From: Pseudomonadota bacterium
GTDB taxonomy: Bacteria > Desulfobacterota > Desulfovibrionia > Desulfovibrionales > Desulfovibrionaceae
DNA: 64,000 bases
NCBI GenBank assembly: GCA_018816865.1
Contig: JAHIUW010000038.1
Coordinates: 62,001-126,000, forward strand
Direction of reading: 5' to 3'
Shown here: one piece after another, positions 1 through 64,000 of the stretch
Numbering within the stretch: position 1 is the first letter of the stretch
How the letters are laid out: every line of letters starts with the position of its first letter
Position numbers and translations under genes: made by a program
Notes under the pieces: generated by a model
Told to the model about the DNA's origin: nothing
The model's input: the letters and a program-made list of their open reading frames with translations, nothing else
Databases searched by the model: none

Positions 1-208
1 ACGGTCTTCTTGTTGCTGTGGTCATCGGCGATGCGCTCGATCAACTTGTCCAGGGGGGCCGCGATGGGCACCTTCTCGGCGGGGTGGTCCTCGAAGAAGG
101 CGAGCAGCTTTACCCCGCCATAGAGCACCTCTGCGTGTTCGACGATTCCGGCGGAATAGTCGGGCAGGTTGTCCGGGTCCTGGCCAAGGCCGACGACATG
201 AATAGGCA

Positions 209-209
<1 letters not shown>
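1..209 (-). CDS. cbiE: Precorrin-6Y/cobalt-precorrin methyltransferase, N-terminal part (runs off window)
   Basis: Reading from the ATG at 209 on the minus strand, about 70 residues are visible before the window edge. They begin MPIHVVGLGQDP, the short beta-strand plus glycine loop that opens the tetrapyrrole (SAM) methylase fold, and continue with a YGG(V)KLL element typical of the CbiE/CobL family, which methylates C5 of (cobalt-)precorrin in the corrin ring. The start codon overlaps the stop of cbiD as ATGA, so translation is probably coupled and the gene belongs to the cbiA-cbiD-cbiE operon. Whether it is CbiE alone or a CbiE-CbiT (CobL) fusion cannot be decided here. Confidence 0.8.
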
Positions 210-1299
<1,090 letters not shown>

Positions 1300-1303
<4 letters not shown>

Positions 1304-2817
1304 CGGGGCTCCGGTGGCGGGGTCGCCTGCCCGTCCGTGGGGGTTGGATTGACCCGGGCATCTCGGCAGGCCTGCACAAAAGCCTCGGCCGCGTCGGGAT
1401 TGGAGGTGAAGTGGGCGTGGATGTAAGTGCCCAGGGTGTTGTGGACGGTGAAGCCCTCGCGCAGGTCGGTCCAGCCCTTGCGGTCCCGCACCTTGTAGAT
1501 GGCCTCGATTTCGTCGCCCGCGTCGGTCAGGGAGGAGTAGTGGAACTCGTGGCCGCGCAGCAGGGTCCAGGCCGGGCCGAAGATGCAATTCGCCGTGGTC
1601 ACGGCCTCGCGGTAGCCCAACGCCCGGAAGCGGTCGCCCATGGCGGCGTTCATGGGGAAGACCCCGGCCATGGGATGGCGGCGGCCTTTGGCGTCGGTGA
1701 TGGACTGCATCAGGGTCATGAACCCGCCGCACTCGGCGTAGACCGGCCTGCCCGAGGCGCAAAACGAGCGCAGGGCCGAGAGCATCCCCGTGTTGGCGGA
1801 GAGGTCTTGGGCGTGTAGTTCGGGATAACCCCCGCCCAGATACAGGCCGTCCAGGTTTGAGGGCAGGGCCGTGTCCGCCAGCGGCGAAAAGCGCACGATC
1901 TCGGCCCCGGCGGCGGCCAGGAGGCGCAGGTTCTCGTGGTAGTAGAAGCAGAAGGCCGCATCCCGGGCCAGGCCGATGCGTACGTCCGGTGTCCTGCCAC
2001 TGCCTATTTCCGGGGCGGGGGCGTCGGACAAGGGGCTGGCTGCAGGCGTTTTTGTGTCGGTTGGTGCCTGCTCCGGGGCATGGAGCGTGGAACCTGCGGG
2101 AAGAGAATCTTCGGGCAAGGTGGGGCTCAGGTCCGGGGCCAGGGAGAGCAATCGACCCACGTTGGCCCCGTCTTCCATCCAGCGGGCCAGGCGCGCGGAC
2201 TGGTGCTGGTCCAGGGCGTGATCGTCGGCGGTGACCAGCCCCAGGTGGCGCGAGGGCAGGGCCAGCTTCTCGTCGCGGGCCAGAAAGCCCAGGGCCCTGA
2301 CCCGGGGCAGATCGAGCATGGCCTCCTCGATGAGATTTTTGTGGTTGTCCGAGCCCACGCGGTTGAAGAGCACGCCCGCCACGTTCAGTTCGGGGTCGAA
2401 CTCCGCGAAGCCCTTGACCAGGGCGGCGGCGGAACGGGCCATGGAGCGGGCGTCGGCCACCAGGATCACGGGTGCGCCCAGCCATTTGGCCAGCTGTGCG
2501 GTGGAGCCTTCGTCGCCCCTGCCCGAGAAGCCGTCGAACAGGCCCATGACCCCTTCCACCACGGCCACGTCGGCATCGGCGGCGTAGCGGGCAAAGACCT
2601 CGAGCACACCGGACTCGCCCATCATCCAGCCGTCCAGGTTGTGGCTGGGGCGGCCGGTGATGGTCTCGTGGTGCCCGGGGTCGATGAAGTCCGGCCCTGC
2701 CTTGAAGGACTGCACACTGAAGCCCCGGCGCGTGAGCGCCGCCATGAGGGCCAGACTGGCCGTGGTCTTGCCACATCCGCTGTGGGTCCCCGCGATGACA
2801 ATGGTTCTCGTAGGCAT
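1300..2817 (-). CDS. cbiA: Cobyrinic acid a,c-diamide synthase CbiA
   Basis: A 505-residue ATP-dependent amidotransferase that amidates the a and c side chains of cobyrinic acid with glutamine-derived ammonia. The dethiobiotin-synthetase-like N-terminal half has the P-loop GTHSGCGKT (residues 10-18) and the conserved KAGPDFIDPGHH stretch; the C-terminal half is a class I glutaminase-like domain with GLYLGGGYPE, the nucleophile Cys in YAECGGFM, and a His in GHEFHYS. It is about 45 residues longer than typical CbiA because of a Pro/Ala/Ser-rich linker (about residues 225-275) between the domains. First visible gene of the cbiA-cbiD-cbiE operon. The upstream gap is only 50 bp, too short for a cobalamin riboswitch. 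Confidence 0.96.
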
Positions 2818-2867
2818 TCCCCGACCTTAGCGAATGCCCACGAGAAAGAGAAGGGGAGGGTTAGGGG

Positions 2868-5351
2868 CTATCTGGCCGTGTATGTTACCGGGAAGGTGTC
2901 GTAGGCGGCTCCTTGCGCCGGGGTGATCGTGGTATAATCCACGTCCAGAGCGTCCGGTTCGATGCCGGCGGCAACATCGCCCTGGTCGTTGACGGGCCAG
3001 ACGAGCCTGCCTGCCTCGTGTGCCCACAGGATGGTCCCGTAGTATTTGTTTTCGTTGAGATGGAACATGAGTCCGATGTCCGCTGGCAGGACGCTGGCGG
3101 GCGGCACGCGCGCCGGCATCGCCCCCGAGGCAATCCTGTGCAGCCCTGCAACGCCCCTGCCGACCATCTCCGTGCTGAGCCTGATGGCCTCGGTCATCTC
3201 TTCGCCAAACTCCGTGATTAGGGCGATCCGGGGTCTGATCCGGGCGATGACCTGGGTCGTGCCGATGATGCCCAGGTGGTTCTTGTAGATGAAGTCTTTG
3301 GGGTTGAAGCTCGGCGGGGAGACCTCGTAATCCTTGATGGAACCGATGTGGGCCAGCAGGAGGTCGGGTGCTTCGGCAGGCAGTGAAGCCCCTCTTGGTT
3401 TGTCGCCCGGATAATTGTTGAGCACCTCGTTATCCAGGTATTGCAGGTTCTGGCGTTGGGTGTAGTCGGCTTTCTTGTCGTCCGGTGTCTTGTTTGGCTT
3501 AAAGGTCCAGCAGAGGCTGGTGTCCGAGGTGATCAGGATATTGCGGGTTGAGTATTCCTGCCCTTGGTTCTCGCGGTACTGGAACTCGATCCCCGTGGCG
3601 TAGTTCTTGGTCACCACCTCCAGATGGTAGGCCTTGTGCACAATCATTCTCAGTTCGTTGGCCTTGCCCTTGTTCGCCAGATAATAGGTTTGCCCGGGTT
3701 CGATGACATGCACCCCGCCGATGTAGTCGATGTACTGCGAGTCGGGATCGATGACGGCGTTGAACTTGCGCATGGTCCCGAGGTTGGCATAGACCTGCAC
3801 CTTCTTTTTGGCGTGACCGGCGGCCTTGAGCGCATCCTCCGGGGATTGGGGCGCGACAACCGTGTTTGCTGTCCCATCCGGGGAATAGGTCAGGTTGCCT
3901 CTGTCCTTGGGCAGGCACATGGCGATGATGGCCCGGTCGATGGTGTCGGTATCGGCCCAGTCGCCCGTGTTATCCACGGTTCCCGGTTGGGTGCCTGTCA
4001 GGTTTTGATCACGGATGATGATGGTCCCTACCGTCATGTCGTTTTCCCGCAGTATCTCTCGCAGACGGTTCCAATCCTCTCTGGTGAAGGCTGCGGCGGG
4101 TGGCACACCATTTTTGAGTGACGCGAGAAAGGACTTTTTCTGGGTATCGGTCGCGGCCGGGGTGGCGGCAAGAAAGGCCTCATAAGCAGTCTGTAGGTCC
4201 GGCAGGTAGGCTCCGAACTCCTTGAGCGTGTCCTTGATGGTGGCGTTGTGCTGGTAGAGCACAGTGAACAGGGATTCGAGATCTGCGGTGTGGTCGTTGT
4301 GGGCGTGGGTGATCACGATATTGTCGATGTCCGCCACGCGTCCGCCTGCGTCGCAGAAATTGCGGATGAAGCGGAAGCCCGGGTCCATCACCGTGCCCTG
4401 GTTCTGATGCCAGAAGAAATAACCCCCGCCGCGATAGATACGCTGGCGTTGCTCGAGATTGGGCACGATGGGTGTGAACGAGTTCCAGCGCCGCAGCACA
4501 TAAAACAGGGACTTGTTCGAGCTGAGGTCCGTGTTCGCCAGCAGGCTGATGCCGGAGATGAATCTCAGGCGCTCCTTGTTGGTGTCCTCCATCTTCTGGA
4601 GAATGTTGAGGTTGTTGCTCCTCCTGCAGGTGACGAAGTAGGCGGCGCAGGCGGCCTGCTGGGCGCAGCCGAGGTCCGAGGCGACGACATCGGCAGGGTT
4701 TGTCCGCCCGCCGGTGTTGAGATAGGTCGCATATTGGGTCAGTCGCTGGTCATCAGCGCTGTCCTGAAAATGGGCCAGTGCCGTGGCGCGCATCAGGGCG
4801 TTGGCCATCCAGCTGACCTTGTATGGATAGTCTATGACTCCATGGGTGGCGAGCAAGGGGTCCAGATAGTTGGCGCCGCTGAGAGCGTAGTCGAAACTGG
4901 TATCGAAATTTGCATAGGGGTTTGACGCTCCCCAGTTGAGACGCAGGATTCCCCAAGCGATGCTGCGGATCGAAAAGCAGGGGTCCTCTACCGTGATTCG
5001 GCGGGAGATCTCCCATGCTTCATCGGCTTTATCAAGCTCGCCAGGCTTGCCAAGTGCGGCATGAACAAGGCTGATCAGGGCCCAGCGAAAGGAGCACAAC
5101 AGGGGGTTGACCGTATCCGCCCCGATGTCCTTTTTCAGGAAATATAATTCCTGATAGCGCTCACCCTTGAACATCTTCTTCAGCGCCGAGATGATGTTGC
5201 GCATGGCCGCGGCGTTGGACGGACTGAAGTCCTGAGGTCTGATCGCGTCCTTGAGCACCTCCAGCTGCTCCCACGGCTTGGAGTCGATTTTGCCCGAGTT
5301 GTACAGCTCCACGGCCTTCCAGCATTCAATGAGAAATCCCTGGATATCCAT
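2868..5351 (-). CDS. Large MBL-fold metallohydrolase with helical N-terminal domain, function unknown
   Basis: Predicted 827 residues from the ATG at 5351, preceded by GGGGGCGG; an in-frame extension to 5474 lacks a ribosome site and crosses the promoter. Residues 1-290 look all-helical and repeat-like (many Trp/Ala/Leu helices). A metallo-beta-lactamase domain follows with THAHNDH (H349, H351, D353, H354), a long insertion (about 370-540), then candidate metal ligands in ITSD (D610), LLLAHIGS (H668) and NHLGIIG (H692). There is no signal peptide, so it should be cytoplasmic. It sits alone between cobalamin genes and a hypothetical gene, has its own promoter with a dyad, and is visibly less GC-biased than its neighbours, suggesting transfer. 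I infer a zinc-dependent hydrolase or nuclease; the substrate is unknown. A stand-alone defence-type MBL protein is possible but unproven. Confidence 0.75.
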   Translation of the reverse strand: MDIQGFLIECWKAVELYNSGKIDSKPWEQLEVLKDAIRPQDFSPSNAAAMRNIISALKKMFKGERYQELYFLKKDIGADTVNPLLCSFRWALISLVHAALGKPGELDKADEAWEISRRITVEDPCFSIRSIAWGILRLNWGASNPYANFDTSFDYALSGANYLDPLLATHGVIDYPYKVSWMANALMRATALAHFQDSADDQRLTQYATYLNTGGRTNPADVVASDLGCAQQAACAAYFVTCRRSNNLNILQKMEDTNKERLRFISGISLLANTDLSSNKSLFYVLRRWNSFTPIVPNLEQRQRIYRGGGYFFWHQNQGTVMDPGFRFIRNFCDAGGRVADIDNIVITHAHNDHTADLESLFTVLYQHNATIKDTLKEFGAYLPDLQTAYEAFLAATPAATDTQKKSFLASLKNGVPPAAAFTREDWNRLREILRENDMTVGTIIIRDQNLTGTQPGTVDNTGDWADTDTIDRAIIAMCLPKDRGNLTYSPDGTANTVVAPQSPEDALKAAGHAKKKVQVYANLGTMRKFNAVIDPDSQYIDYIGGVHVIEPGQTYYLANKGKANELRMIVHKAYHLEVVTKNYATGIEFQYRENQGQEYSTRNILITSDTSLCWTFKPNKTPDDKKADYTQRQNLQYLDNEVLNNYPGDKPRGASLPAEAPDLLLAHIGSIKDYEVSPPSFNPKDFIYKNHLGIIGTTQVIARIRPRIALITEFGEEMTEAIRLSTEMVGRGVAGLHRIASGAMPARVPPASVLPADIGLMFHLNENKYYGTILWAHEAGRLVWPVNDQGDVAAGIEPDALDVDYTTITPAQGAAYDTFPVTYTAR

Positions 5352-5395
5352 ATCCGCCCCCTGCTGACAATGGTTAGAGAGATGCTTCTTATGTC

Positions 5396-5427
5396 GTCTA
5401 TATAGACAATACGTATGATGGTGTAAA
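5396..5427 (-). promoter_or_regulatory. Probable sigma-70 promoter with palindromic operator for the MBL-fold gene
   Basis: On the minus strand TTTACA (5427-5422) and TATATA (5404-5399) are separated by 17 bp. The -10 box lies inside a perfect 12-bp palindrome, GTCTATATAGAC (5396-5407), where a repressor could block polymerase. The predicted start is about 40 bp upstream of the ATG at 5351. This is a pattern read only; no regulator gene is adjacent. Confidence 0.5.
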
Positions 5428-5524
5428 GGGCAAGGGTTGAATCTTTGATTAGGCCTGCTTGATGGGGGGTTCAATGGGAATAGCTTTGTCTAATTCATGG
5501 GGTGCTGATCCTGAGCGCAAGGCA

Positions 5525-5560
5525 CAAGAAGGCCCCGGTCTCCGCGTGGAGGCCGGGGCC
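5525..5560 (-). terminator. Rho-independent-like terminator after the 5586-6080 gene
   Basis: GGCCCCGG (5531-5538) pairs with CCGGGGCC (5553-5560), and the arms extend inward with CTCC/GGAG around a GCGT loop. Read on the minus strand, the hairpin is followed by TTCTTGTG, a moderate U-tract. It lies about 25 bp past the stop of the minus-strand gene ending at 5586. Confidence 0.6.
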
Positions 5561-5585
5561 GAAAATAATGCGTGGGCGGAGGGGG

Positions 5586-6080
5586 CTACTGCACGCAGCC
5601 GCAGCCCTTGTCGGCGCCGCTGTCCACGTCGGTCAGCCGGGCTAGGTAGTCTTGGACTTCGTCGGTGGTCTTCCAGGAGTTGAAGCCTTCCAGCCACTCG
5701 TTGAAGGTCATGAATTCCTCGTCCAGCACAGCCTCGTGGCCCTGCATCCACAGCCCGAAGAGGTACATCTCCAGCTTCAGGTCCTTGGAGTCCCAGACAT
5801 GCCCGATGGTGCCAGTGGGATACTTGGGGCCGTCGTAGAGGGCCGCGATGTGCGCGCAGGTCTCTGCACAGGATTTGTTGTAGTCGATGAGCGCGCCGTT
5901 GTAGCGGTCGGCCAGGGCAAACATGTTCTCGTGTTCCTTGCGGATGGCTTCGAGCTGCTCTTCCTGGATCTCGATGCGCACGGCTTCTTCCACGGCTTCC
6001 TTGACGAAATAGAAGCGCAGCCAGTTCTCGAACTTCATGACCTCGGCCACATCGGCAACGGCATTATTGAATTGGGACAT
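5586..6080 (-). CDS. Conserved hypothetical protein with C-terminal Cys-Gly-Cys tail
   Basis: A 164-residue soluble protein starting MSQFNNAVADVAEVMKFENW; the ATG at 6080 is preceded by GAGGAGTATCAACACC, a good ribosome site. It is rich in Glu and aromatic residues and predicted mostly helical, and it ends DKGCGCVQ, a Cys-Gly-Cys pair that could bind metal or form a disulfide. Further Cys residues sit in NKSCAETCAH (CxxxC). I recognise no enzyme family; similar proteins occur in Desulfovibrio as uncharacterised. It is monocistronic, with a hairpin terminator downstream and a divergent AraC-type regulator upstream. Confidence 0.75.
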   Translation of the reverse strand: MSQFNNAVADVAEVMKFENWLRFYFVKEAVEEAVRIEIQEEQLEAIRKEHENMFALADRYNGALIDYNKSCAETCAHIAALYDGPKYPTGTIGHVWDSKDLKLEMYLFGLWMQGHEAVLDEEFMTFNEWLEGFNSWKTTDEVQDYLARLTDVDSGADKGCGCVQ

Positions 6081-6320
6081 GGTGTTGATACTCCTCGGTG
6101 TTCTACGGACGCCAAGCGACCGTGGGTGACCACAACTAGGCATCCTGAGCCGAGGAGTCAAGTCTTGGGGTATCCCGATGTGCACAGGGCGCAGCTCCGG
6201 ACCGGGGAGAGGGCCTGGTGACCGGGTTTGCCACTCCGGGGGCGCGGATGTAAAAAGCGCAAGGAATATCAGGCGCACCCGTGCGCCGGGGGATAGGGTT
6301 GCATCATCACAGGGGGAGAC

Positions 6321-7208
6321 ATGCCCAGACGGACCAAGGAAGGCTATCAGGAACGGCTGAATCGGGTGCTGGACCATATGGAAAGGCATCTGGACGAAGA
6401 GCTGGCGCTGGATGCCCTGGCAGAGGTGGCCTGTTTTTCAGCGTATCACTTCCACCGCATCTTCAGCGGCATGGTGGGCGAAGGCGTTGCGGCCCACCTG
6501 CGGCGGCTCAGGCTGGAACGTGCGGCCAACAGGCTGTGCTTCACGAATCTGCCCGTGACGGACATCGCCCTGAATGCCGGATACGACAGCCCCGAGGCCT
6601 TTTCCCGGGCATTCAAGGGTCTGTTCGAGTTGTCCCCCGTCCGCTACCGCGAGCTGGCCTTGGCCGGGGGGTTGCCCCCGGTATCCGGGCGCACCCGTCT
6701 GGCCCTGTGCCGTGCCCATGAACTCATTCAGGAGGGAAAATTGGTGATGGAAGCAAAGGTCAAGGAACTGCCCGAACTGCGTGTGGCCTATGTACGCCAC
6801 GTGGGACCTTACGAGAAATGTGAATCGGCCTGGGAAGCCGTGTGCGGCTGGGCCGCGCCCAAGGGGCTGATGGGGTCGACAACGGCGTTCATCGGTCTGT
6901 GCCACGATGATCCGGAGATCACCCCGCCCGAGAATATCCGTTACGACGCCTGCCTGACGGTTTCCGAGAGTGTGCAGGCCGAAGGCCCGGTGGGTGTGAA
7001 GACGATTGGTGGCGGGCGCTACGCCATGGCCCTGCACAAGGGGCCATACGAGAATCTGGCAGCCACCTACGCCTGGCTGTGTGGTGTCTGGGCTGCGGAG
7101 AATAATCAGGAGCTGGCCAGCGAACCGTCTCTGGAATTCTACATGAACGATCCGCAGCGGACCCCGCCCGAACAATTGCTGACCGAGGTGTACGTCAGGC
7201 TGACCTAG
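6321..7208 (+). CDS. AraC-family regulator with GyrI-like ligand-binding domain
   Basis: Predicted 295 residues. Residues about 8-112 form the tandem helix-turn-helix of AraC/XylS regulators (LDALAEVACFSAYHFHRIF, then the second HTH DIALNAGYDSPEAFSRAFK and FELSPVRYRE). Residues about 145-295 form a GyrI/SOUL-type small-molecule-binding domain (LPELRVAYVRHVGPYEK through LTEVYVRLT), as in Rob, SbmC and multidrug-sensing regulators. The start is preceded by AGGGGGAGAC. It is probably a transcriptional activator of an unidentified target, perhaps drug or stress responsive. It is divergent from the 5586-6080 gene, which could be a target (inference only). Confidence 0.92.
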   Translation: MPRRTKEGYQERLNRVLDHMERHLDEELALDALAEVACFSAYHFHRIFSGMVGEGVAAHLRRLRLERAANRLCFTNLPVTDIALNAGYDSPEAFSRAFKGLFELSPVRYRELALAGGLPPVSGRTRLALCRAHELIQEGKLVMEAKVKELPELRVAYVRHVGPYEKCESAWEAVCGWAAPKGLMGSTTAFIGLCHDDPEITPPENIRYDACLTVSESVQAEGPVGVKTIGGGRYAMALHKGPYENLAATYAWLCGVWAAENNQELASEPSLEFYMNDPQRTPPEQLLTEVYVRLT

Positions 7209-7321
7209 GGCCGCTCTCGCCTCTGTGCGGCGCAGCGCGGCTTTAAACAGTCGATTGCATCTGGGCTGTGGGGCGATCACGGTACCATCAGGGGCCGTCT
7301 TCCGGATGCGGGGGGCGGCCC

Positions 7322-7858
7322 CTAGAGTTTCGGGACCTCGGACTCCTCCTGGCCATATCGGGCCAGCAGCACATCCAATTGAGCTTTGATCTCGTGGCCG
7401 TCGCCGCCGAGGAAGGTGCCCCGGACGGGGATGGCGTTCGGGACCTTGGTCAGGGGGGTGCCGTCCATGCAGGTCGGAGCCGGGCCTCCGCCTTTCAGGA
7501 CGATGACAAGGTTCTGCACGCCTTTGTGATTCAAGACCGGGTTGGTACACACCAGCCGCGCCACGGCGGGCCAGGGGATGAGCAGTTCGCGCCTCCAGCA
7601 ACCCACCCGGATGCCCCGTGCATCGGCCTGCAGGCAATAGCGGGTCAGAAGCGCGGTTCGTATCTCCGGTCCGCAGACAAGGATCACCACCACGAAGAGC
7701 CCGGCGATCAGCAGGGACTCGCTGCCCCAATCCGGGGTCTGGAACAGAAGTGCCAGCAGTGAGCCCAGCAGCAGAGTCAGGGTGATGACGTAGGTGATCA
7801 TCATTCCCCGGTTCAGGGGGACGTGCACGGTGTCGGTCATGGGGTGGTCTGTGGGCAT
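7322..7858 (-). CDS. Bacterial PH-domain membrane protein
   Basis: Predicted 178 residues. Two adjacent hydrophobic segments (about residues 20-40 and 46-63) are followed by a soluble domain with the beta-rich pattern of bacterial PH (bPH2/YdbT-like) proteins: a TRYCLQADARGIRVGCWRR strand pair, the IPWPAVARLV motif, then LVIVLKGG. Its role is unknown; related proteins anchor to the membrane with a cytoplasmic PH domain. The ATG follows GGAGTAGCAACC and lies 5 bp past the bioB stop, so it is the last gene of the HhH-bioB-bPH transcript. Confidence 0.7.
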   Translation of the reverse strand: MPTDHPMTDTVHVPLNRGMMITYVITLTLLLGSLLALLFQTPDWGSESLLIAGLFVVVILVCGPEIRTALLTRYCLQADARGIRVGCWRRELLIPWPAVARLVCTNPVLNHKGVQNLVIVLKGGGPAPTCMDGTPLTKVPNAIPVRGTFLGGDGHEIKAQLDVLLARYGQEESEVPKL

Positions 7859-7863
7859 GGTTG

Positions 7864-8847
7864 CTACTCCGGCTTGAGGCCCAGTCGTCCCAGGTCGTCC
7901 AGGTCCGAGGCGGCGGCCTCGCCCCGGGTGGTTAGATAGTCGCCGATCATCAGGCCGCTGGCTCCGCAGGTCAGGGCCTCGGCCCTGCGGCTGCCAAACA
8001 CCGCCGGGCGGCCACCGCAGATGCGGATGTGTTTCTCGGGCAGGATGAAGCGCAGCAGGGCCACGATGCGCAGGGCCTCCTCGGGCGGCATGACCTCGCG
8101 GTGTTCATAAGGCGTGCCGGGGATGGGCGTCAGAAAATTCACGGGCACGGAATGCACTCCCAGTTCGCGCAGTTCCAGGGCCAGCTCCACGCGGTGCCCC
8201 CAGCCCTCGCCCAGGCCGAACAGTCCGCCGCAGCAGACATGGAGCCCGGCGTCCAGGGCGGCGCGCACCGTGGCCACGTCCTCGTCGTAGGCATGGCTGG
8301 TGCAGACCTGGGGGAAGAAGCTGCGCGCGGTCTCCAGGTTGTGGTGATAGGCCAGGAGCCCGGCGTTCTTCAGGGCCTGGAGCTGTTCCAGGTCCAGAAT
8401 GCCCACCGAGGCGTCGGCGGCAAGGCCCAGGTCCCTGATGCCCCTGATGGCTTGCAGCAGCAGTTCGAAGTCCTGACCCGTCAGCCCCTTGCCGCTGGTG
8501 ACCACGGCGAATCGCCCGGCACCGGCCTGGCGCATGGCGCTGGCTGCGGCAAGGATTTTCTGCAGGTCGATGAACGGGTATTGATTGCAGCTCGTGTCGT
8601 GATGCGCGGACTGTGCGCAGAACTTGCAGTCCTCGGAGCAGCGGCCCGACTTGGCGTTGACGATGGAGCACAGGCTCATGGTCCCGGGAAAGCGGGCTTC
8701 TTTGAGCTGGTTCGCAGCCGCTGTCAGGGCCAGGATCTCCTCCCCCCGGGCCTGGGCCACGCGTAGGCCCAGGGCGTAGGCCTCGTCATCGGTCAGGGGC
8801 CTGCCGCTCAGAATTCGCCCGGCGATGTCCTGATAGCCTTCGCTCAT
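7864..8847 (-). CDS. bioB: Biotin synthase BioB
   Basis: A 327-residue radical SAM enzyme that inserts sulfur into dethiobiotin. The [4Fe-4S] cluster motif is CSEDCKFC (CxxxCxxC). The TIM-barrel hallmarks YHHNLETA, CCGGLFGLGE and VPVNFLTPIPGTP follow, with the Arg of the [2Fe-2S] site in KHIRICGGR. The start at 8847 overlaps the stop of the upstream small HhH gene (ATGA), so translation is coupled; an upstream in-frame extension is rejected for this reason. No other bio genes are present here. Confidence 0.97.
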   Translation of the reverse strand: MSEGYQDIAGRILSGRPLTDDEAYALGLRVAQARGEEILALTAAANQLKEARFPGTMSLCSIVNAKSGRCSEDCKFCAQSAHHDTSCNQYPFIDLQKILAAASAMRQAGAGRFAVVTSGKGLTGQDFELLLQAIRGIRDLGLAADASVGILDLEQLQALKNAGLLAYHHNLETARSFFPQVCTSHAYDEDVATVRAALDAGLHVCCGGLFGLGEGWGHRVELALELRELGVHSVPVNFLTPIPGTPYEHREVMPPEEALRIVALLRFILPEKHIRICGGRPAVFGSRRAEALTCGASGLMIGDYLTTRGEAAASDLDDLGRLGLKPE

Positions 8848-9113
8848 GCCTGGTCCTTCCAATTCCACCATTTGAGGCGTTCGGGGTCGTGGGTCGTTTC
8901 GTTGGCAAAATACACGGCGCAGCGGAAGACGTACAATACGCAACGGTCCACGTGGCACCCCTCCAGCTTCATCAGGTCTTCATACATGACCTGGGGGTCC
9001 CGGCCCTTGAGTTCGCTGACCGCACTGAATCCCAGGCGGTAGAGGTCCTCGGACAGGCTGGGACCCACGCCGGGGATGCGCTTCAAGTCACGGATGGATT
9101 CGGTCTTGCTCAT
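8844..9113 (-). CDS. Helix-hairpin-helix protein (Cdd1/mitomycin-resistance-like)
   Basis: An 89-residue protein. It opens with an HhH motif, IRDLKRIPGVGPSLSEDLYRLGF, followed by the ELKGRDPQVMYEDL block and the CHVDRCVLYVFRCAVYFA stretch seen in the 'pathogenicity locus' Cdd1 family. HhH modules bind DNA non-specifically; the actual role of these small proteins is unknown. The stop codon overlaps the bioB start. The ribosome site is weak, and the chosen ATG (9113) is where homology-like sequence begins; the longer open frame upstream is Pro/Arg-rich noise. Confidence 0.8.
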   Translation of the reverse strand: MSKTESIRDLKRIPGVGPSLSEDLYRLGFSAVSELKGRDPQVMYEDLMKLEGCHVDRCVLYVFRCAVYFANETTHDPERLKWWNWKDQA

Positions 9114-9267
9114 GGCCTGGGATGTAGCCCGAAGGGGGAGCAAAGGGAAGGGCGAGCATCGCTGGTGTGGCCTTGGCCATGGTTCGCGTGATTCTTCGGA
9201 CGGTTCAGCCGTTGAACGGTTGCCGCGGGGAAAACGAGGTGATGCTTGATGCGGGGCGCAGAGACCC

Positions 9268-10227
9268 TCAGTACAGATGGCAGGCCGTGAAGTGCGCGGG
9301 CCGGGTTTCCTGCCACAAGGGTGGCTGGGCGGAACACACGGGCATGGCCCGGGGGCAGCGGGGGTGGAAGGGGCAGCCGCTGGGCGGATTGATGGGGCTG
9401 GGCGGGTCGCCCTTGACGTGCAGCTGGATGCGTTCACCCTGGGGGTCGGGCTTGGGAATGGCCTTGAGCAGGGCCTGGGTATAGGGGTGCAGGGGTTCGT
9501 CAAACAGGTCGTCGGCGCTGGCCAGTTCCACCAGCCTGCCCAGATACATCACAGCCACCCGGTCGCTGATGTGGCCCACCACGGCCAGGTCGTGGGTGAT
9601 GAAAATGTAGGTCAGACCGAGTCTGGCCTGCAGTTCGCCCAGCAGGTTTATGACCTGGGCCTGGATGGACACGTCCAGGGCCGAAACGGGTTCGTCGCAG
9701 ACCACGCAGTCCGGGTTCAGGGCCAGAGCTCGGGCGATGGCCACGCGCTGTCGTTGGCCTCCGGAGAATTCGTGCGGGTAGCGCGTCATGTGTTCGGGCC
9801 GCAGGCCGACCCAGGCCAGCAGTTCCTGCACGCGTTCTTTGCGCTGGGCCGCGGGCATGCCGTGAATCTTCAGGGGTTCGCCGATGGTGGCTCCGATGCT
9901 GCGCCGGGGATTGAGGGACGAGAACGGGTCCTGGAAGATCATCTGCAGGTTTTGGGGATAGTTGCGCAAAAACTGGCGTGGCGCGCTCCAGATGTCCGTG
10001 CCCTCCAGGCTGATACTGCCGGAGGAGGGGCGTTCCAGCCGCAGCAGCAGCCGTGCCAGGGTGGATTTACCGCAACCGGACTCGCCCACCAGGCCCAGGA
10101 TCTCGCCGCGCATGACGTCCAGGTTCACGCCGTCCACGGCGTGGACCACGGCCTTGTCCACGCCCAGCACGCCCCCCGAGACGGGGTAGTGCTTCTTGAG
10201 ATTGCGGATGCTGATGAAGATCTCGAT
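9268..10227 (-). CDS. Oligopeptide/dipeptide-type ABC transporter ATPase (DppF/OppF-like), apparent ATC start
   Basis: Walker [10 protein letters not shown], signature [15 protein letters not shown], Walker [13 protein letters not shown], the H-loop THDLAVV and the oligopeptide-family C-terminus CPFHPRCP place it in the DppF/OppF group, which powers peptide or nickel import at the inner membrane. Conserved N-terminal residues ([17 protein letters not shown]) lie in frame upstream of the first standard start (GTG at 10170). The only codon that would include them with a good ribosome site (AGGAG, 9-bp spacing) is ATC at 10227, giving 319 residues. Either ATC is a rare start or the ATG was mutated. 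No permease, binding protein or DppD partner is adjacent, so the ATPase is an orphan. Confidence 0.88.
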
Positions 10228-10415
10228 GGCGGTTCACTCCTGTTGGGTTCGCAGCCCTGTATAGCGCAAGGCGCGACCGGGGGAAAGGGGCTGACCCGGG
10301 AGGCATTTGGCCTGTCAGGAGGGCACTGGAATTGTCGGGAAGTTTGCAACAATGCTTGCCATGATTGCAAGGCGTGGCGTATGCTCCCGGCCTAACTTGA
10401 ATGAGGGGAAAGTGA

Positions 10416-11177
10416 ATGTCGAGTCGGATATCGTTGGGCGCGTTGCTCCTTGCTGCGGTCGTGCTGCTCTCGGCGGCGGCAGCAGCGCAGGAGTTGTACG
10501 TCGTGACCGAGGACTATCCACCGTACAACTACCTGCGGGATGGTGAGGTTGTCGGGGTCTCGACGGAGATTCTACGGGCCGTGCTGAAGCGGGCCAACGT
10601 CGGCTATCGGATCGAGGTGCTGCCTTGGGCTCGGGCCTACCGTATTGCGGAGAACGCCAAGGATGTGCTGATCTACACCCTGGCCAGGATTCCGGAGCGC
10701 GAGGAACTGTTCCATTGGGTGGGGCCCATCGCCCCGCGCAGCGTGCAGCTGTTTCGCCTGTCCAGTCGCGATACTCTGGCCCCCGCCAGCGATGCCGAGT
10801 TGACCCGCTATACCATGGGAGCCATACGCGAAGACGCCACGGAGTCGCTGGCGCGGAGTCTGGGATTCGTTCCGGGCAAAAATCTGATCCTGGCCCAGGA
10901 CCTGGGTCAGCTCTTGCGGTTGCTGGAGGCCGGACGCATCGACCTGTTACCGAGCAATTCCTTCATGTTCCAGCATGATCTGAAAAAGTACGAGCGCGAT
11001 CCCTCGGGTTATGCGTCCTGCTACACGCTGGACTTTGAGCAGGGTTATTATTTCGGCATCAGCCGGGGCAGCAGTGCCCGGACTGTCAAACGGGTTCGTG
11101 GGGCCTTCGCCGCCCTCTCCAGGGACGGGACCTTGGACAGAATCCGTAGCCGCTACGACGGGGAGCTGTTCAAGTAG
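10416..11177 (+). CDS. Periplasmic solute-binding protein, family 3
   Basis: Predicted 253 residues with a signal peptide (residues 1-24, ending AAAAAQ) and a bacterial extracellular solute-binding family 3 fold: ELYVVTEDYPPYNYLRDGEVVGVSTEIL at the start of the mature protein, then the lobe II elements GAIREDA and LEAGRIDLLPSNSF. Such proteins bind polar amino acids or act as sensors. The pattern is closer to the small orphan SBPs common in Desulfovibrio than to a transporter subunit, and no permease or ATPase of the amino acid family is adjacent. The ATG follows GAGGGGAAAGTG. Confidence 0.88.
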   Translation: MSSRISLGALLLAAVVLLSAAAAAQELYVVTEDYPPYNYLRDGEVVGVSTEILRAVLKRANVGYRIEVLPWARAYRIAENAKDVLIYTLARIPEREELFHWVGPIAPRSVQLFRLSSRDTLAPASDAELTRYTMGAIREDATESLARSLGFVPGKNLILAQDLGQLLRLLEAGRIDLLPSNSFMFQHDLKKYERDPSGYASCYTLDFEQGYYFGISRGSSARTVKRVRGAFAALSRDGTLDRIRSRYDGELFK

Positions 11178-11233
11178 TCGTGGGCGTCGAGCCCCCGCCT
11201 GGTCTTGCACTGATTCCTGTTGCCAAAAAGACC

Positions 11234-11623
11234 CTACTGCCCCTTGTTCAGTTCGTGCTCCAGCACGATGACCGGGATGGCAAACAGCAGGTAGGGCAGA
11301 AAATCCAGCCCGATCTGGAAGATGTTGATCGGGCCGGACATGGTCGCTACACCCATCAAATCCCCGAAATTCTTGAGCATGACATAAAATGCCCCGATGG
11401 CCAGGGTTGCTTGGTAGACCATGCGCCATTGTCCCGGTGCGAAGCGCAATAGCGTCTTGCCCCAGGCCAGCTGGATGCAGCCCGCCAGACACAGGGTGAA
11501 CAGCACCACCGTGGCGATGCTCTTGATGACGAACAGGTGATGGCTGGCATAGGCCAGGCTCCAGAGGTCGGTGAAGCTGGTCGTAAGCCAGAGCACGAGG
11601 AGCAGGATGGAATAGGGCTTCAT
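11234..11623 (-). CDS. Small integral membrane protein, unknown function
   Basis: A 129-residue protein starting MKPYSILLLVLWL with four predicted transmembrane helices (about 5-22, 28-52, 66-85 and 100-120) and a short charged tail, LEHELNKGQ. I recognise no family. It is convergent with the solute-binding protein gene and separated from the next minus-strand gene by the R1 palindrome, so it may be the distal gene of a transcript that reads through R1. The start chosen is the first Met before the first helix; 19 extra residues upstream look non-coding. Confidence 0.6.
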   Translation of the reverse strand: MKPYSILLLVLWLTTSFTDLWSLAYASHHLFVIKSIATVVLFTLCLAGCIQLAWGKTLLRFAPGQWRMVYQATLAIGAFYVMLKNFGDLMGVATMSGPINIFQIGLDFLPYLLFAIPVIVLEHELNKGQ

Positions 11624-11802
11624 ACGGGCCAGTCCTTGGATTGATGGGTGGCTGGGGTCATTCTGGTTTCCGGGTAGCACATTCGTCGAAAAATCACGAA
11701 TCTGGTTTGCAGGATGTTAAAAAGTGCTGCTCGTAAGGACCATAGTAAGTTCCAGCTGGTTGTTCAAAAACGTTGCTGCAAAGAGCATGGATTTTCACTG
11801 CC

Positions 11803-11956
11803 ATTGTTAAGCTGTTGGCAGGCTGTTCATCGTTTTTGCTGGCTAGGCGCTAGGCGGATTCAGGCCCGAAGCATAGTCGGATCTATTCGAGGGGCTGAAT
11901 CCGCCGCAGCACGCCTAAGGTGTAAGGTCTTGTAAGCTCCCAAGTTCGCTAACAAT
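11803..11956 (-). repeat. Nested palindromic element R1
   Basis: A nested hairpin: outer arms attgttaagc (11803-11812) and gctaacaat (11948-11956), inner perfect 11-bp arms GGCGGATTCAG (11853-11863) and CTGAATCCGCC (11895-11905), and a small atag/ctat hairpin at the tip. On the minus strand the joints read TGCTGC before the inner stem, CCCCTCG...CTTCGGGC flanking the tip, and TAGCGCCTAGC after it, matching R2-R5. It fills most of the 370-bp gap between the DnaQ-like gene and the 11234-11623 gene. A second GTTGCTGC fragment near 11772 may be the remnant of another copy. Confidence 0.75.
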
Positions 11957-11994
11957 TCACTTAACACCGCCAGCGAAAACGAGGGCCCGCCTGC

Positions 11995-12735
11995 CTAGAA
12001 GTACCAGCGCCAACTGCGCCCCGCCATATACAAATCCCGCAGGGTCTTGACGCCGCCGCTCCTGAGTTTCTTGACCAGGAACAGGAACAGATAGGCCGTC
12101 TGCATGGCGTCGTACAGGGCGTTGTGCTGGTTGAACGAGGGCAGGCCATAGCGGTCCGAGAGGTCGTACAGCTGGTAGGAGACCTGACCGTCGAACTGAT
12201 CGTAGTAGCTTTCCCACAACTCCTGCTGATAAATCTGTGCCAGGCGCATGGTATCCAGGCAGGGGGTGTGCAGCTTGCCGCCGAGGATGTCCATGGCCGC
12301 GCGGTTCAGGAAGCTCATGTCCAGGCCGATGTTATGCCCCACGATCAGCGCATTGCCACAGAAGCTCATGACCTCCGGAAAGATGGTGCGCAACCGGGGG
12401 GCGCCCTTGAGCATTTGGGGGGTGATGCGGTGGATCATGGTCGAGAGCTTGGGCAACTCGCCCCTGGGGGCCACCAGGGAATAGTAGGAGTTGGCCGTGA
12501 TGGAGAGATTCTTGATGCGCACCACGCCGATGGAGACGATTTCGTCCGTACGCGGGGCCAGGCCGGTCAGCTCGGTGTCCAGCACGCAGAACTCGTAGTC
12601 CTGGAGCGGACGGTCCTGATCGAAGGATGTGAAGTGTTCGGCGTTGGCACGCAGCAGCTGGTTCTTAGGCGGATGCCGGAACAGGCCCATGGCCTTGTCG
12701 AACACGGAGAGGTGGGTGGCCGCAGCAGCGATCAT
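11995..12735 (-). CDS. DnaQ-like 3'-5' exonuclease domain protein
   Basis: A 246-residue protein of the DEDDh exonuclease superfamily (PolC/epsilon/RNase T-like): ExoI in FCVLDTELTG, ExoII in GHNIGLDMSFL and ExoIII in HNALYDAMQTA. The acidic residues and the His of the DEDDh set are present, so activity on DNA or RNA ends is likely. The ATG at 12735 follows CTGGAGGCCACG. It starts 15 bp after the stop of the cNMP/CBS/nucleotidyltransferase gene; this exonuclease plus DUF294 pairing recurs in bacteria, and both probably act in one signalling module. The exact substrate is unknown. Confidence 0.88.
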   Translation of the reverse strand: MIAAAATHLSVFDKAMGLFRHPPKNQLLRANAEHFTSFDQDRPLQDYEFCVLDTELTGLAPRTDEIVSIGVVRIKNLSITANSYYSLVAPRGELPKLSTMIHRITPQMLKGAPRLRTIFPEVMSFCGNALIVGHNIGLDMSFLNRAAMDILGGKLHTPCLDTMRLAQIYQQELWESYYDQFDGQVSYQLYDLSDRYGLPSFNQHNALYDAMQTAYLFLFLVKKLRSGGVKTLRDLYMAGRSWRWYF

Positions 12736-12750
12736 GATCGTGGCCTCCAG

Positions 12751-14679
12751 TTATCCGATGTTGAGGTGGAAGACGTCCTTGATGAAGGACTGCATTCCGC
12801 CAATGACCCCGAAGGCTTCCTTGAGGGTCTGTTTTTCCAGGTCGGAAAGATCCGACGGGTTGACGTGGTTGTCCGGCTGTTGCCCGTTGTTGATCTGTGT
12901 CATCTGATGCACCAGCCTGAGTTGCATCAGGAATTCATAGGCCTCCACGGCCTCGGAGATCAGATTCTGGGCCACGTGCCCGCGTTCCTTGAGGATTTCG
13001 AAGCGGTCCAGGGTATTGGTCTCGATGATCTTGTGGCGCAAGGCGAAGAGCCGACCGAAATCCACGAAAGGAACGAGCCCGCTCTTCTTCAGGTCCAGGC
13101 GATCCTTGTGCTCACCGTTTTTCTCCACGATGAAGCCCCTGAAGAACGACAATGGTGGCCGGGCCGTCAGACAGTCCTTGGCCAGATGGTGCAGGAACAC
13201 GGTTTCGCGTGCGGCATGCACGGTGACATGGCTGCGCAGGGATTGCCCCAGGGACAGCTGTCCATACCCCGGGCGGAAGTCGAAGAAGATCGTGGCATTC
13301 AGGACCTCCGCCGGTTCCGGGCGCAGGATCATGCGTTCGAAATAGTCGCGGCAGACGCTGAAGGGCTGTCGCCACTTGGGGTTGGAGGCCATCATCTCGC
13401 CGGGGCACAGGGGATAGCCGCATTGCACGAGATGTTCGATGGCGGCCTCGGTAAAATGTTTGAAATAGTCCTTGGCGGCCCGGGCTTCGTCTTCGCCCAC
13501 GGGGTCGCGGTAGACCAGGGCGTTGTCCTGGTCGGTGTGAAAGGTCTGTTCCTTGCGGCCTTCGGAACCCATCAGAATCCAACAGAAGGGCACCGGCGGC
13601 GGGCCCATCTCGTCCTGGAGCATGTTCAACAGCTTTTCCAGGATCAGGTCGTTCATGACCGTGATCATGCGCGTGATGTTGCCTGCCTTGGCCCCTTCCT
13701 CGATCAGTCCGCCCACGGTGAATGGCACCTTCTGCGACAGGGGATACAGCCCCGGGATGTCGCGCACGGCCATGATCTCGCGGAATAGGGATACGGGCGA
13801 ACGACCCTGGATGAGCATGATGTCGTGGGAGGTGATCATGCCCTGTACCTCGCCGTGGCGCGTGACCGCCAGGTGATGGATCTGGGAGCTCATCATCTTC
13901 AGCAAGGCGTCGAAGCAGGGTTCGCGGTGGGGCACCGTTGCCAGCGGCGAACTCATGATGAACTCCACGGGGGCGTCATAGGCCTCGCCTTCGGCCACGG
14001 CGCGGCGCAGGTCCTTGTCCGTGACGATGCCCGTGGCCTCGCCGCTGGGGTCGGTCACCAGCAGTGAGCCGATGTTCTGGTTGTTCATGATCTGCGCGGC
14101 TTCGCGGATGGTGCGCCCGCTGGCGATCATCACCGGGGCGGTTTTGACGATGTCCCCCACGCGCGAGGCGAAGAGATACAGGGGGCTGGTGGCGCAGAGG
14201 TTGGCATGCTGCCGTCGCAGTTCCGAGAAGGCCTTGGAGATGTAACTCTCGGAAAAGCTGTGCAAATAGAATTGGGCCATGGTCGGATGTGCGAGCACCA
14301 GCTTGCGGAAGACCTCGGCCGGGACCTTGAAGCAGAAGGTGTCTTCAATGGTCTCGGCGGACAGGCTGGCTGGCGCGTTGCGGATGGCCCCCAAGGCGCC
14401 CACAACCTGGCCTTCGCCCCGGTAGTCGATGGGCTTTTCCTCACCCTGGTCCTGGATGAGGGTCAGCTTGACCGCGCCGCTGCGCACGATGAGCACATCC
14501 TCGATGATAGTCTCGTTCTGGGTCAGCAGGCGGGTTCCCTTGAGATAAAAGTCGATGGAACATTGCGAGGCCAGGGCCGCGAGGTCGGCCGCGGGCAATT
14601 CCGAGAAGGGCAGGGTCTTCTTCAGAAACGGAACGAGTTCAGAGGCTTGCGCGGTGAAGACGTCGCTGTTGTGGACCAT
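12751..14679 (-). CDS. cNMP-binding, CBS-pair and DUF294 nucleotidyltransferase-like protein
   Basis: Predicted 642 residues from MVHNSDVF. Domains in order: a cyclic-nucleotide-binding/Crp-like sensor (about 20-140, with GEGQVVGALGAI); a pair of CBS domains (about 150-275, with SLLVTDPSGEATGIVTDKDLR and GMITSHDIML); a GlnD-like nucleotidyltransferase (GSEGRKEQTFHTDQDNALVY, with Gly-Ser and an Asp-x-Asp pair); and the DUF294 C-terminal substrate-binding helical domain. The fold suggests transfer of a nucleotidyl group to a protein or small molecule under control of a nucleotide ligand; the target is unknown. Located between the acetate-type symporter and the exonuclease gene, all on the minus strand. 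Confidence 0.88.
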   Translation of the reverse strand: MVHNSDVFTAQASELVPFLKKTLPFSELPAADLAALASQCSIDFYLKGTRLLTQNETIIEDVLIVRSGAVKLTLIQDQGEEKPIDYRGEGQVVGALGAIRNAPASLSAETIEDTFCFKVPAEVFRKLVLAHPTMAQFYLHSFSESYISKAFSELRRQHANLCATSPLYLFASRVGDIVKTAPVMIASGRTIREAAQIMNNQNIGSLLVTDPSGEATGIVTDKDLRRAVAEGEAYDAPVEFIMSSPLATVPHREPCFDALLKMMSSQIHHLAVTRHGEVQGMITSHDIMLIQGRSPVSLFREIMAVRDIPGLYPLSQKVPFTVGGLIEEGAKAGNITRMITVMNDLILEKLLNMLQDEMGPPPVPFCWILMGSEGRKEQTFHTDQDNALVYRDPVGEDEARAAKDYFKHFTEAAIEHLVQCGYPLCPGEMMASNPKWRQPFSVCRDYFERMILRPEPAEVLNATIFFDFRPGYGQLSLGQSLRSHVTVHAARETVFLHHLAKDCLTARPPLSFFRGFIVEKNGEHKDRLDLKKSGLVPFVDFGRLFALRHKIIETNTLDRFEILKERGHVAQNLISEAVEAYEFLMQLRLVHQMTQINNGQQPDNHVNPSDLSDLEKQTLKEAFGVIGGMQSFIKDVFHLNIG

Positions 14680-14700
14680 GATTCTCCGCCCGGTTGTTGT

Positions 14701-14737
14701 GTCTGCATGGGGCGCAGGACGCGCGCCCCATGCAGAC
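14701..14737. promoter_or_regulatory. Perfect 15-bp inverted repeat upstream of the DUF294 gene
   Basis: GTCTGCATGGGGCGC (14701-14715) and GCGCCCCATGCAGAC (14723-14737) flank a 7-nt spacer, starting 21 bp upstream of the ATG at 14679. There is no U-tract on the minus strand, so it is not a standard terminator. It could be a protein operator or a hairpin in the leader of the DUF294 gene. It is unrelated in sequence to R1-R5. Confidence 0.5.
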
Positions 14738-14838
14738 ATTATCATATCGTCATTTGTTCTTCATCGCCAATCAGTGGCGATGGGTGACCATTTGCTTGCG
14801 AATGGTGCTTAGAACCCGGTTGACATTCCTGCTAACCG

Positions 14839-14960
14839 ATGTCGTTCAGAATCCAGGCTGGGTCGGCGCAAGGGCCGTTCAGGTCCGAAGCATATCTGCA
14901 ATATGCGAGGAGTTGAACGGTTTGCAGCAACACCCCCAGCCTGGATAAATGGACGACATT
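14839..14960 (-). repeat. Nested palindromic element R2
   Basis: Outermost arms are atgtcgtt (14839-14846) with the near-complement in ggacgacat (14951-14959). Next come CCAGGCTGGG (14853-14862) and CCCAGCCTGG (14935-14944), then an inner stem CCGTTCA (14875-14881) and TGAACGG (14914-14920), and a tip GCATAT/ATATGC. On the minus strand the joints GTTGCTGC, CTCCTCG...CTTCGG and CTTGCGCC match the other copies. It begins directly at the stop codon of the SSS symporter gene (14961). Confidence 0.8.
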
Positions 14961-16736
14961 CTAGTGGTCGACGGCCATACCCGCACCGCGCGGGAAGCGC
15001 ACGGTTTCGACCATGTCCTGAATCTCCTGGGGAGGCGCAGGGGTCACGGCCGAGACGCCGATGACCATGGCGAAGTTGAGCAGCATGCCGATGAAGCCGA
15101 TGCCTTCGGGGCTGATGCCCATGAACCACCAGCCCATACCCAGGAACTTGGTCTGGATGATGTACATCATGGTGAAGCCGATGCCTGCAATCATGCCTGC
15201 AATGGCGCCTTCACGAGTGGCCCGCTTCCAGAAGATGCCCAGCACCAGGATCGGGAAGAAGCTTGACGCGCCAAGGCCGAAGGCCAGGGCCACCACCTGG
15301 GCCACGAAGCCCGGAGGGTTGATGCCGAAGTAACCTGCCACACAGACCGCCACACCGATCATCACTCGGCCCAGGGCCAGGCGCGACTTCTCGGAGGCAT
15401 TGCGGTTGATGAGCCGGTAGTACAGGTCATGCGAGATGCTTGAGGCGATGACCAGCATCAGACCCGAGGCCGTGGACAGGGCCGCGGCCAGACCGCCAGC
15501 CGCCACCAGGGCGATGACCCAGGCGGGCAGGCCCGCGATCTCGGGGTTGGCGAGCACCATGATGTCGCGGTCCACGTAGAGTTCGTTGGCCGAATCCGTG
15601 GGGGCGTTGCTAATAGTGCGCTGACCGAGCACACCCTGTGCGCCCGTGAACTCGGGCTTGCCGACAAAGGCCGCGCCGGCGCGGTACTGGATGATGCCGT
15701 CGTTGTTCTTGTCCAACCAAGCGATCAGTCCGGTGGTTTCCCAGTTGTTGAACCAGGAGGGAGCCTCGGTGTAAGTCTTGTCATTGATGGTGTTGACCAT
15801 GTTGTAGCGCGCGAAACTCGCCACAGCCGGTGCCGTGGTATAGAGGATGGCGATGAACAGCAGGGCATACCCGGCGGACAGGCGCGCGGCGCGCACGCTG
15901 GGCACGGTGTAGAAACGGATGATGACGTGGGGCAGGCCCGCGGTGCCCACCATCAGACTCATGGTCATGGCGAACACGTCCAGCATGGACTTGTTGCCCG
16001 GGCCGAAGGCCGAGGTGTATTCGCGGAAGCCTAAGTCCGTGCCGATCTGATTCAGGGTGTCCAGCAGGTATTTGCCCGCGTCGGGCCCGGAAATGATGGA
16101 GCTGCCAAACCCGATCTGGGGGATGACATGGCCCGTGATCTTGACGGAGATGGCCACCGCCGGGATCAGGAAGGCCACGATGAGCACGCAGTACTGGGCC
16201 ACCTGGGTATAGGTGATGCCTTTCATGCCGCCCAGCCCCGCATAGATGAACACGATGACCATGCCGATGATCACGCCCGTGTTGACGTCCACTTCCAAGA
16301 AGCGCGAGAAGACGATGCCCACGCCGCGCATCTGTCCGGCCACGTAGGTCAGGGACACGAAGATGGCGCAGACCAGCGCCACCAGGCGCGCGGTGCTGGA
16401 ATAGTAGCGGTCACCCACGAAGTCCGGGACCGTGTACTTGCCGAACTTGCGCAGGTACGGAGCCAGAAGAAGTGCCAGCAGCACGTAGCCGCCGGTCCAG
16501 CCCATGAGGTACACCGCTCCGGTGTAGCCCTGGAAGGAAATGATGCCCGCCATGGAGATGAACGAGGCGGCGCTCATCCAGTCCGCGGCAGTGGCCATGC
16601 CGTTGGCAAGGGCCGGAACGCCGCCCCCGGCCACGTAAAATCCCTTGGTGTCTTTGACCCGTGAGAGCCAGGCGATGGTCAGGTAGACTGAGAAGGTCAG
16701 TCCCACCATGACGTATGTCCATGCTTTAATTTCCAT
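14961..16736 (-). CDS. Sodium:solute symporter, acetate/pyruvate-type large subunit
   Basis: Predicted 591 residues with about 13 transmembrane helices of the SSS (solute:sodium symporter) family. The start SVYLTIAWLSRVKDTKGFYVAGGG and the block GMATAADWMSAASFISMAG are typical of ActP-like members that take up acetate, lactate or pyruvate; a soluble loop with an Asp-rich DKNNDG segment sits near residue 345. The ribosome site CAGGAGAACGTC precedes the ATG. It lies 23 bp after a DUF4212 gene, the usual small-subunit partner. Acetate or another organic acid is the likely substrate, but specificity cannot be read from sequence. Confidence 0.9.
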   Translation of the reverse strand: MEIKAWTYVMVGLTFSVYLTIAWLSRVKDTKGFYVAGGGVPALANGMATAADWMSAASFISMAGIISFQGYTGAVYLMGWTGGYVLLALLLAPYLRKFGKYTVPDFVGDRYYSSTARLVALVCAIFVSLTYVAGQMRGVGIVFSRFLEVDVNTGVIIGMVIVFIYAGLGGMKGITYTQVAQYCVLIVAFLIPAVAISVKITGHVIPQIGFGSSIISGPDAGKYLLDTLNQIGTDLGFREYTSAFGPGNKSMLDVFAMTMSLMVGTAGLPHVIIRFYTVPSVRAARLSAGYALLFIAILYTTAPAVASFARYNMVNTINDKTYTEAPSWFNNWETTGLIAWLDKNNDGIIQYRAGAAFVGKPEFTGAQGVLGQRTISNAPTDSANELYVDRDIMVLANPEIAGLPAWVIALVAAGGLAAALSTASGLMLVIASSISHDLYYRLINRNASEKSRLALGRVMIGVAVCVAGYFGINPPGFVAQVVALAFGLGASSFFPILVLGIFWKRATREGAIAGMIAGIGFTMMYIIQTKFLGMGWWFMGISPEGIGFIGMLLNFAMVIGVSAVTPAPPQEIQDMVETVRFPRGAGMAVDH

Positions 16737-16759
16737 GACGTTCTCCTGTGTTGAGCGGC

Positions 16760-17005
16760 TTATTCATGCACGTCGAATTTTCGGTCCAGTCGCTGCATCA
16801 GCAGGTAGTAGACAAAGATCAGGACGACGAAGACGTAGATGGAGCCCTGCTGGGCAAACCAGAAGCCCAGAGGGAAACCACCCATCTTGATGGTGTTTAA
16901 GGGTTCGACGAACAGGATGCCGCAGCCGTAGGATACGATGGCCCAGATGGACAGCAGGACGATCATGTACCCAACGTTTTTTTTCCAATACTCTTTCATG
17001 TCCAT
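16760..17005 (-). CDS. DUF4212 small subunit of sodium/solute symporter
   Basis: An 81-residue protein, MDMKEYWKKNVGYMIVLLS..., with two transmembrane helices (about 11-33 and 45-70) joined by a short loop, and a Leu/Arg/Asp-rich cytoplasmic tail ending FDVHE. This is the DUF4212 pattern found immediately upstream of SSS symporters, where the pair forms one transport system. The chosen ATG lies after TACACCATGG with a weak ribosome site; an upstream extension of about 100 codons is low-complexity and rejected. Confidence 0.88.
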   Translation of the reverse strand: MDMKEYWKKNVGYMIVLLSIWAIVSYGCGILFVEPLNTIKMGGFPLGFWFAQQGSIYVFVVLIFVYYLLMQRLDRKFDVHE

Positions 17006-17402
17006 GGTGTACCCCCAGTCTGTTGAATTTTGGCCGTCTCCGCGGTGTGGTGCGCCTGATTGCGGCAGTGGCCATTGACTGATTTTGCTTTTGTATATGG
17101 CGAAAAGCGACGATGCATCCCATTTTCGGTGAGCGGTCACAAATAGTGTTGTCGGGGGGAGCGCCCGTGGCGGACGCCGTTCCCCGCTTCTGCCGCGCCG
17201 CTTAATTTGCAGGATTGACCGCCCGCCCCCAGGGCTGCCCCGGCGGCGCAGAGTGTGAAAAAGTGCATCCGGGGTCCTGACCGGTGGCGGTCTGATATTC
17301 ACCTTTCGCATTCAATCTGATACCAACCGTGGGTAGCGGTATGGATGAAGCCCTGTCCTGGATTGAGCTCGAACCGGCCTCCCGGCCATTGAGGACCTTG
17401 AA
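17006..17402. other. Intergenic region between divergent DUF4212 and cvpA genes
   Basis: A 397-bp divergent gap that must hold promoters for both directions. I see no confident sigma-70 or sigma-54 box. It contains GC-rich stretches (17150-17270) and a more balanced stretch at 17290-17340. A 21-codon frame at 17341-17406 is listed separately. Nothing else in it is recognisable. Confidence 0.4.
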
Positions 17403-17406
17403 ATGA
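17341..17406 (+). CDS. Possible 21-residue upstream ORF overlapping the cvpA start
   Basis: ATG at 17341 opens a 21-codon frame (MDEALSWIELEPASRPLRTLK) whose TGA overlaps the ATG of cvpA as ATGA, the same coupling seen elsewhere in this window. The upstream GGGTAGCGGT is a poor ribosome site, and codon use is uninformative at this length. It could be a translational leader for cvpA or chance. Confidence 0.2.
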   Translation: MDEALSWIELEPASRPLRTLK

Positions 17407-18059
17407 TGATCAGTTTTCTCGATGTCGTGTTCGCCGCAATCACCCTGTTCTTCGTGGTGCGCGGCCTGTTTCGCGGCTTGTTCAAGGAGATCGCCTCCAC
17501 TGTGGGTGTGGTGGCGGCCTATTACGTGGCCAGTAATTACAACGGGCTCTTTGTTCCGTTTTTTCAGGTCTGGTTCAAGAATCCGGGGCTGCTGCATTTC
17601 TTGTCCTACGTGACGATGTTCGCAGGCGTGATGTTCGGCGTGATGTTTTTCGCCTGGGCCCTGGCGCGCATGCTGCGCATCATGCCCGTGTTCTGGGTGG
17701 ACGTGCCCGGCGGTATGGCCGTGGGTTTCCTTAAGGCCTGGCTGGTCTGCGTGGTGGTGCTGATCGGCATCACCTCCTTCATGCCCGATGCCGAATTCGT
17801 ACAGAATTCCAAGGTCGTGCCCTATCTGCAGAACGGTGCGCAGTTCTTGTCCAAGTATATGCCCGAGGACATGAAGAATTTTGACCCCTCGATCCTCCAG
17901 GAAAAGATGACCCAGGAGAAAGAGGAAGCCTTGAAAAAGTTCCTCTCGGGCAGCGACAAATCCGGCGGCGAGGGTGGCGAGATGAGCAAGAATTCACAGG
18001 AAATGCTCGAGAAGATGAGCAAGTCCATCAAGGACATGATGTCCAAAGAAAAAGAGTAA
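17403..18059 (+). CDS. CvpA-family membrane protein
   Basis: A 218-residue protein with the CvpA fold: four transmembrane helices in the first 125 residues (FLDVVFAAITLFFVVRGLFRGLFKE is the diagnostic opening) and a charged, helical cytoplasmic tail rich in Lys/Glu/Met (DMKNFDPSILQEKMTQEKEE, then Ser/Gly, then EMLEKMSKSIKDMMSKEKE). The family is linked to colicin V export and envelope homeostasis, with no defined reaction. The tail is longer than in E. coli CvpA. The mazG start follows its stop by one base, so the two are co-transcribed. Confidence 0.85.
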   Translation: MMISFLDVVFAAITLFFVVRGLFRGLFKEIASTVGVVAAYYVASNYNGLFVPFFQVWFKNPGLLHFLSYVTMFAGVMFGVMFFAWALARMLRIMPVFWVDVPGGMAVGFLKAWLVCVVVLIGITSFMPDAEFVQNSKVVPYLQNGAQFLSKYMPEDMKNFDPSILQEKMTQEKEEALKKFLSGSDKSGGEGGEMSKNSQEMLEKMSKSIKDMMSKEKE

Positions 18060-18060
18060 G

Positions 18061-18897
18061 ATGACAGACAATCAAGACGAGAAGCCCGCGCGGGGGCATG
18101 GCGAGGCCCTTGAGGAGTTGCTGGAGGTCATTGCCTCGCTGCTGGGTCCCGGCGGCTGCCCCTGGGATCAGAAGCAGACCCCGCAGACCATGACCGACTA
18201 TGTGATCGAGGAGGCCTTCGAACTGGTGGAGGCCATCCGTGCCGATGCCCCGGAGTTCGCCACCGAGGCGACTCGTTCCGAGGTCAAGGAGGAGCTGGGG
18301 GACGTGGCTTTCCTGCTGCTGTTCCTGGCGACCCTCTACGAGCGCCAAGGCTCCTTCGACCTCTCCGAGTCCCTGCGCTACAGCACGGCCAAGATGATCC
18401 GCCGCCATCCGCACGTCTTCGGGGACCTGAAACTGAAGGACCAGGAGGAGCTGCTCTTCAACTGGGAGAAGATCAAGCGCAACGAGAACACCGAGGACGA
18501 CGAGGCCCCCAAGCGCGTCTACGGCAGTCTGCCCAAGGGCCTGCCGCCGATGCTCAAGGCCTATCGCATTAACTCCAAGGCTGCGCGCGCCGGGTTCACC
18601 TGGGACACGGACCAGGATCAGGCCGGGCAACTGGCCTCGGAATGGGCCGAGTGGGAAGAGGCCAAGGCCGCAGGCGACCCCGCGCAGATGGAAGAGGAGT
18701 TCGGGGACTACCTGTTCACCTTGATCGAGTACGGGCGCCGTCACGGCATCAAGGCCAACGCCGCCCTGGACCAGGCCAACAACAAGTTTTTGGCCCGCTT
18801 CAACCAGATGGAAGACATCGTGCGCGGCAAGGGCAAGGATATCCCGGACCTGACCCTGGACGAGCTGAACAGGATCTGGGACGCCGTGAAGAAGTAG
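18061..18897 (+). CDS. mazG: Nucleoside triphosphate pyrophosphohydrolase MazG
   Basis: A 278-residue house-cleaning enzyme that hydrolyses NTPs to NMP and pyrophosphate. Two tandem MazG domains are visible: the first with GGCPWDQKQTPQTM, EEAFELVEAI and EVKEELGDVAFLLLF (the EExxE...ExxD metal site), the second with INSKAARAGFTWD and MEEEFGDYLFTLIE. The family hallmark KVYxR.. region near the C-terminus is replaced by NKFLARFNQMED, as is usual. The length matches E. coli MazG (263) with a short internal acidic linker (about 140-155). Confidence 0.95.
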   Translation: MTDNQDEKPARGHGEALEELLEVIASLLGPGGCPWDQKQTPQTMTDYVIEEAFELVEAIRADAPEFATEATRSEVKEELGDVAFLLLFLATLYERQGSFDLSESLRYSTAKMIRRHPHVFGDLKLKDQEELLFNWEKIKRNENTEDDEAPKRVYGSLPKGLPPMLKAYRINSKAARAGFTWDTDQDQAGQLASEWAEWEEAKAAGDPAQMEEEFGDYLFTLIEYGRRHGIKANAALDQANNKFLARFNQMEDIVRGKGKDIPDLTLDELNRIWDAVKK

Positions 18898-18907
18898 ATT
18901 ATTTTTC

Positions 18908-18952
18908 TTGGGGGCGAGGGGGACTTTTTAAATAAATCCCCCTCGCCCCCAA
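18908..18952. terminator. Strong 16-bp stem-loop after mazG (G-rich/C-rich intergenic repeat type)
   Basis: TTGGGGGCGAGGGGGA (18908-18923) pairs perfectly with TCCCCCTCGCCCCCAA (18937-18952) around an AT-rich 13-nt loop, starting 10 bp past the mazG stop. It lacks a following U-tract on the plus strand but is followed by AAACCCCCACTCCC and CAAAAACTTTTCCA, an intergenic motif I have seen often in Desulfovibrio genomes. It probably ends or stabilises the cvpA-mazG mRNA. Confidence 0.6.
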
Positions 18953-19081
18953 ACCCCCACTCCCTTCAAAAACTTTTCCACCGCCCGTGACCTGCTTCGC
19001 CGCTCATGGGCGGAGTTGTGTGGTAATCTCTTTGCCTGGGTGCAGTGTCGTTTTTGTCAGTTGGAAAGGAATCAAACGTAT

Positions 19082-19117
19082 CGCGCCCGGTTCGGGCGTG
19101 AGCACGAACCGGGCGCG
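19082..19117. repeat. 13-bp inverted repeat in mazG-cmk gap
   Basis: CGCGCCCGGTTCG (19082-19094) pairs with CGAACCGGGCGCG (19105-19117) over a 10-nt loop. It is the first of three consecutive hairpins in this convergent gap. No U-tract follows on either strand. It may be part of a composite terminator. Confidence 0.5.
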
Positions 19118-19125
19118 GTAGAAAG

Positions 19126-19156
19126 GATTCTCAAGGGGATTATCCCCTTGAGCGGG
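19126..19156 (-). repeat. Short REP-like palindrome, copy 1
   Basis: The palindrome TCAAGGGGA-tta-TCCCCTTGA (19131-19151) with flanks GGATTC on one side and GCGG on the other. Its reverse complement closely matches the element at 21001-21031, so the two are inverted copies flanking hisC-cmk. Confidence 0.6.
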
Positions 19157-19160
19157 GTGC

Positions 19161-19195
19161 GCGAGGGGTGGAACCCCTCGCTTTTCTATTTCTTG
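19161..19195 (+). terminator. Rho-independent terminator between convergent mazG and cmk
   Basis: GCGAGGGGT (19161-19169) and ACCCCTCGC (19173-19181) form a tight stem, followed on the plus strand by TTTTCTATTTCTTG. It would stop plus-strand transcription from cvpA-mazG. The U-tract overlaps the cmk stop codon on the other strand. Confidence 0.7.
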
Positions 19196-19848
19196 ATCAC
19201 GGCCATGATGGCCTGGAACACCCCCTCGATATCCAGCGGTCCGGTGTCGATGATGTGGGCGTCCTCGGCGGGTTTCAGTGGGGCGATGGCACGGTTGCGG
19301 TCCTGATGGTCGCGGGCCCTGATCTGCTCGGTGATCTCGCTGAGGTCCGCAGGCTTGCCCATCTCATGGAGCTGGTCCACGCGCCGCCGGGCGCGGATCT
19401 CGGGGGCGGCGTCCAGGAAGATCTTGGCGCTGGCCCGGGGGAAGACCACGGTGCCCATGTCGCGGCCCTCGGCCACCAGGGAGGTCACAGCCCCCACGGC
19501 CTGCTGCTGTTCCTTCAGGAAGCTGCGCACCCGCGGCAGTGTGCCCACGGTGCTGGCCATCATGCCCACCTCCTCGCTGCGGATCTCGTCGCCGATGACG
19601 CGGCCGTGCACGGACAGGGTGCTGACGCTGCCCGAACCGGACAGGCTGAAGTGGATGTCTGCCAGTCGGGCGTCCAGTTCATTCTCGGGGAGTTGGTCCG
19701 CGCCGTGGCCCAGGATCAGGGCCGTGGCCCGGAACATGGCCCCGGTGTCCAGATAGGCCACGCCCAGCGCGTCGGCCACGCGCTTGGCCAGGGTGGTCTT
19801 GCCCACGCCCGCCGGGCCGTCGATGGTCACGATGATCGCAGTGCTCAT
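19186..19848 (-). CDS. cmk: Cytidylate kinase
   Basis: A 220-residue enzyme that phosphorylates CMP and dCMP with ATP. The P-loop is GPAGVGKTT, followed by the CMP-binding YLDTGAMFRA and the conserved GRDMGTVVFPRA and R-rich lid (ARDHQDRNRAIAPLKPAEDA), ending with the family IDTGPLDIEGV. The start at 19848 overlaps the hisC stop as ATGA. The frame extending upstream inside hisC is not coding. Co-transcription of hisC and cmk suggests a housekeeping operon. Confidence 0.96.
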   Translation of the reverse strand: MSTAIIVTIDGPAGVGKTTLAKRVADALGVAYLDTGAMFRATALILGHGADQLPENELDARLADIHFSLSGSGSVSTLSVHGRVIGDEIRSEEVGMMASTVGTLPRVRSFLKEQQQAVGAVTSLVAEGRDMGTVVFPRASAKIFLDAAPEIRARRRVDQLHEMGKPADLSEITEQIRARDHQDRNRAIAPLKPAEDAHIIDTGPLDIEGVFQAIMAVIKK

Positions 19849-20960
19849 GATCCCAAAATCTCCAGCATGGCGTCCAGCAGGGCGCGGTTCTCCGAGGCGT
19901 CGCCCACGGACACGCGCAGCGAGTCGGGCAGGTTGTAGCTGGTCAGCGGACGGATGATGATCCCGCGTTCCAGCAGTGCCTGGAACAGGCCCTGGGCGTC
20001 CAGGGTGGCCTTGGCGGGCAGATCGAAGAGCAGAAAGTTGGCCATGGACGGGTACACGGTGCAACCCAGGGCGGTCAGCCCCCGGGTCAGCTGTTCGCGG
20101 CCCTGGGCCACGGCCTGCAGGGTGGCCTCGATGAAGGCCGTGTCAGTGAGTGCGGCGATGCCCGCCATCTCGGCCATGATATTCACGGAGAAGGGCAGCT
20201 TCACGCGCAGGCAGTAGTCGGCCAGCCATTCGGGCAGGATGCCGTAGCCCAGGCGCAGGCCCGCCAGCCCGTACATCTTGGAGAAGGTGCGCAGGATGGC
20301 GATGTTCTCGAACTCATCCAGGCGTGGCAGCAGGGAGTAATTTCCCAGGGGCCGGGCAAAATCCATGTAGGCCTCGTCGATGACCAGCAGGCACTGCGGG
20401 GGCAGGGCGCGGGCCAGGGCCTCCAACTCGGCTGCGCTCGGGGTGAAGCCCGAGGGGTTGTCCGGCGTGGTCACAAAGCACAGGGCCGTGTGCTCGTCGG
20501 CCAGGGCCAGCAGGGTGTCCCAGGGGCAGGAAAAGTCCGGGTTCAGCGGGGCCTGCCTCAGCTCCACGCCGCAGAGCTTGGCCTGGAGCTTGTACATCGA
20601 GAAGCACGGGTCAAAGGCGATGATGTTGTCCTGGCCGGGGCGGGCCTTGATGCGCACGAGCAGGTCGATGATCTCGTCGGAGCCGTTGCCGGCAACGATG
20701 CGCGACACGGGCAGGCCGTGGTGCTCGGCGATGGCCGCGTGCAGGCGGGGGGTACCCGCCTGGGCGTAGCGGAAAGCCATCCCGGCATTCTGCTTCAGGA
20801 CGTGCTGGACCACGGGCGAGGTGCCCAGCGGGTTCTCGTTGCTGGCCAGCTTGATGACCTTGGCGAGGCCGTAGCGCGCCTGGATCTCTTCGATGGCCAT
20901 CCCGGAGTGGTATTTTTCGAAGTCCGGGATCTCGGGCCGGACCGTGCGGATGTCGCTCAT
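19845..20960 (-). CDS. hisC: Histidinol-phosphate aminotransferase
   Basis: A 371-residue PLP fold-type I aminotransferase, the standard HisC length; it converts imidazole-acetol phosphate to histidinol phosphate with glutamate. Diagnostic blocks: KLASNENPLGTSP near the N-terminus, GNGSDEIIDLL, TPDNPSGF, the Asp/Tyr pair in VIDEAYMDF, the PLP lysine in RTFSKMYGLAGLRLGYG and the Arg in DSLRVSVG. The ATG is preceded by AAGGAGATGAA. Members of this family can also act on aromatic keto acids, so a role in Phe/Tyr transamination is possible, since no dedicated tyrB-like gene is in the aromatic operon. Confidence 0.94.
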   Translation of the reverse strand: MSDIRTVRPEIPDFEKYHSGMAIEEIQARYGLAKVIKLASNENPLGTSPVVQHVLKQNAGMAFRYAQAGTPRLHAAIAEHHGLPVSRIVAGNGSDEIIDLLVRIKARPGQDNIIAFDPCFSMYKLQAKLCGVELRQAPLNPDFSCPWDTLLALADEHTALCFVTTPDNPSGFTPSAAELEALARALPPQCLLVIDEAYMDFARPLGNYSLLPRLDEFENIAILRTFSKMYGLAGLRLGYGILPEWLADYCLRVKLPFSVNIMAEMAGIAALTDTAFIEATLQAVAQGREQLTRGLTALGCTVYPSMANFLLFDLPAKATLDAQGLFQALLERGIIIRPLTSYNLPDSLRVSVGDASENRALLDAMLEILGS

Positions 20961-21000
20961 TTCATCTCCTTGATATTCATGATGCCGGGATTTGGCCTCC

Positions 21001-21031
21001 GGCGGCTCAAGGGGCTAACCCCCTTGAGAAT
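21001..21031 (+). repeat. Short REP-like palindrome, copy 2
   Basis: GGCGGCTCAAGGGGCTAACC then CCCTTGAGAATCCC: the arms TCAAGGGG (21007-21014) and CCCCTTGA (21020-21027) form a hairpin upstream of hisC. It is the inverted match of the copy at 19126-19156. Confidence 0.6.
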
Positions 21032-21104
21032 CCCTGTCTGGAATAAATAGGCCTCGGTCCGGGCTGCGCCCTCCCGCGGCTTCAGGGGTGAACCACTACT
21101 CTTG

Positions 21105-21938
21105 TTATTTTTCCCGGATGATGCCGTACACGCGGGTGGCCAGCCAGTCCAACACCAGGGCCGGGTTGACCGGCGTGGGGAGGGACAGGGTGTCCTGGGC
21201 GTGGGCCAGGGCCAGATCGATCCTTTTCAGGGCTGCGGGCCGGATCTTGGCAAAGCCCGTGCTCATGTCCGTGTTGCTCGCCCCGGTCAGGGTGCGCACG
21301 ATCTCGTGCTGGCAGGCCAGGACCAGGCCCATGGCGATGTCCTTGTCCACCGCGCCCTTGGTGCTGGTGCGCTTGAACCAGCCCTTGCCCGTGCGCCAGA
21401 AGGTCATCAGCGCGGTCTGCCATTCGCGGGTGTCCACGGAGATGTGCGGCTCGTCGGGCCAGGCCAGGGTCAGCACCCAGCTGCGCGAGACCAGGGTCGG
21501 CAGCAGCCATTCGCGTTGCGGGGTCAGGAGCAGGAAGACCGTGCCCCGGCTGGGCTCCTCCAGGGACTTCAGGAGGGCGTTGGCGGCCTGCTGGGTCAGT
21601 TCCTGGGCCTCGTTGAAGAGCACCACGCGCCAGCCGTCACCGCGCGGCGGCTGGCCGAACAGGGGTTTCAGCTCCCGCACCTCGTCGATCTTGATCTTGG
21701 CCTCGCGGCCGTCCAGGATCTTCAGGTCCGTCAGCACCCTGTCCTGGACCTGGATGCAGACCGGGCACTGGCCGCAGGCCGAACCGGCGTGCTTGCAGTT
21801 CAGGCGCGCCGCCCAGTACAGGGCCATGGCCTCGCGCTCGTCCACGGTACCGCCCTCGAGCAGCAGCACCTGCGGCGGGTCTTCCGCCAGGCGGTCCATC
21901 AGTTCCTGGATGCGTTTCTGGTTGTCCGGGGTGTTCAT
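21105..21938 (-). CDS. holB: DNA polymerase III delta' (clamp-loader) subunit
   Basis: A 277-residue AAA+ clamp-loader subunit, somewhat shorter than E. coli HolB (334). The four-Cys zinc module CKHAGSACGQCPVC is present near residue 48, and IKIDEVRELKPLF, NEAQELTQQAANALLKSLEEP and the sensor/SRC-like TLVSRSW blocks are typical of DnaX/HolB. The P-loop position reads LLLEGGTVDERE, so nucleotide binding is lost, as expected for delta'. It is separated from pncC by a divergent, GC-rich 275-bp gap. Confidence 0.92.
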   Translation of the reverse strand: MNTPDNQKRIQELMDRLAEDPPQVLLLEGGTVDEREAMALYWAARLNCKHAGSACGQCPVCIQVQDRVLTDLKILDGREAKIKIDEVRELKPLFGQPPRGDGWRVVLFNEAQELTQQAANALLKSLEEPSRGTVFLLLTPQREWLLPTLVSRSWVLTLAWPDEPHISVDTREWQTALMTFWRTGKGWFKRTSTKGAVDKDIAMGLVLACQHEIVRTLTGASNTDMSTGFAKIRPAALKRIDLALAHAQDTLSLPTPVNPALVLDWLATRVYGIIREK

Positions 21939-22213
21939 ATCGGTCCTTGGTCCAGGGGCGGTAAAGATGGAGGAAAAGCTCCCTCTGCGCGACCCTGATC
22001 CGTGCCCCTCCCTCTATTTGTGGGCCAGGGTGGGGCGGTGTGTTTACATGGGGCCTGGCTCCCGTGGTGTTTTCGCCCTTGGGCACAGGCCGCCCCATCC
22101 AGGCGTCCGAAGGGCGGCAACTCCCCCGGGTCAGGTGCGGGCAAGTCCCCGCTTCAGGGCATCTACCGCAACAGGGGCTTGTCTGGCAAACCTTGGGTTG
22201 CTAGATTGGGGCC
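21939..22213. other. GC-rich divergent gap with long-range complementarity, content unknown
   Basis: 275 bp between divergent holB and pncC. It contains GTGGGGCGG pairing with CCGCCCCAT, an enclosed GGCCTG...CAGGCC, and a separate GCGGG-caagt-CCCGC hairpin. The stems sit about 40-60 nt apart, which could reflect a structured RNA of 150-180 nt, but I cannot match it to 6S, SRP, tmRNA, RNase P or a cobalamin riboswitch. Promoters for both genes must also be here. Confidence 0.3.
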
Positions 22214-22702
22214 ATGAACGATGCATTATTGTCGACGCAGATCATGGAGTTGGGGCGGGCGCTCTCGGCCCGGGGGCTGTGGCTGTGCACGGCGGAATCC
22301 TGCACCGGCGGGCTGATTTCCAGTGCCCTGACCGACGTCTCCGGCAGTTCGGAGTGGTTTCGGGGGGCGGTGGTGGCCTATGCCAACGAGGTCAAGGAAT
22401 CCCTGCTCCAGGTCCCGCGCGAGACCTTGGAGGGGCATGGGGCGGTGAGCGAGCCGGTAGTGCTGGCCATGGCCGCAGGGGTCTGCGTCACCCTGGGCGC
22501 GTCCTGTTCGGTGGCGGTGTCGGGCATCGCCGGGCCCACAGGCGGCAGCCCGGACAAGCCCGTGGGCACGGTCTGGCTGGCCTGGTGCGTGGATGGGATT
22601 GTGGATGCCGAGCTGAAGAGCTTCGGCGGCTCGCGTGCCGAGGTCAAGGCGCAGACCGTGCGCGCGGCGGTGAAGGGATTGCTGGAGCGGCTGGGAGGAT
22701 AG
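22214..22702 (+). CDS. pncC: Nicotinamide-nucleotide amidohydrolase (stand-alone CinA C-terminal domain)
   Basis: A 162-residue enzyme that deamidates nicotinamide mononucleotide in the pyridine nucleotide salvage cycle. The catalytic serine motif is TAESCTGGLIS, followed by GAVVAYANEVKESLL and SGIAGPTGGSPDKPVGTVW, all diagnostic of the CinA_C/PncC domain. The COG1058 domain of full CinA is absent, as in E. coli PncC (YgaD). No clear ribosome site precedes the ATG. The thpR-like gene starts 3 bp after its stop. Confidence 0.93.
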   Translation: MNDALLSTQIMELGRALSARGLWLCTAESCTGGLISSALTDVSGSSEWFRGAVVAYANEVKESLLQVPRETLEGHGAVSEPVVLAMAAGVCVTLGASCSVAVSGIAGPTGGSPDKPVGTVWLAWCVDGIVDAELKSFGGSRAEVKAQTVRAAVKGLLERLGG

Positions 22703-22705
22703 ACC

Positions 22706-23299
22706 GTGGCGATGCTCAGGCTATTTACAGGGCTGGCCCTGCCTCAGGGCTATCAGGACGGATTGGCCCAGCTGCGCCGGACCTGGCAGCCGCAGTTGGG
22801 ACCCCTGCTGAAATTGGTCCGTGACGGCAACTGGCATGTGACTCTGAAATATTTGGGAAGCGTGGCGGAGCAGGATCTGGACGGGGTGAAGCAGGCCCTG
22901 GCCGGGGTGAGATTCGAGCCGTTCACGGCGCAGGCCGGAGGCTGCGGCACGTTTCCGCCCCGGGGCTGGCCCCGGGTGCTGTGGGTGGGCATGGAGCGTG
23001 GGGCACAAGAGATGGCGGCCCTGGCCGCGTCGGTGGATCGGGCCTTGGAGCCGTTGGGCTATGCGCCGCAGGACAGACCCTTTCATGCGCATCTGACCCT
23101 GGCGCGCATCAACCCCCCTGGGCGGACCAAGTCGGCCGAGCATACGCAAGGGGACTCGTGGCCCGAGGTGATTGCCCGGATCGCGACCCGTCAGTGGGAG
23201 GCCTTCGAGGTGCAGGGTTTTACGCTCTGGAGAAGCGTCCTCGGTCCCGGTGGGCCGAGGTACACGTCGCTTGTCGATTATGGGGCCACGTCCCTGTGA
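22706..23299 (+). CDS. thpR: RNA 2',3'-cyclic phosphodiesterase (2H family, ThpR/LigT)
   Basis: A 197-residue 2H phosphoesterase. Both His motifs are present: HVTLKYLG (about residue 49) and HLTLARI (about residue 131), with LFTGLALP at the start of the fold. It hydrolyses RNA 2',3'-cyclic phosphates and can ligate tRNA halves in vitro. The start is taken as GTG at 22706, 5 bp after GGGAGGAT; an ATG two codons later is the alternative. Immediately follows pncC in the same operon. Confidence 0.9.
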   Translation: MAMLRLFTGLALPQGYQDGLAQLRRTWQPQLGPLLKLVRDGNWHVTLKYLGSVAEQDLDGVKQALAGVRFEPFTAQAGGCGTFPPRGWPRVLWVGMERGAQEMAALAASVDRALEPLGYAPQDRPFHAHLTLARINPPGRTKSAEHTQGDSWPEVIARIATRQWEAFEVQGFTLWRSVLGPGGPRYTSLVDYGATSL

Positions 23300-23376
23300 T
23301 CCCCGCATCGACAGTGCCGGACCGTGCCGGACCGTGCCTGGTGCAGATTCCTCCGCGGCCGGTCCGGGGTTGCGGG

Positions 23377-23868
23377 TTATGCGATGTAGTCGCCCCGATT
23401 GAACTTGATGCGCTCGGTCACAGCCAGGATCTCTACTTCCTCGACCATGGCGTCCAACTCGGGGTTCTTGCCCGAGAGACCGGCCATCTTGTTCCTCAGA
23501 TCAGACACCCCATTTTCGATGCTCTGCAGCATCCCGTTGGCTTGGCGCAGGTTTGGGCCTTCGGTGGTGGTGCCCACTTGGGCGGCATAATCTTCCCAAT
23601 TGCTTACAAGGTTCTCCAGACTTTCCATGACATTCTGCCCCGATTGGGTTTCGCCGGTCCCTGCCGCTGCCTGGGCCGCAAGGAGCTGGTTGGAGAGCAT
23701 GCCCGCACCGAGGGGGGGAAGGGATGTGGTCTGCGCCTTGGCGCTTTCCGCAGTCTTTCCCACTTCTGTGGCGAGAAGGTCTCCAAACCCCTTGTCGGTC
23801 TCCTGAGCCTGCTTGGTCTTGGCCTGATCCTGCTCAAGGGCCCTCAATTGGTCAGGATGGATCTTCAT
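23377..23868 (-). CDS. Conserved hypothetical protein, helical, possibly flagellum- or secretion-related
   Basis: A 163-residue protein starting MKIHPDQLRALEQDQAKTKQ with a strong ribosome site (AGGAGTTGAAGT). The N-terminal half is Gln/Ala/Thr-rich and disordered-looking; the C-terminal half has amphipathic helices (MESLENLVSNWEDYAAQVG and GVSDLRNKMAGLSGKN), ending with ILAVTERIKFNRGDYIA. No signal peptide or transmembrane segment. The composition resembles small flagellar/hook-length accessory proteins of Desulfovibrio, but I cannot name it and no flagellar gene is adjacent. Confidence 0.7.
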   Translation of the reverse strand: MKIHPDQLRALEQDQAKTKQAQETDKGFGDLLATEVGKTAESAKAQTTSLPPLGAGMLSNQLLAAQAAAGTGETQSGQNVMESLENLVSNWEDYAAQVGTTTEGPNLRQANGMLQSIENGVSDLRNKMAGLSGKNPELDAMVEEVEILAVTERIKFNRGDYIA

Positions 23869-24186
23869 ACTTCAACTCCTATCCTGCTAGGTTTCCCTGA
23901 GAGGATGCAAAAGCCCTGCCAATTGTCTGGAGAATGTAACATACTGAAATAGCAAAGCATGATTGGGAAGCCCTCGGAATTTTCTGCCTGCGGCCCTGGG
24001 GGCGTGGGGCGGGGTCGTGCACTTGTGCAAACTCAACATACTTGAGAAAAAATCCCTTGTCTAATGACCTGGGCGGAGCTACATTCTAAGCTATAACATA
24101 CCCAGTTTTTATGGGAATCAGTAGTAAATAGGCAGAGATCAAGGTCCGTCGGCAGGGCGGGAACCACTTAGGACAGAGGAGGATTC
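23869..24186. promoter_or_regulatory. Divergent intergenic region with a candidate promoter for the universal stress gene
   Basis: 318 bp. On the plus strand TTGTCT and TACATT are 17 bp apart near 24057-24085, a modest sigma-70 match about 100 bp upstream of the usp ATG. A perfect small dyad TGCAC-tt-GTGCA lies near 24019. The middle of the gap (23980-24015) is G-rich. No RNA gene recognised. Confidence 0.35.
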
Positions 24187-24627
24187 ATGGCAACTATCAA
24201 GAAGATTTTATGCGCGGTGGATTTTTCCGGTTCGAGTGCCCAGGTGGCGGGTTACGCCACCGAGTTGGGCAAGAGCCTGGATGCCGAGGTCGTCGTGCTC
24301 TACGTGGCCCCGTCGCTCAATCAGTATGTCGGGTTTCATGTTCCACCGTCGAGCATCGAAAATTTCGTGGGTGGCATCGTGGATGGAGCCGAGCAGACCA
24401 TGGAGCAGTTTATCCAGGACAACTTTGAGGGAGTGCAGGCCTCGGGCCGTGTGGTCACGGGGTACGCGGCCGAGGAGATCCTCGGGGTGGCCAAGGAGAT
24501 CGGGGCTGACATGATCGTCATGGGCACCCACGGCCGCAGGGGCATCGACCGCATCCTGTTCGGCTCCGTGGCCGAGAAGGTGGTCAAGAGCGCGGAAAAG
24601 CCCGTGATGACCATTCGCCCAGCCTAA
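24187..24627 (+). CDS. Universal stress protein, UspA family, ATP-binding type
   Basis: A 146-residue UspA-fold protein. KKILCAVDFSGSSAQVAGYA opens the fold, and GTHGRRGIDRILFGSVAEKV carries the G-2x-G-9x-G-S ATP-binding motif, so this is the ATP-binding class. Usp proteins bind nucleotides and help cells survive starvation and oxidative stress. Strong ribosome site GAGGAGGATTC. It is monocistronic, with a terminator 70 bp downstream. Confidence 0.93.
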   Translation: MATIKKILCAVDFSGSSAQVAGYATELGKSLDAEVVVLYVAPSLNQYVGFHVPPSSIENFVGGIVDGAEQTMEQFIQDNFEGVQASGRVVTGYAAEEILGVAKEIGADMIVMGTHGRRGIDRILFGSVAEKVVKSAEKPVMTIRPA

Positions 24628-24695
24628 GGCGGACGCTGCCTTTTATCCGGGGCTGGGTCCCCGGTGCGGGCCTGAGAGTTTGATATCGAGCGGCG

Positions 24696-24730
24696 CAGGC
24701 TGCCGGGTTTTCCGGTGGCCTGTTTTTTTA
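24696..24730 (+). terminator. Rho-independent terminator of the usp gene
   Basis: CAGGCTGCCGG (24696-24706) and CCGGTGGCCTG (24712-24722) pair with a small internal mismatch, followed by TTTTTTTA (24723-24730). Confidence 0.8.
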
Positions 24731-24749
24731 TGGGCAGAGGTGCCTCGAA

Positions 24750-26060
24750 CTAGCTGGTGCAGAGGCATCTGTGCTGGACGGAGTGGGCTCTGCCCGAGCC
24801 TTGGACCGGGGCCGGGGCCGGGGCGTAGCTCGATTGCCCGCGCAGGCCGATGTCCATGCACAGGATGAAGTCGTGCCCTTTCCTGTCCTGGAAAGGGGCC
24901 GAGATGGTGATGCACAGATTGCCGCTGGCCAGGGACAGATACGGATCGGTTGTGTAGCGCGCCAAGCCGGCCTGGATGGGCAGATAATATTCCTTCAGGG
25001 AATGGTCCGTGCCCTTGGGGGCGGGTTGATAGATGAACCGCCGCTGCTCGGGAATGACCTCGGGGTTGCACAGGGTGCTGCTTACCTGGCGGCCTTGGGG
25101 GTTGAGCACGTACAGACACTCGATGTCCGTGTGGCTGTCCAAGGTCTGGGCCAGCAGAGCGTCGAAGCCCCGGGGGATGCCGCCGCACAGGGGCTTCAGG
25201 ACCTGCTCCAGGGCCTTGTCATAGGTCGCGTGAATGACCTTGCGGCGGCTGATGGTCTCGATGGCGCGCTGGCGGAATTTTTTGGCGCAGCTGTCGATGC
25301 GTCGTGGTGTCGCTGGCAGGCGCACCGCCATCTGCTTGGGCTTGGCGAAGTAGAAGCCCTGGAAGATGTCCACCCCCAACTGCATCAGTTGTAGTACCTC
25401 CTCCTCTCGTTCCACGCCCTCGGCCACGATCATGGCCCCCAGGCTGCGGCCCAGCCGCGTCAGGGCCCGAACGATCTCGAACTTGTGGTATTCCATATGG
25501 ATGTCCTTGATCAGCCCGCGGTCGATCTTGATCACGTCGGGCTTGATCTGCGGGATGCGGTCCAGGTTGGAGTGTCCGGCCCCGATGTCGTCCAGGGCAA
25601 TCAGGAATCCCATGGCCCGGTGGCGGTCGATGAAGGCCTTGAGCACCTCCACATCCTGGATGCTGGATTCGATGATCTCGATGATCACGTTTTGGGGTTT
25701 GATGCCGGCGTCGCGCGCGGAGTTGGCGAATCTTCCGGAGCCCAAGGTGTTTTTGTCCACCAGTGACATGTCCAGGTTCACGGTGAGCAGCAGGTCGCGC
25801 CGCTCGGCGTACAAGGGCGCGAAGCGGCGCATGGCGGCCTCGCGGCACAGGCGGTCCAGTTGAAGCTGCTCGGCGGGTGTGCTGGGCAGGTGGAAGAGTA
25901 CGCTCGGAGGCAGGGTCAGGCCCCTGTCGGGCAAATAGCCCCGGGACAAGGCCTCGACAGCGATGATCCGCCGGTTCTTGATGGAGACCAGGGGCTGGTA
26001 CAGGGTCAGGATATTTTCGGGACGGGCGACGGAGGCGAAGCTGAGTTCGAGGGAGGACAT
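24750..26060 (-). CDS. EAL-domain cyclic-di-GMP phosphodiesterase with C-terminal Cache/PAS-like domain
   Basis: Predicted 436 residues. The EAL domain (about 18-255) keeps the catalytic set: E36 in VEALSRG, Asn in VNLDMSL, Glu in IIEIIES, the Asp pair in LDDIGAGHSN, Lys in VIKIDRGLI and Glu in AEGVER. It should therefore cleave c-di-GMP. The C-terminal part (about 285-415) with SLKEYYLPIQAGLARYTTDP and a PYLSLASGNLCITISAPF strand resembles a Cache/YkuI-C sensor. No transmembrane helix, so it is a cytosolic sensor-effector. It is the last gene on the minus strand before the convergent usp terminator, and it follows glnK by 70 bp, possibly in a separate transcript. Confidence 0.9.
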   Translation of the reverse strand: MSSLELSFASVARPENILTLYQPLVSIKNRRIIAVEALSRGYLPDRGLTLPPSVLFHLPSTPAEQLQLDRLCREAAMRRFAPLYAERRDLLLTVNLDMSLVDKNTLGSGRFANSARDAGIKPQNVIIEIIESSIQDVEVLKAFIDRHRAMGFLIALDDIGAGHSNLDRIPQIKPDVIKIDRGLIKDIHMEYHKFEIVRALTRLGRSLGAMIVAEGVEREEEVLQLMQLGVDIFQGFYFAKPKQMAVRLPATPRRIDSCAKKFRQRAIETISRRKVIHATYDKALEQVLKPLCGGIPRGFDALLAQTLDSHTDIECLYVLNPQGRQVSSTLCNPEVIPEQRRFIYQPAPKGTDHSLKEYYLPIQAGLARYTTDPYLSLASGNLCITISAPFQDRKGHDFILCMDIGLRGQSSYAPAPAPVQGSGRAHSVQHRCLCTS

Positions 26061-26129
26061 GGTGGTGGACCTTTCCCGTAGAGGGTCCGGACCGACAGGT
26101 AGGATTGCCGGTCCGGACCAAGCCGGGAG

Positions 26130-26489
26130 TTACGGAGCGGTGCGTGTAGCTGCTACGGCGTCGATACCGGTTTCACCGGTGCGAATCCGCATTGACCGGG
26201 CGATGTCGAGGACGAATACCACGCCGTCGCCTTCCTTGCCGGTCTGGGCACCACTCTGGATGGCTTCGAGAGCGGGTTCCAGGAAGTCGTCGTTGATGCC
26301 GACTTCGAGTCTGATTTTCTTCAAGAGGTTCACTTCCATGACCACGCCGCGGTAGGTCTCGGTAAAGCCCTTCTGGCGGCCGGAGCCCAGCACATTGGTC
26401 ACGGTCATGCTGTAGATGCTTTTGGCGAACAGGGCCTTTTTGACCGCGCTGAGGCGTTCGGGCCGGATGTATGCAATGATGAGTTTCAT
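26130..26489 (-). CDS. glnK: P-II nitrogen regulatory protein (GlnK type) lacking Tyr51
   Basis: A 119-residue trimeric signal protein that senses ATP/ADP and 2-oxoglutarate and gates AmtB. MKLIIAYIRPERLSAVKKAL, GRQKGFTETYRG and the C-terminal GDGVVFVLDIARSMRIRTGETG match the family. In the T-loop the sequence is RGVVMEVNLL, so position 51, the tyrosine uridylylated by GlnD in enterobacteria, is Met. Regulation by uridylylation is therefore unlikely, as in archaeal and other GlnD-less systems. Located 15 bp downstream of amtB, the standard amtB-glnK operon in reversed gene order. Confidence 0.94.
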   Translation of the reverse strand: MKLIIAYIRPERLSAVKKALFAKSIYSMTVTNVLGSGRQKGFTETYRGVVMEVNLLKKIRLEVGINDDFLEPALEAIQSGAQTGKEGDGVVFVLDIARSMRIRTGETGIDAVAATRTAP

Positions 26490-26504
26490 GGTGCTCTCCT
26501 GTCC

Positions 26505-27887
26505 TTACTCGTTGGAGAAGATCTGGAAACCGCTGTAGGATTCCATTCCGTGTTCGGTGATGTCGAGGCCCTTGAGTTCCTCTTCCTCGCTGACGCGTAC
26601 GCCCACCACGGCCTTGACCAGTGAGAAGGCGATGAAGCCCATGCCGAAGGCCCAGACAAAGACTGCGCCGACGCCGATGAGCTGGGTGATCAGCTGGTCG
26701 TATCCGCCGCCGTAGAAGATGCCGGTGATGCTGCCGAAGCCGGGGGCGGCGAAGAAGGCGACCATGATGGTGCCGTAAGCTCCGCACACGCCATGCACGG
26801 AGATGGCGCCGACCGGATCGTCGATCTTCAGGACCTTGTCGATGAACTCGACGGCCAGCACCACCAGGATGCCCGCTCCAAGGCCGACAATCAGGGAACC
26901 CATGGGGGACAGCTCGTAACAGCCTGCGGTGATGGCCACCAGGCCGGCCAGGGCACCGTTCATGCTCATGGAAGGCTCGGGCTTGCCGAAGCGCAGCCAG
27001 GAGGTGCACAGGGCACCAAGCAAGCCGGTGCAGGCGGAGAGGGAGGTGTTCACGGCGATGTAGCCGATGGTGCCGTCAGCGACGGTGGTGGAGCCGGGGT
27101 TGAATCCGAACCAGCCGAACCAGAGGATGAAGACACCCAGTGCGGCCATGGGGATGTTGTGGCCCGGGATGGCGTTGGCCTTGCCGTCGGGGCTGTACTT
27201 GCCGATGCGGGGACCGACGACCATGGCTCCGGCCAGGGCAACCCAGGCGCCCACGGAGTGGACCACGGTGGAACCGGCGAAGTCAGCGAAACCCATGGCT
27301 TCGAGCCAGCCGCCGGAATCGCCCCAAAGGCCGCCCCAGGCCCAGTGGCCGGAGACCGGGTAGATCAGGCCTGTGACGATGATGCTCACGAGGATGTAGG
27401 ACCCGAACTTGGTGCGCTCGGCAATGCCGCCGGAGACGATGGTGGCCGCAGTGGCCGCAAACACGGACTGGAAGAACCAGAAGGTCATGGTCCACATCCC
27501 GTCCGCGGTGGCAGCGGTGGCCCCGTCAAGGGCAAAGCCCGTGCTGCCGATGAATCCGCCGATGGAATTGCCGAACATCAGGGCGAAGCCGAACAGGAAG
27601 AACGCGACGGCTCCGGCGGAGAAGTCCAGGAAGTTCTTCATCAGGATGTTGCCCGCGTTCTTGGCGCGGGTGAATCCGCATTCGACCATGGCGAACCCGG
27701 CCTGCATGAACATGACCAGGACGGCGGCGATGAGGGTCCAGAGGATGTTGGCGTTGTCCTGGGTGAGCATGGCTGGGGCCTCTTCCGCCAGGGCGTGGCC
27801 AGGGCTGGAACAAAGGATGGCGATGGTCGCGGCCGCGAAAAAGAGCGACGAAAGCGGCCGTTTCCAGATGTGCCGGGGGTTGAACAT
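26505..27887 (-). CDS. amtB: Ammonium transporter AmtB
   Basis: Predicted 460 residues from the ATG at 27887, which has GAGGAGG at an ideal distance; the ATG five codons upstream does not. A cleavable signal peptide (to about ALA) precedes about 11 transmembrane helices. The twin-His pore is present (HSVGAW and HGVCGAYGTI), as are the Phe gate region FFQSVFAATAATIVSGGIAERTK and the Trp-rich GHWAWGGLWG. It conducts NH3/NH4+ and is blocked by GlnK encoded downstream. A consensus sigma-54 promoter precedes the gene. Confidence 0.96.
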   Translation of the reverse strand: MFNPRHIWKRPLSSLFFAAATIAILCSSPGHALAEEAPAMLTQDNANILWTLIAAVLVMFMQAGFAMVECGFTRAKNAGNILMKNFLDFSAGAVAFFLFGFALMFGNSIGGFIGSTGFALDGATAATADGMWTMTFWFFQSVFAATAATIVSGGIAERTKFGSYILVSIIVTGLIYPVSGHWAWGGLWGDSGGWLEAMGFADFAGSTVVHSVGAWVALAGAMVVGPRIGKYSPDGKANAIPGHNIPMAALGVFILWFGWFGFNPGSTTVADGTIGYIAVNTSLSACTGLLGALCTSWLRFGKPEPSMSMNGALAGLVAITAGCYELSPMGSLIVGLGAGILVVLAVEFIDKVLKIDDPVGAISVHGVCGAYGTIMVAFFAAPGFGSITGIFYGGGYDQLITQLIGVGAVFVWAFGMGFIAFSLVKAVVGVRVSEEEELKGLDITEHGMESYSGFQIFSNE

Positions 27888-27961
27888 GTGATACCTCCTC
27901 AAGCGTGCGACAGCGTGGTGGTTGATTGTTGATGAATTGAACCGTAGTATGGAGTCCTCTA

Positions 27962-27977
27962 GGCAAAAGAGGTGCCA
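27962..27977 (-). promoter_or_regulatory. Sigma-54 (RpoN) promoter of amtB-glnK
   Basis: On the minus strand TGGCAC-CTCTT-TTGC (27977 to 27963), an exact match to TGGCAC-N5-TTGC with GG and GC at -24/-12. The predicted start lies about 60 bp upstream of the amtB ATG. This indicates nitrogen control through an NtrC-like activator, whose gene is not in the window. Confidence 0.85.
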
Positions 27978-28291
27978 ATGCTTTCAACTAGCTGTGTATA
28001 TTGGACTATCTGGAGAATGATGGCGGTTGTGTCGGAGCAAATAATCCTAAATTGACAATTATGTACCAGTAAAAGTGGTGTCAAAGATACATATTTGTCA
28101 AATTAGGTATTATTGAGGGAGCAAAGTTGCGAGCCAGAGTGGATTCTGATACAAATTTGTAATATTAGCCCGTTTTAGGTGGGCCGTGCGCAGGTTGGGG
28201 TGCACGGCGCAGGCCTGAACGGGGCGGGTCTGAGTTCATTGAATAACAAGCCGGAATTGATGGCGATTGAAGGGCTTAATCAAAAAACAGC
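27978..28291. promoter_or_regulatory. AT-rich divergent regulatory region between amtB and the aromatic operon
   Basis: About 310 bp, markedly AT-rich between 28030 and 28165. It holds inverted repeats TTGACAA (28052-28058) and TTGTCAA (28095-28101), and a perfect 12-bp palindrome TACAAATTTGTA (28150-28161). These could be activator sites for the sigma-54 promoter (upstream activating sequence) or operators for the aromatic operon. None matches a regulator consensus that I can name. Confidence 0.4.
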
Positions 28292-28318
28292 TTGACACTC
28301 CACTTGTGCGTCGATAAT
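28292..28318 (+). promoter_or_regulatory. Candidate sigma-70 promoter of the aromatic amino acid operon
   Basis: TTGACA (28292-28297), a consensus -35 box, and GATAAT (28313-28318), five of six of the -10 box, with a short 15-bp spacer. The predicted start near 28325 would leave almost no 5' leader before the leader-peptide ATG at 28328, so either the leader is translated nearly leaderless or another promoter upstream is used. Confidence 0.5.
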
Positions 28319-28327
28319 CAGACCTTC

Positions 28328-28453
28328 ATGCTTAACGTAAACCTATCCACCACGCAGGCCGCCTCGGCCATCAACAGCGGGAGCTCCTCCTGGCTGTTTT
28401 TTTGGTTTTGGTATTTTATGCCGGCCTGTGGTCAGGGTAAGAATCGCTTGTAG
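28328..28453 (+). CDS. Aromatic operon leader peptide (attenuator peptide)
   Basis: A 41-codon frame: MLNVNLSTTQ..., then SSSWLFFWFWYFMPACGQGKNRL and TAG. Codons 22-30 (28391-28417) read W-L-F-F-W-F-W-Y-F: three Trp, four Phe and one Tyr within nine residues. A rho-independent terminator follows 25 bp after the stop. The arrangement is that of E. coli trpL/pheL leaders, but with all three aromatic amino acids combined, which fits an operon supplying all three. The frame is too short for automatic callers. No strong ribosome site is visible. The next real gene (ADH synthase) starts at 28580. Confidence 0.85.
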   Translation: MLNVNLSTTQAASAINSGSSSWLFFWFWYFMPACGQGKNRL

Positions 28454-28513
28454 CAACAACAGATAATCGATTCCACCAGGGCCGCGGGCAGATAATGCTC
28501 GCGGCCCTTTTTT
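28423..28513 (+). promoter_or_regulatory. Transcription attenuator of the aromatic operon
   Basis: Terminator: GGGCCGCG (28479-28486) pairs with CGCGGCCC (28500-28507), extended inward by GGCA/TGCT, and is followed by TTTTTTATT. Antiterminator: GAATCG (28441-28446) pairs with CGATTC (28468-28473), with GGT/ACC and GGCC/GGCC continuing the helix; this sequesters the left arm of the terminator. A ribosome stalled at the aromatic codons leaves 28435-28446 free (antitermination), whereas one that reaches the stop codon at 28453 covers it (termination). Confidence 0.85.
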
Positions 28514-28579
28514 ATTACTGGTCGCGCGCAGGCCGCTCAGGGTTCCGGTGGGCTAGCAGCAACCCAGGAGAGAAAAATC

Positions 28580-29383
28580 ATGATGCTTGGCAAAGCCGTC
28601 CGCTCGGAACGCATCTTCAACCGTAATACCGGACGGACCATCATCGTCCCTCTGGATCACGGCGTGACCGTTGGGCCCATCTACGGAATCGTCGACATGC
28701 GGGCCACCATCAACCAGATCGCCGAAGGCGGCGCCAACGCCGTGCTGATGCACAAGGGCATGCCCCGTTGCTCGCATCGCGGCTCGGGGAAGGACGTCGG
28801 CCTGATCATCCATCTTTCGGCCAGCACCTCGCTGTCTCCGTTCCCCAATGCCAAGACCCTGGTGGGCACCGTGGAAGACGCCCTGCGCCTTGGCGCGGAC
28901 GGCGTGTCCCTGCACGTCAACCTGGGCGATGAAACCGAAAGAGACATGCTCCACGCCCTGGGCGAGGCCACCACCCAGGCTTCCTACTGGGGCATCCCGG
29001 TGTTGGCCATGGTCTATGCCCGCGGGCCCCACGTGAAGAACGAGTATGACCCCGAAGTGGTTCGCCATTGCGCCCGCGTGGGCCAGGAACTGGGAGCGGA
29101 CGTGGTCAAGGTGCCCTACACCGGCGATATCGAAAGCTACTCCCGCGTGGTGGAGAGTTGTTGCATCCCCGTGGTCATCGCGGGTGGACCCAAACTGGAA
29201 TCCACCCATGACCTGTTGCTGATGGTGCATGACTCGGTCCAGGCGGGTGGTGCCGGCCTGTCCGTGGGCCGCAACGTGTTCCAGCACAAGAACGTGACCC
29301 GGCTGCTGAAGGCCCTGAACGGCATTGTGCATGAGGACTGGGACCTGGATCAGGCCGAAGAATTCATGGGCGAAGACATGTAG
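28580..29383 (+). CDS. 2-amino-3,7-dideoxy-D-threo-hept-6-ulosonate (ADH) synthase, AroA'
   Basis: A 267-residue class I aldolase of the DhnA/LsrF type. IIVPLDHGVTVGPI, HKGM, GADGVSLHVNLG, the Schiff-base lysine in ADVVKVPYTGD and GGPKLESTHDLL are characteristic. In archaea and Desulfovibrio it condenses a deoxy-ketohexose phosphate with aspartate semialdehyde, replacing DAHP synthase at the entry to the shikimate pathway. First structural gene after the attenuator; GGAGAG precedes the ATG (28580; an ATG one codon later is possible). R3 begins at its stop codon. Confidence 0.92.
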   Translation: MMLGKAVRSERIFNRNTGRTIIVPLDHGVTVGPIYGIVDMRATINQIAEGGANAVLMHKGMPRCSHRGSGKDVGLIIHLSASTSLSPFPNAKTLVGTVEDALRLGADGVSLHVNLGDETERDMLHALGEATTQASYWGIPVLAMVYARGPHVKNEYDPEVVRHCARVGQELGADVVKVPYTGDIESYSRVVESCCIPVVIAGGPKLESTHDLLLMVHDSVQAGGAGLSVGRNVFQHKNVTRLLKALNGIVHEDWDLDQAEEFMGEDM

Positions 29384-29509
29384 CAAACCGCATCTGAGCT
29401 GCCGTTTGCGTCGTTGCTGCGGATCATTCAGCCTCTTTCATCTGTCGCGATATGCGGCGAGCCTGAATGATCCTTGCATCTCGCATCCAGCAACCCATAA
29501 GCGGTTTGC
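29383..29509 (+). repeat. Nested palindromic element R3 (between aroA' and aroB')
   Basis: Outer arms GCAAACCGC (29383-29391) and GCGGTTTGC (29501-29509) are perfect; inner 11-bp arms GGATCATTCAG (29421-29431) and CTGAATGATCC (29463-29473) are perfect. Joints: CGTCGTTGCTGC before the inner stem, CGGCGAGC inside, TTGCATCTCGCATCC after. It starts inside the stop codon of the previous gene and ends 25 bp before aroB', so it is transcribed within the operon and cannot be a full terminator. Confidence 0.85.
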
Positions 29510-29534
29510 CCAAGCCAAGGGAAAATACAAAGTT

Positions 29535-30509
29535 ATGAAGAAAGTACTGGTGCAAGCCATTCCCTTTGACAAGACCATCGTGACCCTGGCCCTGGAATCC
29601 GGCGTGGATGCGATCATCGTCGAACCCGGCGATGCGGACAAGGTCCGTTCCCTGGCCAAGGCCGAGGTTCGCTCCCTGGACGATTTCGCCGTCATCACCC
29701 TGGGCAGCAAGGCCGATGAGTTGCTTGCCGTCAAGGAGATGCAGTCCGGACGCCAGGTCATCCTGAAGCGAGGCTGGGAGATCATCCCCGTGGAGAACAT
29801 CCTGGCCCAGGGCAGCGGCTTGGGCGTGGAGGTTGCCAGCTTCGACGAGGCCGATCTGGCCGCGGGCATCCTGGAGCGCGGGGTGGATTTCGTGGTGGTC
29901 ATGCCCGAAGGCATCGCCGATTTGAAGAGGATCGTGGCGCAGCTCAAACTCAGCCAGGGGGTCGTGGGCATGGAAAAGGCCACCATTACGGGCATCGAGA
30001 ACGCGGGCCTTGGGCATCGTGTCTGTGTGGACACCACCAGTATGCTCAAGACCGGCCAGGGGATGCTCATCGGCAATTCCAGCGCCTTCACCTTCCTGGT
30101 GCATGCCGAGACCGAATCCAATCCATACGTGGCCGCGCGTCCGTTCCGGGTCAATGCCGGGGCCGTGCATGCCTATGTCGTGATGCCCGGTGACAAGACC
30201 ACCTACCTGGAGGAACTGTGCGCCGGGCGCGATGTGCTCATCGTGGACGCCCAGGGCAAGACCTCCATGGCCGTGGTCGGCCGGGTCAAGGTCGAGGTGC
30301 GGCCCATGCTGCTCTTTTCCGCCCGCACCGAGTCCGGCCGTGAGGGCAAGGTCTTCTTGCAGAACGCCGAGACCATCCGCCTGGTGCGGGCCGATGGTAC
30401 CCCCGTGTCCGTGGTGACCTTGGCCGAGGGTGACGAGGTCCTGGTCCGGACCGACGAGGCCGGCAGGCATTTCGGGATGCGTATTACCGAGGACATCAAG
30501 GAAGACTGA
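29535..30509 (+). CDS. 3-dehydroquinate synthase II (AroB')
   Basis: A 324-residue enzyme of the archaeal-type DHQ synthase II family, which turns the ADH synthase product into 3-dehydroquinate by oxidative deamination and cyclisation with NAD. Blocks that fit: GVDAIIVEPGDADKVR, GLGHRVCVDTTSMLKTGQGMLIGN, AVHAYVVMPGDKTTYLEEL and LLFSARTESGREGKVFLQNAETIRL. The ATG at 29535 is the first after R3, with AAGGGA upstream; the longer open frame back to 29325 crosses R3 and the previous gene and is not coding. Confidence 0.93.
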   Translation: MKKVLVQAIPFDKTIVTLALESGVDAIIVEPGDADKVRSLAKAEVRSLDDFAVITLGSKADELLAVKEMQSGRQVILKRGWEIIPVENILAQGSGLGVEVASFDEADLAAGILERGVDFVVVMPEGIADLKRIVAQLKLSQGVVGMEKATITGIENAGLGHRVCVDTTSMLKTGQGMLIGNSSAFTFLVHAETESNPYVAARPFRVNAGAVHAYVVMPGDKTTYLEELCAGRDVLIVDAQGKTSMAVVGRVKVEVRPMLLFSARTESGREGKVFLQNAETIRLVRADGTPVSVVTLAEGDEVLVRTDEAGRHFGMRITEDIKED

Positions 30510-30512
30510 CCC

Positions 30513-31685
30513 ATGAGTGACGACAAGAACACCACCGGTGGCGAGCGCATGGACGGTCTGCGTAGCGAGATCGATACACTGGATAGCGAACTCCTGGCTC
30601 TGCTGAACCGCCGGGCGCGCTGCTCCCTGGAAGTGGGTCGCGTCAAGGCCGACGCCAAGGATCTGATCTTCAAACCCTTCCGTGAAAAGGAAGTCATGGC
30701 CAAGCTGCTCCAGGCCAGCACCGGGCCCCTGCCCGAGGATCACCTGCGGGCCATCTACCGCGAGATTTTTTCCTCCTCGCGGCGCCTGCAGCGCCCGCAA
30801 CAGGTGGCCTACCTGGGGCCCGAGGGCACGTTCTCGTATTTTGCCGGTGTGGAGTTCCTGGGCCACAGCGTGGACTTCATTCCCATGCCGGGCCTGCCCG
30901 ATGTCTTCCAGGCCGTGTCCTCGGGCGAGACCGAGTTGGGGATCATCCCCCTGGAGAATTCCCTGCACGGCACCGTGGGCCAGAGCCTGGACCTCTTCCT
31001 GCGCCACGAGGTCTTCATCCTCTCGGAACTGTTCTGCAAGATCAGCCACAACGTCCTGTCCCAGGCCAAGCATCTGGCGGACGTGAAGACCGTGTACTCG
31101 CATCCCCAGCCCCTGGCCCAGTGCGAGCGCTGGCTGCGCAACAACCTGCCCAGCGCCAAGCTGATCCCTACCGAGAGCACCGCCGCCGCCGCGGTCCGCG
31201 TGCAGGACGATCCCGAGGCCGCGGCCATCGGCCACAAGAGCCTGGCGGCCATGTTCGGCCTGACTATCCTGGCCGGAGGGGTCGAGGACTTGCCCGACAA
31301 CTGGACCCGTTTTGTGGTCATCGGGCGCAAGCAGACCGCCGAAGGCCATCGCGACAAGACCTCCATGCTCTTCACCCTGCCGGACAAGCCCGGTTCCCTG
31401 GTCAACGTGCTCTCGGTCATCGCCACCCAGGGCATCAACATGAAGAAGCTGGAGTCCCGCCCTATCCGCGGGGAGAAATGGAAGTATGTGTTTTTCGTGG
31501 ACGTCGAATGCGACCTCTCCCTGGAGGAGTATTCCAAGGCCATGGCCGAGGTCGCCGACAACTGCCACACCATGCGCATCCTGGGCAGCTACCCGGCAGG
31601 GCCGTCCCTGGATATGTCATCCAATGCGGGTGACAGCGATGAGCGAATCACGGCCGCAGCAGCGACCCTAGAGATAGAGAGGTAA
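30513..31685 (+). CDS. pheA: Bifunctional chorismate mutase/prephenate dehydratase (P-protein)
   Basis: Predicted 390 residues, the usual length. AroQ chorismate mutase (about 12-95, LRSEIDTLDSELLALLNRRA), then prephenate dehydratase (about 98-275) with AYLGPEGTFSY, PLENSLHGTVG and the catalytic NWTRFVVIG (TRF), then a C-terminal ACT domain with GSLVNVLSVIATQGINMKKLESRP, the phenylalanine feedback site. Converts chorismate to phenylpyruvate. The first 11 residues are variable; GGAAGACTGACCC precedes the ATG, 3 bp after the aroB' stop. Confidence 0.96.
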   Translation: MSDDKNTTGGERMDGLRSEIDTLDSELLALLNRRARCSLEVGRVKADAKDLIFKPFREKEVMAKLLQASTGPLPEDHLRAIYREIFSSSRRLQRPQQVAYLGPEGTFSYFAGVEFLGHSVDFIPMPGLPDVFQAVSSGETELGIIPLENSLHGTVGQSLDLFLRHEVFILSELFCKISHNVLSQAKHLADVKTVYSHPQPLAQCERWLRNNLPSAKLIPTESTAAAAVRVQDDPEAAAIGHKSLAAMFGLTILAGGVEDLPDNWTRFVVIGRKQTAEGHRDKTSMLFTLPDKPGSLVNVLSVIATQGINMKKLESRPIRGEKWKYVFFVDVECDLSLEEYSKAMAEVADNCHTMRILGSYPAGPSLDMSSNAGDSDERITAAAATLEIER

Positions 31686-31690
31686 AGCCG

Positions 31691-31915
31691 ATGCAAGTCA
31701 ATTACGATCCCGACAAGGACACCTTGAAGATCGTCCTGTCGTCCACGCCCGTGAAGAAATGCGACTATGACAATCCCGGCATCATCCTCGGCTATGCGGG
31801 GGACGGCTCCCTGGTCGATTTGGAGATCCCCGAGGCCTCGCGCCGGATGGACGACCCCAAGACCGTGGACCTGTGTGTTCGCGGACGCAGTGTTCAAGGC
31901 ATGAAGCTTTTGTAG
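31691..31915 (+). CDS. DUF2283-family small protein in the aromatic operon
   Basis: A 74-residue protein. MQVNYDPDKDTLKIVLSSTP and the central PGIILGYAGDGSLVDLEIPEAS match the DUF2283 pattern (YDxExDxLyi..., GvivdyDEdGrivGIEI). DUF2283 proteins are small beta-sheet domains of unknown role, often encoded in toxin-antitoxin-like or mobile contexts. Here it sits between pheA and aroA with 5-bp and 16-bp gaps and GAGAGG upstream, so it is a genuine operon member; an effect on aromatic metabolism is speculation. Confidence 0.85.
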   Translation: MQVNYDPDKDTLKIVLSSTPVKKCDYDNPGIILGYAGDGSLVDLEIPEASRRMDDPKTVDLCVRGRSVQGMKLL

Positions 31916-31931
31916 GAGAAGTGAGAGGATC

Positions 31932-33263
31932 ATGGAAACCATCGGCACCGTTCACGTCCAGGCTCCGGCCAGCAAGTCCATGTCGCATCGCGCGGTCATC
32001 GCTGCGGCCCTGGCCAGTGGCTCCAGCCTGTTGCACAACGTCCTGGACAGCGACGATCTGACACGCACCATGGGCTGCCTCACGGCCTGCGGGGCCACAT
32101 TTGAGTTCAAGGGCCGCGACCTCAAGGTCGTCGGCGTGGCGGGTCTCCCCCGGGGGGGGGCGGTCGAGCCTGCGGATCTCTACATGCACGAGTCCGGCAC
32201 CACCTGCCGTCTGATGACCGCCGTGGCCGCCGCCGGACAGGGTCTGTTCCGGGTGCATGGGGCCGCACGTCTGCATGTGCGGCCCATCGGTGCCCTGGCC
32301 CGAGCCTTGGCCTCCCAGGGCGTGGAATTCACCTGGCAGGGCCGGGAGGGCTATCCGCCGCTGGTCATGCACTCCCCGGGACTTGCCGGGGGCGAGATCA
32401 GCGTGGAGCTGGACGAGTCCAGCCAGTACCTGTCGGGCCTGTTGCTGGCCGCGGCCTGCGCCCGGTCCGAGACCGTCATCAATGTCGGGGGGACCAAGGT
32501 CGTGTCCTGGCCTTACGTGGCCCTGACCTTACAGACCCTGGAGGACTTCGGGATCTCATTTTCAGTGGAACGCCTGGCGGGCAACCGCTGGTCCGAGACC
32601 GCCTGGAAGGATGTGACCGGCATGGCACCCGGAACGGTCCGTTTCCGGGTGCGACCCGGACACTACGCCTCGGGCGAGCGCCGGGTGGAAGGCGACTGGA
32701 GCAACGCCTCGTATTTTCTGGCTGCCGGGGCCGTGGGTCCCAGGCCTGTGGTGGTCTCTGGGCTGCGGCGCGATTCCCTGCAGGGTGACCGCTCCATCCT
32801 GGGCATCCTGGAGCGCATGGGTGCGCGCATCTCCTGGCAGGATGACGCTGTGACCGTGGCTGCGCCCGAGTCGGGTCGTTTGCGGGGTCTTGAGGTGGAC
32901 ATGGGGGACTGTCCGGATATCGTGCCCACCGTGGCCGCTGCCGCCTGTTTTGCCGACGGCCCCACCCTGATCAGTGGCGTGGCCCATCTGCGCATCAAGG
33001 AATGCGACCGCCTGGAAGGCACTGCCGGAACCCTGCGCAAGGCCGGGGCTACGGTGCAGGTCCTAGACGACGGGTTGCGGGTGACCCCCGGTGACCTGCC
33101 GGAGTCGGGTGACCTGTCGGTGACCACCTTCGGCGACCACCGCATGGCCATGAGCTCGGCCCTGTTCGCCTTGGCCGGGATGTCGGTTCAATGCGACGAC
33201 CCGGGCTGTGTGGGCAAGTCCTTCCCCACGTTCTGGGACGAATGGAACAAAGTTGTTTCATAA
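31932..33263 (+). CDS. aroA: 3-phosphoshikimate 1-carboxyvinyltransferase (EPSP synthase)
   Basis: A 443-residue two-domain enzyme that joins shikimate-3-phosphate and PEP. PASKSMSHRA (Lys and Ser of the S3P/PEP site), HESGTTCRLM, the LDESSQYLSGLLLAA block, DWSNASYFLAAGAV and the Arg/Lys-rich RIKECDRLEGT plus GDHRMAM define it. HESGTT replaces the more common LGNAGTxxR, and the glycine-rich motif differs from class I enzymes; glyphosate sensitivity cannot be predicted. AGAGGATC precedes the ATG. Confidence 0.95.
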   Translation: METIGTVHVQAPASKSMSHRAVIAAALASGSSLLHNVLDSDDLTRTMGCLTACGATFEFKGRDLKVVGVAGLPRGGAVEPADLYMHESGTTCRLMTAVAAAGQGLFRVHGAARLHVRPIGALARALASQGVEFTWQGREGYPPLVMHSPGLAGGEISVELDESSQYLSGLLLAAACARSETVINVGGTKVVSWPYVALTLQTLEDFGISFSVERLAGNRWSETAWKDVTGMAPGTVRFRVRPGHYASGERRVEGDWSNASYFLAAGAVGPRPVVVSGLRRDSLQGDRSILGILERMGARISWQDDAVTVAAPESGRLRGLEVDMGDCPDIVPTVAAAACFADGPTLISGVAHLRIKECDRLEGTAGTLRKAGATVQVLDDGLRVTPGDLPESGDLSVTTFGDHRMAMSSALFALAGMSVQCDDPGCVGKSFPTFWDEWNKVVS

Positions 33264-33296
33264 CTTTTTTAATAAAATGAAAGTGTTAAATTAATT

Positions 33297-34061
33297 ATGA
33301 ACATTGAGAACATCCTTATCATCGGCGCGCAGGGCCAAATGGGCCGTCTGTTCGCGCGGCGCAGTCAGGACGCGGGATTGACCGTGCGTGGCCTGGATCG
33401 ACCGCTGACGGCCGAGGCCGTGGCCCAGGGCGCGCGCGGGGCCCAGATGGTGCTGCTGGCCGTGCCCGCGGCGGCCATGGCCGATGTCTCGGGGATGTGC
33501 GCGGAGGCCATGGGGCCGCAACAGATTCTGGTCGATCTCTGCTCGGTCAAGACCGCCCCTCTGGATGACATGCTGGCGGCCCATCCCGGGCCGGTGGTGG
33601 GTACGCATCCCCTGTTCGGGCCCAACCCCGATCCCGGGGACGTGCGTGTGGCCATGGTGCCGGGGCGCGACGACGCGGCCTTTGAAGCCGTCTGCGCCTA
33701 TATGCGACGCCTGGGGTTTGCGCCGTTCACCACCAACGTCGATGAGCATGATCTGGCCATGGCCTCCATCCAGGGCCTGAATTTCGTGACTACGGTCTCC
33801 TATCTGGCAACCCTGGCCAACCGGCCCGAGTTCGAGCGCTTCATCACCCCCAGCTTCAATCGCCGCCTGGAGGCGGCGCGCAAGATGTTGACCGAGGACA
33901 GCGAGCTGTTCGCGAGCCTTGTGGAGATCAATCCCTACACCCAGGAAGCCGTGCGCAACTTCCGTTCCCTGCTGAACATCGCCGCCGGGGGCGACATTGA
34001 GCTGCTCTCTGCGCGCGCCAATTGGTGGTGGCGAAACGGGCAAAGTGGGGGAGGGGTGTAA
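33297..34061 (+). CDS. tyrA: Prephenate dehydrogenase; C-terminal codons double as a possible Trp leader
   Basis: Predicted 254 residues. The Rossmann opening IENILIIGAQGQMGRLFARR and PVVGTHPLFGPNP, then the conserved LAMASIQGLNFV and helical C-terminal dimerisation region mark prephenate dehydrogenase, which gives 4-hydroxyphenylpyruvate. No chorismate mutase or ACT domain is fused. The C-terminus reads ARANWWWRNGQSGGGV: three consecutive Trp codons (residues 243-245, 34023-34031). A terminator hairpin lies 30-66 bp after the stop, in front of trpE. The upstream spacer (33264-33296) is AT-rich with a poor ribosome site. Confidence 0.92.
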   Translation: MNIENILIIGAQGQMGRLFARRSQDAGLTVRGLDRPLTAEAVAQGARGAQMVLLAVPAAAMADVSGMCAEAMGPQQILVDLCSVKTAPLDDMLAAHPGPVVGTHPLFGPNPDPGDVRVAMVPGRDDAAFEAVCAYMRRLGFAPFTTNVDEHDLAMASIQGLNFVTTVSYLATLANRPEFERFITPSFNRRLEAARKMLTEDSELFASLVEINPYTQEAVRNFRSLLNIAAGGDIELLSARANWWWRNGQSGGGV

Positions 34062-34127
34062 CCGGCAACAGCCGGAGCAGATGAAACAACGCCGCGCCTC
34101 CCCATAGGGACGCGCGGTTTATTTTTT
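34047..34127 (+). promoter_or_regulatory. Possible second attenuator before trpE, using the tyrA C-terminus as leader
   Basis: Terminator: CCGCGC (34092-34097) pairs with GCGCGG (34112-34117) and, after one mismatch, TCCC with GGGA; TTTATTTTTT follows. Antiterminator option: GGGGAGG (34048-34054, inside the last tyrA codons) is complementary to CCTCCCC (34097-34103), the left terminator arm. The three Trp codons of tyrA (34023-34031) lie about 16 nt upstream of that segment. A ribosome stalled there leaves it free; a ribosome at the TAA (34059-34061) covers it. A small CCGGC/GCCGG hairpin (34062-34075) lies between. Confidence 0.6.
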
Positions 34128-34158
34128 GAAAATTAACCAAATAGTTGAGGAGGAGATC

Positions 34159-35574
34159 ATGGAACCGATCCGGCTGCAGCAATACGGACAATGGCTGCCT
34201 GCAGACATCCAGACCCCCATCAGCCTGTTCCTGGGCCTGGTGGGACACAAGCAGGGCATCCTGCTGGAGAGCGCCGAGGTGGACGGCCGCTTCGGTCGCT
34301 ATTCCATCATCGCCTGGAACTACGCCCTGCGCCTGTCCTGCAAGGACGGCAGGCTGGACGTCGGCGTACGCGATGAACGCCTGGAAGGCTTTAGGGAATT
34401 CAAGGGTCTGCCCTACATGGACGGCCTGCGCCAGGTCATGGCCAACCTGAGCATCGAACCCGCCGAGGGCTTCGAGGACCTGCCGCCCATCACCCGCGGG
34501 CTGGCCGGGTATTTCGGCTATGGCGTGGCCGGGATGTTCGAGCCCAAGCTGGCGGCACAGCTGCACCCCGAGGATGCCGAGGCCTGCCTCGTGCTGCCCG
34601 GCAACGTGGCGATGTTCGATCATCTGTATCACCGGCTGTGCTTTTTGACCCTGACCAAGGGCGTCAAGCCGCAGTCGGACCAGAAGGCCGTGATGCGCGC
34701 GCCTGCCCCGCCGGATATCGGCGAGCACAAGGTCAACCCCGGCGAGGCCGCCTACAAGAAGAGCGTCTCCGACGCCATCGAGCTGATCCGCCAGGGCGAG
34801 TGCATCCAGACCGTGCTCTCCACGCGCTTCTCGGCCCCCTTCGAGGGCGACTCCTTCGTGCTCTACCGCCGCCTGCGGCAGATCAATCCCTCGCCCTACA
34901 TGTTCTACATGCGTCTGCCCAAGCTGGAACTGTTCGGTTCTTCGCCGGAGATGATGGTTCGTTGCCGGGACGGCGAGCTGACCACCTGCCCCATCGCGGG
35001 CACGCGGGTGCGCGGCGAGACCGCGGCCGAGGACGAGCGCCTGGCCCAGGAACTGCTGGCCGATCCCAAGGAGTGCGCCGAGCACGTGATGCTCGTGGAT
35101 CTGGGACGCAACGACCTGGGGCGGTTGTCCGAACCCGGCAGCGTCAAGGTCGATAAGTTCATGCAGGTGGAGCGGTTCTCCCACGTGATGCACATGACCT
35201 CCTACGTCAGCGGCAAGCTGCGCAAGGACCTGGATGCCCTGGACGTGCTGGGCGCGACCTTCCCGGCGGGCACGGTCTCGGGCGCGCCCAAGGTGCGGGC
35301 CATGGAGATCATCGCCGACCTGGAACGCCAGCCACGAGGACCCTATGCCGGGGCCATCGGCTGGCTCGGTCTGGACAAGGGCCGCGTGGACCTGGACACG
35401 GGCATCACCATCCGCAGCATGTGGGTGCGCGACAACGTCCTGTCCTGGCAGGCAGGCGCGGGGATTGTCTTCGATTCGGACCCCGCCAAGGAATGGGCCG
35501 AGTGCAACAGCAAGGCCCGGGTGATCCGCGAGACACTGGCCGGAAAGGGAGGCTGCGATGTTCTTACTGATTGA
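34159..35574 (+). CDS. trpE: Anthranilate synthase component I
   Basis: A 471-residue protein that makes anthranilate from chorismate with TrpG-supplied ammonia. The tryptophan feedback motif LLES (residues 35-38) is intact. The catalytic domain shows the conserved IQTVLSTRF, PSPYMFYMRL, GSSPEMMVR, TCPIAGTRVRGET, ELLADPKECAEHVMLVDLGRNDLGR and PAGTVSGAPKVRAMEII blocks. The ATG at 34159 has GAGGAGGAG upstream; a TTG 11 codons before lacks this. It overlaps trpG by 17 bp, so translation is coupled. Confidence 0.97.
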   Translation: MEPIRLQQYGQWLPADIQTPISLFLGLVGHKQGILLESAEVDGRFGRYSIIAWNYALRLSCKDGRLDVGVRDERLEGFREFKGLPYMDGLRQVMANLSIEPAEGFEDLPPITRGLAGYFGYGVAGMFEPKLAAQLHPEDAEACLVLPGNVAMFDHLYHRLCFLTLTKGVKPQSDQKAVMRAPAPPDIGEHKVNPGEAAYKKSVSDAIELIRQGECIQTVLSTRFSAPFEGDSFVLYRRLRQINPSPYMFYMRLPKLELFGSSPEMMVRCRDGELTTCPIAGTRVRGETAAEDERLAQELLADPKECAEHVMLVDLGRNDLGRLSEPGSVKVDKFMQVERFSHVMHMTSYVSGKLRKDLDALDVLGATFPAGTVSGAPKVRAMEIIADLERQPRGPYAGAIGWLGLDKGRVDLDTGITIRSMWVRDNVLSWQAGAGIVFDSDPAKEWAECNSKARVIRETLAGKGGCDVLTD

Positions 35575-36139
35575 TAACTACGATTCCTTCACCTTCAATC
35601 TGGTGCAGGCCTTCCAGCTCCTGGGCCGTGACCCCGTGGTCCTGAAGAACGACGATCCCCGGGTCCTGGAACTGGCCACCAGCGGCGAGCTGACCATGGT
35701 CTGCCTGTCTCCCGGCCCCAGCCGCCCGGAGAACGCGGGCCTGTGCCTGAAGTTCCTGGAACTCCTGCCGCACGCGGTGCCCGTGCTGGGCGTCTGCCTG
35801 GGGCATCAGACCTTGGGGCATTTCGCAGGGGCCGAGGTAGTCCAGGCCGAACTGATCATGCACGGCAAGACCTCCATGATCAGCCACGACGGCCAGGGTC
35901 TGTTCGCGGACATGCCCAACCCCGTGTCCATCGGCCGCTATCATTCCCTGCTGGTGGACGTGGACAACGCCCCCGAGGACGTGCGCCGGCTGTTGACCGT
36001 CACGGCCCGCACCGCTGCCGGGGAGGTCATGGCCATGAAATACAACGACCGCCCCTGGGTGGGCGTGCAGTTCCATCCGGAGTCCGTGTTGACCCCTGAG
36101 GGCTTGAAGCTGTTGGCCCGATTCCCCGAAGGACTCTAG
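35558..36139 (+). CDS. trpG: Anthranilate synthase component II (glutamine amidotransferase)
   Basis: A 193-residue class I amidotransferase subunit. IDNYDSFTFNLVQ begins the fold; the catalytic triad is Cys in LGVCLGHQ and His and Glu in QFHPESVLTP; the SPGPSRPENAG oxyanion loop is present. No fusion to TrpD. Overlaps trpE; trpD begins about 60 bp later, after a short spacer that is open in frame but poorly conserved. Confidence 0.96.
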   Translation: MFLLIDNYDSFTFNLVQAFQLLGRDPVVLKNDDPRVLELATSGELTMVCLSPGPSRPENAGLCLKFLELLPHAVPVLGVCLGHQTLGHFAGAEVVQAELIMHGKTSMISHDGQGLFADMPNPVSIGRYHSLLVDVDNAPEDVRRLLTVTARTAAGEVMAMKYNDRPWVGVQFHPESVLTPEGLKLLARFPEGL

Positions 36140-36198
36140 TCATGGCCGGTCCAAGACGAGTTCTGTTCAACAGCATGCAACGCAAAGGAGCGATGAAG

Positions 36199-37200
36199 AT
36201 GGCGATACAGATGGCTGACGTACTGGAACAGCTGGCCTTCCATAAGGACCTGCCCCCGGACATGGCGGAACAGAGTTTTGCCCGGTTGATGGATGGCACC
36301 ATGACCCCGGCCCAGGCCGGGTCCTTCCTGATGGGCCTGAAGACCAAGGGCGAGACCGCCGAGGAACTCGCCGCCGCGGTCAACGCGGCCCTGTCCCATG
36401 CGCGCATGGTGCCGGGTCTTTCCGGCAAGCGCATCGACACCTGCGGCACCGGCGGCGACGGGTCCAGCAGTTTCAACTGCTCCACGGCCGTGGCCCTGAC
36501 CCTGGCGGGCATGGGCTATCAGGTGGTCAAGCACGGTAACCGCTCGGTCTCCAGCACCTGCGGCAGCGCCGATGCTTTGGAGGCTCTGGGCCTGAACCTG
36601 AACATTGAACCGGGCGACGTGGCCGCGGAACTGGCCCGGCGCAACTTCGTGTTCCTGTTCGCTCCGGGCTACCATCCGGCCTTCAAGCACATCATGCCCG
36701 TGCGCCAGGAGATCGGCTGCCGGACCTTGTTCAACCTGTTGGGGCCGCTGCTCAATCCAGCGCGGCCCACGCACCAGATCCTGGGCATCGCCATCCCGGG
36801 ATTTTTGCATCGCATGGCCAAGGTCCTGGCCATGACCGGGGTGCAGAAGGCCTGCGTGGTGCACGGGGCTGGCGGGTTCGACGAGCTGACGCCCTTTGGT
36901 GTAAACCAGGTCGTGTATGTGCGCGATGGCTGGCTGCGTGAGGACATCCTTGATCCTGCGGCGTTGGGCATGGCCCCCAGTTCTCCCGAGGACATGGCCG
37001 TGAAGGACAAGGACGAGGCCGTGGCCGTGTTGCGCGAGATCCTGGGGGGAGGAGGTTCCAGGCCCATGCGTGACATGGTGGCCCTGAATCTGGGCATGTG
37101 CCTGCACCTGCTGGAGGACGAGCTGTCCCTGGCCGACGCCGTGGACAAGGCGCGCGAGGGCCTGGCCTCCGGCGCCGGGGAGAAGGTTTTCCATGCTTAG
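36199..37200 (+). CDS. trpD: Anthranilate phosphoribosyltransferase
   Basis: A 333-residue enzyme that transfers phosphoribose from PRPP to anthranilate. DTCGTGGDGSSSFNCST is the PRPP-binding glycine loop; KHGNRSVSSTCGSADALEALG and FNLLGPLLNPARP follow as usual. The ATG at 36199 has AAAGGAG at 8-bp spacing and gives the normal family start; a 19-residue longer frame from 36142 would abut trpG and is less likely. The last 8 bp overlap trpC. Confidence 0.96.
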   Translation: MAIQMADVLEQLAFHKDLPPDMAEQSFARLMDGTMTPAQAGSFLMGLKTKGETAEELAAAVNAALSHARMVPGLSGKRIDTCGTGGDGSSSFNCSTAVALTLAGMGYQVVKHGNRSVSSTCGSADALEALGLNLNIEPGDVAAELARRNFVFLFAPGYHPAFKHIMPVRQEIGCRTLFNLLGPLLNPARPTHQILGIAIPGFLHRMAKVLAMTGVQKACVVHGAGGFDELTPFGVNQVVYVRDGWLREDILDPAALGMAPSSPEDMAVKDKDEAVAVLREILGGGGSRPMRDMVALNLGMCLHLLEDELSLADAVDKAREGLASGAGEKVFHA

Positions 37201-37966
37201 AAAATTCGCCGATGCCAAACGCTCGGAGGTCATGGAGCTATTGGGCTTGGACGCACGGGGCGAGATGCCTGCGCCCTGGACCGGCCTGCGGCCTTCCTTT
37301 TCCGGGGCGCTCCGGGCCAAGGGGCCGGGCGCGGTGATCGCCGAGTACAAGCGGGCCTCGCCCAGCAAGGGCGTCATCAACCTCACCCTGACGGCCGCGG
37401 ATGTGGCCCGGGGGTACGCCGCCGGCGGGGCGGCCTGCATCTCCGTGCTGACCGAGGTGGACCACTTCCAGGGCGAGTTGGCCTATCTGGATCAGGCCTT
37501 GCCCGCGGGGTTGCCGCTGCTGCGCAAGGACTTCATCCTGCACCCGTTGCAGGTGGCGCGCACCGCCGCCACCCCGGCTTCGGCCGTGCTGCTCATCGCG
37601 CGCATGGTGGAAACGGTTGAGTTGTCCGAACTGCTCAACCTGTGCGATCACTATGACCTGGAGGCGGTGACCGAGGTCTTCGACGCCGAGGACCTGGCCC
37701 GCGCCCGCGAGGCCGGGGCCAGGATCATCCAGGTCAATAATCGCGACCTGGACAGCCTGACCATCAGTCTCGATGTCTCGCGCGGGCTGATCGGGGCCAG
37801 GACGCCCGATGAACTCTGGATCAGCGCCAGCGGCATCAACCACGGCGCGCAGATCAGGGAACTGGCCTCCCTGGGCTTTGACGCCGTGCTTATCGGCACC
37901 TTCCTGATGGAGGGCGGGGACCCCGAAGGGGCCCTGAAACGCTTGATCAAGGAAACAGACGCATGA
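37193..37966 (+). CDS. trpC: Indole-3-glycerol phosphate synthase
   Basis: A 257-residue TIM barrel that decarboxylates and cyclises CdRP. VIAEYKRASPSKGVI contains the catalytic lysine region, ISVLTEVDHFQGEL and PLLRKDFILHPLQV follow, with a phosphate-binding loop near ISASGINHGAQI. Not fused to TrpF. Overlaps trpD at the start and trpF (ATGA) at the end. The enzyme ends with the expected glycine/aspartate-rich helix and is complete. Confidence 0.96.
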   Translation: MLRKFADAKRSEVMELLGLDARGEMPAPWTGLRPSFSGALRAKGPGAVIAEYKRASPSKGVINLTLTAADVARGYAAGGAACISVLTEVDHFQGELAYLDQALPAGLPLLRKDFILHPLQVARTAATPASAVLLIARMVETVELSELLNLCDHYDLEAVTEVFDAEDLARAREAGARIIQVNNRDLDSLTISLDVSRGLIGARTPDELWISASGINHGAQIRELASLGFDAVLIGTFLMEGGDPEGALKRLIKETDA

Positions 37967-38604
37967 CCGACAAACGACAGCTCATCAAGATCTGCGGCAT
38001 CACCCGCCAGCAGGACGCCGACGTCTGCCTGGCCGCGGGTGTGGACATGACCGGATTCATCTTTCACGAATCCAGTCCCCGCAACATCCAGCCCGGTGCC
38101 GCGGCCGCCATCGAGACCGGCACGGCCCTGCGGGTGGGCGTGTTCGTACGCCAGGAACAGCAGCAGGTGCTGGAGATCATGCGCCGCGCCAAGCTCGATC
38201 TGGCCCAGCTGTGCGGCGACCAGGACCGGGCCTTTTGCCGGGCCGTGGGCGCTGCGCGCGTGATCCGCGTGTTCTGGCCCGAGCGCTACAAGATGCGCGC
38301 CGCCCTGGAGGATGAGTTGTCGGATTATGAGCAGAGCATGAGCTATGTCCTGCTTGATGCCGGGCTGTCCGGCGGCGGCCATGGCCGCACCCAGGACTTC
38401 GGGCTGCTCACGGGCCTGGATTCGCCTGTGCCCTGGCTGTTGGCCGGGGGACTGGGCGTGGATAATCTGGCCCGGGCCATGGGCCAGTGCACTCCCTCGG
38501 GCTTCGATCTGAACTCGGGCCTGGAGTCCGCACCCGGAGTGAAGGATGCTGAACTTGTGCGGCGGGCCGTGGCCTTGATCCGCAACGCTGGCAACGAACA
38601 GTAA
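37963..38604 (+). CDS. trpF: Phosphoribosylanthranilate isomerase
   Basis: A 213-residue TIM barrel. IKICGITRQQDA carries the catalytic Cys, GFIFHESSPRNI the family Pro-Arg turn, QLCGDQ the second motif, and LLDAGLSGGGHGRTQDFGLL the catalytic Asp and phosphate loop; FDLNSGLESAPGVKD closes the fold. The start overlaps trpC as ATGA. A small hairpin, aggccg/cggcct (38613-38630), occupies the spacer before the trpB ribosome site. Confidence 0.95.
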   Translation: MTDKRQLIKICGITRQQDADVCLAAGVDMTGFIFHESSPRNIQPGAAAAIETGTALRVGVFVRQEQQQVLEIMRRAKLDLAQLCGDQDRAFCRAVGAARVIRVFWPERYKMRAALEDELSDYEQSMSYVLLDAGLSGGGHGRTQDFGLLTGLDSPVPWLLAGGLGVDNLARAMGQCTPSGFDLNSGLESAPGVKDAELVRRAVALIRNAGNEQ

Positions 38605-38640
38605 ACACCACAAGGCCGTGCACGCGGCCTGGAGGATAGA

Positions 38641-39807
38641 ATGAAGAAAGGGTATTTTGGAGATTTCGGCGGGCGGTTCTCGCCCGAGTTGCTCATGCCG
38701 CCCCTGTTGGAGGTCGAACAGGCCTACAACACCATCTGCAAGAGTGAGCCTTTCCTCAAGGAATTCGGACGCATCCTGTCCGAGTACGTGGGCCGCTCCA
38801 CGCCGTTGACCTTCTGCCCCAACCTGTCCCAGGAACTGGGTTTCAACCTGTACCTGAAGCGCGAGGACCTGGCGCACACCGGCGCGCACAAGATAAACAA
38901 CACCATCGGCCAGGCCCTGCTGGCCAAGCACATGGGCAAGAAGGTGCTGCTGGCCGAGACCGGCGCGGGCCAACACGGCGTGGCTACGGCCACGGCTGCG
39001 GCCTACATGAACCTGGGCTGCATCATCTACATGGGGGCCACCGACGTGGAGCGCCAGTCCCACAACGTGCGCCGCATGAAGCTGCTGGGGGCCGAGGTCC
39101 GGCCCGTGGAGTCCGGCACCAAGACCTTGAAGGACGCCATCAACGCGGCCTTCAGGTACTGGATCGCCACGCAGGCCGACACCCACTACTGCTTCGGCAC
39201 CGCTGCCGGGCCGCATCCCTTCCCGGCACTGGTGCGCGACTTCCAGGCCGTCATCGGCTACGAGGCGCGTCAGCAGAGCGTGGAGCAGTTCGGCACCCTG
39301 CCTGACCTGCTCGTAGCTTGCGTGGGCGGCGGCTCCAACGCCATCGGCCTGTTCCATGCCTTCATGGAGGACCGCGAAGTGCGCATGGTGGGCGTGGAGG
39401 CCGCAGGCTCTGGCGAGCCGGGCTGCTATCACTCCATGGCCATCTGCAAAGGCACCCCGGGCGTGTTCCACGGTGCGCGCACCCAGTTGTTACAGACCGA
39501 GGACGGACAGATCGAACCCTCGCACTCCATCGCCCCAGGCTTGGACTATCCCGGCGTTGGTCCCGAACATGCCTGGTTGGATGCCTCGGGCCGCGCCGAA
39601 TACGTGAGCATTAACGACGCCCAGGCCCTGAACGCCCTCCAGACCCTGTGCCGTTCCGAGGGCATCATCCCGGCCCTGGAATCGTCCCATGCCGTGGCCT
39701 ATGTCCTGGAGCACCGCGCCGACATCACCCCCGGCTCCAATGTCATCGTTAACCTCTCGGGGCGCGGCGACAAGGATATGGGCATCATCGAAGAGTACCT
39801 GGGGTAA
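38641..39807 (+). CDS. trpB: Tryptophan synthase beta chain
   Basis: A 388-residue PLP enzyme that condenses indole and serine. GRFSPELLMPPLLEVEQAY, the PLP lysine in HTGAHKINN, AETGAGQHGVATATAAA, GGGSNAIGLF (phosphate loop) and the sodium-site region PGLDYPGVGPEHAWL identify TrpB1. The ATG has GGAGGATAGA upstream. R4 begins at the base after the stop codon and separates it from trpA, an unusual place since trpB and trpA are normally tightly coupled. Confidence 0.97.
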   Translation: MKKGYFGDFGGRFSPELLMPPLLEVEQAYNTICKSEPFLKEFGRILSEYVGRSTPLTFCPNLSQELGFNLYLKREDLAHTGAHKINNTIGQALLAKHMGKKVLLAETGAGQHGVATATAAAYMNLGCIIYMGATDVERQSHNVRRMKLLGAEVRPVESGTKTLKDAINAAFRYWIATQADTHYCFGTAAGPHPFPALVRDFQAVIGYEARQQSVEQFGTLPDLLVACVGGGSNAIGLFHAFMEDREVRMVGVEAAGSGEPGCYHSMAICKGTPGVFHGARTQLLQTEDGQIEPSHSIAPGLDYPGVGPEHAWLDASGRAEYVSINDAQALNALQTLCRSEGIIPALESSHAVAYVLEHRADITPGSNVIVNLSGRGDKDMGIIEEYLG

Positions 39808-39928
39808 GGCCGTCCATGGCGCACGGTCTGCTTCGTTGCCGCGGATTGTTCAGCCCCTCGTGTATGTTTGAATACACTTCGGGCCTGAACAATCCTTGCG
39901 CCTGGCATCCCGCACACCCTGAACGGCC
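39808..39928 (+). repeat. Nested palindromic element R4 (between trpB and trpA)
   Basis: Outer arms GGCCGTCCA (39808-39816) and TGAACGGCC (39920-39928), one mismatch; inner perfect 11-bp arms GGATTGTTCAG (39843-39853) and CTGAACAATCC (39885-39895); tip GTGTAT/ATACAC. Joints: TGCTTCGTTGCCGC, CCCCTCG...CTTCGGGC and TTGCGCCTGGCATCC. Like R3 it lies inside the operon and starts at a stop codon. About 150 bp separate it from the trpA start. Confidence 0.85.
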
Positions 39929-40082
39929 TCCCCGGGCCGGAAATGTGGCGGGAAGAGAGCAGCCTCTCAAGACACAAGGGAAGAGGGACCGTCCGCCGGA
40001 TGGACCGGGGCGCACCGAGGAGTGGGACGGATAAGAATTGAATGCATTGCACTGCGGCCAACGCCGCAGAGGAGAAGATAGA

Positions 40083-40844
40083 ATGTCGAATCTGAGCGAG
40101 AAGATACGAGCGGCCAACGCCAAGGGCCGCAAGGCCGTGATCCCCTATGTGCCCGCAGGGTTTCCGGGGCTGGATGAATTCTGGGCCGTGATCAAGGAAC
40201 TGGACGCGGCGGGTGCGGACATCATCGAGATCGGCGTGCCGTTCTCCGACCCCGTGGCCGACGGTCCCACCGTGGAACAGGCCTGCCTGGAGAGCCTGGA
40301 ACGCGGCGTGACCCTGAAGTGGATTCTCACTGAACTGCCCAAGCACCGCGCCGGGATCAAGGCCGGGATCGTGCTCATGGGCTACCTCAATCCGTTCCTG
40401 CAATACGGGCTGGAAAAGCTGGCCCGTGACGCCGGGGCCGCGGGCGTGGGTGGATTGATCATCCCCGACGTGCCCTTTGAGGAAGCGCAGGAGATGAAGA
40501 AGCTGCTCGGTACCCGGGGCGTGGACCTGATCTATCTGGTGGGTCTGAACACCCCGCCCGAGCGTCTGAAGATGTACGCCTCCAATGCCGGGGGCTTCGT
40601 GTATCTGGTGTCCGTGATGGGCATCACTGGCGCGCGCAGCACCCTGCCCCGTGAGATCGGCGATAAGATCAAGGAGGTCAAGGCGGCCTTTGACGTGCCC
40701 CTGGCTCTGGGCTTCGGTATCAAGACCCCGGACCAGCTGGCGGCTTTCGGCGACGGCCTGGACGCGGCTGTTATCGGCTCCGCGCTGATCGACCATATCC
40801 GCGCTGGCGGAACGGCTACCGAGTTTATCTCACCCTGGGTTTAG
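40083..40844 (+). CDS. trpA: Tryptophan synthase alpha chain
   Basis: A 253-residue TIM barrel that releases indole from indole-3-glycerol phosphate. VIPYVPAGFPG, the catalytic Glu in IEIGVPFSDPVADGPTVEQA, LMGYLNPFLQYG, the catalytic Asp in IIPDVPFEEA and GITGARSTLP are the family signatures. The ATG at 40083 has GAGGAGAAGATAG upstream; a 15-codon upstream extension is not conserved-looking. Last gene of the 13-gene operon; R5 starts in its stop codon. Confidence 0.95.
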   Translation: MSNLSEKIRAANAKGRKAVIPYVPAGFPGLDEFWAVIKELDAAGADIIEIGVPFSDPVADGPTVEQACLESLERGVTLKWILTELPKHRAGIKAGIVLMGYLNPFLQYGLEKLARDAGAAGVGGLIIPDVPFEEAQEMKKLLGTRGVDLIYLVGLNTPPERLKMYASNAGGFVYLVSVMGITGARSTLPREIGDKIKEVKAAFDVPLALGFGIKTPDQLAAFGDGLDAAVIGSALIDHIRAGGTATEFISPWV

Positions 40845-40964
40845 GCGGCTGAAAACGCACCGCCTGCTTCGTTGCTGCAAAAGTCCCGGACTCTCGCGTA
40901 TGTTCTGATACGCGTCGAGCCCGGGACTTTTTTGCGCCTGGCATCCGGCACGTTTTGAGCCGCC
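40844..40964 (+). repeat. Nested palindromic element R5, also the operon terminator
   Basis: Outer arms GGCGGCTGAAAACG (40844-40857) and CGTTTTGAGCCGCC (40951-40964), one mismatch; inner 11-bp arms AAAAGTCCCGG (40879-40889) and CCGGGACTTTT (40921-40931); tip CGCGTAT/ATACGCG. Joints TGCTTCGTTGCTGC and TTGCGCCTGGCATCCGGCA. In this copy the inner stem ends CCCGGGACTTTTTT, so it doubles as a rho-independent terminator after trpA. Confidence 0.85.
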
Positions 40965-41068
40965 TGTGAAGAGTAGTCACTGAGTTGATGGCGTAGGGAG
41001 AGATGTAGCAAAGAAACTGTCACGCCAGATCCCTTGCTCTCTTTTAAAGTCGGAGATAATTCATCCCC

Positions 41069-41500
41069 ATGAACGATATTCATCATGATCTGATCTCCTT
41101 TGTGGAAGACAGCATCCCCATGCACCGTTGGCTGGGGGTCAAGGTGGTCGAGGCCCGGCCCGGGTTCGCCAAGCTGCGTCTGCCGTTTCGGGATGAGTTC
41201 CGGGGCAACGAGGAGCGCGGGGCCATGCACGGCGGGGTGGTCTCGGTGCTGGTGGACGTCTGCGGGGCCGTGGCCCTGTGGACGCACTTCGGCCCCAAGG
41301 ACAAGACCGCCACCGTGGACATGCGCGTGGACTACCAGCGCCCGGCCCCCTTCGAGGACCTGCTGGCCGAGGGCGAGGTGCGCATGATGGGCAACCACAT
41401 CGCCAACGTGCATGTGCGGGTCTTTGCGGCCTCCATGCCCGAAACCCAGCTTGCCGAGGGCCGTTGCGTGTACTACGTGAAGCGGGTTGAGCAGGGCTGA
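41069..41500 (+). CDS. PaaI-type hotdog-fold thioesterase
   Basis: A 143-residue hotdog protein. MHRWLGVKVVEARPGFAKLRLPFRDEFRG and the central GAMHGGVVSVLVDVCGAVALW helix are the PaaI/YbgC-like acyl-CoA thioesterase core; the Asn/His-Gly-Gly and helix Asp supply the catalytic environment. DMRVDYQRPAPFEDLLAEGEV completes the sheet. Substrate unknown (aromatic or short acyl-CoA). A separate unit after the aromatic operon; a paaK gene lies 2 kb downstream, which is only suggestive. Confidence 0.88.
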   Translation: MNDIHHDLISFVEDSIPMHRWLGVKVVEARPGFAKLRLPFRDEFRGNEERGAMHGGVVSVLVDVCGAVALWTHFGPKDKTATVDMRVDYQRPAPFEDLLAEGEVRMMGNHIANVHVRVFAASMPETQLAEGRCVYYVKRVEQG

Positions 41501-41603
41501 GCCCCCTGCCCGTTGGCGTCAATTGTGAAGTAGACGATCAGTTCGGGCGGGCGCCTTTCTGCGGCGGGCTGATCAGAGGGAATCAAAGGAAGAGGGGAAT
41601 TCC

Positions 41604-42242
41604 ATGCTTTTTGCCTACGACATGCACCACTGGCTGACCTTTTTGACCGCCGCCGTGCTCTTGAACCTCGCTCCGGGGCCGGACATGGGCTTCATCCTGG
41701 CGCACACCGTGCGCGGCGGCAGAATTAGCGGATTTACAGCCATGGCCGGAGTCTGGACCGGAGCCATGGGCCATGTGCTGTTCGCCGCCGTGGGTCTGTC
41801 GGCGATCATCGTGGCCTCGGCCACGGCGTATTCCGTGGTCAAGTACGCGGGTGCGGCCTATCTGGTCTGGCTGGGCATCCAGGCTCTGCGCTCCAGGGGC
41901 GGGTTCTCGATCAATACCAAGAGCGTGGACACGCCTTCGTTGTCGCGCATCTTCGCCCAGGGGGTATTCATCGATCTGCTGAATCCCAAGGCGGCGATCT
42001 TCTTTCTGGCCTTTCTGCCGCAGTTCGTGGAGCCGGGGGCGGGGTCCGTGCCGGGACAGCTGATGTTGCACGGTGTGCTGATCATCGTGGTGGCCGCCTT
42101 TGTGGAGCCACCTCTGATCCTGATGGGAGGCTCCCTGACCGACAGGTTGCGCGAGAATCAGCGATTCTGCACCTGGCTGGACCGCAGCCTGGGCGGATTT
42201 TTTGCCTACCTGGGATTGAAGCTCGCGTTTTCGGAGCGCTAG
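41604..42242 (+). CDS. LysE/RhtB-family amino acid exporter
   Basis: A 212-residue membrane protein with about six transmembrane helices. The N-terminal signature LNLAPGPDMGFILAHTVRGG and GAAYLVWLGIQALRSR are diagnostic of LysE/RhtB exporters, which pump homoserine, threonine, lysine or similar amino acids outward. Ligand unknown; location beside the aromatic operon might hint at aromatic overflow but gives no proof. GGAAGAGGGGAATTCC precedes the ATG. Strong terminator 110 bp downstream. Confidence 0.92.
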   Translation: MLFAYDMHHWLTFLTAAVLLNLAPGPDMGFILAHTVRGGRISGFTAMAGVWTGAMGHVLFAAVGLSAIIVASATAYSVVKYAGAAYLVWLGIQALRSRGGFSINTKSVDTPSLSRIFAQGVFIDLLNPKAAIFFLAFLPQFVEPGAGSVPGQLMLHGVLIIVVAAFVEPPLILMGGSLTDRLRENQRFCTWLDRSLGGFFAYLGLKLAFSER

Positions 42243-42353
42243 AGCCGTTGCCGTCGCGGCGGGCGTTGCCCGCTGGTCTGTGGCCGTCTCCCGAAAGAAA
42301 ATGGTGATGGCAGGGGAATAGTTTCAGAGAAGGCAGGGAGAGCATTTGAGGGA

Positions 42354-42393
42354 GGCAGGGGACTTTTGGGAAAAAGGTCCCCTGCCTTTTTTT
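42354..42393 (+). terminator. Rho-independent terminator after the LysE-type gene
   Basis: GGCAGGGGAC (42354-42363) pairs with GTCCCCTGCC (42377-42386), followed by TTTTTTT (42387-42393). A plus-strand terminator; the convergent prepilin peptidase gene stops immediately beyond it at 42397. Confidence 0.9.
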
Positions 42394-42396
42394 GAT

Positions 42397-43251
42397 TTAG
42401 CGCATCAACCCAGTGTACCAGTGCAGGACTTCCCGGCCCACCAGCACGGCGGCGATGGCTGCGGCGCACAGGAACGGCCCGTAGGGGATGGGGGTCTGCA
42501 GGGCCCCGCGTTCCTCGTCCTCGCCGTTGTCACCTTGCTCACTTGGGGTCTCTTCTGGTGCAGTCACTTCTGCGGCGGACTCATTGCCCCCGCGCAGGAA
42601 AAAGACGCTGGTCGCCACCAGCCCCAGGCCGCTGACGATGATCACGAACGGCAGTTGGTCCAGGCCCACCAGCGGGCCGATGAGCAGCATCAGCCAAATG
42701 TCGCCCTCGCCCAGGCCCTCGATGCCCCGCAGCCGCTTGTAAGCCGCGCGCACCGCCCAGAAGCAGCCCGCCCCGGTCCCGGCGGCCAGCCCTGCGTCCA
42801 GCAGCGGGATGCCCAGGAACAGCGGCGCGCAGATCAGCGCCGCGCCCGCGCCGATGAGCATCGGGTACAGGGGCAGGAACATGGTCGCCAGGTCGATGAA
42901 GCCCAGTACGATGAGCAGCCCCGAAAAGGCCATGTAGACCGCCCACTTGGCCCCGGGGCCGAATTTCAGGGACAGGGCCAGGGCAATGGCCCCGGACAGG
43001 GCCTCCACCACGGGGTAGCGTATGGAGATGCCCTGCTTGCAGCTGTGGCAGCGCCCGCGCAGGATCAGGTACGAGAGGAGCGGGATATTTTCCCACCAGG
43101 ACAGGAAGTGCCCGCAGTTGGGGCATTTGGAGCGCGGCGGGTTGACCACGGACTCGCCGGTGATGCCCCGGTGGATGCAGACGTTGTAGAAACTGCCCAG
43201 GACAAGACCCAGGATGCAGGCCAGAATATTGAAGGCAACGGTCTCGTTCAT
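42397..43251 (-). CDS. Prepilin peptidase/N-methyltransferase (PilD type)
   Basis: Predicted 284 residues from MNETVAFN (43251); an ATG 14 codons upstream is the alternative. GSFYNVCIHR begins the fold. The two CxxC pairs of the methyltransferase domain are CPNC and CHSC. Both aspartates of the aspartic protease are present, in LGFIDLATM and GLGEGDIW, where the usual GxGD reads GEGD. About eight transmembrane helices, plus a Glu-rich insertion near residue 240 that is longer than usual. It cleaves and methylates type IV pilin-like leader peptides at the inner membrane. No pilus gene is adjacent. Confidence 0.9.
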   Translation of the reverse strand: MNETVAFNILACILGLVLGSFYNVCIHRGITGESVVNPPRSKCPNCGHFLSWWENIPLLSYLILRGRCHSCKQGISIRYPVVEALSGAIALALSLKFGPGAKWAVYMAFSGLLIVLGFIDLATMFLPLYPMLIGAGAALICAPLFLGIPLLDAGLAAGTGAGCFWAVRAAYKRLRGIEGLGEGDIWLMLLIGPLVGLDQLPFVIIVSGLGLVATSVFFLRGGNESAAEVTAPEETPSEQGDNGEDEERGALQTPIPYGPFLCAAAIAAVLVGREVLHWYTGLMR

Positions 43252-43398
43252 GCGCGCTTGTCCCTGGTTGAATGGAAAATCGATTTGGGGCATTGTGACG
43301 CGAACTTTTCAAGAGTCGGGTCCGCTGGGTATGGGTACTGAATTTTGCGGAATCGGACAAGCCGTCCGAAGTGGGAACGAGGCAAGGAGACGCCATCC

Positions 43399-44694
43399 AT
43401 GAGTCAGGAGCAAAGGTTCATCCCCCATCTGGATGAGCAGCAGATACGCGATATTCAGTTGGAGGGCCTGCAATGGACGCTGCGCCACGCCACTACGGGC
43501 AGCCCCGCCTACCGCAAGAAATTCGATGACGCCGGGCTGAAACCCGGCGACGTGCAGAGTCTGGATGATCTGGTCAAACTGCCCTTCACCAGCGTGGAGG
43601 ACCTGCGCGACGGCTATCCCATGCCGCTGTTGTCCGTGCCCGAAGAGGACTTGGTGCGCATCCATGCCTCCAGCGGCACCACGGGCAAGCGCAAGGTCTT
43701 GGTCTACACCCAGAAGGATGTGGACGACTGGAAGATCATGATGGCCCGCTGCTATGAGCTGGCCGGACTCTCCCGCCTGGACCGGGTGCAGATCTGCGTG
43801 GGCTACGGTCTGTGGACCGCCGGGGCGGGCTTCCAGCTGGGCTGCGAGCACTTCGGGGCCACGGCCCTGCCCGTGGGTCCTGGCAACCTGGAGATCCAGA
43901 TGCAGCTGATCACGGACATGGGCACCACCTGTCTTTGTTCCACGGCCAGCATGGCGTTGCTGCTGGGCGAGGAGATCGAAAAACAGGGCCTGCGCGACAA
44001 GATCAAGCTGGAGAAGTGCATCTTCGGGGCCGAGGCGCACACCCCCAAGATGCGCCGCCGTTTCGAGGACCTGCTGGGCCTGAAACACAGTTTCGACATC
44101 ACGGGCATGACCGAGCTCTACGGCCCGGGCGCTGGTCTGGAGTGCATGGCCCATGAGGGTGTGCATTACTGGGCGGACATGTATATTTTGGAGATCCTGG
44201 ACCCCGTGACCCACCTGCCTGTGGCCCCGGGAGAGATCGGCGAGATGGTGGTCACCACCCTGCGCAAGGAGGGGGCGCCGCTGGTCCGTTACCGGACCCA
44301 TGACCTGACGCGGCTGTTGCCGGGTGCCTGTTCCTGCGGGGTGAGCATGCCGCGCCACGACAAGATCCTGGGCCGGTCCGACGACATGATCATCTTCCGC
44401 GGGGTGAATATCTACCCCGGGCAGATCGCTGGGGTCCTGGAGAAGTTCCCGGACACGGGCAGCGAGTACCAGATCCAGCTGACCCGCACGGGCGGGCGCG
44501 ATTCCATGCGTATCAGGATCGAGCGGGCCAAGGATGTTCGGGCCGATAATGATCCAGGCCTGGGCAAGGCGGTCTCCGACGCCCTGCACAAGCAGCTGCT
44601 GGCCCGGGCGGGCGTGGAGATCGTGGATTTCGGCTCTTTGCCGCGATCCTTCGGCAAGACCAAGCGTGTCATCGACGAGCGCGACGACGACTAG
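43399..44694 (+). CDS. Phenylacetate-CoA ligase (PaaK family)
   Basis: A 431-residue AMP-forming ligase. HASSGTTGKRKVLVYT is the phosphate loop, FDITGMTELYGPG the aromatic-substrate motif, YRTHDLTRLLPG the A8-like hinge and the C-terminal lid begins SDDMIIFRGVNIYPGQI. Family members activate phenylacetate or related aryl acids with CoA; in Desulfovibrio they are often stand-alone and may take part in amino acid-derived aryl acid metabolism. The ATG at 43399 has AAGGAG upstream. A convergent terminator follows. Confidence 0.92.
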   Translation: MSQEQRFIPHLDEQQIRDIQLEGLQWTLRHATTGSPAYRKKFDDAGLKPGDVQSLDDLVKLPFTSVEDLRDGYPMPLLSVPEEDLVRIHASSGTTGKRKVLVYTQKDVDDWKIMMARCYELAGLSRLDRVQICVGYGLWTAGAGFQLGCEHFGATALPVGPGNLEIQMQLITDMGTTCLCSTASMALLLGEEIEKQGLRDKIKLEKCIFGAEAHTPKMRRRFEDLLGLKHSFDITGMTELYGPGAGLECMAHEGVHYWADMYILEILDPVTHLPVAPGEIGEMVVTTLRKEGAPLVRYRTHDLTRLLPGACSCGVSMPRHDKILGRSDDMIIFRGVNIYPGQIAGVLEKFPDTGSEYQIQLTRTGGRDSMRIRIERAKDVRADNDPGLGKAVSDALHKQLLARAGVEIVDFGSLPRSFGKTKRVIDERDDD

Positions 44695-44720
44695 GCCCGG
44701 CTCGTTTTGTGAGCAGTCTC

Positions 44721-44753
44721 CCCCCGTGCATGGCTCATGCGCGGGGTTTTTTT
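44721..44753 (+). terminator. Rho-independent terminator of the paaK-like gene
   Basis: CCCCGTGCAT (44722-44731) pairs with ATGCGCGGGG (44737-44746) with one mismatch, followed by TTTTTTT. It overlaps the stop codon of the convergent COG0523 gene. Confidence 0.85.
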
Positions 44754-46605
44754 ATGGTCGCGCGCCGGCGGGGACTTTTTCCGGGCCGGTCTGTCCGAGG
44801 GGGGCCGTGGCCACGGCCTCGTCCATGTCGCGGCCGATGAGCACCAGAAAACGGTCCCCGCTGTCCGCTTCCCCGGCAGGGCTGATGTCCAGCCGTCCGG
44901 GCACGTACTGCACCACCTGCGTGCCGGGGACGTCGGCAAATTCCAGCAGACCTTTGGCTCGCAATACGGACTCGGGCAGGGCATCGATCCAGGCCAGGAA
45001 CTCTTGATGCGACGAAGGACAGCCCGCGTCGATCAGCACGCTGGTGATCTGGTCCCCTGCGTGGGTGGCGTGGTTGTCCAGGGAGTGCAGGCGCACTCCA
45101 CGCACGGGACACTGGTTGACGCCGTAGAGCAGGGCCGAGGGCAGGTCCCCGTGCTCGCAGCGATGGATGGGAGCCACGGGGTTGAGCTGCCGCAACCGGT
45201 CCTGAACCTTGGTCAGGGTCCCCTCATCGGCCAGGTCGGTCTTGTTCAGCAGGATCGCGTCTGCCAGCCGGACCTGGGAGCGCGCCACCTCGAAGCTGTC
45301 CAGGGTTTCCAGGGCGCGGGGAGCGTCGACCAGCGTGGTCACGGAGCCGAAGGCGACCTGCCCGCCGAGATCCGTGATTTCGTCCAGGATATTCGCTGGG
45401 TTGGCAAGCCCAGTGGTTTCCAGGACCACGAAGTCGGGCTGGAAGGTCTTCAGGATGTCGCCCAGGGCCAGCCTGAGGTTCCCGGCCAGGGAGCAGCAGA
45501 CGCAGCCCTCGTCCATCTCCGTCACCGCGTAGCGCTGACCCAGGAGCTTGCCGTCCAAGCCCTTCTGGCCGATCTCGTTCTGGATGACGGCGGTGAAGGC
45601 GTTGCGTGCGGCTTGCTGTTCGATGAAGCGCGACAGAAAGCTGGTCTTGCCCGCGCCCAGAAAACCCGTGAGCACGATGAGCCTGGGGGGTTCGGCGATG
45701 CCCATGGCAGCCTTGTCCAGGCTGTGGGCAGCTCCCTGGATGTTGGGCGTCCACCAAGGCTCGTTCTCGTATTCCTCGGGCAGGGTCTCCGGGGCCTTCC
45801 AGGTCAGGACCGTTTTGCCCTGGGCAAACCCTATTCCGGGAGCCAGGGCCTCGGCGGCGGCTCCGAAACCCAGGGCCAGGCGCAGCTCGGCACCCTGCTT
45901 CCATCGTTCCGTACCGAAGTCACCGTGGGCATCGTAGACATAGCGTGGCAGGCTGGCGCGGAAGTGGGCCAGCCTGTCCGGGGCGCAGCCCAGGCAATAG
46001 GCGCTGGAGGCGGCCAGGGTGCGGAACAGGGGCATGGCCGCCTGAAAGCTTGGCAGGTCCTGGTCCGCCTGACCTGGTCGAACCAGTTCAGCTGGTCCCT
46101 GCAAGGTCTGGACGGTTACGCCATCCAGGGCGCGGATCACGTGCCGTTCGGGCGCGGTGAAGGCGATGCTCACAGAGGGCGTTCTTGGATCGCAGGTCAG
46201 ATCCACGACGCCGACGCTGAACAGGGCGGTGAATTCCGGGTGTGCGGGGAAATCGCGCACCCGTTGCAGGTAGTCTTCGGCCTGTACCAGCGCTCCGGCC
46301 TGGACGGAAAAGGCGTCGGCCAGGTCTTCGTCCGGGTGCGGGAAATAGAATAACTGCCACAGGGCGCGTCCGGCAACGGCGGACGGGGCAGGGCCCAGGC
46401 CGAACACGCCGTCGCGCCCGGCCACACGCGCGGTGCGGCATGCGGGGTCGGAGGGGCAGCTGGCCACTCCCCGCCAGCCCAGGCGGTGGCGCACGCCGGG
46501 GATGAAATTGGAGCGCACGAGCACGGCGCTCAGCAGTTCCTCGGCCACTCCGGCGGGATCGTCCAGGGTCGAGGGTGGGAGCAGGGATTGAAGCTTGGAG
46601 TACAT
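44752..46605 (-). CDS. COG0523 (CobW/YjiA-type) GTPase with long N-terminal extension
   Basis: Predicted 617 residues, twice the usual COG0523 length. Residues about 308-617 hold the G3E GTPase: P-loop GFLGAGKTSF (314-323), metal motif CVCC (368-371), ETTGLANPANIL, the NKTD guanine motif and a C-terminal CobW_C domain. Such proteins are metallochaperones that load Zn, Co or Fe into targets. The 290-residue N-terminal part is unfamiliar, with Cys pairs CPSDPAC (50-56) and CLGC (204-207). It is the last gene of the GntR operon, 67 bp after the Tat-MBL gene; metal loading of that enzyme is a plausible inference. Confidence 0.88.
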   Translation of the reverse strand: MYSKLQSLLPPSTLDDPAGVAEELLSAVLVRSNFIPGVRHRLGWRGVASCPSDPACRTARVAGRDGVFGLGPAPSAVAGRALWQLFYFPHPDEDLADAFSVQAGALVQAEDYLQRVRDFPAHPEFTALFSVGVVDLTCDPRTPSVSIAFTAPERHVIRALDGVTVQTLQGPAELVRPGQADQDLPSFQAAMPLFRTLAASSAYCLGCAPDRLAHFRASLPRYVYDAHGDFGTERWKQGAELRLALGFGAAAEALAPGIGFAQGKTVLTWKAPETLPEEYENEPWWTPNIQGAAHSLDKAAMGIAEPPRLIVLTGFLGAGKTSFLSRFIEQQAARNAFTAVIQNEIGQKGLDGKLLGQRYAVTEMDEGCVCCSLAGNLRLALGDILKTFQPDFVVLETTGLANPANILDEITDLGGQVAFGSVTTLVDAPRALETLDSFEVARSQVRLADAILLNKTDLADEGTLTKVQDRLRQLNPVAPIHRCEHGDLPSALLYGVNQCPVRGVRLHSLDNHATHAGDQITSVLIDAGCPSSHQEFLAWIDALPESVLRAKGLLEFADVPGTQVVQYVPGRLDISPAGEADSGDRFLVLIGRDMDEAVATAPLGQTGPEKVPAGARP

Positions 46606-46672
46606 GGACTCTCCTGGTAAGCAGGCGGGCCGCACCGCGAGGTACGGCCCGCCGCTGTGACGGGCAGGGCGA

Positions 46673-47830
46673 TCAACCGAAGGTGATGACGTCGCCGTTG
46701 CCGAGGTAGGCCTTGTCCTTGGAACGGAACTGCGCCGAGCCCTCGACCACCGGATAGCCGGCGGTGATGAACTTCTTGGCGCAGAGCACGCCGGTGCAGT
46801 GGTTGCACCCGATGCGCTCGAATCCATACTTGCCCAGGGAGATGACCAGGTCGTCGTACTTGGGATCCCAGTCGTCAAAGGGCGAGATGTGCAGCCCTCC
46901 ATAGATGCCATGGAGGTTGTCGTTCTCGTACTTGATCTCCTTGAAGGCCGTTTCCGCGAACTGGATGATGCCCTGGTGGCAGCAGCCGGTGACGCTGACC
47001 AAACCCTTGTCCGCCACGTTGAAGTACAGGGACTGCTCGCCGTACACGCGGCAGATGATGGGGATGGCGAAGACGTAGCTGGCCATGCCCGGGATGATCT
47101 GCTGCAGGCCCGGCTTGACGGTGATGAGCTTGCCCTTGTGGCCGCAGTCCTTCAAGTACTGCAAGCCCTCGGCATAGAAGCCCTCGGGGATGTAGATGGT
47201 GATCTCGGGATCGTACTTCAGGGTCACGGGCAGACCCCAATAGTGGTCGAAGTGCTCATGCGAGATGAACAGGGCCTCGATCTCCTTGTTCTGGAGCATC
47301 TTGTCGATGCCTTCGCGCTTGAAGCATTCCTCGGTCCATTTGTAGGACCAGCCGGAATCGAGCAGGAACTTGCGCTTCACGCCGTCCATCTGCTCCATCT
47401 CGATCAGGGCGGCGTAGCCACCGGCATTGTCGTAGTTCACGCAGTTGGCCTCAATGATCTCCCAGGCCTCGTCCAGACGGTCGGGCAGCAGGTGCTTGAT
47501 CTTGGCCATGCCCTCCTTGTAGGAGCCCTTGCCCAGACCCTTGCCGTTGCCAAAGGGCGGCCAGTTGTAGTCGTACTGGTTCACGAGCAGTCCGCCCGCG
47601 CCCTTGATGTCGCCCATGAGCACGGCGTTCTCGAACCAGCTGGTCTCCGAGATGTTGGTGACCTTGATGCTTTTGCAGGTGCCGATATCGGTCATTTTGC
47701 GCTCGGCCTTGGAAAAGTGGCTCTTGCGCAGGGGGGAGTATGAATACAGTCCCATGGCTCCCAGCAGGCCGATGCCCACTCCGGTGGCGGCCCCCTTCAG
47801 GAAGTCACGCCGCTTGATGTTGTCAGACAT
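46673..47830 (-). CDS. Tat-exported metallo-beta-lactamase-fold protein
   Basis: A 385-residue protein. The N-terminus KRRDFLKGAATGVGIGLLGAMG (from residue 6) is a twin-arginine (Tat) signal followed by the MBL motif HEHFDH (191-196) and later His-containing loops (GCCHQG, GIYGGLHISPF). The sequence around GGYAALIEM... and TVKPGLQQIIPG resembles the MBL proteins of tetrahydromethanopterin-related chemistry (dihydropterin ribofuranosylaminobenzene phosphate synthase-like). Periplasmic location means cofactor insertion before export. Its partner membrane protein is 19 bp upstream. Function unknown. Confidence 0.88.
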   Translation of the reverse strand: MSDNIKRRDFLKGAATGVGIGLLGAMGLYSYSPLRKSHFSKAERKMTDIGTCKSIKVTNISETSWFENAVLMGDIKGAGGLLVNQYDYNWPPFGNGKGLGKGSYKEGMAKIKHLLPDRLDEAWEIIEANCVNYDNAGGYAALIEMEQMDGVKRKFLLDSGWSYKWTEECFKREGIDKMLQNKEIEALFISHEHFDHYWGLPVTLKYDPEITIYIPEGFYAEGLQYLKDCGHKGKLITVKPGLQQIIPGMASYVFAIPIICRVYGEQSLYFNVADKGLVSVTGCCHQGIIQFAETAFKEIKYENDNLHGIYGGLHISPFDDWDPKYDDLVISLGKYGFERIGCNHCTGVLCAKKFITAGYPVVEGSAQFRSKDKAYLGNGDVITFG

Positions 47831-47849
47831 GCAAGTCTCCTGTTCCGGG

Positions 47850-49268
47850 CTATTTGCCGGGGATGATGTTGACGGATGCGTACACCGCGGGCAGGGCCCA
47901 GACAGTGACGAAGTAGAAGGCCACACCCATGGCAATGCCCGCGCCAAGGCCTACGCCGAACCTGGAGTTCAGGCGCACGTCCTCGATGGCGGCGAGCTTG
48001 GCGGCGTGGTCGGCCTCGATCTCGGTAGCGGTCTTGGGCACCATCTTCCAGGCGGGCCAGTTGTCCATGAACCAGTGATGCACCAGCCAGATGTTCACCA
48101 GCCAGATCATGGGGATCATGGGGAACTGCTGCGGATGCGAGAAGCCCTTCTGGGTCCCCAGGAAGAGGTGCGAGGTGCGGTAGTAAACGATGTACAGCGC
48201 GATGGCGGCCAGGGTGGTGACCACGGTGCGCAGCAGCACGTTCACGGGCAGGGAATACTTCTTGGGCCAGTTCCCACAGTAGAAGGAGATGAACAGCGCG
48301 GGCACCAGGAAGAAGATGGCCATTTCGCCCACGTGCAGCCAGCGCCAGTCAGGCGCGAAGTCGCGGCGCGTGCCGCGGATGGCTTCGCCCCAGGTCAGTT
48401 CCTGGGCGAAGTACAGGAAGAAGTGCATGGCCAGGGCGATGGCGATGATCCCGAAGAAGGCTGCAAAGCGACGGCCCCAGGGGTTTTTGATCAGGCAGAA
48501 GGGATAGCGTTCCCAGATGGTTTCCACCAGCCAGACCACCACGGTGCAGCACATGATCCAGGAGATGTGGAAGTTGCCGGACACGGTGTTGGCGAACTGC
48601 TCCCAATAGGGGGGCGCGATGGAGGTGAAGTACTGCCAGGGATGGTACAGGATGCCCATGTGCGGATGCATGGTCACGAAGTAGACCACCAGGGACAGAA
48701 AGAAGGTCATGATCAGGATGGAGAAGCCCTTGGCCGGCTGCTTCAGCTTGTCCCAGGGGGCCTCCTCGAAGGCCACGACCCAGGCCGGGGACAGCCAGGA
48801 GGCGATGGCCGCGAACATCAGGATGGCCAGGGCCGAGTATTCCACGGCAAAGAAACTAGTGACTCCCGGGAGCTTTTCGAGTTGCTCGGGGTTGAAGTAG
48901 GCCAGTCCGTAGTTGCCCAGGAAGGACTCGAAGAAGCCCTTGATGAGTGTCACCAAGATCAGGGCCGAGACCAGGGTCAGGACCGAGCCCTTGACCAGCG
49001 GGTGCGCGGTTTCCAACCAACTGCGTTTGAAGGGCCAGAAGTTGAAGATGTAGACCATCCAGATCATCATGATCAGCCACCAGCGGCAGTACATGTAGCC
49101 CACGTAGGGGGTGTACATGCGCATCACGCCGCGGGGATCCTGGAAGATCCACCAGCTGAGATAGAAGACCGCAAGGGTCAGCAGCAGGCTGACCAGGGCG
49201 GGGATGGGCCCCGACCAACGCTTGACGAGCTTTCGCTCATCCAAGTAACCTTCGCCGTAGCGTTCCAT
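47850..49268 (-). CDS. Polytopic membrane protein of unknown function (GntR operon)
   Basis: A 472-residue protein with about 11-12 hydrophobic segments rich in Trp, Tyr and Phe (WWIFQDPRGVMRMYTPYVGYMYC, WYFMP-like and GYKGFS-like stretches). I do not recognise the family; it has no clear transporter signature. AAGGAGGCTTCT precedes the ATG. The hydrophobic, aromatic-rich composition and the co-transcribed Tat-exported MBL suggest a periplasm-facing membrane complex (inference). Confidence 0.82.
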   Translation of the reverse strand: MERYGEGYLDERKLVKRWSGPIPALVSLLLTLAVFYLSWWIFQDPRGVMRMYTPYVGYMYCRWWLIMMIWMVYIFNFWPFKRSWLETAHPLVKGSVLTLVSALILVTLIKGFFESFLGNYGLAYFNPEQLEKLPGVTSFFAVEYSALAILMFAAIASWLSPAWVVAFEEAPWDKLKQPAKGFSILIMTFFLSLVVYFVTMHPHMGILYHPWQYFTSIAPPYWEQFANTVSGNFHISWIMCCTVVVWLVETIWERYPFCLIKNPWGRRFAAFFGIIAIALAMHFFLYFAQELTWGEAIRGTRRDFAPDWRWLHVGEMAIFFLVPALFISFYCGNWPKKYSLPVNVLLRTVVTTLAAIALYIVYYRTSHLFLGTQKGFSHPQQFPMIPMIWLVNIWLVHHWFMDNWPAWKMVPKTATEIEADHAAKLAAIEDVRLNSRFGVGLGAGIAMGVAFYFVTVWALPAVYASVNIIPGK

Positions 49269-49314
49269 AGAAGCCTCCTTTGTCTTGGTTTGCAAGGGGT
49301 GATATGTGGTCGTC

Positions 49315-49349
49315 AGCCGGGAAACGGGGCCTAAACCCGTTTCTCGGCT
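49315..49349 (-). promoter_or_regulatory. Intercistronic hairpin before the polytopic membrane protein gene
   Basis: AGCCGGGAAACGGG (49315-49328) and CCCGTTTCTCGGCT (49336-49349) form a 14-bp stem with one G-T pair, overlapping the stop of the 86-residue gene and lying about 47 bp upstream of the next ATG. No U-tract; more likely an mRNA-stability or processing hairpin than a terminator. Confidence 0.55.
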
Positions 49350-49608
49350 ATTTGTCGTCTGGGGGCTCATCCTGTTGCGTGGGGCCACGCGCGAGCATGG
49401 CCCGGCTGACCGCCGCGATGATCTCGGCTCGTCCTGCCGTGGCCGGGTCGAGCCCCAGTCGCCTGGCTTCCTCGTCCAGCAACTCCGGCGGCAGGTCACC
49501 GGCCAGGGATCCGAAGTCTTCGGAGGGTGCCGCAGCCGGGGACCGTCCCTGTTCCGCTCCCTGTTGGGGGAGCAGGATCTTTTGGAAGAATTCCCGTCTC
49601 GAGAGCAT
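49348..49608 (-). CDS. 86-residue protein with twin-arginine-like N-terminus
   Basis: MLSRREFFQKILLPQQGAEQ begins with SRREFFQK, the consensus of a Tat signal (S/T-RR-x-F-L/F-K), but no hydrophobic stretch follows; the rest is acidic and Pro/Ala-rich (PPELLDEEARRLGLDPATAG). It could be a remnant signal used for a co-exported partner, a Tat-interacting adaptor, or a decayed gene. The ATG overlaps the gntR stop (ATGA) and the ORF is between gntR and the membrane protein, so it is most likely translated. Confidence 0.6.
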   Translation of the reverse strand: MLSRREFFQKILLPQQGAEQGRSPAAAPSEDFGSLAGDLPPELLDEEARRLGLDPATAGRAEIIAAVSRAMLARGPTQQDEPPDDK

Positions 49609-50354
49609 CAGCCATTCCTCCCGGACTCAAGCTCCCGGCGATCGCTCAGGGTGCGGTACATGAGGTCGCTCAGGGCCCCGTCCGGGCCGCTCTCCAGGAT
49701 GGTGCACAGTCTGAGGATGTATTGCTCCGCGATCTGCCCGGCCCAGTCCTCGTCGCGGGCGCGCAGGGCATTGAGCAGCTTGACGTGGTCGGCGAAGACG
49801 GCCTCGCGATCCTTGCGCTCCAGGGCGAAGAAGTGGTCGTAGGGGGCCATGTCGCTGGAGCAGATCTGCTCCACGGCGCGGACCAGAAAGTCGTTGCCCG
49901 TGGCCGCGGCCACCAGGTGGAAGAACGTCAGGCTCTCGTTCCAGACTTTTTCGGAGTGTTCCTGGAAGATGCTGCGCGACAAATCCACGCTGCAGCGCTG
50001 GAGTTCGTCGATCTGGCGTTCGCTGATGCGCTGGGCGGCGATGGCTGCCACCCGGGGCAGGACGAGGTAGGCCGCCTCGAGTTGGTCGGCGATGACCTTT
50101 TCAGGGGGGCGGTGGACATCCAGGGGATTGCCGTAGGAGGAGGTGATCCTGGTGCGCAGAAAACAGCCGCTGCCCGGACGAATCTTGACCAGCCCGCGTG
50201 CCTCCAGGGTGTGCAGGATTCCGCGCAGGGTATTGCGGCTGACCTCCAGCATCTCGGCAAGGGTCCTCTCGGCGGGGAGTCTGTCCCCGGCCTTGAGGCC
50301 CAGCTCAAGGATGAGTTTTCCGAGGTGCTCCATGAGGAGTTGTTTCTTTGCCAT
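49608..50354 (-). CDS. GntR/FadR-family transcriptional regulator
   Basis: Predicted 248 residues. The winged HTH (about 3-65: LGKLILELGLKAGDRLPAERTLAEMLEVSRNTLRGILHTLEARGLVKIRPGSGCF) and the FCD effector-binding domain (about 95-230, with an all-helical His/Asp pattern) place it in the FadR subfamily, which often binds organic acids (PdhR, LldR types). Two operators flanking the start region resemble the PdhR consensus, suggesting autoregulation and control of the whole operon downstream (49608 to 44752). Confidence 0.93.
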   Translation of the reverse strand: MAKKQLLMEHLGKLILELGLKAGDRLPAERTLAEMLEVSRNTLRGILHTLEARGLVKIRPGSGCFLRTRITSSYGNPLDVHRPPEKVIADQLEAAYLVLPRVAAIAAQRISERQIDELQRCSVDLSRSIFQEHSEKVWNESLTFFHLVAAATGNDFLVRAVEQICSSDMAPYDHFFALERKDREAVFADHVKLLNALRARDEDWAGQIAEQYILRLCTILESGPDGALSDLMYRTLSDRRELESGRNG

Positions 50355-50386
50355 GTTCTACCCGTCTTGATGCCGTTCACGGTTCT

Positions 50387-50401
50387 ATTGGCTATACCAA
50401 T
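50387..50401. promoter_or_regulatory. GntR-type operator 1 upstream of the gntR operon
   Basis: ATTGGCTATACCAAT is an imperfect dyad close to the FadR/PdhR operator pattern ATTGG-N5-CCAAT, 33 bp upstream of the gntR ATG and downstream of the -10 box, where a bound regulator would block elongation. Confidence 0.6.
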
Positions 50402-50471
50402 TAGCTGCGAAATCGACCGGCATCAAATTTTTCATACATTTAAGGACAAAAAAGAACCAAATTAAGGGTAG

Positions 50472-50502
50472 ATTATACCAAATACTAATTTGGTAGAACC
50501 AA
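50472..50502 (-). promoter_or_regulatory. Promoter and GntR-type operator 2 of the gntR operon
   Basis: On the minus strand TATAAT (50477-50472) is an exact -10 box; the -35 region is weak. It is overlapped upstream by TTGGT-AGA-ACCAA (50490-50502), a perfect GntR-type palindrome, and by a longer palindrome TACCAAA...TTTGGTA (about 50477-50496). An operator over the -35 region plus one past the -10 fits autorepression. The rest of this 313-bp gap (50503-50668) shows nothing else. Confidence 0.65.
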
Positions 50503-50668
50503 TAATTAATGGAATGAACTGCTAGGCGACAAGGCTCGCGGGGGTTCAGGCGAGGATTCGGGAGGGGGCTGAGACGTTAAGGCTGGGGCTTCAGGACGTT
50601 TGCAAGGGCTCCTGGAAGGGGCGTGGGCAGTGCCTCCGGGGAATCCGAGCGCCCTCGTTGCGGGTCTG

Positions 50669-51991
50669 TTATTTCCCGCGGGGGGTGTGGCGCAGGGTGC
50701 GGCGCAAGGTGCGGATGGTCTTGGTCAGCGGGGTCAGGAGTTCGTCAAAGGCGTTGGCGTTGTGCCCTGAGAAGTGGTTGGGCTTCGTGGAGCAGAGGAT
50801 GAGTACCGTGCGCAGGGTGCCACGCTCGAAATAGGGCTTGGCGTAATAGGAGCGGATGCCGCGGGGGATGAACAGCGCCCAGTCGATGGGCTTGATGCTG
50901 TCCATGGTGTCCTCCACCTCCAGGTGGTCCAGACCGAAGCGCACGATGTCCTCGGCGATGGTCCCCTGGTACGAGAACTCTTCGCCGCCGTCGTCCATGC
51001 CCTCCAGTGGTTGCCCGGCCCCGTAAACCACGACGCTGTTCTTGCGGGCGTGGATGTCCGAAAACATCAGCGCGTCGCAGATCTGGGCCATGGGGGGTGA
51101 GGTCATGACCAGTTGCATCAGGGAGGGGATGTCATGGGCCGCGAGGAGCTGCTCAGACCCCAGGGCCTGGTCCGGGTGTGTGGTCTTTTTGTGCTGTTTT
51201 GCGGTCTCCAGGGGCTTGGGGAGATCCGCGGCGGAGAGGGCCAGACGCACCAGCCCCGTGTTCCTTCTGCTCACATAACGCAGGGATGTCCTGGCAGTGA
51301 AGGTCCCCCCGTCGGGGAGCTTGAATTCCAACGTGCCCTCCCAGGACCGGGCTTGGGGCAGATCGCCAAGTACGCGTTCCAGGGGGTGGGTCATGGTCCG
51401 GGGCAGGAGGGTAGACAGGTCGTGCCTGCCCCGTTCCAGACTTTTGGGCAACCGGAACAGCTTGCGCGCCGCCGCGTTGGCCCCCTGCAGGCGTTTGCTG
51501 GTGAATTCCGCCAGCAACACCGGGGCCGGGGCGTTGTCCATGCGCAAGCGGTCATCGGATTCTGTTTCAAGGATGTCCTGGATGACCTTGGCCGTATCGC
51601 CGATATCGAGCAGGTAGCCATAGTAGAAACGGGGGTCGCTGCTGTTGACCGCTCCCGTGAGCTTCAGCCAGAGGAGTTCGCCGTCGCGCCCTGTGACCCG
51701 GAACACGGAGGCCATGGTCCGGCCTTCCTTGACCGCGTCCAGAAAGGAGTCCATCAGCGGCGCATCCTCGGGCAAGAGGATGCGACTGCGGTATTCGGCG
51801 TTTTGCAGCACCAGGCGTGTGCCGTCGCCCAGGGGCGCGATGACGTGGTTGTTCAGGAACTCGATACGTGACTTGGCGATCTCGATGCGCCACAGCAGGG
51901 CCGGAAAATCATCCACGAAACTGCGCAGATCCTCCAGGGGCAGGGTGCGCTTCCTGGTTCCGGGTGTGGGCGGGATTTCTTTGAAGGTCAT
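50669..51991 (-). CDS. PAS-domain sensor protein without output domain
   Basis: Predicted 440 residues with no signal peptide or transmembrane segment. The N-terminal region (about 20-140) resembles a PAS domain (DDFPALLWRIEIAKSRIEFLNNHV), and a second PAS-like region lies at about 155-260 (LLAEFTSKRLQGANAAARKLF). The C-terminal part (about 275-430) resembles a GAF-like domain. No kinase, cyclase or HTH motif is visible, so the output is unknown; it may act through protein contacts with the two EAL-HDOD proteins encoded just upstream on the same strand. Confidence 0.65.
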   Translation of the reverse strand: MTFKEIPPTPGTRKRTLPLEDLRSFVDDFPALLWRIEIAKSRIEFLNNHVIAPLGDGTRLVLQNAEYRSRILLPEDAPLMDSFLDAVKEGRTMASVFRVTGRDGELLWLKLTGAVNSSDPRFYYGYLLDIGDTAKVIQDILETESDDRLRMDNAPAPVLLAEFTSKRLQGANAAARKLFRLPKSLERGRHDLSTLLPRTMTHPLERVLGDLPQARSWEGTLEFKLPDGGTFTARTSLRYVSRRNTGLVRLALSAADLPKPLETAKQHKKTTHPDQALGSEQLLAAHDIPSLMQLVMTSPPMAQICDALMFSDIHARKNSVVVYGAGQPLEGMDDGGEEFSYQGTIAEDIVRFGLDHLEVEDTMDSIKPIDWALFIPRGIRSYYAKPYFERGTLRTVLILCSTKPNHFSGHNANAFDELLTPLTKTIRTLRRTLRHTPRGK

Positions 51992-52099
51992 TGCGGTTTC
52001 TCGGAGACCGGCGTCAGGGGGTGATCCATGGGTTTGGATGATTACGCAACCTTCCTTCGCGGGTCAACTGTGGTTCTCGTTGTCTGGGCCCGTGCCCGG

Positions 52100-53389
52100 T
52101 TAGGTGCAATCCTCGCCGTGGCAGGAATCAAAGATCTTCTGGGTCCAGGCCATGGCCTCGGTGTACAGGGGATCGGCCTGGGGTTGCGTCATGCCGTGGG
52201 GGGCAATGATTCTTTCAATGGCCTCCCAGTCACCGAGTTCGTAGCTTTTGACTAGATCGAGGCAGAAGCGAAAGTCGCTCTCCCCGCCCATGAGCGTCAA
52301 CTCCACGTCCTTTGCCAGGGATAGGTGCTCCAGAATTTCCTCCATGCTCTGGCCGAGCATGGCGTCCAGCAACGAGAACAGACCGATCAGGAACAGGGTC
52401 TCGGGCTTGTGCGCGGAGGGGCATTGTTGAGCCATCAGTTCCAGGAATCGGCCGCGATGCACGGACAGGAAGGCGACCTCCTGACCCCTCTTGCTGGGTG
52501 CGAGATCGGACATGATGATCACTCGCAGCCACTGGGAAAGCTGGCGCTGGCCGAGCAGGGTGATGGCCCTGGTCACGGAGGCCACCTTCTGGGAGACGCC
52601 CATGCCCGCTGAATTGATGTAGCGGAACAGGCGGTAGGAGATGGATGGGTCTTGCTGGATGATCTTCGCCAGGCGGTCGACGTCGAAGTCCGGGGCTCCC
52701 AGTTCCTTGAGCAACTGGAGCTTGGCGATGTCGTTGGAGGAGATCTTTTTGCCTGGGATGATCTCCGGTTTGGCGAAGAAATAGCCCTGGAACAGGGTGA
52801 ATCCCAACTCCTTGCAGAGCTTGAAGACATCGTTGTCCTCGACTTTTTCCGCCAGCAGACGGCAAGACGTGCTGCCAAGGTTGCTCATGACCGTGTGCAA
52901 CCTGTCGGCATTGGCCACGCCCTCGGGACCCAGGATGCCCAGGATGTCCACCTTCAGGATGTCGGCCAGTTCCACGAAGGGCATCAGCTCGGGCTCACCC
53001 ATGAAGTCGTCCATTGCCAGCATGTATCCGGATTCCTTCAGGCCTTGCAGGGCCTCGAGGACTTCGGGTTCCGGGCGTACGTCTTCCAGGATCTCGATGA
53101 CCGCGATGTCGCTGGGCAGGGCATAGGCGAACTGCTCGATGATCAGGTTCTGGGGGAAGTTGATCAGCGCCCGTTGGCCCGCGCTCATGCCTTCGCTGGC
53201 CAGCACGAAGCCGTCGGCGATGACCTTGGCCGTGGCCATGTCGGCATCGGAGACGTTGGCGCCCCTCGCATCGGCCGTGGCCCGGAACAGCAGCTCATAG
53301 CCCCAGACGTCCTGGCGTTCGTCGAAGATGGGCTGGCGGGCCACAAAGATGGATTCGAAGGATTCTTCACTGGGCGCATCCACGATCAT
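52100..53389 (-). CDS. EAL-HDOD domain protein, copy 1
   Basis: Predicted 429 residues. A degenerate EAL domain (about 15-205) begins VARQPIFDERQDVWGYELLFRA and retains DD in AMDDFMG and a Glu in AEKVED, but the overall pattern matches the inactive YuxH group. A HDOD domain (about 215-410) follows with FQGYFFAKPEI and RLFRYINSAGMGV. Such proteins are signalling adaptors and usually lack HD-type hydrolysis. Start at 53389 is the Met where similarity to the neighbour begins; the frame extends upstream without homology. About 70% identical to copy 2 by eye, so a recent tandem duplication. Confidence 0.88.
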   Translation of the reverse strand: MIVDAPSEESFESIFVARQPIFDERQDVWGYELLFRATADARGANVSDADMATAKVIADGFVLASEGMSAGQRALINFPQNLIIEQFAYALPSDIAVIEILEDVRPEPEVLEALQGLKESGYMLAMDDFMGEPELMPFVELADILKVDILGILGPEGVANADRLHTVMSNLGSTSCRLLAEKVEDNDVFKLCKELGFTLFQGYFFAKPEIIPGKKISSNDIAKLQLLKELGAPDFDVDRLAKIIQQDPSISYRLFRYINSAGMGVSQKVASVTRAITLLGQRQLSQWLRVIIMSDLAPSKRGQEVAFLSVHRGRFLELMAQQCPSAHKPETLFLIGLFSLLDAMLGQSMEEILEHLSLAKDVELTLMGGESDFRFCLDLVKSYELGDWEAIERIIAPHGMTQPQADPLYTEAMAWTQKIFDSCHGEDCT

Positions 53390-53515
53390 GATACCTGGCT
53401 TCCTTGGTTGGGCAATAGGGATTGCGTTGGCTGACGCCAGCGATGAACTACGGTCAGCTTCCCGCAAAGTTACCAGAGGGATGACGCCTTGGGTAGGTGA
53501 ATTCTCAGTTGGCAA

Positions 53516-54814
53516 TCACTGGGAAGGCTGTTCCTGTTCCTCGTTCTGGAGGAGCTGCTGAGCCCAGGCCATGGCCTCCACGTAGTTGCGGTCCGCCTTT
53601 TCGGGCGCGAGTTGGCATTGCTCCAGGAGGACCCGGGCGCGTTCCCAGTCGGCGTGCTCGTAGGCACCCACCAGTCCCAACAGCGACCCCAGCTGGCTGT
53701 CGTCGCCCTGGAGGGCTTTCTTGAGTTCCTCGTCCAGGGGCACGTTCTTCAGGATCTCGTCCATGGGCAGGCCCAAGAGCGAGTCCAGCATGGAGAACAG
53801 CCCGAGCAGGAACAAGCGCTCCTGGTTGATGTGCAACTGCCCCGCCGCCGTGTGCAGCAGTTCCAGAAACCGGGCCCGCTGCACGGACATGAAGGCCACC
53901 TCCTGGCCCTTCTTGCTGGGGGCGATGTCGGACATGATGACCACCCGCAGCCATTGGGAGATTTGGCGCTGACCGAGCAGCGTGAGCGCCCGTTGCACGC
54001 TCTCCACCTTTTGGCGCACGCCCATGCCCGCGGAGTTGATGTAGCGGAACAGGCGGTAGGACAGGGACAGGTCACTCTGGATGATGCGCGAGAGCTTGGC
54101 GACCTCGAAGTCCGGATTGCCCAGTTCCTTGAGCAGGTGGATCTTGGTCACCTCCCCGGTGGAGATCTTCTTGCCCGGGATGATCTCCGGCTTGGCGAAG
54201 AAGTAGCCCTGGAACAGGGAGAATCCCAGCTCTTTGCAGAGCTTGAAGACATCGTTGTCCTCGACCTTTTCCGCCAGCAGGCGGCAGGACATGCCACTCA
54301 GATCGGCCATGACCGTGCGCAGTTTGTCGGCATTGGCCACTCCTTCGGAACCCAGGATACCCAGGATGTCCACCTTCAGGATGTCGGCCATTTCCACGAA
54401 GGGCATCAGCTCGGGCTCGCCCATGAAGTCGTCCATGGCCAGGGTGTATCCGGCCTCCTTCAGGGTTTGCAAGGCCTCGAGCACCGCAGGTTCCGGGCGC
54501 ACGTCTTCCAGGATCTCGATGACGGCGATGTCGCCCGGCAAGGCATAGGGGAACTGCTCGATGATCAGGTTCTGGGGGAAGTTGATCAGGGCGCGTTGGC
54601 CCGACTTCATGCCGCCCGAGGCCAGGATGAAGCCGTCGGCGATGACCTTGGCCGTGGCCATGTCGGCGTCCGAGACCTGGGCTCCCAGGGCGTCGCCCGA
54701 GGCGCGGAACAGGAGTTCATAGCCCCAGATGTCCATCTGCTCGTCGAAGATGGGCTGGCGGGCCACAAAGACGGATTCGGATGTGGAATCCCCAGGCTTT
54801 TGCTGTTGGGACAT
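53516..54814 (-). CDS. EAL-HDOD domain protein, copy 2
   Basis: Predicted 432 residues with the same EAL (about 15-210) and HDOD (about 215-415) architecture, e.g. ESVFVARQPIFDEQMDIWGYELLFRA and LLAEKVEDNDVFKLCKELGF. It is collinear with copy 1 over its whole length. Differences cluster in the N- and C-terminal tails, copy 2 ending in a Gln/Glu-rich tail (LQNEEQEQPSQ). The ATG at 54814 follows GAGGAGCAACGC. Transcribed toward copy 1 with argC upstream. Confidence 0.88.
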   Translation of the reverse strand: MSQQQKPGDSTSESVFVARQPIFDEQMDIWGYELLFRASGDALGAQVSDADMATAKVIADGFILASGGMKSGQRALINFPQNLIIEQFPYALPGDIAVIEILEDVRPEPAVLEALQTLKEAGYTLAMDDFMGEPELMPFVEMADILKVDILGILGSEGVANADKLRTVMADLSGMSCRLLAEKVEDNDVFKLCKELGFSLFQGYFFAKPEIIPGKKISTGEVTKIHLLKELGNPDFEVAKLSRIIQSDLSLSYRLFRYINSAGMGVRQKVESVQRALTLLGQRQISQWLRVVIMSDIAPSKKGQEVAFMSVQRARFLELLHTAAGQLHINQERLFLLGLFSMLDSLLGLPMDEILKNVPLDEELKKALQGDDSQLGSLLGLVGAYEHADWERARVLLEQCQLAPEKADRNYVEAMAWAQQLLQNEEQEQPSQ

Positions 54815-54847
54815 GCGTTGCTCCTCGCGGGTCCCCGTTGGCTTGGG

Positions 54848-55909
54848 CTACGGCACCAGTGGCGCGAGGTTCAGGGCGGTGGATACATCGAGCCCCAGCA
54901 TCAGGTTGGCGTTGGCCAGCGCCTGACCGGAGGCCCCGCGACACAGATTGTCGATGGCACAGACCACAATCAGCCGATTGGTTCTCGCATCGACCACCAG
55001 CCCGATATCGCAGAACATGGTGCCGCGCACCCAGCGGGTTTCCGGGAGAATCCCCCGTTTCAGGACCCGGACCCAGGGGGCACTGCTATACGCTTCGGAG
55101 TATAACCCGATTACGTCGTCAAGTTGAAGAGTTTTTTTCAAGCATGTGTATGTGGTAGAAAGAATCCCGCGGTTGACGGGGAGCAGATGCGTATTGAAGG
55201 ACACGCACAGCTCCTGCCCGGCAATGACGGATAGTTCCTGCTCGATCTCCGGCGTGTGGCGGTGTTTGCCCAGGTTGTAGGCCCGAAAGGAGTCGGAGAC
55301 CTCGCAGAACAGGCTGCCCACGTTGGCCCCGCGTCCTGCGCCACTAGCGCCGGACTTGGAGTCGATGACGATGCCGCTGGTGTCCACGAGGTCCGCCTTG
55401 AGCGCCGGGTAGAGGCCCAGGATGGCCGAGGTGGGGTAGCAACCCGGGTTGGCGACGAGTTGGGCGTCCTTGATGCGCTCGGCATACAGCTCGGGCAGGC
55501 CGAACACGGCGTCCTTGATGAGTTCGGGTTCGCGGTGCGTCAAGCCGTACCACTGGGCGTAGACCTCGGGGTCGCGCAGTCTGAAGTCGGCGGACAGGTC
55601 CACCACGCGCACCTTGCGCCGCAGCAGTTGGGCGGCCATGTCCATGGCCGTGCCGTGGGGCACCGCCAGGAACACGATGTCGCAGGCCTGGGCCAGATCG
55701 TCCGGGTCGGGCTGGGTGATCACCAGCTCGGCAAGGCAGGTTCCGGTCAGGTTGGGGTAGAGGTCGCACAGGGTCTTGCCCGCGTCGGAGCGCGAGGTGG
55801 CCCGCACGAGTTCGATCTGCCCATGCCCGGTCAACAGCCGGGCCAGTTCCATGCCTGCGTAGCCGGTGACGCCCACCAGCCCGGCCTTGAAAGTCGCCAT
55901 TGTCTTCAT
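54848..55909 (-). CDS. argC: N-acetyl-gamma-glutamyl-phosphate reductase
   Basis: A 353-residue NADPH enzyme of arginine biosynthesis. GLVGVTGYAGMELARLL is the Rossmann start; the catalytic Cys lies in VANPGCYPTSAILGLYP; GKHRHTPEIEQEL and FNTHLLPVNRGILSTTY are conserved. Type 1 (Bacillus-like) length. Two start choices (MKTMATF or MATF, 12 bases apart). The stop is 33 bp from EAL-HDOD copy 2; no other arg genes are in the window. Confidence 0.96.
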   Translation of the reverse strand: MKTMATFKAGLVGVTGYAGMELARLLTGHGQIELVRATSRSDAGKTLCDLYPNLTGTCLAELVITQPDPDDLAQACDIVFLAVPHGTAMDMAAQLLRRKVRVVDLSADFRLRDPEVYAQWYGLTHREPELIKDAVFGLPELYAERIKDAQLVANPGCYPTSAILGLYPALKADLVDTSGIVIDSKSGASGAGRGANVGSLFCEVSDSFRAYNLGKHRHTPEIEQELSVIAGQELCVSFNTHLLPVNRGILSTTYTCLKKTLQLDDVIGLYSEAYSSAPWVRVLKRGILPETRWVRGTMFCDIGLVVDARTNRLIVVCAIDNLCRGASGQALANANLMLGLDVSTALNLAPLVP

Positions 55910-55918
55910 CCGCCTCGG

Positions 55919-56239
55919 CTATTTGGTTTTGACCACGTACTTCATGCGCAGTTCGTAGAGCAGGCCCTGGAGCAGCTTGGCCTCGTCGGGGTCCAGGCAG
56001 TTGCCGGTCTTCTCCTGAAGCATGGTCAGGATGTCGACGGTGTGCTTGGCCACGGGCAGGTTGAGCTGCATCTGCCCGGTCTCGGGCTCGGGCACTTCGC
56101 CCAGGTGCACCAGCGCCGATGACGCCAGGGACATCACAAAGGTGGAGAATGTCACCTGCGGCAACTGGGCATTCTTCAGCGAGCCCTGTTTCCTTTCTCC
56201 GGATTCGGACGGCTTTTCAGCCTTGTGTTCGTCGGACAT
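55919..56239 (-). CDS. DUF1844-family protein
   Basis: A 106-residue protein starting MSDEHKAEKPSESG; the central TFSTFVMSLASSALVHLGEVPEPETG, then LNLPVAKHTVDILTMLQEKTGNCLDPDEAKLL is the DUF1844 signature. Predicted helical and cytoplasmic; function unknown. An ATG four codons upstream is possible, but GGAGAATGAG favours 56239. Nine bp from the argC start. Confidence 0.85.
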   Translation of the reverse strand: MSDEHKAEKPSESGERKQGSLKNAQLPQVTFSTFVMSLASSALVHLGEVPEPETGQMQLNLPVAKHTVDILTMLQEKTGNCLDPDEAKLLQGLLYELRMKYVVKTK

Positions 56240-56271
56240 CTCATTCTCCATGCTTGGCTAGTGGTGGTTTG

Positions 56272-57441
56272 TCAGCTGGCGTCCTGGGGTGGTCCACTGA
56301 CCAGGGCGCGCTCAAAGGCTTCCATGGAATGCTCCAGGTAGTCCCGGGCCCCGGTGTGCCCGCCGGTGAGCTTCAGGCCCTGGGCCAGGGCGTACAGCCC
56401 GGCCATGGCGTCGGCGAAGTCCACGTAGCCCATGTGTCCCAGGCGCACGAGGCGGCCCTTCAGATGTCCCTGTCCCCCGGCCATGACCACGCCGTAGCGT
56501 TCGGCGCAGGCCGTGAGCAGGGCGGCCCCGTCCACCCCGGCAGGCAGCAGGATGGCCGTCAGGCCCCAAGTATAATGGTCTTTGGCCAGAAGCTCCAGGC
56601 CCATGGACGTGGCCCCGGTGCGCACCATCTGGGTCAGGGCCCACTGCGTGCGGAAGACCTCTTCCATGGTCCGCTCGCGGAAGATGTCCAGGCAGGTGGA
56701 CAGGCCCATGAGCAGGTTGATGGCCGGGGTGAAATTGGTCTGGTTGTTGGTCAGGATCTTGGCGCGCTCGCCCAGCAGGTTGAAATAGAAGTTGCGCGGC
56801 TCGACCTCTTCCACGCGTTTCCAGGCGCGCTCGGACAGGGCGATGAAGGCCAGGCCCGGGGGCAGCATCAGGCCTTTCTGGGAGCCGGTGAGCAGGCAGT
56901 CGATGCCCCATTCGTCCATGGGGCAGGGCGAGATGCCCACGGCCGAGATGCCGTCCACCACCAGCATGATGTCGCGTCCGCGGGTGAAGGCCGCCAGTTC
57001 CCGGATGGGGTGCATGACGCCCGTGGAGGTCTCCGAGGCCTGGACCAGGATGCCCTTGACCTCGGGGTAGTTCTGGAGCGCCTTCTCAATGTGCTCCACG
57101 GTCACGGCCTTGCCCCAGGGCACGGTCAGCACGGCGCAGTCCAGGCCGTGGGAGCCTGCGATCTCGCCCCAGCGTTCGCCGAACTTGCCGCCATCGATGA
57201 CCAGCACCTGTTCGCCGGGCTTGAAGAGATTGCCCACGGCGGCGGTCATGGCCCCTGTGCCGGAGCAGGTCAGGGGGATCACGGGTTGCTGGGTGCCGAA
57301 CAGCCACCTGAGACCCTGCTGGATCTCGCCCAGCAGCGCGGTGAAGCCCTCCTTGCGGTGGTGGACCATGTCCATGGCCAGGGTCAGGCGAACCTCTTCG
57401 GGCAGGGGCGTGGGCCCGGGCGTCAGCAGACGAGTCTTCAT
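56272..57441 (-). CDS. Class V aminotransferase (alanine-glyoxylate/serine-pyruvate type)
   Basis: A 389-residue PLP enzyme. LTPGPTPLPEEV is the family opening; GTGAMTAAVGNLF and DGISAVGISPCPMDEWGID contain substrate/PLP Asp and Gly motifs; the PLP Lys lies in LLTGSQKGLMLPPGLAF. Members act as alanine-, serine- or phosphoserine-glyoxylate/pyruvate transaminases, and related proteins supply biosynthetic alanine or glycine. The exact substrate is not decidable. AAGGAGCCCTTG precedes the ATG. Confidence 0.9.
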   Translation of the reverse strand: MKTRLLTPGPTPLPEEVRLTLAMDMVHHRKEGFTALLGEIQQGLRWLFGTQQPVIPLTCSGTGAMTAAVGNLFKPGEQVLVIDGGKFGERWGEIAGSHGLDCAVLTVPWGKAVTVEHIEKALQNYPEVKGILVQASETSTGVMHPIRELAAFTRGRDIMLVVDGISAVGISPCPMDEWGIDCLLTGSQKGLMLPPGLAFIALSERAWKRVEEVEPRNFYFNLLGERAKILTNNQTNFTPAINLLMGLSTCLDIFRERTMEEVFRTQWALTQMVRTGATSMGLELLAKDHYTWGLTAILLPAGVDGAALLTACAERYGVVMAGGQGHLKGRLVRLGHMGYVDFADAMAGLYALAQGLKLTGGHTGARDYLEHSMEAFERALVSGPPQDAS

Positions 57442-57598
57442 CAAGGGCTCCTTCTCTTCAGGGCAAGGGCGGATAGTGTTTGTTCTTCCGGTGGCGGGAC
57501 GGGGTCCCGACCGCCGGAGTGTTCCGGATTCCAGGGATGGTGGCACCTTGCGCCCGGGGACCGCAGGGGCGTTCCCGGCACAAGGCGGCAGTGGACTG

Positions 57599-60466
57599 TC
57601 AGTGGGCCTCGGCCCAGGTCCTGCCGATGCCCTTGTCCACGGCCAGGGGCACGGCCAGTTCATAAACCCCGGCCATGATTTCTTCAAGTCTGGCGGCGGC
57701 CTGTTCGGCGCTGGCCGCTGGGCATTCCAGCAGCAGTTCGTCATGCACCTGCAGGATCAGTCGGGCACCCAGGTCTTTCAGAGGCAGGTCATGGTCCGCG
57801 GCCAGCATGGCCAGCTTGATGATGTCAGCGGCGCTGCCCTGGATCAGGGTGTTGATGGCCTGGCGGCGGGCCTGGGACTGCTGGTTCTTATTGTGCGAAT
57901 TGATGTCGGGCAAGAGGCGGCGGCGTCCGGCCAGGGTGGTCACGAAGCCCTGCTCGCGAGCCGAGGCCTCCACGGATTCGTAAAAATCCTTGAGGCCCGA
58001 GAGGCGCTCGAAGTAGCGCTCGATGAATTCCTTGGCCTCTGCCAGCTTGATGCCCAGGTCGGCAGCCAGCTTCTGGGGCCCCATGCCGTAGATCAGCCCG
58101 AAGTTGATGGTCTTGGCGTTGCCGCGCTGGGCGCGGCTGACGGCCTCGGGCGTGGTGTCGAACAACAGCGCCGCCGTGCGCGAGTGGATGTCCTGGCCTT
58201 GCCGGAAGGCCTCGAGGAGCGTTGTTTCTCCTGAATAGTGCGCCAGGACCCGCAGCTCGATCTGCGAATAGTCGGCGCCCACCAGTAGGTTGCCCGGTTC
58301 GGCGATGAAGCAGGCCCGCATGCGCAGGCCCATGTCGCTGCGGATGGGGATGTTCTGCATGTTGGGCCCGGAGCTGGAAAGTCTTCCCGTGGCCGTGGTC
58401 AGTTGGTTGAAGGTGGTGTGGATGCGCTCGTCGGGTCCGGCGGCCTTGGGCAGTGGTTCCAGGTAGGTGGAGCGCATCTTCTCCAGCTTGCGGTACGTCT
58501 GGATGTCCTCCACGATGGGGTGTTCGTGCTTGATCTTTTCCAGCACCGCAAAGGAGGTGGAGGAGATGCCGCCCGGGGTCTTGCCGCGCGGTTTGAGTCC
58601 CAGGTCCGTGAACAGGATTTCCGCCAGTTGCTGGCTGGAGCGCATGTTGAAAGGCCGTCCGGCGTGCTCGTAGATGCGCAGTGTCAGGGCGTCCAGCTCG
58701 GCGGTGACATCGTCCAGGAACACGGCCAGGGCGTCCTTGTCAATGCGCACGCCCGCGGCTTCCATGCGTGCCAGCATGGGGATCAACGGGGTTTCCAGGT
58801 CGTGCATCAGCTCGGCCAGGCCTGCATTGGTCAAGCGGTTGGTCATGGCTCCGGCCAGGGCCAGGGCCGTGAGTCCCTGACCGGTCACGGGTTCGTCCAG
58901 CAGCTCGGGGGCCATGCGCTGGGTCAGACGGTCCCAGGAGTAGTTGCGGTCCTCGGGCGAGAGCAGGTAGGCGGCCAGTCCCAGGTCGAACCAGTGGTCC
59001 TCGGGCACGGCCCACCAAGCCTCGTCCCCGCGCAGCAGGGCCTTGACGTCGGGGGTGGCGATGGACGCGGCCCGGGCCAGCCTCGGGGCCAGCTCCTTGG
59101 CCGGGGCGATGGTGCGCCATTCCTTGCCGTCGATGCCCAGGTAGAAACCGTCGCCATCGGGGACCAGGCCCAGATGCAGCCCGCTCATGTCGGGCAGCGA
59201 CGCGAGGTCGGCGGCCTGATGCACATGGGTCTCGATCAGGGGCCTGGGTGCCGGGGCCACGTCGAACAAGAAGCCCTGGGTGCCTGCCGCATTGCCCTGG
59301 AGGACCGGGGGTGTGTCCTGTGCGCTTGTCCGGCGGGGCTGGCCGTCCTTCGGCTGCGCCGAAGGGGACGGTTGCCCTTGGGATGCGGGGCGGTCATGGC
59401 CGCTCGCCGCAAGGGGTTGGATGTCCGCCGGATCGGGCCCGGAGGGGGTGCCCTGTCCCTGGGCTGCGGCGGGGGCGCTGTCGCCGCCAGGGAAGATGTC
59501 CCACGGCGGAGGGCTGGCGGGGCCCTGGGCCCGGCTTTGGTCCGGGGTTTGAGCCCGTGGGGCCGAGGGCTGTACCACGCGTGGCAGCTCCCGCGTCAGG
59601 GTCCGGAATTCGTATTCCTGAAGAAAGGCCAGCATCGTGTCGTGGTCGGCCCGGGTGCGCCTGAAATCGTCCAGGCTGAATTCCGTGCAGGCCCCGAGGT
59701 CCAGGCGGGTCAGCCGGCGGTACAGGAAGGCGTCGCCGATGTGCTCCTGGAGTTTTTTGCGCAGGTTCGGGCTGAAGTCCCCGCCGCCGTCGATCAGGGT
59801 CTGCTTCAAATCCTCCAGGGTGGGGCTGTGCTCCATGATCTTCTGGGCCGTCTTGGGGCCCACCTTGGGGATGCCGGGGATGTTGTCCGCGGAGTCGCCG
59901 ATCAGGGCCTGGAAATCTGGCCATTGGTCCGGCTCCATGCCCGACTCCTGGCGAAATTCGGCCAGTCCGGTCAATTTGTCCGACTTGAAGCCCGGGTCCC
60001 AGAGATAGACCCTCTCGTCCAGGCACTGCTTCAGGTCCTTGTCCGCACCCACGATGATCACGGGCCGGTCCTGCTTGAAGCGCGCCGCCAGCGAGGCGAT
60101 GCAATCGTCGGCCTCGTTGTTGTCCGAGACCACGACCTTGAAGCCCATCAGGCGGATGGCCTGCTGCACCGGGTCGATCTGGGGCCGCAGGTCCTCGGGC
60201 ATGGGCGGGCGTTGGGCCTTGTAGGCCTCGAACAGTTGGTGGCGGAAGTTCTTGCCCTTGCCGTCGAAAAAGAAGCCGGCAAACTGCGGCTGCTCGTTTC
60301 TGACCAGCCCGAAGACCATGCGCAGATACATGAACAGGGCATTGGTGGGAGTGCCGTCGGAACGACGCATGTCCTGGTAGGCGTAGAAAAAGCGGTACAG
60401 GAAGGCGTGGCCGTCCACCAGGAAGATGGGGTCCCTGTCCAGGCCGAGGCGTTCTTTGACGGACAT
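57599..60466 (-). CDS. polA: DNA polymerase I, proofreading domain apparently inactive
   Basis: Predicted 955 residues. The 5'-nuclease domain (1-295) has FLVDGHAFLYRFFYA, the acidic NEADDCIASLA, and the HhH IPGIPKVGPKTAQKI. A Pro/Ala/Gln-rich linker (about 296-398) is unusual. The 3'-5' exonuclease-like domain (about 400-570) lacks the DxE of ExoI and the YxxxD of ExoIII (reads YSWDRL), so proofreading is probably lost. The polymerase domain is complete: LVGADYSQIELRVLAHYSGE (motif A), RRQAINTLIQGSAADI (motif B region) and LQVHDELLLE (motif C). Start at 60466 is 2 bp after the DHH gene stop. Confidence 0.95.
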   Translation of the reverse strand: MSVKERLGLDRDPIFLVDGHAFLYRFFYAYQDMRRSDGTPTNALFMYLRMVFGLVRNEQPQFAGFFFDGKGKNFRHQLFEAYKAQRPPMPEDLRPQIDPVQQAIRLMGFKVVVSDNNEADDCIASLAARFKQDRPVIIVGADKDLKQCLDERVYLWDPGFKSDKLTGLAEFRQESGMEPDQWPDFQALIGDSADNIPGIPKVGPKTAQKIMEHSPTLEDLKQTLIDGGGDFSPNLRKKLQEHIGDAFLYRRLTRLDLGACTEFSLDDFRRTRADHDTMLAFLQEYEFRTLTRELPRVVQPSAPRAQTPDQSRAQGPASPPPWDIFPGGDSAPAAAQGQGTPSGPDPADIQPLAASGHDRPASQGQPSPSAQPKDGQPRRTSAQDTPPVLQGNAAGTQGFLFDVAPAPRPLIETHVHQAADLASLPDMSGLHLGLVPDGDGFYLGIDGKEWRTIAPAKELAPRLARAASIATPDVKALLRGDEAWWAVPEDHWFDLGLAAYLLSPEDRNYSWDRLTQRMAPELLDEPVTGQGLTALALAGAMTNRLTNAGLAELMHDLETPLIPMLARMEAAGVRIDKDALAVFLDDVTAELDALTLRIYEHAGRPFNMRSSQQLAEILFTDLGLKPRGKTPGGISSTSFAVLEKIKHEHPIVEDIQTYRKLEKMRSTYLEPLPKAAGPDERIHTTFNQLTTATGRLSSSGPNMQNIPIRSDMGLRMRACFIAEPGNLLVGADYSQIELRVLAHYSGETTLLEAFRQGQDIHSRTAALLFDTTPEAVSRAQRGNAKTINFGLIYGMGPQKLAADLGIKLAEAKEFIERYFERLSGLKDFYESVEASAREQGFVTTLAGRRRLLPDINSHNKNQQSQARRQAINTLIQGSAADIIKLAMLAADHDLPLKDLGARLILQVHDELLLECPAASAEQAAARLEEIMAGVYELAVPLAVDKGIGRTWAEAH

Positions 60467-60468
60467 GG

Positions 60469-61476
60469 CTATTCCTGTGTGGTCGCGCCGTTTTTCTTGG
60501 CGCGCGCCTTGTTGGTGTGCAGCCGTTTCCAGAGGAAGGCCTCGGGCGAGGGCATGTCGATGCTGGCCAGGGCGATCTCGGCGCGGGCCGCGCCCTTGTG
60601 GCCGCCCGCGGAGCCGATGTCCCCGAAGCAGCGGGTGGCGAACTTGCCCATGTCGCGCCGCAGGCCGTCGCCGCGGAAGATGGCGATGGCCTTGTCGTCC
60701 ACCACGCCGCTGATCACGGTCCAGGATGCGCCTTGGACGCGCATGAACAGGTCGGCCAGCAGCACCAGGACGTCGGGGCTTTCCACGTGCTCCAGAAAGG
60801 CGAAGATGCCCTGGCCCATGAGGCGCATCTTGAAATAGGCCTGACAGAAGTAGCGCAGCCATTCCAGCTGGAATTCGCTGCGGTAGATCTTCTTGAGCAG
60901 CAGGGTGCTGGCGAACTTGTTCAGGTACTGGAAGGCCCTCAGGTCGGCCTCGGCGAAATCGCGCTCAAAGGACGAGGTGTCGGTCTTGATGCCGTATTGC
61001 AGGGCCGTGGCCAGGAGTTTTCCGGGCCGGATCTTCATGTTGTAGAGGTATTCGGTCAACAGGCTGGAGTTGGACCCGTAGCCTGGCTCGATGTGCGCGA
61101 ATTCGGCCTCGACCGGGTGCTCTTTGGACACGGGGTGGTGATCGATGACGATGGAGAATTTTAGGCCCGCGAAGCGCTCGTGGTGGTGGGGCTGGGAGTC
61201 CACCAGGGCGAACTTGTCGAACTGGGCGATGACGTTGGGGGTCAGCCTGCGTGTGGGCACGCGCAGGGAATGGATCATCTCCAGGTTGTCGGGTCTGGAG
61301 ATCTCGTTGACGTGGGCGATGCCCACGTCCTGCACCCGGTGGGCCATGATGCGTTTCAGGGCCATGGCCGAGGCCATGGCGTCGGGATCCGCGTTGATCA
61401 CGATCAGCCAGCGTTCCTGTTTCTTGAACAGGTTCAGCAGGTCGGGGGTGCGGGGCAGAGAGCGGAAATAGGCCAT
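60469..61476 (-). CDS. DHH/DHHA1-family phosphoesterase
   Basis: A 335-residue protein with the DHH pattern: VINADPDAMASAMALKRI, SIVIDHHPVSKEHP (DHH) and the DHHA1 glycine motif GSAGGHKGAARAEI. It resembles the nanoRNase/pAp phosphatase or the c-di-AMP phosphodiesterase groups, which hydrolyse short oligonucleotides or cyclic dinucleotides; a specific activity cannot be assigned. Not membrane-linked. It precedes polA in the same operon, as often in Desulfovibrio. Confidence 0.88.
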   Translation of the reverse strand: MAYFRSLPRTPDLLNLFKKQERWLIVINADPDAMASAMALKRIMAHRVQDVGIAHVNEISRPDNLEMIHSLRVPTRRLTPNVIAQFDKFALVDSQPHHHERFAGLKFSIVIDHHPVSKEHPVEAEFAHIEPGYGSNSSLLTEYLYNMKIRPGKLLATALQYGIKTDTSSFERDFAEADLRAFQYLNKFASTLLLKKIYRSEFQLEWLRYFCQAYFKMRLMGQGIFAFLEHVESPDVLVLLADLFMRVQGASWTVISGVVDDKAIAIFRGDGLRRDMGKFATRCFGDIGSAGGHKGAARAEIALASIDMPSPEAFLWKRLHTNKARAKKNGATTQE

Positions 61477-61485
61477 AGGATGCGT

Positions 61486-62004
61486 TTACTCCACAAGTCT
61501 CAGGGGGCGGCCAGCCACCACCAGCACGACCTCGGAGCAGCGCTCCGCAAGCCGACGGTTGAGCCGTCCCATCCCGCGCACGAAGGCCCGCACCTCGCGG
61601 GTCGCCGCCACCGGGCCGAGGCCCGTCTCGCAGGAGACGAAGATTGCGCCGGTCTCTCCCAGGGAGTCCACGGCAGTGAGGAGCGCCTGCTCCCGTTCAT
61701 CGATGCTCTCGGCCTGGGCGCAGGCGTAGAGCCAGTAGTCCAGGCCTTCCACCAGGATGGTGGCGTAGTGCCCCGTGGCCCGGGTCAGGGCCTCGGGCAG
61801 GTCCAGGGTCACCTCGTGCACGGGAATCTGGGGTCCGCGCTCCACGCGGTGGCGCAGGATTCGCTCCCGGAAGCCGTGGTCCAGGGTCTGGGCCGTGGCG
61901 ATGAGCAGCACAGGGCCGGGGGCCTTGTGCAGCAGGGCCAGGGCGTGGTCGGATTTGCCCGACTTTTCCCCTCCCAAGATGAGTTGCTTTAGGCCAGGTT
62001 CCAT
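61486..62004 (-). CDS. cobU: Adenosylcobinamide kinase/guanylyltransferase CobU (CobP)
   Basis: Predicted 172 residues (start at 62004; a Met four codons upstream is possible). The P-loop is LGGEKSGKSDHA; RHRVERGPQIPVHE lies where the guanylated His is found in CobU; LVEGLDYWLYAC and TREVRAFVRGMGRLNRRLAE (GRLNR) complete the family. It phosphorylates and guanylates adenosylcobinamide in nucleotide-loop assembly. The start lies inside the end of the CbiR-like gene (overlap 16 bp). Confidence 0.93.
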   Translation of the reverse strand: MEPGLKQLILGGEKSGKSDHALALLHKAPGPVLLIATAQTLDHGFRERILRHRVERGPQIPVHEVTLDLPEALTRATGHYATILVEGLDYWLYACAQAESIDEREQALLTAVDSLGETGAIFVSCETGLGPVAATREVRAFVRGMGRLNRRLAERCSEVVLVVAGRPLRLVE

Positions 62005-62798
62005 TGGTCCATCCATTGCGCCAAGAGCGATGCAGAGTCGAAGAGGCCCTGTTCCCCGAAGACCTCCAGCGTGACCGTGGTCTGCGGGGCGGACCGTCTG
62101 AGCAGGTCCCGTAGCAGGGCCTGGCCGTCAGGGTCGAGGGCGGTCAGTGCCTGGTGTCGGGAACCGTTTCCTGGGGCGTAGACGTGCAGCATGCGCACGC
62201 GTTCCCACTCCGCCGCGCGGGCCAGGAACTGCTGTTCATAAGATAACATATGCCCCAAGTCCAGGCACAGGGATAGCCCCAGGTTTTTCGCCGCGTCCAG
62301 CAGGGCCGCGAGATCGTTGCCCTCGATGTTTTCCAGGAGCAGATCGTCGCAGCGTCGGCCCGCATCCTGCCACAGGTGGCAGAAGCGTTCCAGTTCCTGG
62401 CGGGTCTTTGGGGGATGCAGCACGTACAGGCTCGGGGCAAGAAAGGCGGTCCGCTGTGCGATCCCCAGGGCGGCTTGGGCCGCGGCGTCGGTCCCCAGAT
62501 CCCAGGGCAGGTCCAGGGGCAGGTGCACGTGGTAGGCCAGGTCCAGGTCCGCCAGGGCGGGGGGCAGGTCATGGTCGCCGTAGGCCAGGCAGGAGGCTGT
62601 TTCGAACAGACACAGCCCGACCTCGGGAAACAGGCCTTCCAGGAAGCGGCAGTTGGCGCCCACGGTGTCGGGCAGGACACAGGAGGGGGCGGCCACGCGC
62701 CTGGAGAGGCCCTTCAGTTCTGCGCCGAGACGCCGATAAGACGGGTAGGAATGGCCTGCGGAAAATGCCGGGTTTCCGGCGCTGGTGTGATGGTTCAT
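61989..62798 (-). CDS. CbiR-like cobamide remodelling protein (sugar phosphate isomerase/AP endonuclease 2 fold)
   Basis: A 269-residue TIM-barrel protein. VHLPLDLPWDLG, LLLENIEGNDL, CLDLGHMLSY and VTLEVFGEQGL carry the acidic and His residues of the xylose isomerase/AP endonuclease 2 superfamily metal site. It is encoded immediately upstream of cobU with a 16-bp overlap, the context in which CbiR (cobamide remodelling phosphodiesterase, cleaving cobamides to release cobinamide) is found. This is an assignment by fold and context; a family search would confirm it. Confidence 0.7.
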   Translation of the reverse strand: MNHHTSAGNPAFSAGHSYPSYRRLGAELKGLSRRVAAPSCVLPDTVGANCRFLEGLFPEVGLCLFETASCLAYGDHDLPPALADLDLAYHVHLPLDLPWDLGTDAAAQAALGIAQRTAFLAPSLYVLHPPKTRQELERFCHLWQDAGRRCDDLLLENIEGNDLAALLDAAKNLGLSLCLDLGHMLSYEQQFLARAAEWERVRMLHVYAPGNGSRHQALTALDPDGQALLRDLLRRSAPQTTVTLEVFGEQGLFDSASLLAQWMDQWNLA

Positions 62799-62903
62799 GA
62801 CCGGCCTGTGACGGAACTCGCCGTCGGGTTTCGAAAAAAGAGGTCAGGGCATGGAATTTGCTGCCTCACCGCAAAAGGCCGTTTACCGGGACTGGAGGCT
62901 CCA

Positions 62904-63050
62904 ATGGTTACCTTCAAACGTTTTCTGCAACATCACCTGAATCCGCTGCATATCTATTGCAGGCTGCGGGACGCAGGCGTCAGGCCTCACCTGACCAGCA
63001 GGATGTGTGTGATTTACGAACGCTGGGTTTATCGGTTCCTGGCCCTGTAG
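62904..63050 (+). CDS. 48-residue conserved small basic protein
   Basis: A short frame on the plus strand (MVTFKRFLQHHLNPLHIYCRLRDAGVRP...) with an excellent ribosome site, GGAGG seven bases upstream of the ATG. It is basic and amphipathic (FLQHHLNPLHIYC, MCVIYERWVYRFLAL), and I recall similar small proteins in Desulfovibrio. It is the only plus-strand gene in a long minus-strand block, between the CbiR-like gene and the UvrD helicase, and too short for ordinary gene callers. Function unknown. Confidence 0.7.
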   Translation: MVTFKRFLQHHLNPLHIYCRLRDAGVRPHLTSRMCVIYERWVYRFLAL

Positions 63051-63101
63051 GGCCGCCGCCCAGTCATCCTTTCAGTTCCCGGATTCGTCGCGTCCTCGCT
63101 T

Positions 63102-64000
63102 CTAGCCGCCACCCAGCAGATCCAGCTGTTTCTCCTTGCGCACCTTGCGCCCCACCAGCATCGTCTTGGCAAAGGTCTCGTCCGGCAGTTCGCCCAGATA
63201 GCGCGTGGCCGGCAGCCGCAACTCGTGCCCGTAGAGCTCGCGCCTGTCCGCATGGGACAGGTGGAGCAGGGATTTGGCGCGGGTCATGCCCACGTACAGC
63301 AGACGGCGCTCCTCGGCCAGATGGTCTTCGGTCATGGTCGGTGACTGGTTGCCCGACAGGAACCCGCTGCCCGCAAAGGGCAGGATGCCGTCTTCCAGGG
63401 CGGGCAGGAACACGGCCTCGAACTCCAGGCCCTTGGCCGCGTGGATGGACATGATCTGCACCTTTTCGGCCTTGGCGCGCACCATGTCCAATTCGCTCTG
63501 CAGATGCACCCAGTTGAGCAGCTCGGGCCAGCCGCCCAATTCAGCATACGATTTGTCGAATTTCTTGAACTGGGGACTCGTCCAGAACAGGTGGTCGAAG
63601 GGCGGGTTGGTGCGCAGGTAGGCGGCCAACCCCACGGGGCCTTTGAACAGCACCCGCTCCGGGATCTCCAGGGCCAGGGTGCCGGGTTCGGGCGCGTTCA
63701 CGATGCCCAGGGTGCGTCCGGCGGCGTCCAGGATGGCTGCCATGCGTGGCTCCACCCAGAAGGCCTCGGCCTCGGGCACCGAGCAGGGCAGGCCCAGCCG
63801 GTCCAGGGTGGCGCGCAAGGGCGCGATGAGCCCCTTGAAGCGCACCAGAATCGCGATGTCACCGGGCGAGAGCAACCCGTCGGCCGCGTTGTCGGCCAGG
63901 GAATGGCTGGTGCTGCCGATGAGTTCACGGATGCGTTCGCCGATCCAGGCGGCCTCGCGTGCGCCGTCCGGGGCCTGGAACAGCCGGATGTCGGCGCGCA
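63102..64000 (-). CDS. UvrD/Rep-family DNA helicase, C-terminal part (runs off window)
   Basis: About 300 residues of a superfamily 1 helicase, continuing past the window edge. ILVRFKGLIAPL (motif IV region), QIMSIHAAKGLEFEAVFLPALEDGILP (motif V), EERRLLYVGMTRAKSLLHLSHA (motif VI) and the C-terminal tail ending KQLDLLGGG are visible. Motifs I-III and the N-terminus are outside the window. The tail lacks the tudor domain of UvrD proper. I infer a 3'-5' helicase of DNA repair; whether it is UvrD, PcrA or Rep cannot be told from this part. Confidence 0.92.
   Translation of the reverse strand, partial: RADIRLFQAPDGAREAAWIGERIRELIGSTSHSLADNAADGLLSPGDIAILVRFKGLIAPLRATLDRLGLPCSVPEAEAFWVEPRMAAILDAAGRTLGIVNAPEPGTLALEIPERVLFKGPVGLAAYLRTNPPFDHLFWTSPQFKKFDKSYAELGGWPELLNWVHLQSELDMVRAKAEKVQIMSIHAAKGLEFEAVFLPALEDGILPFAGSGFLSGNQSPTMTEDHLAEERRLLYVGMTRAKSLLHLSHADRRELYGHELRLPATRYLGELPDETFAKTMLVGRKVRKEKQLDLLGGG

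Follow-up and report, generated by a model that had tools for sequence, protein, structure and literature searches.

A predicted tryptophan-specific attenuator at the tyrA-trpE junction of Desulfovibrionales in which the end of tyrA takes the place of a leader peptide

Background

The window analysed here is a stretch of 64,000 nucleotides in which an aro-trp operon passes from tyrA to trpE, and it raises the question of whether the closing codons of an enzyme gene can serve as the sensor of an attenuator. An earlier note on this DNA had proposed so, pointing to three consecutive Trp codons near the tyrA end, a GGGGAGG sequence 16 nt later and a terminator arm complementary to it before trpE. 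Each of these elements was found in its place (Table 1). Taken together with the related junctions described below, they make it very probable that this junction is a ribosome-mediated, Trp-specific transcription attenuator inside the operon, with the C-terminal codons of tyrA replacing the very short, dedicated leader peptide that usually has this task.

Table 1 Features of the aro-trp operon in the window
Feature	Position	Strand	Basis
First-tier leader peptide (...SSWLFFWFWYFMPACGQGKNRL, then stop), head of aro-trp operon	28329..28454, within a base or two	+	
First-tier attenuator terminator	28478..28514	+	
tyrA, prephenate dehydrogenase, 254 aa	33297..34061	+	ORF call; NCBIfam matches; order-wide homologues
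Putative sensing leader, last 12 codons of tyrA	within 33297..34061	+	
Three Trp codons (TGG), W243-W245, putative sensor	34023..34031	+	In frame with tyrA
Region 2, antiterminator 5' strand, G-rich, inside tyrA frame	34047..34055	+	Comparison; assumed ribosome footprint
Small hairpin CCGGC-AACA-GCCGG in the spacer from region 2 to region 3	34062..34075	+	Folding
Intrinsic terminator hairpin and U-tract (region 3:4)	34091..34127	+	Folding; conserved in 67 junctions
CCTCCCC, core of region 3; 3' strand of the antiterminator, within the terminator left arm	34097..34103	+	
trpE Shine-Dalgarno sequence GAGGAGGAG	34147-34155	+	
trpE, first controlled gene	34159..35574	+	
ORFs in the order of trpG, trpD, trpC, trpF, trpB, trpA	35558..40844	+	Assigned by order and sequence

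The operon and its first-tier leader

Upstream of trpE the operon consists of an ADH-synthase (aroA')-type gene (28580), an ORF in the aroB' position, pheA, aroA and tyrA. The NCBIfam prephenate dehydrogenase matches to tyrA were all below the curated cut-off, and the close TyrA relatives with named records were all from the Desulfovibrionales, the order of sulfate-reducing bacteria to which the source of the window is assigned on this basis.

An aromatic-rich leader was present upstream of the ADH-synthase gene at 29 of 30 loci, the remaining locus (L247) having only 116 nt upstream. Its common form, ...FYFWYFYF...ACG..G, usually has seven to ten aromatic residues of which one is Trp, and across relatives the Trp count ranged from 1 to 3 with Phe and Tyr dominant. 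The ACG-containing tail that follows the aromatic codons is conserved and probably encodes the first-tier antiterminator strand. This Phe/Tyr-rich leader would gate all the aromatic genes and read mainly Phe and Tyr, and a second switch at tyrA-trpE would read Trp only and gate the trp genes only. The independence of the two that the earlier note had proposed is incomplete as regards specificity, as the first leader of the window itself includes three Trp codons (WLFFWFWYF).

The tyrA-trpE junction

TyrA in the window ends in ANWWWRNGQSGGGV, with the tail residues A-N-W-W-W-R-N-G-Q-S-G-G-G-V, and the G-rich stretch is formed by the closing codons GGG GGA GGG GTG before the TAA stop (34059-34061). 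GGGGAGG at 34048-34054 begins 17 nt past the last Trp base, that is with 16 nt between. The left arm of the terminator lies about 36 nt 3' of these codons and trpE starts about 31 nt past the U-tract. The stem-loop reads GCCGCGC-C-TCCC-CATA-GGGA-C-GCGCGGT (34091-34118), followed by TTATTTTTT, and the isolated hairpin was calculated at -20.7 kcal/mol (z -4.0). When the region downstream of the Trp codons was left free the minimum-energy fold was the antiterminator (-33.1), while RNA from 34045 on folded into the terminator form (-32.1).

At the window locus alone the antiterminator duplex had a z of -1.4 and a shuffle p of 0.095, and complementarity at a single locus would be weak evidence for a switch. 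The significance of the pairing comes from the 67 junctions in 24 genera in which the matched sequences have changed independently, as described in the next section. The small spacer hairpin was present in the sister species L002, absent from more distant relatives and is probably passive.

A simple terminator scan of the window missed the junction hairpin, probably because of its internal mismatch. No relevant Rfam match was obtained for the junction down to an E value of 1, where control by a T-box, TRAP or a riboswitch would be expected to give one, and a sigma-70 promoter scan near trpE found none inside the junction. The short MKQRRASP ORF at about 34081 was considered as a leader and rejected, as it has no Trp codon and is not conserved.

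Comparison across the Desulfovibrionales

Of the 247 Desulfovibrionales genomes, 230 had an identifiable TyrA, and the 3' junctions of tyrA were read for 110 loci from the genome search together with 80 named ones. A terminator before trpE combined with an antiterminator strand was found in 67 of the 110, representing 24 genera and six families and including three terminators with weak U-tracts that were added by hand. The stems of these terminators ranged from -14 to -36 kcal/mol. At least three Trp codons were present in 65 of the 67, so that the Trp run, antiterminator and terminator co-occur in related genomes as would be expected if the earlier proposal were correct.

The antiterminator and left-arm sequences differed widely while remaining matched to each other, as in the pairs GGGGAGG/CCTCCCC (window), GGGACGCGGC/GCCGCGTCCC (genus g2), GGGGTGCGGCT/GGCCGCACCCC (g7), GCGGGGCG/CGCCCCGC (g8), GAGGGAGCGCG/CGCGCTCCCTC (g29) and TGGGAGGATG/CATCCTCCCA (g43). 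In a permutation test with one representative per genus, true pairings averaged about -22 kcal/mol compared with -17 to -18 when permuted across genera (z about -7.5), and none of 5000 cross-genus permutations was as good as the true pairings, whichever of 20 sets of representatives was used. Of the 45-nt windows elsewhere in tyrA, only 1% paired equally well with the terminator arm.

The length of the Trp run tended to follow the hairpin. A run of at least three was present in most members of all 24 attenuator-bearing genera compared with 6 of 14 others (Fisher p 6e-5, phylogeny ignored), and on the TyrA tree nearly all informative pairs changed in the expected direction, the independent changes being too few to reach significance.

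Several junctions had features of their own. A conserved ORF of about 25 codons was located between the tyrA terminator and trpE in Pseudodesulfovibrio-type junctions (L059, L060, L062, L169, L187) and also in G093, G107 and G109. It reads MxxT-[TGA]-KxxENRKK(I/V)KGW(E/Q)VIPRPYH, and every copy read has TGA in frame as its fifth codon, with many synonymous differences on both sides of the TGA. The ORF may encode a very small selenoprotein or act as a second trpE leader gated by UGA. TyrA of L043 and L181 (Candidatus Desulfovibrio kirbyi) continues past WWW into an apparent antisense tRNA (...REGGVEPPCRIGAGS), giving a tRNA-derived C-terminus. The Nitratidesulfovibrio type (L140, L143, L146, L065, L066) has a tyrA-trpE gap of more than 260 nt with an open frame starting MEMPEMP, which is perhaps a trpE extension or a small gene.

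Geometry relative to the ribosome

The antiterminator began 11-24 nt (median 17) past the last Trp base in all 67 junctions, with the start of region 2 within 12-20 nt of the Trp codons in 94% compared with 18% in shuffles. Its position was tied to the Trp run (SD 2.2 nt) rather than to the stop codon (SD 8.3 nt), relative to which it ranged from -26 to +11. Humidesulfovibrio-type junctions (g2) and some of the Pseudodesulfovibrio type (part of g7) have an early tyrA stop soon after WWWR, and region 2 there lies in or behind the stop (TAG-GGACGCGGC / GCCGCGTCCC) at an unchanged distance from Trp.

We assumed a standard ribosome footprint of 13 nt ahead of the A site and about 15 nt behind. With this footprint a ribosome at the last Trp codon left region 2 exposed in 67 of 67 junctions, and one at the stop codon masked half of it or more in 65, which agrees with the geometry suggested in the earlier note, whereby a stall at Trp frees the antiterminator and completion of tyrA covers it. 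Once the left arm alone had emerged, the antiterminator formed in all 67, before the right arm. The finished terminator was usually the more stable of the two structures (median 5.4 kcal/mol), and therefore the choice between them must be kinetic. No signal was found for a 1:2 protector (pause) hairpin between region 2 and the upstream 45 nt (mean z +0.1). It is therefore likely that the switch is on by default and is turned off by the terminating ribosome.

The terminator stem ended at a median of 41 nt before trpE, which leaves little room for a separate promoter. Several junctions have gaps of more than 200 nt, where another promoter is possible.

The Trp run in the TyrA protein

Among 43 TyrA proteins W244 was invariant and W245 nearly so, also where the hairpin was missing, and the Trp usually missing in hairpin-less lineages was W243. 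In the AlphaFold2 model of TyrA (mean pLDDT 94.7) residues 243-249 form a C-terminal helix, predicted with moderate confidence (residues 241-250 had a mean pLDDT of about 79). Retention of W244 and W245 without the hairpin indicates a role for these two residues in the protein too, and the Trp run probably serves both TyrA and the RNA switch. At 19 loci outside the Desulfovibrionales the tail Trp was absent.

According to the earlier note, Trp codons conserved without the hairpin would count against the attenuator. Such conservation was observed in part, both for W244-W245 and as a full WWW in six genera (g3, g10, g11, g18, g33 and g36), and is attributed to the dual role of the run in protein and RNA; the evidence from the RNA stands. 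In g3 and a few other genera the WWW without a hairpin could also be inertia.

Junctions without the hairpin and leaders detached from tyrA

Junctions in which tyrA overlaps trpE or almost reaches it (g4, g6, g10, g32, g33, g34) had no hairpin, and their run was mostly WW. In G052, a member of the Desulfomicrobium group with no detectable trpE, the hairpin and the third Trp were both missing.

In twelve genomes trpE lies apart from tyrA, ten of g3 (Desulfovibrio) plus g11 (Bilophila) and g17. The names given here to g3 and g11 were assigned through matching contigs. Wherever trpE lies apart a short free leader preceded it, and the tyrA of these genomes was without such a switch. In 11 of the 12 the leader tail was (W)WWR...G(G/D).V(R/Q).A-like, and the distance to region 2 was 15-17 nt. 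In Desulfovibrio and Bilophila the tail pattern is WWWR...GG.VR.A followed by a stop, examples from g3 and g11 being MHVFLTTFLADSFNGWWWRINMRGGDVRA or MLNAFSLTFSAYRWWWRVVDVKGGVRPA, each ending at a stop, with the antiterminator strand 15-17 nt past Trp and then the terminator. The Bilophila leader tail RVVDVKGGVRPA found its best match in the Nitratidesulfovibrio-type TyrA tail RSHTERGGVRPS.

The module goes with trpE, and its detached form resembles an ordinary trp leader attenuator. The chances seem about even that a trp leader peptide joined the enzyme as its tail at the base of the Desulfovibrionales, was partly co-opted by the protein (W244-W245) and was set free again in Desulfovibrio and Bilophila as the trp operon changed its place. 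If so, there has been two-way traffic between the C-terminus of a structural gene and a regulatory leader peptide. The free trpE leaders that resemble detached TyrA tails (L252-L262) offer a rare natural experiment on the birth of a leader peptide.

Proposed mechanism and alternative explanations

From the anatomy of the junction, its conservation, the matched sequence changes and the geometry we infer the following course of stalling, termination and response to Trp, in a model that assumes coupling of transcription and translation in these bacteria. RNA polymerase passing tyrA would encounter the intrinsic terminator before trpE. With ample charged tRNA-Trp, the ribosome would move through WWW to the tyrA stop and cover region 2, the terminator would form and the trp genes would be off. 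When Trp-tRNA is scarce the ribosome would stall on WWW with region 2 exposed just ahead. Region 2 would then pair with the left arm as this emerges, allowing read-through into trpEGDCFBA. As no 1:2 hairpin was detected, occlusion by the ribosome is itself likely to be the off-signal.

A plain intergenic terminator that lowers trp expression constitutively, with WWW kept for the protein and the G-rich codons a coincidence, would agree with the conservation of W244 and W245 where there is no hairpin and with the predicted C-terminal helix. It leaves unexplained why region 2 and the left arm covary as a matched pair in 24 genera, why the distance from Trp to region 2 is fixed and why the same module reappears as a free leader before a relocated trpE, and is considered quite unlikely. 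The layout of a structural gene end, terminator and target gene is also that of the UTP- or coupling-type attenuation of E. coli rph-pyrE, where a close ribosome blocks the terminator and no amino acid is sensed. For such a mechanism the conserved exclusive antiterminator and the Trp run at a fixed distance would be superfluous, and a ribosome near the tyrA stop is placed to favour termination rather than block it, which makes this explanation highly improbable.

The true sensor might instead be a separate short leader ORF, reached by internal initiation in tyrA or given by the MKQRRASP ORF that overlaps the terminator. An ATG at about 34081 is preceded by GGAGCAG, and in 41 of the 67 relatives an ATG lies in frame no more than 30 codons before the Trp run. 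In the window none of the 30 codons that precede WWW is ATG, and a sensor of this kind is scarcely credible.

The proposed attenuator has the key features of the trp type apart from two. A Trp codon run lies in a translated upstream ORF and a terminator precedes the first controlled gene, while an exclusive antiterminator that would be free at the stall and masked on completion is indicated by the sequence, the covariation and the assumed footprint. The 1:2 protector hairpin and a dedicated short leader ORF were absent from the window, the latter being present with its own start at the separately placed trpE of g3 and g11. A protector hairpin is a feature of the E. coli trp attenuator and is not required in all attenuators.

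The module is conserved across the order and would show how two gates can act in series within one operon, one for the aromatic genes in general and one for Trp only. It would also tie the evolution of a protein C-terminus to RNA regulation, with a single Trp run that may be of use in both folding and sensing. A sensor in the tail of an enzyme would escape the usual searches for attenuators, which target short leader ORFs ahead of operons. The laboratory model D. vulgaris Hildenborough belongs to Nitratidesulfovibrio. The module was present in the members of this genus examined (L140, L146) and in L065 and L066 of the same type, and thus looks testable there.

Comparison with known systems

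An attenuator has been predicted for the whole aroA'-aroB'-pheA-aroF-tyrA-trp supraoperon of D. vulgaris in a table of attenuators ahead of operons, with none at tyrA-trpE (Bonner et al. 2005, PMC1173090, Table 7). It concerns the same operon in a relative, differs in being listed at the level of the operon rather than for the tyrA-trpE junction, and is probably the counterpart of the first-tier leader at about 28329-28514. Neither trp nor tryptophan is mentioned by Rodionov 2004 (PMC545781).

The earlier note knew of no described case. For an enzyme whose C-terminal codons sense an amino acid this held in the open-access papers searched, where no description was found. It did not hold for the use of a structural gene end as a leader, for which E. 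coli rph-pyrE is a precedent and was the sole relevant case in the same papers. The two junctions share this feature. In E. coli rph-pyrE it is UTP that is sensed, by way of coupling, and not an amino acid through codons, and no antiterminator of the tyrA-trpE kind is known there. The end of the upstream structural gene there is the translated leader of an intergenic attenuator, according to the passage of PMC6941894 that cites Bonekamp et al. 1984.

With the trp attenuator of E. coli (trpL) the junction has in common tandem Trp codons, mutually exclusive antiterminator and terminator structures, and a predicted decision by ribosome position with predicted control from trpE onwards. In place of a 14-aa leader, the end of a 254-aa enzyme is the putative sensor, and the junction also differs in its location within the operon and in having no 1:2 protector. 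The free trp leaders of Desulfovibrio and Bilophila share WWWR, region 2 and the terminator with the tyrA-tail module, to which they are probably homologous, and differ from it in having their own start and in lying off tyrA.
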